Origin: Patescibacteria group bacterium
Lineage (GTDB): Bacteria; Patescibacteria; Microgenomatia; Daviesbacterales; UBA10151
Direction of reading: 5' to 3'
DNA length: 9,542 nucleotides
Assembly: GCA_023380995.1 (NCBI GenBank)
Contig: JAMCTD010000055.1
Location: 1-9,542, forward strand
The translations under genes were made by a program, and so were the position numbers. Each line of letters begins with the position of its first letter. Positions within the stretch are counted from its first letter, which is position 1. Of this stretch, positions 1 through 9,542 are shown in pieces. The notes beneath the pieces were generated by a model. The model did not search any database, was not told where the DNA came from, and saw nothing but the letters and a program-made list of their open reading frames with translations.

Positions 1-1
1 T

Positions 2-1012
2 CTTTTGCCGGTTTATAACAAACCGATGATTTTCTATCCGATAGAAACCATAGTGGCATCAGGTATAAAAAATATAGCTTTGACTTATAACCCTGGTGGT
101 TTAGAGGAGACAAAGTCTCTTTTGGGTGATGGATCCAGGTGGGGAGCTAATTTTACTTATGTACTACAGGAAAAACCTAAAGGTTTGGCAAATATTTTCC
201 AAGTCTGTGAAGAATATTTAAATGGTGAGCCTTTTGTAATGCATAACGGCGATAATATTTTTGTAAGCGGAATAAAAGATTTGGTGGATTATTTTGAAAA
301 AACAAAACCAAATGCGTTGGTTACAATGATTCAACATAAAGATAACCGCCGGTTAGGTGTTCCGCTTTTTGATAAACAAGGGAAATTTATCCAATATATA
401 GAAAAGCCGGAAAATCCGCCAAATAATTTTGGTATTCCCGGTCTTTATTTTTTTGACAGCAATGTTTTTAAATGTTTTAACGGAAAAGATGCAATTGTGC
501 CATCAGAAAGGGGAGAGTTGGAAATTAGCGCCCCTTATAACTGGTTAATAGCTCAAGGGTTTCAGGTAGATGCCTTGGAATATAAAGGGGTATGGAAGGA
601 CCCGGGAAAATTTGATGACTGGTTAGAGGCAAACCAATATCTTCTGGAACATAAATTAGAAGAAATTAGGGAGAGTCAGGTAGATTCAACTTCAGAGATC
701 CATGGTAAAGTTTCCATTGGAAGAAATTGTGTAATCGTTAATTCCAAAATTCACGGACCGGTAATAATCGGGGATAATGTAATTATTAAAGATTCTAACA
801 TCGGCCAATTTACTTCTATAAGTGATAATTGCGAGATTAATGGGAGTAGTATCAGCGACAGCGTGTTGATGAGCGGAGTAAAGATTTTGGATATAAATTA
901 CCATCCAATTGAAATGAGTTTAATCGGAACAGATACTGAAATAATTGGCGCTGATGGAAGGAGTGCAAAAACTTCTCTTTTTGTTGGAGAGAAATGCAAG
1001 ATACAAATTTAA
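2..1012 (+). CDS. rmlA: Glucose-1-phosphate thymidylyltransferase, long form (5'-truncated)
   Basis: This enzyme joins glucose-1-phosphate and dTTP to give dTDP-glucose, the first step of dTDP-rhamnose synthesis, in the cytoplasm. The visible part begins inside the family's LLPxYxKPMIxYP segment, so the N-terminal GGxGTRL nucleotide-binding loop, roughly 25-30 residues, lies off the window; the TTG at 5-7 is an internal Leu codon, not a start. Numbering from that codon, it shows QEKPKGLA (55-62), GDN with the expected metal-binding Asp (82-84), EKPENPP (133-139), GLYFFD (146-151), RGELEIS (169-175) and WKDPGK with the second metal Asp (197-202). After about 225 comes a C-terminal hexapeptide-repeat left-handed beta-helix (IGRNCVI, IIGDNVII and similar), which marks the long form (about 355-360 residues) rather than the 290-residue form. 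The usual EITD reads EISA here. It is the first visible gene of the rml block. A related nucleotidyltransferase with another sugar is the main alternative. Confidence 0.9.
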   Translation, partial: LLPVYNKPMIFYPIETIVASGIKNIALTYNPGGLEETKSLLGDGSRWGANFTYVLQEKPKGLANIFQVCEEYLNGEPFVMHNGDNIFVSGIKDLVDYFEKTKPNALVTMIQHKDNRRLGVPLFDKQGKFIQYIEKPENPPNNFGIPGLYFFDSNVFKCFNGKDAIVPSERGELEISAPYNWLIAQGFQVDALEYKGVWKDPGKFDDWLEANQYLLEHKLEEIRESQVDSTSEIHGKVSIGRNCVIVNSKIHGPVIIGDNVIIKDSNIGQFTSISDNCEINGSSISDSVLMSGVKILDINYHPIEMSLIGTDTEIIGADGRSAKTSLFVGEKCKIQI

Positions 1013-1062
1013 TGTACAATTTACAATTAACTTCAAAATTATCCAATTTTACATTTTACATT
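1011..1062. repeat. Imperfect inverted repeat built from tandem heptamers
   Basis: The left arm (1011-1028) contains TACAATT twice in tandem, and the right arm (1045-1062) contains TTTTACA twice. The two 18-nt arms are reverse complements at 15 of 18 positions, around a 16-nt AT-rich loop. The left arm begins inside the rmlA stop codon. As RNA it would form a long AU-rich hairpin, but no T-tract follows, so it is not a typical intrinsic terminator. It could be a low-complexity intergenic repeat of the genome or a weak 3' processing or transcript-stability element. A weak promoter match (TTAACT at 1027-1032, 17-bp spacer, TACATT at 1050-1055) overlaps it, but it is too poor for this base composition to be called. 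Confidence 0.5.
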
Positions 1063-1086
1063 ATGAAATTATTTGTTACGGGCAAA

Positions 1087-1120
1087 GCCGGTTTTAAGAG
1101 TGATAACTCGCAAAACCGGC
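1087..1120 (+). other. Long hairpin immediately upstream of the rmlB ribosome-binding site
   Basis: GCCGGTTTT (1087-1095) is the exact reverse complement of AAAACCGGC (1112-1120). Inside, GAGT (1098-1101) pairs with ACTC (1106-1109) around a GATA tetraloop, with a symmetric 2x2 internal loop (AA at 1096-1097, GC at 1110-1111). That makes 13 base pairs in 34 nt. The AGGAAG ribosome-binding site starts at the next base, 1121. No T-run follows, so this is not an intrinsic terminator. It could shape access to the rmlB start, stabilise the processed rmlB-side mRNA, or be a quasipalindrome left by a template-switch event. Confidence 0.6.
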
Positions 1121-1126
1121 AGGAAG
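1121..1126 (+). promoter_or_regulatory. Shine-Dalgarno site of rmlB
   Basis: AGGAAG lies 7 nt before the ATG at 1134. It is the only convincing Shine-Dalgarno motif before any start codon in this window, and it abuts the 3' foot of the 1087-1120 hairpin. It supports the ATG at 1134 as the rmlB start, as does the Rossmann motif beginning 6 residues later. Confidence 0.6.
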
Positions 1127-1133
1127 TCAACAT

Positions 1134-2138
1134 ATGCGTATTTTAGTAACCGGTGGTGCTGGTTTTATCGGCTCAAACTTTATTCATTATTGGGCAAAGT
1201 TTCATCCTGATGATCAAATTGTAAATTTTGACGCCTTAACTTATGCAGGCCATCCGGAAAGCCTTAAAGATATTGAAGGCAACTCTAACTACCGGTTTAT
1301 TCAGGGAGATATTGCCGATGCGGATGCTGTAAATGGGGCTATGAAGGGGATTGATGTGGTGGTGCATTTTGCAGCGGAATCACACGTTGACCGCTCGGTT
1401 CTTAATCCGTTAGAGTTTGTTAGGACAAATGTTTTGGGAACAGCAACTTTGCTTGATGTTGCCCTTGGCGCAAAAGTTAAAAGGTTTCACCATATTTCTA
1501 CAGATGAAGTTTATGGGCAGTTGCAACAGTCTGACCCGCCTTTTACAGAAAATACACCTTACGCTCCGCGTACCCCCTATTCTGCTTCCAAAGCAGGTTC
1601 TGACCATTTAGTAAAAGCCTACTTTGAAACTTATGGTTTGCCCATTACTATCACAAATTGTGCCAATAATTACGGTCCCTTCCATGATCCTGAAAAATTA
1701 ATCCCCCGTTTTATCACAAATCTTTTGGAAGGCAAAAAAGTTCCTTTAATGGGACAAGGTGAAAATATCAGAGAATGGCTTCATGTAGAAGATCATGCTG
1801 AGGCAATTGATTTTATTTTACAAAAAGGTCAGATTGGAGAAACCTATTTAATTGAGGGGGAAGAGCGGACCAATTTGGAATTAACAAAAATAATTTTGCA
1901 GATTTTAGGCATGGATGAGTCAATGATTGAATTTGTAGAACATAGGTTGGGACATGATTTCCGTTATGCTATAAATGGAGAAAAACTTAAAAAATTGGGA
2001 TGGGAAAGAAAACATAGTTTAAAAGAGGATTTACCCAAAGTAGTTGACTGGTATAAAGAAAATGAGTGGTGGTGGAAACCGCTTAAAGAAGGGAGGCCGG
2101 TGGTTGACCGGATAGCTCAAAAATCATATGGCAAGTGA
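1134..2138 (+). CDS. rmlB: dTDP-glucose 4,6-dehydratase
   Basis: This NAD-dependent extended SDR enzyme converts dTDP-glucose to dTDP-4-keto-6-deoxyglucose, the second step to dTDP-L-rhamnose. The 334 residues match the usual family length. Visible signatures are the N-terminal TGGAGFIG NAD loop (6-13), HFAAESHVDRS (78-88), the catalytic Thr-Asp-Glu triad in STDEVYG (T123, D124, E125), the YxxxK pair in PYSASK (Y149, K153) and NCANNYGPFHDPEKLIPRFI (175-194), all typical of RmlB rather than UDP-glucose epimerases. The ATG at 1134 is chosen because it has an AGGAAG site 7 nt upstream and puts the Rossmann loop at the expected distance. The last 11 bp overlap rmlC. A partial look-alike of its own N-terminus lies just upstream at 1063. 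Confidence 0.96.
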   Translation: MRILVTGGAGFIGSNFIHYWAKFHPDDQIVNFDALTYAGHPESLKDIEGNSNYRFIQGDIADADAVNGAMKGIDVVVHFAAESHVDRSVLNPLEFVRTNVLGTATLLDVALGAKVKRFHHISTDEVYGQLQQSDPPFTENTPYAPRTPYSASKAGSDHLVKAYFETYGLPITITNCANNYGPFHDPEKLIPRFITNLLEGKKVPLMGQGENIREWLHVEDHAEAIDFILQKGQIGETYLIEGEERTNLELTKIILQILGMDESMIEFVEHRLGHDFRYAINGEKLKKLGWERKHSLKEDLPKVVDWYKENEWWWKPLKEGRPVVDRIAQKSYGK

Positions 2139-2679
2139 AAATGTTTTAACAACTTCAATTGAAGGTCTGCTGATTTTAAAAAGGCCCATACATCAAGATG
2201 ACCGGGGATTTTTCCGGGAAATTTTTCACATTGATGAAATAGAAAAAGTTTTAAATATAGAGTTTAAAGGCGTGCAAATGAATCATGCCTACTCTGTCCC
2301 AAAAGTGCTAAGGGGTATACATGCTGAAAACTGGAATAAAATAATTTGTCCTGTAAACGGAGAAATTTTCATAGCAATTGTTGATATTAGGGTTGACTCC
2401 CCTACTTTTGGAAAATTTGAAACATTTAATGTAAATAATGCAAACAGAATTGCGCTTTTTGTTTCAAAAGGTTTGGCTAATTCTTATTGTATTTTAGGCC
2501 AATCCCCAGTTGATTATATTTATTTAGTGGATGCTTATTATGACGGCAGCGACCAAAGGGCAATCGCTTGGGATGATCCTGATTTAAACATCAATTGGCC
2601 TATTGATGATCCTATCATCTCAGAAAGGGATAAGAACAATCCTAAGTTAAGGGGTTTGTTTCCTGAAAAGTTTAAATGA
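2128..2679 (+). CDS. rmlC: dTDP-4-dehydrorhamnose 3,5-epimerase family protein (variant active site)
   Basis: RmlC epimerises C3 and C5 of dTDP-4-keto-6-deoxyglucose before reduction by RmlD; it is a small cytoplasmic cupin, and 183 residues is normal. Signatures are DDRGFFRE (24-31), VLRGIH (60-65) with the catalytic-type Arg62 and His65, DIRVDSPTFGK (86-96), Tyr132 in YIYL, WDDPDLNINWP (148-158) and Asp168 in SERD, the presumed partner of His65. Compared with the E. coli type as I recall it, two things differ. The loop between His65 and Lys71 is about four residues shorter, and the usual GFAHGF reads GLANSY, so a conserved His is Asn118. This suggests a distinct subfamily, and single-position epimerisation is possible. 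It overlaps rmlB by 11 bp and rmlD by 4 bp (ATGA), so translational coupling is likely. There is no clear ribosome-binding site and no other in-frame ATG near the start. Confidence 0.85.
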   Translation: MASENVLTTSIEGLLILKRPIHQDDRGFFREIFHIDEIEKVLNIEFKGVQMNHAYSVPKVLRGIHAENWNKIICPVNGEIFIAIVDIRVDSPTFGKFETFNVNNANRIALFVSKGLANSYCILGQSPVDYIYLVDAYYDGSDQRAIAWDDPDLNINWPIDDPIISERDKNNPKLRGLFPEKFK

Positions 2680-3596
2680 AAAAGGTATTGGTATTTGGTG
2701 GCGCTGGGTTAGTTGGTTCAAGATTTATTGATTTAAATTCTCAAAATTTTGAGATTAATGCTCCGGATGTTTCTAAAGTGGACATTTTAAACAAGGAGCA
2801 AGTTTTAAAAGCAATTGAGGAGTTTGATCCTGATTCTGTTGTTAATCTTGCTGCCTTTACTAACGTAGAAGAGGCAGAAAATCAAACAGGTGATAAAAGT
2901 GGGATCTGTTTTTTGATAAATGCAACTGGTGCAAAAAATGTGGCTGAAAGCTGTAAGGCGCTTAATAAAAGATTAGTACATATCTCTACGGAATATATTT
3001 TTGATGGCGCTAAACAGACGGACCCTTATACAGAAGAAGATAAACCAAATCCTGTCAATTGGTACGGACAGACTAAATATTTCGGAGAACAGTTTGTATT
3101 AGAGAGCAAAGCAGAAGCTGTAATTATGAGAATTTCTATGCCTTTTAGGGCAAATTATGATTTAAAAAAAGATGTTGCCAGATTCTTTTTAGACCAATTG
3201 AAAAATGGTAATAAAATAAATGCGTTAGTAGATCAAAAAATCACTCCAACTTTGATAGATGATATCTCGCATGCATTGCAGATTCTTATTGATAACCAAG
3301 TAAATACCAATACCTTTTTTTGTTCAAAAACTTCTACGACCCCCTATCAGTTTGCAAATGCCATTGCTCGAGTTTTTAATTTAGATGCTTCTTTAATACA
3401 ACCTATTTCTTTTGAAGAATACAATAAAAACAAAAAGGCTAAATTACTTAAAAATTCTTGGCTTAACCCTGCAAAGTTTGAACAACAATTTGGTGGAGGA
3501 ATAGTGCATTCTATAGAAGATGATTTAACAATTTTCAAACAAGAGATTGGTTTTGTTAACGGCGGGGTTGACTCCAAAGCTGGTAATCAGATATAG
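2676..3596 (+). CDS. rmlD: dTDP-4-dehydrorhamnose reductase
   Basis: RmlD reduces dTDP-4-keto-L-rhamnose to dTDP-L-rhamnose with NAD(P)H, the last step of the pathway. The 306 residues are close to the family norm of about 290-300. The Rossmann loop is FGGAGLVG (7-14). VDILN (35-39) and the DPDSVVNLAAFTNVEEAE stretch (51-68) are typical of RmlD, as is HISTEYIFDG (102-111), where the family usually has STDYVFDG, so Asp is replaced by Glu. WYGQTK supplies the catalytic Tyr130 and Lys134, followed by GE at 137-138 as in the family's YGxSKxxGE. The C-terminal substrate domain is more divergent. The start codon overlaps the rmlC stop in an ATGA, which indicates coupling. Its 3' end carries a predicted promoter for the next gene. 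A related SDR reductase, for example one acting on a GDP-linked keto sugar, is possible but the context favours RmlD. Confidence 0.88.
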   Translation: MKKVLVFGGAGLVGSRFIDLNSQNFEINAPDVSKVDILNKEQVLKAIEEFDPDSVVNLAAFTNVEEAENQTGDKSGICFLINATGAKNVAESCKALNKRLVHISTEYIFDGAKQTDPYTEEDKPNPVNWYGQTKYFGEQFVLESKAEAVIMRISMPFRANYDLKKDVARFFLDQLKNGNKINALVDQKITPTLIDDISHALQILIDNQVNTNTFFCSKTSTTPYQFANAIARVFNLDASLIQPISFEEYNKNKKAKLLKNSWLNPAKFEQQFGGGIVHSIEDDLTIFKQEIGFVNGGVDSKAGNQI

Positions 3597-3597
3597 T
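3568..3597 (+). promoter_or_regulatory. Predicted sigma70-type promoter for gmd, inside the end of rmlD
   Basis: TTGACT (3568-3573, 5 of 6 to TTGACA) and TATAGT (3592-3597, 5 of 6 to TATAAT) are separated by 18 bp. The expected transcription start is near 3604, which gives a leader of about 8 nt before the gmd ATG at 3612. The -10 box overlaps the rmlD stop codon (3594-3596). No Shine-Dalgarno motif lies before gmd, which fits a very short leader. Readthrough from the rml genes is also likely. Confidence 0.42.
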
Positions 3598-3611
3598 AGA
3601 TTAAATAAAAT

Positions 3612-4628
3612 ATGGCAAATAACAAAAGAGCTTTTATTACAGGAATAAGTGGTCAAGATGGTTCATATTTAACAGAGTTCCTTTTAGATAAAGGATATGA
3701 AGTTGGAGGGTTAATTAGAAGGAATGCGGTATTGGATTTTGGCAACATTAAAGATTTAAAGGATGAGGTGAAAATTTATTATGGAGATTTACATTCACCT
3801 GAATCGATTGCTTTGGCTCTTTATGATTTTCAGCCTGATGAGATATATAACCTGGGATCTTTATCTTCTCCTTTTGCCTCATTTTCCGACAAAATTGGGA
3901 CAATTATGGTGACAGGCGTGGGAGCTTTGCATGTTTTTGAGAGAGCTAAGGTAATTGTTCCTAAAGCCAAAGTTTATCAGGCGTCAACTTCTGAGATGTT
4001 TGGTGCGCCTAAACAAGTGCCGCAAAATGAAGATACTCCTTTTAATCCTGCCAATCCTTATGCAGCAGCCAAAGAATTTGCACACAGAATGGCAATAATG
4101 GCAAGAAATGATAAGTTGCAGCCACAATTTATTTCCTGCGGAATCCTTTTTAATCATGAAAGTCCCAGGCGTGGTTTAAATTTTGTAACTAGGAAAATAA
4201 CTGCCGCTGTTGCCTGTATAAAAAATAATAAAAAAGAGGGAATTCCTTTAAACGAAATAGGTGAACCAATTGTTAAAAATGGTAAGGTAAAGTTGGGAGA
4301 TCTTGAGGCAAAAAGGGATTGGGGGTATGCCCCTGATTATGTGCAAATAATGTGGAAAATGCTCCAGCATGATACACCTGATGATTTTGTTGTTGCTACA
4401 GGGGAAGTACACACTGTCCGGGAGTTTGCCCAGGAAGCCTTTAAGGTGGCTGGTTTAAACTGGGAGGATTATGTTGAAACTGATCCTCATTTTGTGCCAC
4501 CGGTTCAAACAGGGCCACTTTGTGGTGATGCTTCCAAAGTAAAGAGGATTTTAGGTTGTGAACCTAAAACTACCTTTCAGGAGTTAGTTAAAATTATGGT
4601 TCACGCAGATTTGGCAAAATTTAGTTAA
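3612..4628 (+). CDS. gmd: GDP-mannose 4,6-dehydratase
   Basis: This cytoplasmic extended SDR removes water from GDP-D-mannose to give GDP-4-keto-6-deoxy-D-mannose, the branch point to GDP-L-fucose, GDP-D-rhamnose and related sugars. The 338 residues are near the family length. Strong family marks are TGISGQDGSYLTEFLL (10-25), YYGDLHSPES (56-65), PDEIYNLGS (75-83), QASTSEMFG (123-131; Thr126 and Glu128 at the catalytic positions), PYAAAK (Y150, K154), GILFNHESPRRG (177-188), FVTRKIT (191-197), LGDLEAKRDWG (228-238) and VVATGEVHTVREF (260-272). Two points are odd. The usual SHV after LGAQ reads SSP (85-87), and an extra loop of about 15-20 residues (roughly 205-224) precedes LGDLEAKRDWG. It begins 15 bp after rmlD with its own candidate promoter. 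No GDP-fucose synthase or GDP-rhamnose reductase follows in the window. Confidence 0.9.
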   Translation: MANNKRAFITGISGQDGSYLTEFLLDKGYEVGGLIRRNAVLDFGNIKDLKDEVKIYYGDLHSPESIALALYDFQPDEIYNLGSLSSPFASFSDKIGTIMVTGVGALHVFERAKVIVPKAKVYQASTSEMFGAPKQVPQNEDTPFNPANPYAAAKEFAHRMAIMARNDKLQPQFISCGILFNHESPRRGLNFVTRKITAAVACIKNNKKEGIPLNEIGEPIVKNGKVKLGDLEAKRDWGYAPDYVQIMWKMLQHDTPDDFVVATGEVHTVREFAQEAFKVAGLNWEDYVETDPHFVPPVQTGPLCGDASKVKRILGCEPKTTFQELVKIMVHADLAKFS

Positions 4629-4629
4629 T

Positions 4630-4651
4630 TTGGACTGCTTGGCACTTCCAA
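4630..4651 (+). other. Short stem-loop after gmd
   Basis: TTGGA (4630-4634) pairs with TCCAA (4647-4651) and TGC (4636-4638) with GCA (4642-4644), leaving a 3-nt loop and a small 1x2 internal bulge. It sits 1 nt after the gmd stop codon. The following bases (TCGTTTGTAATC) are only moderately T-rich, so it is at best a weak terminator or an mRNA 3'-end structure. The 91-bp gap also carries the promoter of the next gene, so a transcription boundary here would make sense. Confidence 0.3.
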
Positions 4652-4682
4652 TCGTTTGTAATCTAAATCTTCAAAATTAGCA

Positions 4683-4711
4683 TTGATAATATCCTTTTAT
4701 TCCATTACAAT
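4683..4711 (+). promoter_or_regulatory. Predicted sigma70-type promoter of the GT2-GtrA gene, near-leaderless
   Basis: TTGATA (4683-4688, 5 of 6 to the -35 consensus) and TACAAT (4706-4711, 5 of 6 to the -10 consensus) are separated by exactly 17 bp. The expected start is about 4718, so the mRNA would begin 2 nt before the ATG at 4720. No Shine-Dalgarno motif precedes that ATG. Both points agree with leaderless or near-leaderless translation and with a new transcription unit after gmd. Confidence 0.6.
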
Positions 4712-4719
4712 CGAGCAAT

Positions 4720-5907
4720 ATGAAAAAAATAGTTAGCGTTGTTCTTCCTACTTATAATGAAAAAGCAAATCTTGCAAACACAATAGAAAAAGTTTTAGAG
4801 CAAGAGAAAAATCTGCCTGGTTGGCAGATAAAAATTGTAATTGCGGATGATATTAGATCTTCTGATGGGACAGAAAAGATAGCAAAGGAATTAGTTAAAA
4901 AGAAAAGATCAATATACTTTATAAAAGTAGAACCTGGTTTAGGAGTCGGATTAATAAGAGGACATCAGTATGCTTTGGATAATTTACATCCTGATGTATT
5001 AGCCCAACTTGATGCGGATGGTCAAGTGGTACCGGATGTTTTAGTAAGGCTTATAAAAACCATAGAAGAGGGGTATGATTTGGCCATAGGTTCCAGATTT
5101 GTCAAAGGAGGGAGAAATCAGCTATCTTTTGTAAGAAGGGTTTTTACTTATGGAGCCTCGGTTTTTTTCAGGTTATTGGTAGGGCCATGGGATATTAAAG
5201 AAGTGACAAATTCTGCCAGAGCTTTTACTCCGCAGTTGTTTAAAAAAATTAATTTGAATAGTTTACCCTGGAAAGAAAGTACGTTTATTATTGAACCGGC
5301 ATTTTTACATGAGGCAGTTTTGGCCGGAGCAACATATAAAGAAGTGCCTCTTATTTTTAAAAACCGTTTGGAAGGTTATTCTAAAAACAAAGTTTTTAAT
5401 TATACTTACGATGTAATATCTTATTGTTTAGATACCTGGTTGCACAACTTAGGGTTAAATATTCCACTTTATAAAATGTCCCGGAGGGCAAAAACCTTAG
5501 TAAAATTTAGCCTGGTTGGCATAGTGGGAACATTGGTGGACTTCTTTTTTTACAAAGTACTTATTAACTATTTAAGCTTAACTCCTGCGAGTGCAAAAGG
5601 TGTTTCAACAGAAATCGCAATACTTAACAATTTTCTAATGAACAATTATTGGACATTCCGCTACCGCAAGACAAAGACAAACATCTGGCAAAAGCTGGGG
5701 ATATTTAATGCAGTTTCCTTGGGAGGATTGATAATTGGAGTTTTGATTGTGAAATATTTGCATTCAACTTACGGAGATGGTTTTGTATATTTGTTCGGAC
5801 GTCATATTGCTTACAATAACTTTTATTTCTTTGCGACAATTCCTCCGGTAATGATTTGGAATTTTACTGTTAACCACTTTATTACCTGGAGACATCAGGA
5901 GGATTAA
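4720..5907 (+). CDS. Polyprenyl-phosphate glycosyltransferase (GT2, DPM1-like) fused to GtrA membrane domain
   Basis: Residues 1-240 form a GT-A fold GT2 domain like dolichol-phosphate mannose synthase: VSVVLPTYNEKANL (5-18), ADDIRSSDGT (42-51) at the place of DDxSxDGT, GLGVGLIRG (73-81), LDADGQ with the metal-binding DxD (D98, D100), AIGSRFVKGG (122-131) and EVPLIFKNRLEGYSK (208-222). Residues 260-390 form a GtrA domain of four membrane segments, in two repeats ending NNFLMNNYWTFR (303-314) and WNFTVNHFITWR (380-391). The GT2 part should transfer a sugar from GDP- or UDP-sugar to a polyprenyl phosphate on the inner face of the membrane, and GtrA domains are thought to help carry such lipid-linked sugars across. 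The donor sugar cannot be read from the sequence. Its own promoter lies just upstream, and its stop is 3 bp from the convergent GT39-like gene, which may use its product. Confidence 0.9.
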   Translation: MKKIVSVVLPTYNEKANLANTIEKVLEQEKNLPGWQIKIVIADDIRSSDGTEKIAKELVKKKRSIYFIKVEPGLGVGLIRGHQYALDNLHPDVLAQLDADGQVVPDVLVRLIKTIEEGYDLAIGSRFVKGGRNQLSFVRRVFTYGASVFFRLLVGPWDIKEVTNSARAFTPQLFKKINLNSLPWKESTFIIEPAFLHEAVLAGATYKEVPLIFKNRLEGYSKNKVFNYTYDVISYCLDTWLHNLGLNIPLYKMSRRAKTLVKFSLVGIVGTLVDFFFYKVLINYLSLTPASAKGVSTEIAILNNFLMNNYWTFRYRKTKTNIWQKLGIFNAVSLGGLIIGVLIVKYLHSTYGDGFVYLFGRHIAYNNFYFFATIPPVMIWNFTVNHFITWRHQED

Positions 5908-5910
5908 TTT

Positions 5911-7698
5911 TTACCAAAGATCTGGAGAATTATCTGGTATTATTCCATCAGGTGATTTAGGATTTTTTTCAACGTCTACCATATATTTTAGCCTTTCTGG
6001 TAATTTAGGCAGAGTAGGAGGCATTTGAGAAATTGGATAAAACTCAATAAAAGTGTAAGCAGGAACATCATCAAGATAACGGATTATATTTACCACCTTT
6101 GAATTTTGCGGGATATTAGGTCCTTTGCAAATATATAAAACATTAAGTTTGCCTCCCTTAGGGCAATCAAAAACCATATTAAAATAGATGTTATCCAGTT
6201 TTTCCACCCTGTCCCAAGAACTTTGTTTGGTAGCTGGTTTTATAGATGATCTTTTAATAAAGTCCTGGGGTGGAATTTTCCCATAAAAAAGAAAGAAAAT
6301 ATATTCATCCTTGGGGATGGCAACTGCCTGGTAGCGGTCTTTTAAAGTAAAGACATCTTTTACTAGCTGCTTATTTACCTGTTCGCTAATCCAGGGTTTA
6401 CTGACAGGTTTTTGAATAAAAATTTGGTTTAATACATAAAGTGAATTGAAAAAGAAAAGTAAAGAAAAGAGAGAGCCGAAGATAAATTTCTTTTTGCCTG
6501 AAAAAAAGTTTAAAAATTGCCAGAAACCAAAAGCTGAAATGATAGTTATTGCCGGAATCATCAAAGAGGACCTATTGATGTGAGGTTCTCCTAATGTTAA
6601 AGAAGAAGGAATTGGTGCAAAAAGCAGCCAAGCCAAAACAAAAAGTGATGATTGTTTATTTCTGTGAGTAAAAAGCATCAGTAAACCTAATGGCAAGAAA
6701 AAGATTAATATAAGAGGAAGCATACCTGTGTCAGGTATTCTTTCTGTTGCTGCTTCACCTTCAAAAAATAAAAATTTAGAAGAGAAATAATTTGAGTAAC
6801 GGTATAAAAAATCCTCGACAGAAACCCGTAGTTTATTATGAAATAAATGGGTTAAGTTTACCGGTATTTTTATTGGAGATATTCCTGCTTCAACATATAA
6901 TTCCTGTAATCTGTTGGCCTGCGCTGAACTTATCCCTTTCCACATTACTGCTTCTGCCCGGCCCCTGTTTTGCCAGGGAATTAAAGAGATTGAAATTGTA
7001 ATTGCCAGGATAACTAAAAGTAAAACAGTGTGTTTTCTTATGCTAAAAAAGGAGGAATTTTTTACAAAAGACAAAACTAAAATAGTTGTGAGTATCAATG
7101 GTATAAAAACTCTTTGTGCGCCATAGGTAAAAGTTGCAAGGATGAGTAGAAAAGAAGCCAGGGCAAATAGGAGAGCTTTAGTTTTCTTTTTATGAATTTT
7201 TCTAAGATGGAGTAAGCATATAAAACCTGCTACGGTTAATGTTAAAGCTACATGATTTTCATACCCCAGCCTTGATAAAGTAATGCTCCAGGGAGAAAGG
7301 GCGGTAAGCCAAGAGGCAACCAGGGCCATTTTCCTGTTTTCAAATAACGCAATTACCAGAAGATAAATTAAGGGAATCAGTATTATTCCTGATATGACAG
7401 ACCAAAACCTGGTAGTTATTTCAGACAGCCCAAATATAGCAGCTGGAATGATGTTTAAATAGGCAAGACCCGGGTATTTATAATCTCCAATGGAGGGAAA
7501 GTTTATTGGCAGGTAAGTTCCATATTCATCTGTCCCAAAGTGCAGTAAGCTCCAGCCAAAGTATCCAAAAGAAAGCTCGTCACCGTTAGGAGGAAAAGGC
7601 AAAGAAGTTATTTTCCATGTTCTGACAATAGTTCCTGCAATGATTGCAGAAAATAACAGGATACCGATGATAGAAATTTTTTTAAATTCCAACTTCAT
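5911..7698 (-). CDS. GT39/ArnT-like (PMT family) membrane glycosyltransferase
   Basis: A 595-residue polytopic protein with about 11-12 hydrophobic segments between residues 9 and 428, followed by a soluble C-terminal domain (about 430-595). The first extracytoplasmic loop has the Asp-Glu pair typical of GT-C enzymes of the PMT/ArnT group in PNGDELSFGYFGWSLL (37-52), with YPGLAYLNIIPAAIFGLSE (75-93) and TRFWSVISG (96-104) in the usual order. EPHINRSS (371-378) lies in a later loop. Such enzymes transfer a sugar from polyprenyl phosphate to a protein or lipid outside the membrane; donor and acceptor are not determined by the sequence. The ATG at 7698 follows the upstream PIG-V-like gene by 16 bp with no ribosome-binding site, so it is probably cotranscribed. 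The gene ends 3 bp from the convergent GT2-GtrA gene, with no room for a terminator. Confidence 0.82.
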   Translation of the reverse strand: MKLEFKKISIIGILLFSAIIAGTIVRTWKITSLPFPPNGDELSFGYFGWSLLHFGTDEYGTYLPINFPSIGDYKYPGLAYLNIIPAAIFGLSEITTRFWSVISGIILIPLIYLLVIALFENRKMALVASWLTALSPWSITLSRLGYENHVALTLTVAGFICLLHLRKIHKKKTKALLFALASFLLILATFTYGAQRVFIPLILTTILVLSFVKNSSFFSIRKHTVLLLVILAITISISLIPWQNRGRAEAVMWKGISSAQANRLQELYVEAGISPIKIPVNLTHLFHNKLRVSVEDFLYRYSNYFSSKFLFFEGEAATERIPDTGMLPLILIFFLPLGLLMLFTHRNKQSSLFVLAWLLFAPIPSSLTLGEPHINRSSLMIPAITIISAFGFWQFLNFFSGKKKFIFGSLFSLLFFFNSLYVLNQIFIQKPVSKPWISEQVNKQLVKDVFTLKDRYQAVAIPKDEYIFFLFYGKIPPQDFIKRSSIKPATKQSSWDRVEKLDNIYFNMVFDCPKGGKLNVLYICKGPNIPQNSKVVNIIRYLDDVPAYTFIEFYPISQMPPTLPKLPERLKYMVDVEKNPKSPDGIIPDNSPDLW

Positions 7699-7714
7699 AA
7701 AAATTCATAAGATA

Positions 7715-8884
7715 TCAATTAAATAGCGATAAATTAGGAATAGGGGCTGTATTTGCAAGTATAAAATTTTGGGCATAGAGATATATTGCCAAAAGTATTA
7801 TTGGTAAAATTATTTTAAATTCCCGGCTGGTCAAAACTTTTTCAAAGGCAATTAAAATAAATGGGCTGATGGGTAGAAGATAACGGCTGATGTCACGGTG
7901 GGCGACTAGGGTAGCGGCTGTCAAATAAGTTAGAACAAAAAAAGCTAAAGGATACAATTTTTGTTTTAACAGCATTATGCCTCCCAGAAATCCTAATATA
8001 AATATATAGATAACATCTTCCAGCCAGATATCTCCTACCCAAAATTGGTGTTTATTAAAAACCTGAAAAGGGGGGAATGTTAAGTGGATATTATCGCCAC
8101 TATGGAAATAAGCCCAAAAATCACCATAAGTTTGACTGTATAAATAGAAAATTCCCAAAAGTCCTATTGGTATTAAAATAAGAGGAAAGTATCTTAAGTG
8201 ATTTAAAAAAGCTTTTTGAAAACCAATTATTTTACTTTGTATAAATAATTTATAGTGAATGTAAAGTACAAGGGCAATAAAAAGGAGTATGCCTGGAGGC
8301 CGGGTAATTTGAGAAAGCAGTCCAAAAACTCCTGCCAGCGCTAGGTTTAAAAATCTATTTGATTGTTCAAATTTCATAAAGAAGTAAACAGCGCAGATAA
8401 TAAAGAGAATGAAGGTTGGTTCTGATGAACCAACGCTGTGTACAATCAACCATCGGGCTGGCAGGATAAGGAAAATTAGGCTTAAAAAAAGCGGGTGCCC
8501 GCTTAGTTTGAAATCTTTCACTAGAAAATAAAAAGCTATGCTTGCCAGAATAGTTGATAAAAGGGAAATAAAAACCATAGATTTTAAATATCCTAAAAAG
8601 GGGGCAAATAAACTAATTAAAACAGCGTATCCCGGGAAGTGGGAAGCAAAGTAAGAAGCGGGTAAAGATTGTGGTAAGGAGGCAATAAGTTGAGGATTAT
8701 AAAAACTTTTGGCAATTACTATATATTCCAAGCCGTCGAAGTTTCTATAAATAGCGTTAAAGCCATTTCCAAAGTTTAATCCCCAAAATTGTGGTAGAGA
8801 TAAGAGGTGAGGCAGCCATACAATAAAGGTTATAGCAACAGTGATACCAGCTAAGATACTTAAATCTTTGAATTTATCGCTCAC
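7715..8884 (-). CDS. GT-C membrane glycosyltransferase, PIG-V-like
   Basis: A 389-residue polytopic membrane protein with about 11-12 hydrophobic segments. The order of conserved-looking patches resembles PIG-V/GT76 mannosyltransferases and related GT-C proteins. A first-loop acidic patch, NFDGLEYI (48-55; Asp50 as candidate catalytic residue), is followed by HFPGYAVLI (82-90), SSEPTFILF (153-161), ITRPPGILLF (193-202) and a distal SRYLLPISPF (333-342). A hydrophilic loop occupies about 252-288. It should act on the outer face of the membrane with a polyprenyl-phosphate sugar; the acceptor is unknown. The start is a GTG at 8884 placed exactly at the predicted transcription start, so the message is probably leaderless. 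It heads the minus-strand pair with the GT39-like gene. The family assignment is by motif pattern only, and another GT-C family is possible. Confidence 0.68.
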   Translation of the reverse strand: MSDKFKDLSILAGITVAITFIVWLPHLLSLPQFWGLNFGNGFNAIYRNFDGLEYIVIAKSFYNPQLIASLPQSLPASYFASHFPGYAVLISLFAPFLGYLKSMVFISLLSTILASIAFYFLVKDFKLSGHPLFLSLIFLILPARWLIVHSVGSSEPTFILFIICAVYFFMKFEQSNRFLNLALAGVFGLLSQITRPPGILLFIALVLYIHYKLFIQSKIIGFQKAFLNHLRYFPLILIPIGLLGIFYLYSQTYGDFWAYFHSGDNIHLTFPPFQVFNKHQFWVGDIWLEDVIYIFILGFLGGIMLLKQKLYPLAFFVLTYLTAATLVAHRDISRYLLPISPFILIAFEKVLTSREFKIILPIILLAIYLYAQNFILANTAPIPNLSLFN

Positions 8885-8895
8885 TAGTCTATTAT
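8868..8895 (+). promoter_or_regulatory. Rightward half of a bidirectional leaderless promoter
   Basis: TTGAAT (8868-8873, 4 of 6 to the -35 consensus) and TATTAT (8890-8895, 5 of 6 to the -10 consensus) are 16 bp apart. Six bases later comes the A of the ATG at 8902, so the mRNA would begin on the start codon. The -10 box shares bases 8891-8895 with the -10 box of the leftward promoter. The -35 lies inside the coding region of the divergent PIG-V-like gene. No Shine-Dalgarno motif is present before the ATG. Confidence 0.5.
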
Positions 8896-8920
8896 ATCAG
8901 TATGTCTCAGAAACTTTCAG
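8891..8920 (-). promoter_or_regulatory. Leftward half of a bidirectional leaderless promoter, perfect extended -10
   Basis: Read on the minus strand, TGATATAAT is a perfect extended -10 (TGn plus TATAAT, hexamer at 8896 to 8891). A modest -35, CTGAAA (8920 to 8915, 4 of 6), lies 18 bp upstream. Six bases (AGACTA) then separate the -10 from the GTG start codon at 8884, so the predicted first transcribed base is the G of the start codon. The -35 lies inside the divergent GT2 gene. This would drive the PIG-V-like and GT39-like pair. Confidence 0.65.
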
Positions 8921-9542
8921 TCTTTTTTCCGGTCTTTAACGAAGAAGGGAATATTGGTGATACTGTAAAAAAGGCTATTGATGTTTTAAAGCGTCTTAAA
9001 GTCGAGTATGAGGTTATTGTAGTTGATGATGGATCAAAAGATGGGACTGCCAGGATTTTGGATAATTTAGCCAAAGAAAACAGGAATATTAAAGTTATTC
9101 ACCATCTTAAAAACTTAGGGTATGGAGAGGCTCTAAAGTCTGGTTTTTATAATGCTCGTTTTAATACCATAGTGTATACGGACGGAGACGGGCAGTTTGA
9201 TTTTTCAGAAGTTACCAAATTTTTGGAAAAAATTAAGGATAATGATTTAGTTATCGGGTATAGATTAAAAAGGCAGGATCCATTTTTAAGAAAACTTTTT
9301 GGTAAAGGTTGGAGATTAACTTTACTTACTATTTTTGGTTTAAGGCTTAAGGATGTAGATTGTGGTTTTAAGATGGTTTCTAAGGATGTTTTGGAAAAAG
9401 TGCCGCATCTTGAGTCTCAAAGAGGAGCCATGATTAATGCAGAGTTGGCAATTAAAGCCAAAAAGTATGGTTTTAGAGTTGATCAGGTGGGAGTAAATCA
9501 TTATCCCAGATTATCCGGCAGGCCAACCGGAGCAAGTGTCAG
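8902..9542 (+). CDS. GT2 family polyprenyl-phosphate glycosyltransferase (3'-truncated)
   Basis: An open frame runs from the ATG at 8902 to the window edge (213 codons plus 2 bases) with no stop, so the C-terminus is missing. It is a GT-A fold GT2 enzyme: LSVFFPVFNEEGNI (5-18), VIVVDDGSKDGT (38-49), NLGYGEALKSGF (71-82), YTDGDGQFD (92-100; D94 and D96 bind metal and nucleotide sugar), DLVIGYRLKRQD (115-126), KDVDCGFKMVS (150-160) and NHYPRLSGRPTGAS (199-212). This pattern is typical of undecaprenyl- or dolichol-phosphate sugar synthases, which charge a lipid carrier on the cytoplasmic face; members of this type often continue into one or more C-terminal membrane segments. The substrate sugar is not evident. 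It is divergent from the PIG-V-like gene across 17 bp and is predicted to be leaderless. It differs clearly from the GT2 domain at 4720-5907 and lacks a visible GtrA part. Confidence 0.88.
   Translation, partial: MSQKLSVFFPVFNEEGNIGDTVKKAIDVLKRLKVEYEVIVVDDGSKDGTARILDNLAKENRNIKVIHHLKNLGYGEALKSGFYNARFNTIVYTDGDGQFDFSEVTKFLEKIKDNDLVIGYRLKRQDPFLRKLFGKGWRLTLLTIFGLRLKDVDCGFKMVSKDVLEKVPHLESQRGAMINAELAIKAKKYGFRVDQVGVNHYPRLSGRPTGASV

Follow-up and report, generated by a model that had tools for sequence, protein, structure and literature searches.

A symmetric -10 core between divergent glycosyltransferase genes of a Daviesbacteria-type bacterium as a candidate promoter for two leaderless messages

This study provided evidence that the short gap between two divergent glycosyltransferase genes, located in a window of 9,542 nucleotides (the whole stretch of DNA that was analysed), is probably a compact two-way promoter of the housekeeping-sigma type, with transcription starts at or near both start codons and with both mRNAs leaderless. 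RNA polymerase carrying the housekeeping sigma factor would bind a common core in either orientation, reading TGATATAAT toward the minus-strand gene and, when flipped, the overlapping TATTAT toward the plus-strand gene. Transcription would then start on, or a few bases from, each start codon, and ribosomes would engage the 5'-terminal start codon of both mRNAs. We prefer this explanation because of the exact geometry of the gap, including its reciprocal -7/-11 positions, the genome-wide peak of -10 motifs at position -12 in relatives, and the opposed extended -10 elements in 30 of 38 orthologous gaps, and also because TATAAT lies six bases from GTG in all five loci of the same core class and a doubly leaderless 23-bp form is present in relatives. 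Against it, the four class relatives lack the six-base plus-side spacing, the plus-strand -10 has neither a TG nor a T at -18, and the strict 18-bp pattern is not enriched. For the window itself, we infer the start positions, the activity in both directions, and the leaderless translation from the DNA sequence.

By its protein and DNA relatives, the window belongs with Candidatus Daviesbacteria in the Patescibacteria; P0002, at 82% identity, is among the nearer relatives. The features considered are the following.

7715..8884, minus strand: the minus gene, encoding a 389-aa membrane protein, a GT39/PMT-like glycosyltransferase as assigned by relatives
8902..9540, plus strand: the plus gene, encoding a GT2 glycosyltransferase (PF00535, E 1.2e-27), truncated by the window end
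8890..8896, no strand: TATTATA, the shared -10 core of the proposed bidirectional promoter; the heptamer is also present in the gaps of L001, L004, L019 and L096
8890..8895, plus strand: TATTAT, candidate -10 of the plus gene, six bases before ATG 8902, lacking a TG extension
8891..8899, minus strand: TGATATAAT, extended -10 of the minus gene, six bases before GTG 8884
8884, minus strand: predicted transcription start on the first base of GTG, from the -10 distance
8902, plus strand: predicted transcription start on the first base of ATG, from the -10 distance; it doubles as the -18 T of the minus promoter
8868..8873, plus strand: TTGAAT, possible weak -35 of the plus promoter, matching TTGACA at 4/6, 16 bp from TATTAT and inside the minus gene
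8915..8920, minus strand (read 8920-8915): CTGAAA, possible weak -35 of the minus promoter, matching TTGACA at 4/6, 18 bp from TATAAT and inside the plus gene

An earlier note on this DNA had described the two genes as divergent glycosyltransferases. For the plus gene, this description is borne out by PF00535, and for the minus gene it comes by way of relatives, since the minus protein (7715..8884) gave no Pfam match of its own. Its 78% identical homolog P0036 carries the name glycosyltransferase family 39 and matches PMT_2 below the threshold, and the plus-gene relative in L002 is a 731-aa fusion of GT2 and PMT_2. Carrier-lipid glycosylation is a reasonable putative role of the gene pair.

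Regarding the geometry of the gap, the minus GTG at 8884 and the plus ATG at 8902, each taken as the first ATG, GTG or TTG after an in-frame stop, are separated by 17 bases and lie 18 bp apart from start to start. The sequence facts claimed previously, namely the start codons, the TATTATA core, the six-base spacing on both strands, and the 18-bp distance, all proved exact on re-reading. The minus hexamer TATAAT occupies 8896-8891, with the TG one base upstream at 8899-8898. If the starts are 8884 and 8902, position -7 of each promoter coincides with -11 of the other (T at 8895 and A at 8891), and the gap then shows the overlapping opposed -10s with paired -7/-11 by which the 18-bp class of bidirectional promoters is recognized. 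A T at -18, which is favourable and non-essential, is found in the minus promoter (8902 is A on the plus strand) and is missing from the plus promoter (8884 is C). The minus gene combines a -10 motif from -12 with the lack of a Shine-Dalgarno (SD) sequence, as leaderless genes do. As for the proposal that each -35 is located inside the other gene, candidates were indeed found there, but both are poor matches to the consensus.

The statistics on start regions were computed on the genomes of relatives rather than on the window's own genome. In 34 Daviesbacteria-type loci, TANNNT at -12 preceded 14.75% of 495 candidate start ATGs versus 1.66% of 1990 internal ATGs, and the extended motif TGnTANNNT preceded 8.08% versus 0.00%, with no excess of SD-like words at starts (13.7%, versus 13.0% inside genes). 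Planctomycete loci, used for comparison, showed no -12 peak and had SD-like words at 25.5% of starts versus 12.2% inside genes. The peak in the Daviesbacteria-type loci survived removal of the glycosyltransferase pair's own starts, both for TANNNT (53/439 versus 13.6 per control position) and for the extended -10 (22/439 versus 0.82). In two large contigs, where starts were called by coding potential and start-codon type only, TANNNT stood at -12 of 16.9% of 498 and 16.5% of 486 non-operon starts, and one base off, at -11, the values dropped to 4.8% and 2.7%; operon-internal starts carried it at -12 in 12.1% of 280 and 11.3% of 265 cases, and their SD-like words were moderately raised. Across the 1529 called starts of two related genomes, TGnTANNNT from -12 was found 97 times, versus 4.4 per control position and 2 at -11. 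The signal in other Microgenomates/CPR loci was smaller and unclear, coming from few starts (8/159, 6/67 and 6/113 at -12 versus 4.6, 1.9 and 2.9 per control), and TANNNT at -12 was seen in none of the six candidate ATGs of the window's other genes. Since the six-base distance between -10 and start is a genome-wide signature in the relatives, leaderless initiation is probably common in the lineage. Further, head-to-head leaderless-type starts are not rare: divergent pairs with TANNNT at -12/-13 on both sides numbered 16/109 and 12/95, slightly above the 12.6 and 8.2 given by independence.

The same two related genomes allowed each of the two elements to be evaluated on its own. TGnTATAAT was found at -12 of 16 of the 1529 starts versus 0.54 per control position, a roughly 30-fold enrichment, so nearly all of its matches at -12 are excess. 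TATTAT without TG was found at -12 of 4/1529 starts versus 1.57 per control position (2.5-fold on four sites), and TANNNT without TG, with at most one mismatch to TATAAT, at 70/1529 versus 11.2. By these counts, the minus element can be placed beyond chance and the plus element moderately so; the minus promoter TGATATAAT is very likely real, and the plus promoter TATTAT is likely real, with a weaker case than the minus one.

The divergent glycosyltransferase pair is kept in 38 distinct loci, the window included, and two opposed extended -10s were present in 30 of these 38 gaps; shuffling the intergenic sequence 500 times gave a mean of 0.6 and a maximum of 5. These data bear on the idea that the motifs are no more than a coincidence in a short, AT-rich gap that promotes transcription in neither direction. 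A G+C content of about 35%, the occurrence of TANNNT at 52/1529 starts per control position, and the presence of bare TANNNTA, the least that an 18-bp overlap requires, in 34/38 gaps, which counts against specificity, would agree with a coincidence, but the enrichment of TGnTATAAT at -12 and the excess of opposed extended -10s far above the shuffles make it very improbable.

The predicted starts in the 38 gaps were separated by 47 bp in 16 loci and by 23 bp in 14 (L097 and L106 have both), and the rarer separations of opposed extended -10s were 15 bp in six loci, in which the motifs face each other or overlap, and 31, 42 and 46 bp in one locus each (46 bp in L016). Between the TG motifs, loci of the 47-bp class always have 16 bases, of highly variable sequence, and L026, with a minus protein 42% identical, also has the 47-bp distance. 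Among opposed extended -10 pairs, 47 bp showed no clear excess genome-wide; therefore, the 47-bp clustering is a property of the locus and partly of shared descent, and kinship contributes to the clustering of separations in general. The genome-wide histogram of opposed extended -10s, with peaks at 18 and 23 bp, was set aside as evidence because self-overlap of the motif favours these two distances.

In the 23-bp class, the overlapping extended -10s form the palindrome ATGNTANCAT, and in L008, L011, L012 and L021 both start codons are located six bases from it and 23 bp from each other. Six bases on both sides were counted in 7/33 loci (the window, L008, L010, L011, L012, L018 and L021) by a -10 caller that is biased toward gaps near six and that gave no call for L016, L026, L102 and L103, L019 being omitted.

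A further observation concerns the plus-side -10 of the 47-bp class, which is TGCTACACT in 15 of the 16 loci (L002, L003, L005, L006, L007, L009, L010, L013, L014, L015, L097, L104, L106, L111 and L112) and also in L016, unchanged though far from the consensus. It is rare genome-wide, with two occurrences in each of two genomes, and might be either a weak promoter under constraint or the site of a regulator. The conservation of so poor a -10, and likewise the near-palindromic core of the window, could be explained if the gap were mainly the binding site of a regulator, which would account for the symmetry and make the promoters secondary. However, the symmetry differs by class and yet always fits the -10 logic and the distance to the start codons, and we consider a mainly regulatory site highly unlikely.

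The TATTATA core is shared by five loci, namely the window, L001, L004, L019 and L096. On their minus side, TATAAT is followed by six bases to GTG in 5/5 loci, and the TG extension is found only in the window. On their plus side, the distance from TATTAT to ATG is 6 bases in the window, 10 in L001, 12 in L004, and, as read by eye, 10 in L019 and about 21 in L096. Because the plus-side spacing differs in the other four, the doubly leaderless 18-bp form is unique to the window within this class. Such variation would be expected if the minus gene alone used a leaderless -10, the plus-strand TATTAT being a by-product of symmetry and the plus gene being transcribed from elsewhere, such as a site within the minus gene, or having a short leader. 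The strength of the minus element with its constant spacing, and the weak plus-side enrichment of TATTAT without TG, point in the same direction. Nevertheless, no second plus-strand -10 was seen near ATG 8902 when the sequence was read by eye, and a leader of a few bases, as in L001 and L004, would still use the shared core. Moreover, most orthologous gaps contain a conserved extended -10 that belongs to the plus gene, and therefore a promoter in the gap is its usual state. We regard transcription of the minus gene alone from this core as possible, though rather unlikely.

Under the preferred explanation of a two-way promoter with two leaderless mRNAs, the 18-bp form would be a lineage-specific state of a promoter region that also takes the form of separate promoters at 47 bp and of a shared palindrome at 23 bp, the shared core at 18 bp being the third state. 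The alignment of the gap over relatives, which the earlier note had proposed as a check, gave a divided result: the divergent pair and the opposed -10s were kept (30/38), but TATTATA was found in only 5/38 gaps and the 18-bp double geometry in the window only. The case that it had set in advance as refuting, the same pair with a longer gap and no such symmetric core, was frequent (47 bp in 16/38, two of these also with the 23-bp palindrome). Its description of both messages as leaderless agrees with the leaderless-type geometry genome-wide and with the 23-bp form having six bases on both sides at L008, L011, L012 and L021, but only the minus spacing is kept in the TATTATA class.

Concerning the history of the locus, the promoter classes need at least 12 changes on the minus-gene protein tree (0/200 shuffles as low) and 15 changes on the plus-gene protein tree (16/200 as low), and the TATTATA class needs 2 and 4 changes, respectively, on trees that are quick searches with many weak forks and on which the classes are not cleanly grouped; the class labels of L016, L026, L102, L103, L106, L109, L019 and L096 were assigned by eye. 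We read these numbers as switching of promoter classes and/or recombination at the locus. The TATTATA gap and start region of L001 and L019 closely match those of the window. The minus protein of L001, however, shows 68% identity and falls with L016 and L108 in the quick tree (L019 is filled to only 22%). This contrast is a hint of recombination near the promoter.

The doubly leaderless shared -10 in its 23-bp form recurs elsewhere, as judged by pattern searches. CAY-N6-ATGNTANCAT-N6-RTG matched 12 sites in 10 of 45 family genomes, versus one for the reversed control pattern; 11 of these 12 sites open ORFs of at least 120 aa both ways, and four of them are the glycosyltransferase pair. When the flanks around ATGNTANCAT were altered, N4/N4 gave one site and N9/N9 none. 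At the 42 sides of 21 ATGNTANCAT sites in two genomes, ORFs of at least 80 aa start six bases away five times, seven bases away three times, and at other distances up to 15 bases twice. Class-wide, 38 sites, including the 12 family sites, were obtained in 35 of 373 genomes versus 2 control sites. Examination of 32 of the 38 revealed 17 with ORFs of at least 80 aa starting in both directions, 7 of RecG type, with a RecG-like gene on one side and a similar ORF of 35-39 aa on the other, and 8 that do not resemble gene pairs. The recurring pairs were the glycosyltransferase pair (4), FAD-oxidase/pyridine-nucleotide oxidoreductase (4), recG/small ORF (7) and dUTPase/MBL-fold (2), one example of each family having been tested and the others assigned by likeness of their first 40 residues.

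In L222-L228, at locus positions of about 1501-1528, the RecG-like gene is divergent from a basic, hydrophobic ORF of 35-39 aa over the 23-bp palindromic -10; Pfam RecG_wedge was found in L222, the one tested on the RecG side, and the small ORF had no Pfam match in the two tested. The ORF beside recG is perhaps an unannotated leaderless small protein. In L195, L200, L202 and L206, FAD-oxidase and pyridine-nucleotide oxidoreductase-like genes (Pfam for L202 only) have a common 23-bp palindromic -10, with both starts six bases off.

For the 18-bp form, the expected enrichment of the strict double pattern was not borne out (10 sites versus 9 control sites in the 45 family genomes), and one of the 10 sites opens two long ORFs. 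When the 18-bp pattern was loosened, TG having to be present on one side, it matched 30 times by strand, at 26 places, versus 6 control matches; the 30 were mostly single leaderless-type genes, 1/30 having two ORFs of at least 80 aa. Since the strict form is not enriched and the looser form so seldom has two long ORFs, the 18-bp version of the window is a rare variant. Several of the looser matches belong to one family beginning MIILGIETSCDET (L241, L246, L248, L250, L251, L253 and L254), presumably TsaD-like, which has TTAAAAT or similar six bases before the start in several genomes and is a further leaderless candidate.

On the evidence from the locus and from these sites, it is an evenly balanced proposition that in Microgenomates a symmetric -10, either ATGNTANCAT or TATTATA, forms the entire promoter and 5' region of two genes and fixes their leaderless starts 23 or 18 bp apart. 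Within this reading, the maintenance of divergence at the locus with geometries of 18, 23 or 47 bp suggests selection for linked expression of both enzymes. The two transcripts had also been called mutually exclusive. Opposing polymerases cannot bind together, but the wording is too strong, as five E. coli bidirectional promoters, when tested, fired too rarely at basal level for competition to play a role, according to the available text of PMC12825309. Given steric exclusion with low basal firing, the expression should therefore be taken as exclusive occupancy and not as a switch. The window brings symmetric bidirectional -10s together with leaderless mRNAs, both known phenomena, in a bacterial group that is largely uncultured. 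If mapped 5' ends agree with the predicted starts, start-codon positions would mark promoters in these genomes and allow re-annotation of gene starts, and the recurring gene pairs could serve to test a coupling of two genes by polymerase orientation.

Bacterial bidirectional promoters with a symmetric -10 were reportedly described by Warman et al. in 2021. As far as the available texts of PMC10268837 and PMC12825309 go, 18 bp is the commonest start separation of such promoters, with reciprocal -7/-11 positions, and the window resembles them in its common -10, its 18-bp separation, and its -7/-11 reciprocity; the 23-bp separation, common in E. coli bidirectional promoters in the same texts, is also found in the window's relatives. 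Leaderless genes that carry TANNNT some 12 bp upstream of the start codon are well described in the text seen of PMC3160421 and PMC12340547, with a motif and a distance identical to those found here, and the extended TG is reported in low-GC genomes too (PMC3160421). Unlike the window, both of these papers describe single genes; the word 'divergent' is absent from both main texts, and 'Patescibacteria' is absent from the main text of PMC12340547. The literature matches listed, mostly without subscription papers or supplements, held no report of leaderless genes in Patescibacteria or CPR; where 'leaderless' stands beside 'Patescibacteria' or 'Candidate Phyla Radiation' in the text available of PMC12641178, PMC6851277 and PMC10434106, it has other senses or belongs to references only. 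Similarly, no doubly leaderless divergent or bidirectional promoter was found in the matches listed, including the accessible parts of PMC5648196, PMC6640164 and PMC7566282.

In the accessible part of PMC5648196, the lysG-lysE pair of M. tuberculosis is similar in having divergent genes, overlapping promoters, and one leaderless transcript, and differs in its 108-bp gap, its dedicated regulator, and a leaderless transcript only from the second lysE promoter. The bidirectional promoters of Pyrococcus furiosus, as presented in the available text of PMC6640164, also have a symmetric core that drives both strands, with 49 bp between the starts at one tested promoter; however, they work through TATA/BRE/TBP, and the tested promoter yields antisense RNA and not two leaderless mRNAs. 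Based on these comparisons, the arrangement in the window is a variant of known bidirectional promoters. The observation of the earlier note is confirmed, and its interpretation is partly supported. What distinguishes the window from the bacterial bidirectional promoters is that both predicted starts fall on start codons, and therefore the promoter geometry would fix the distance between the two coding sequences.
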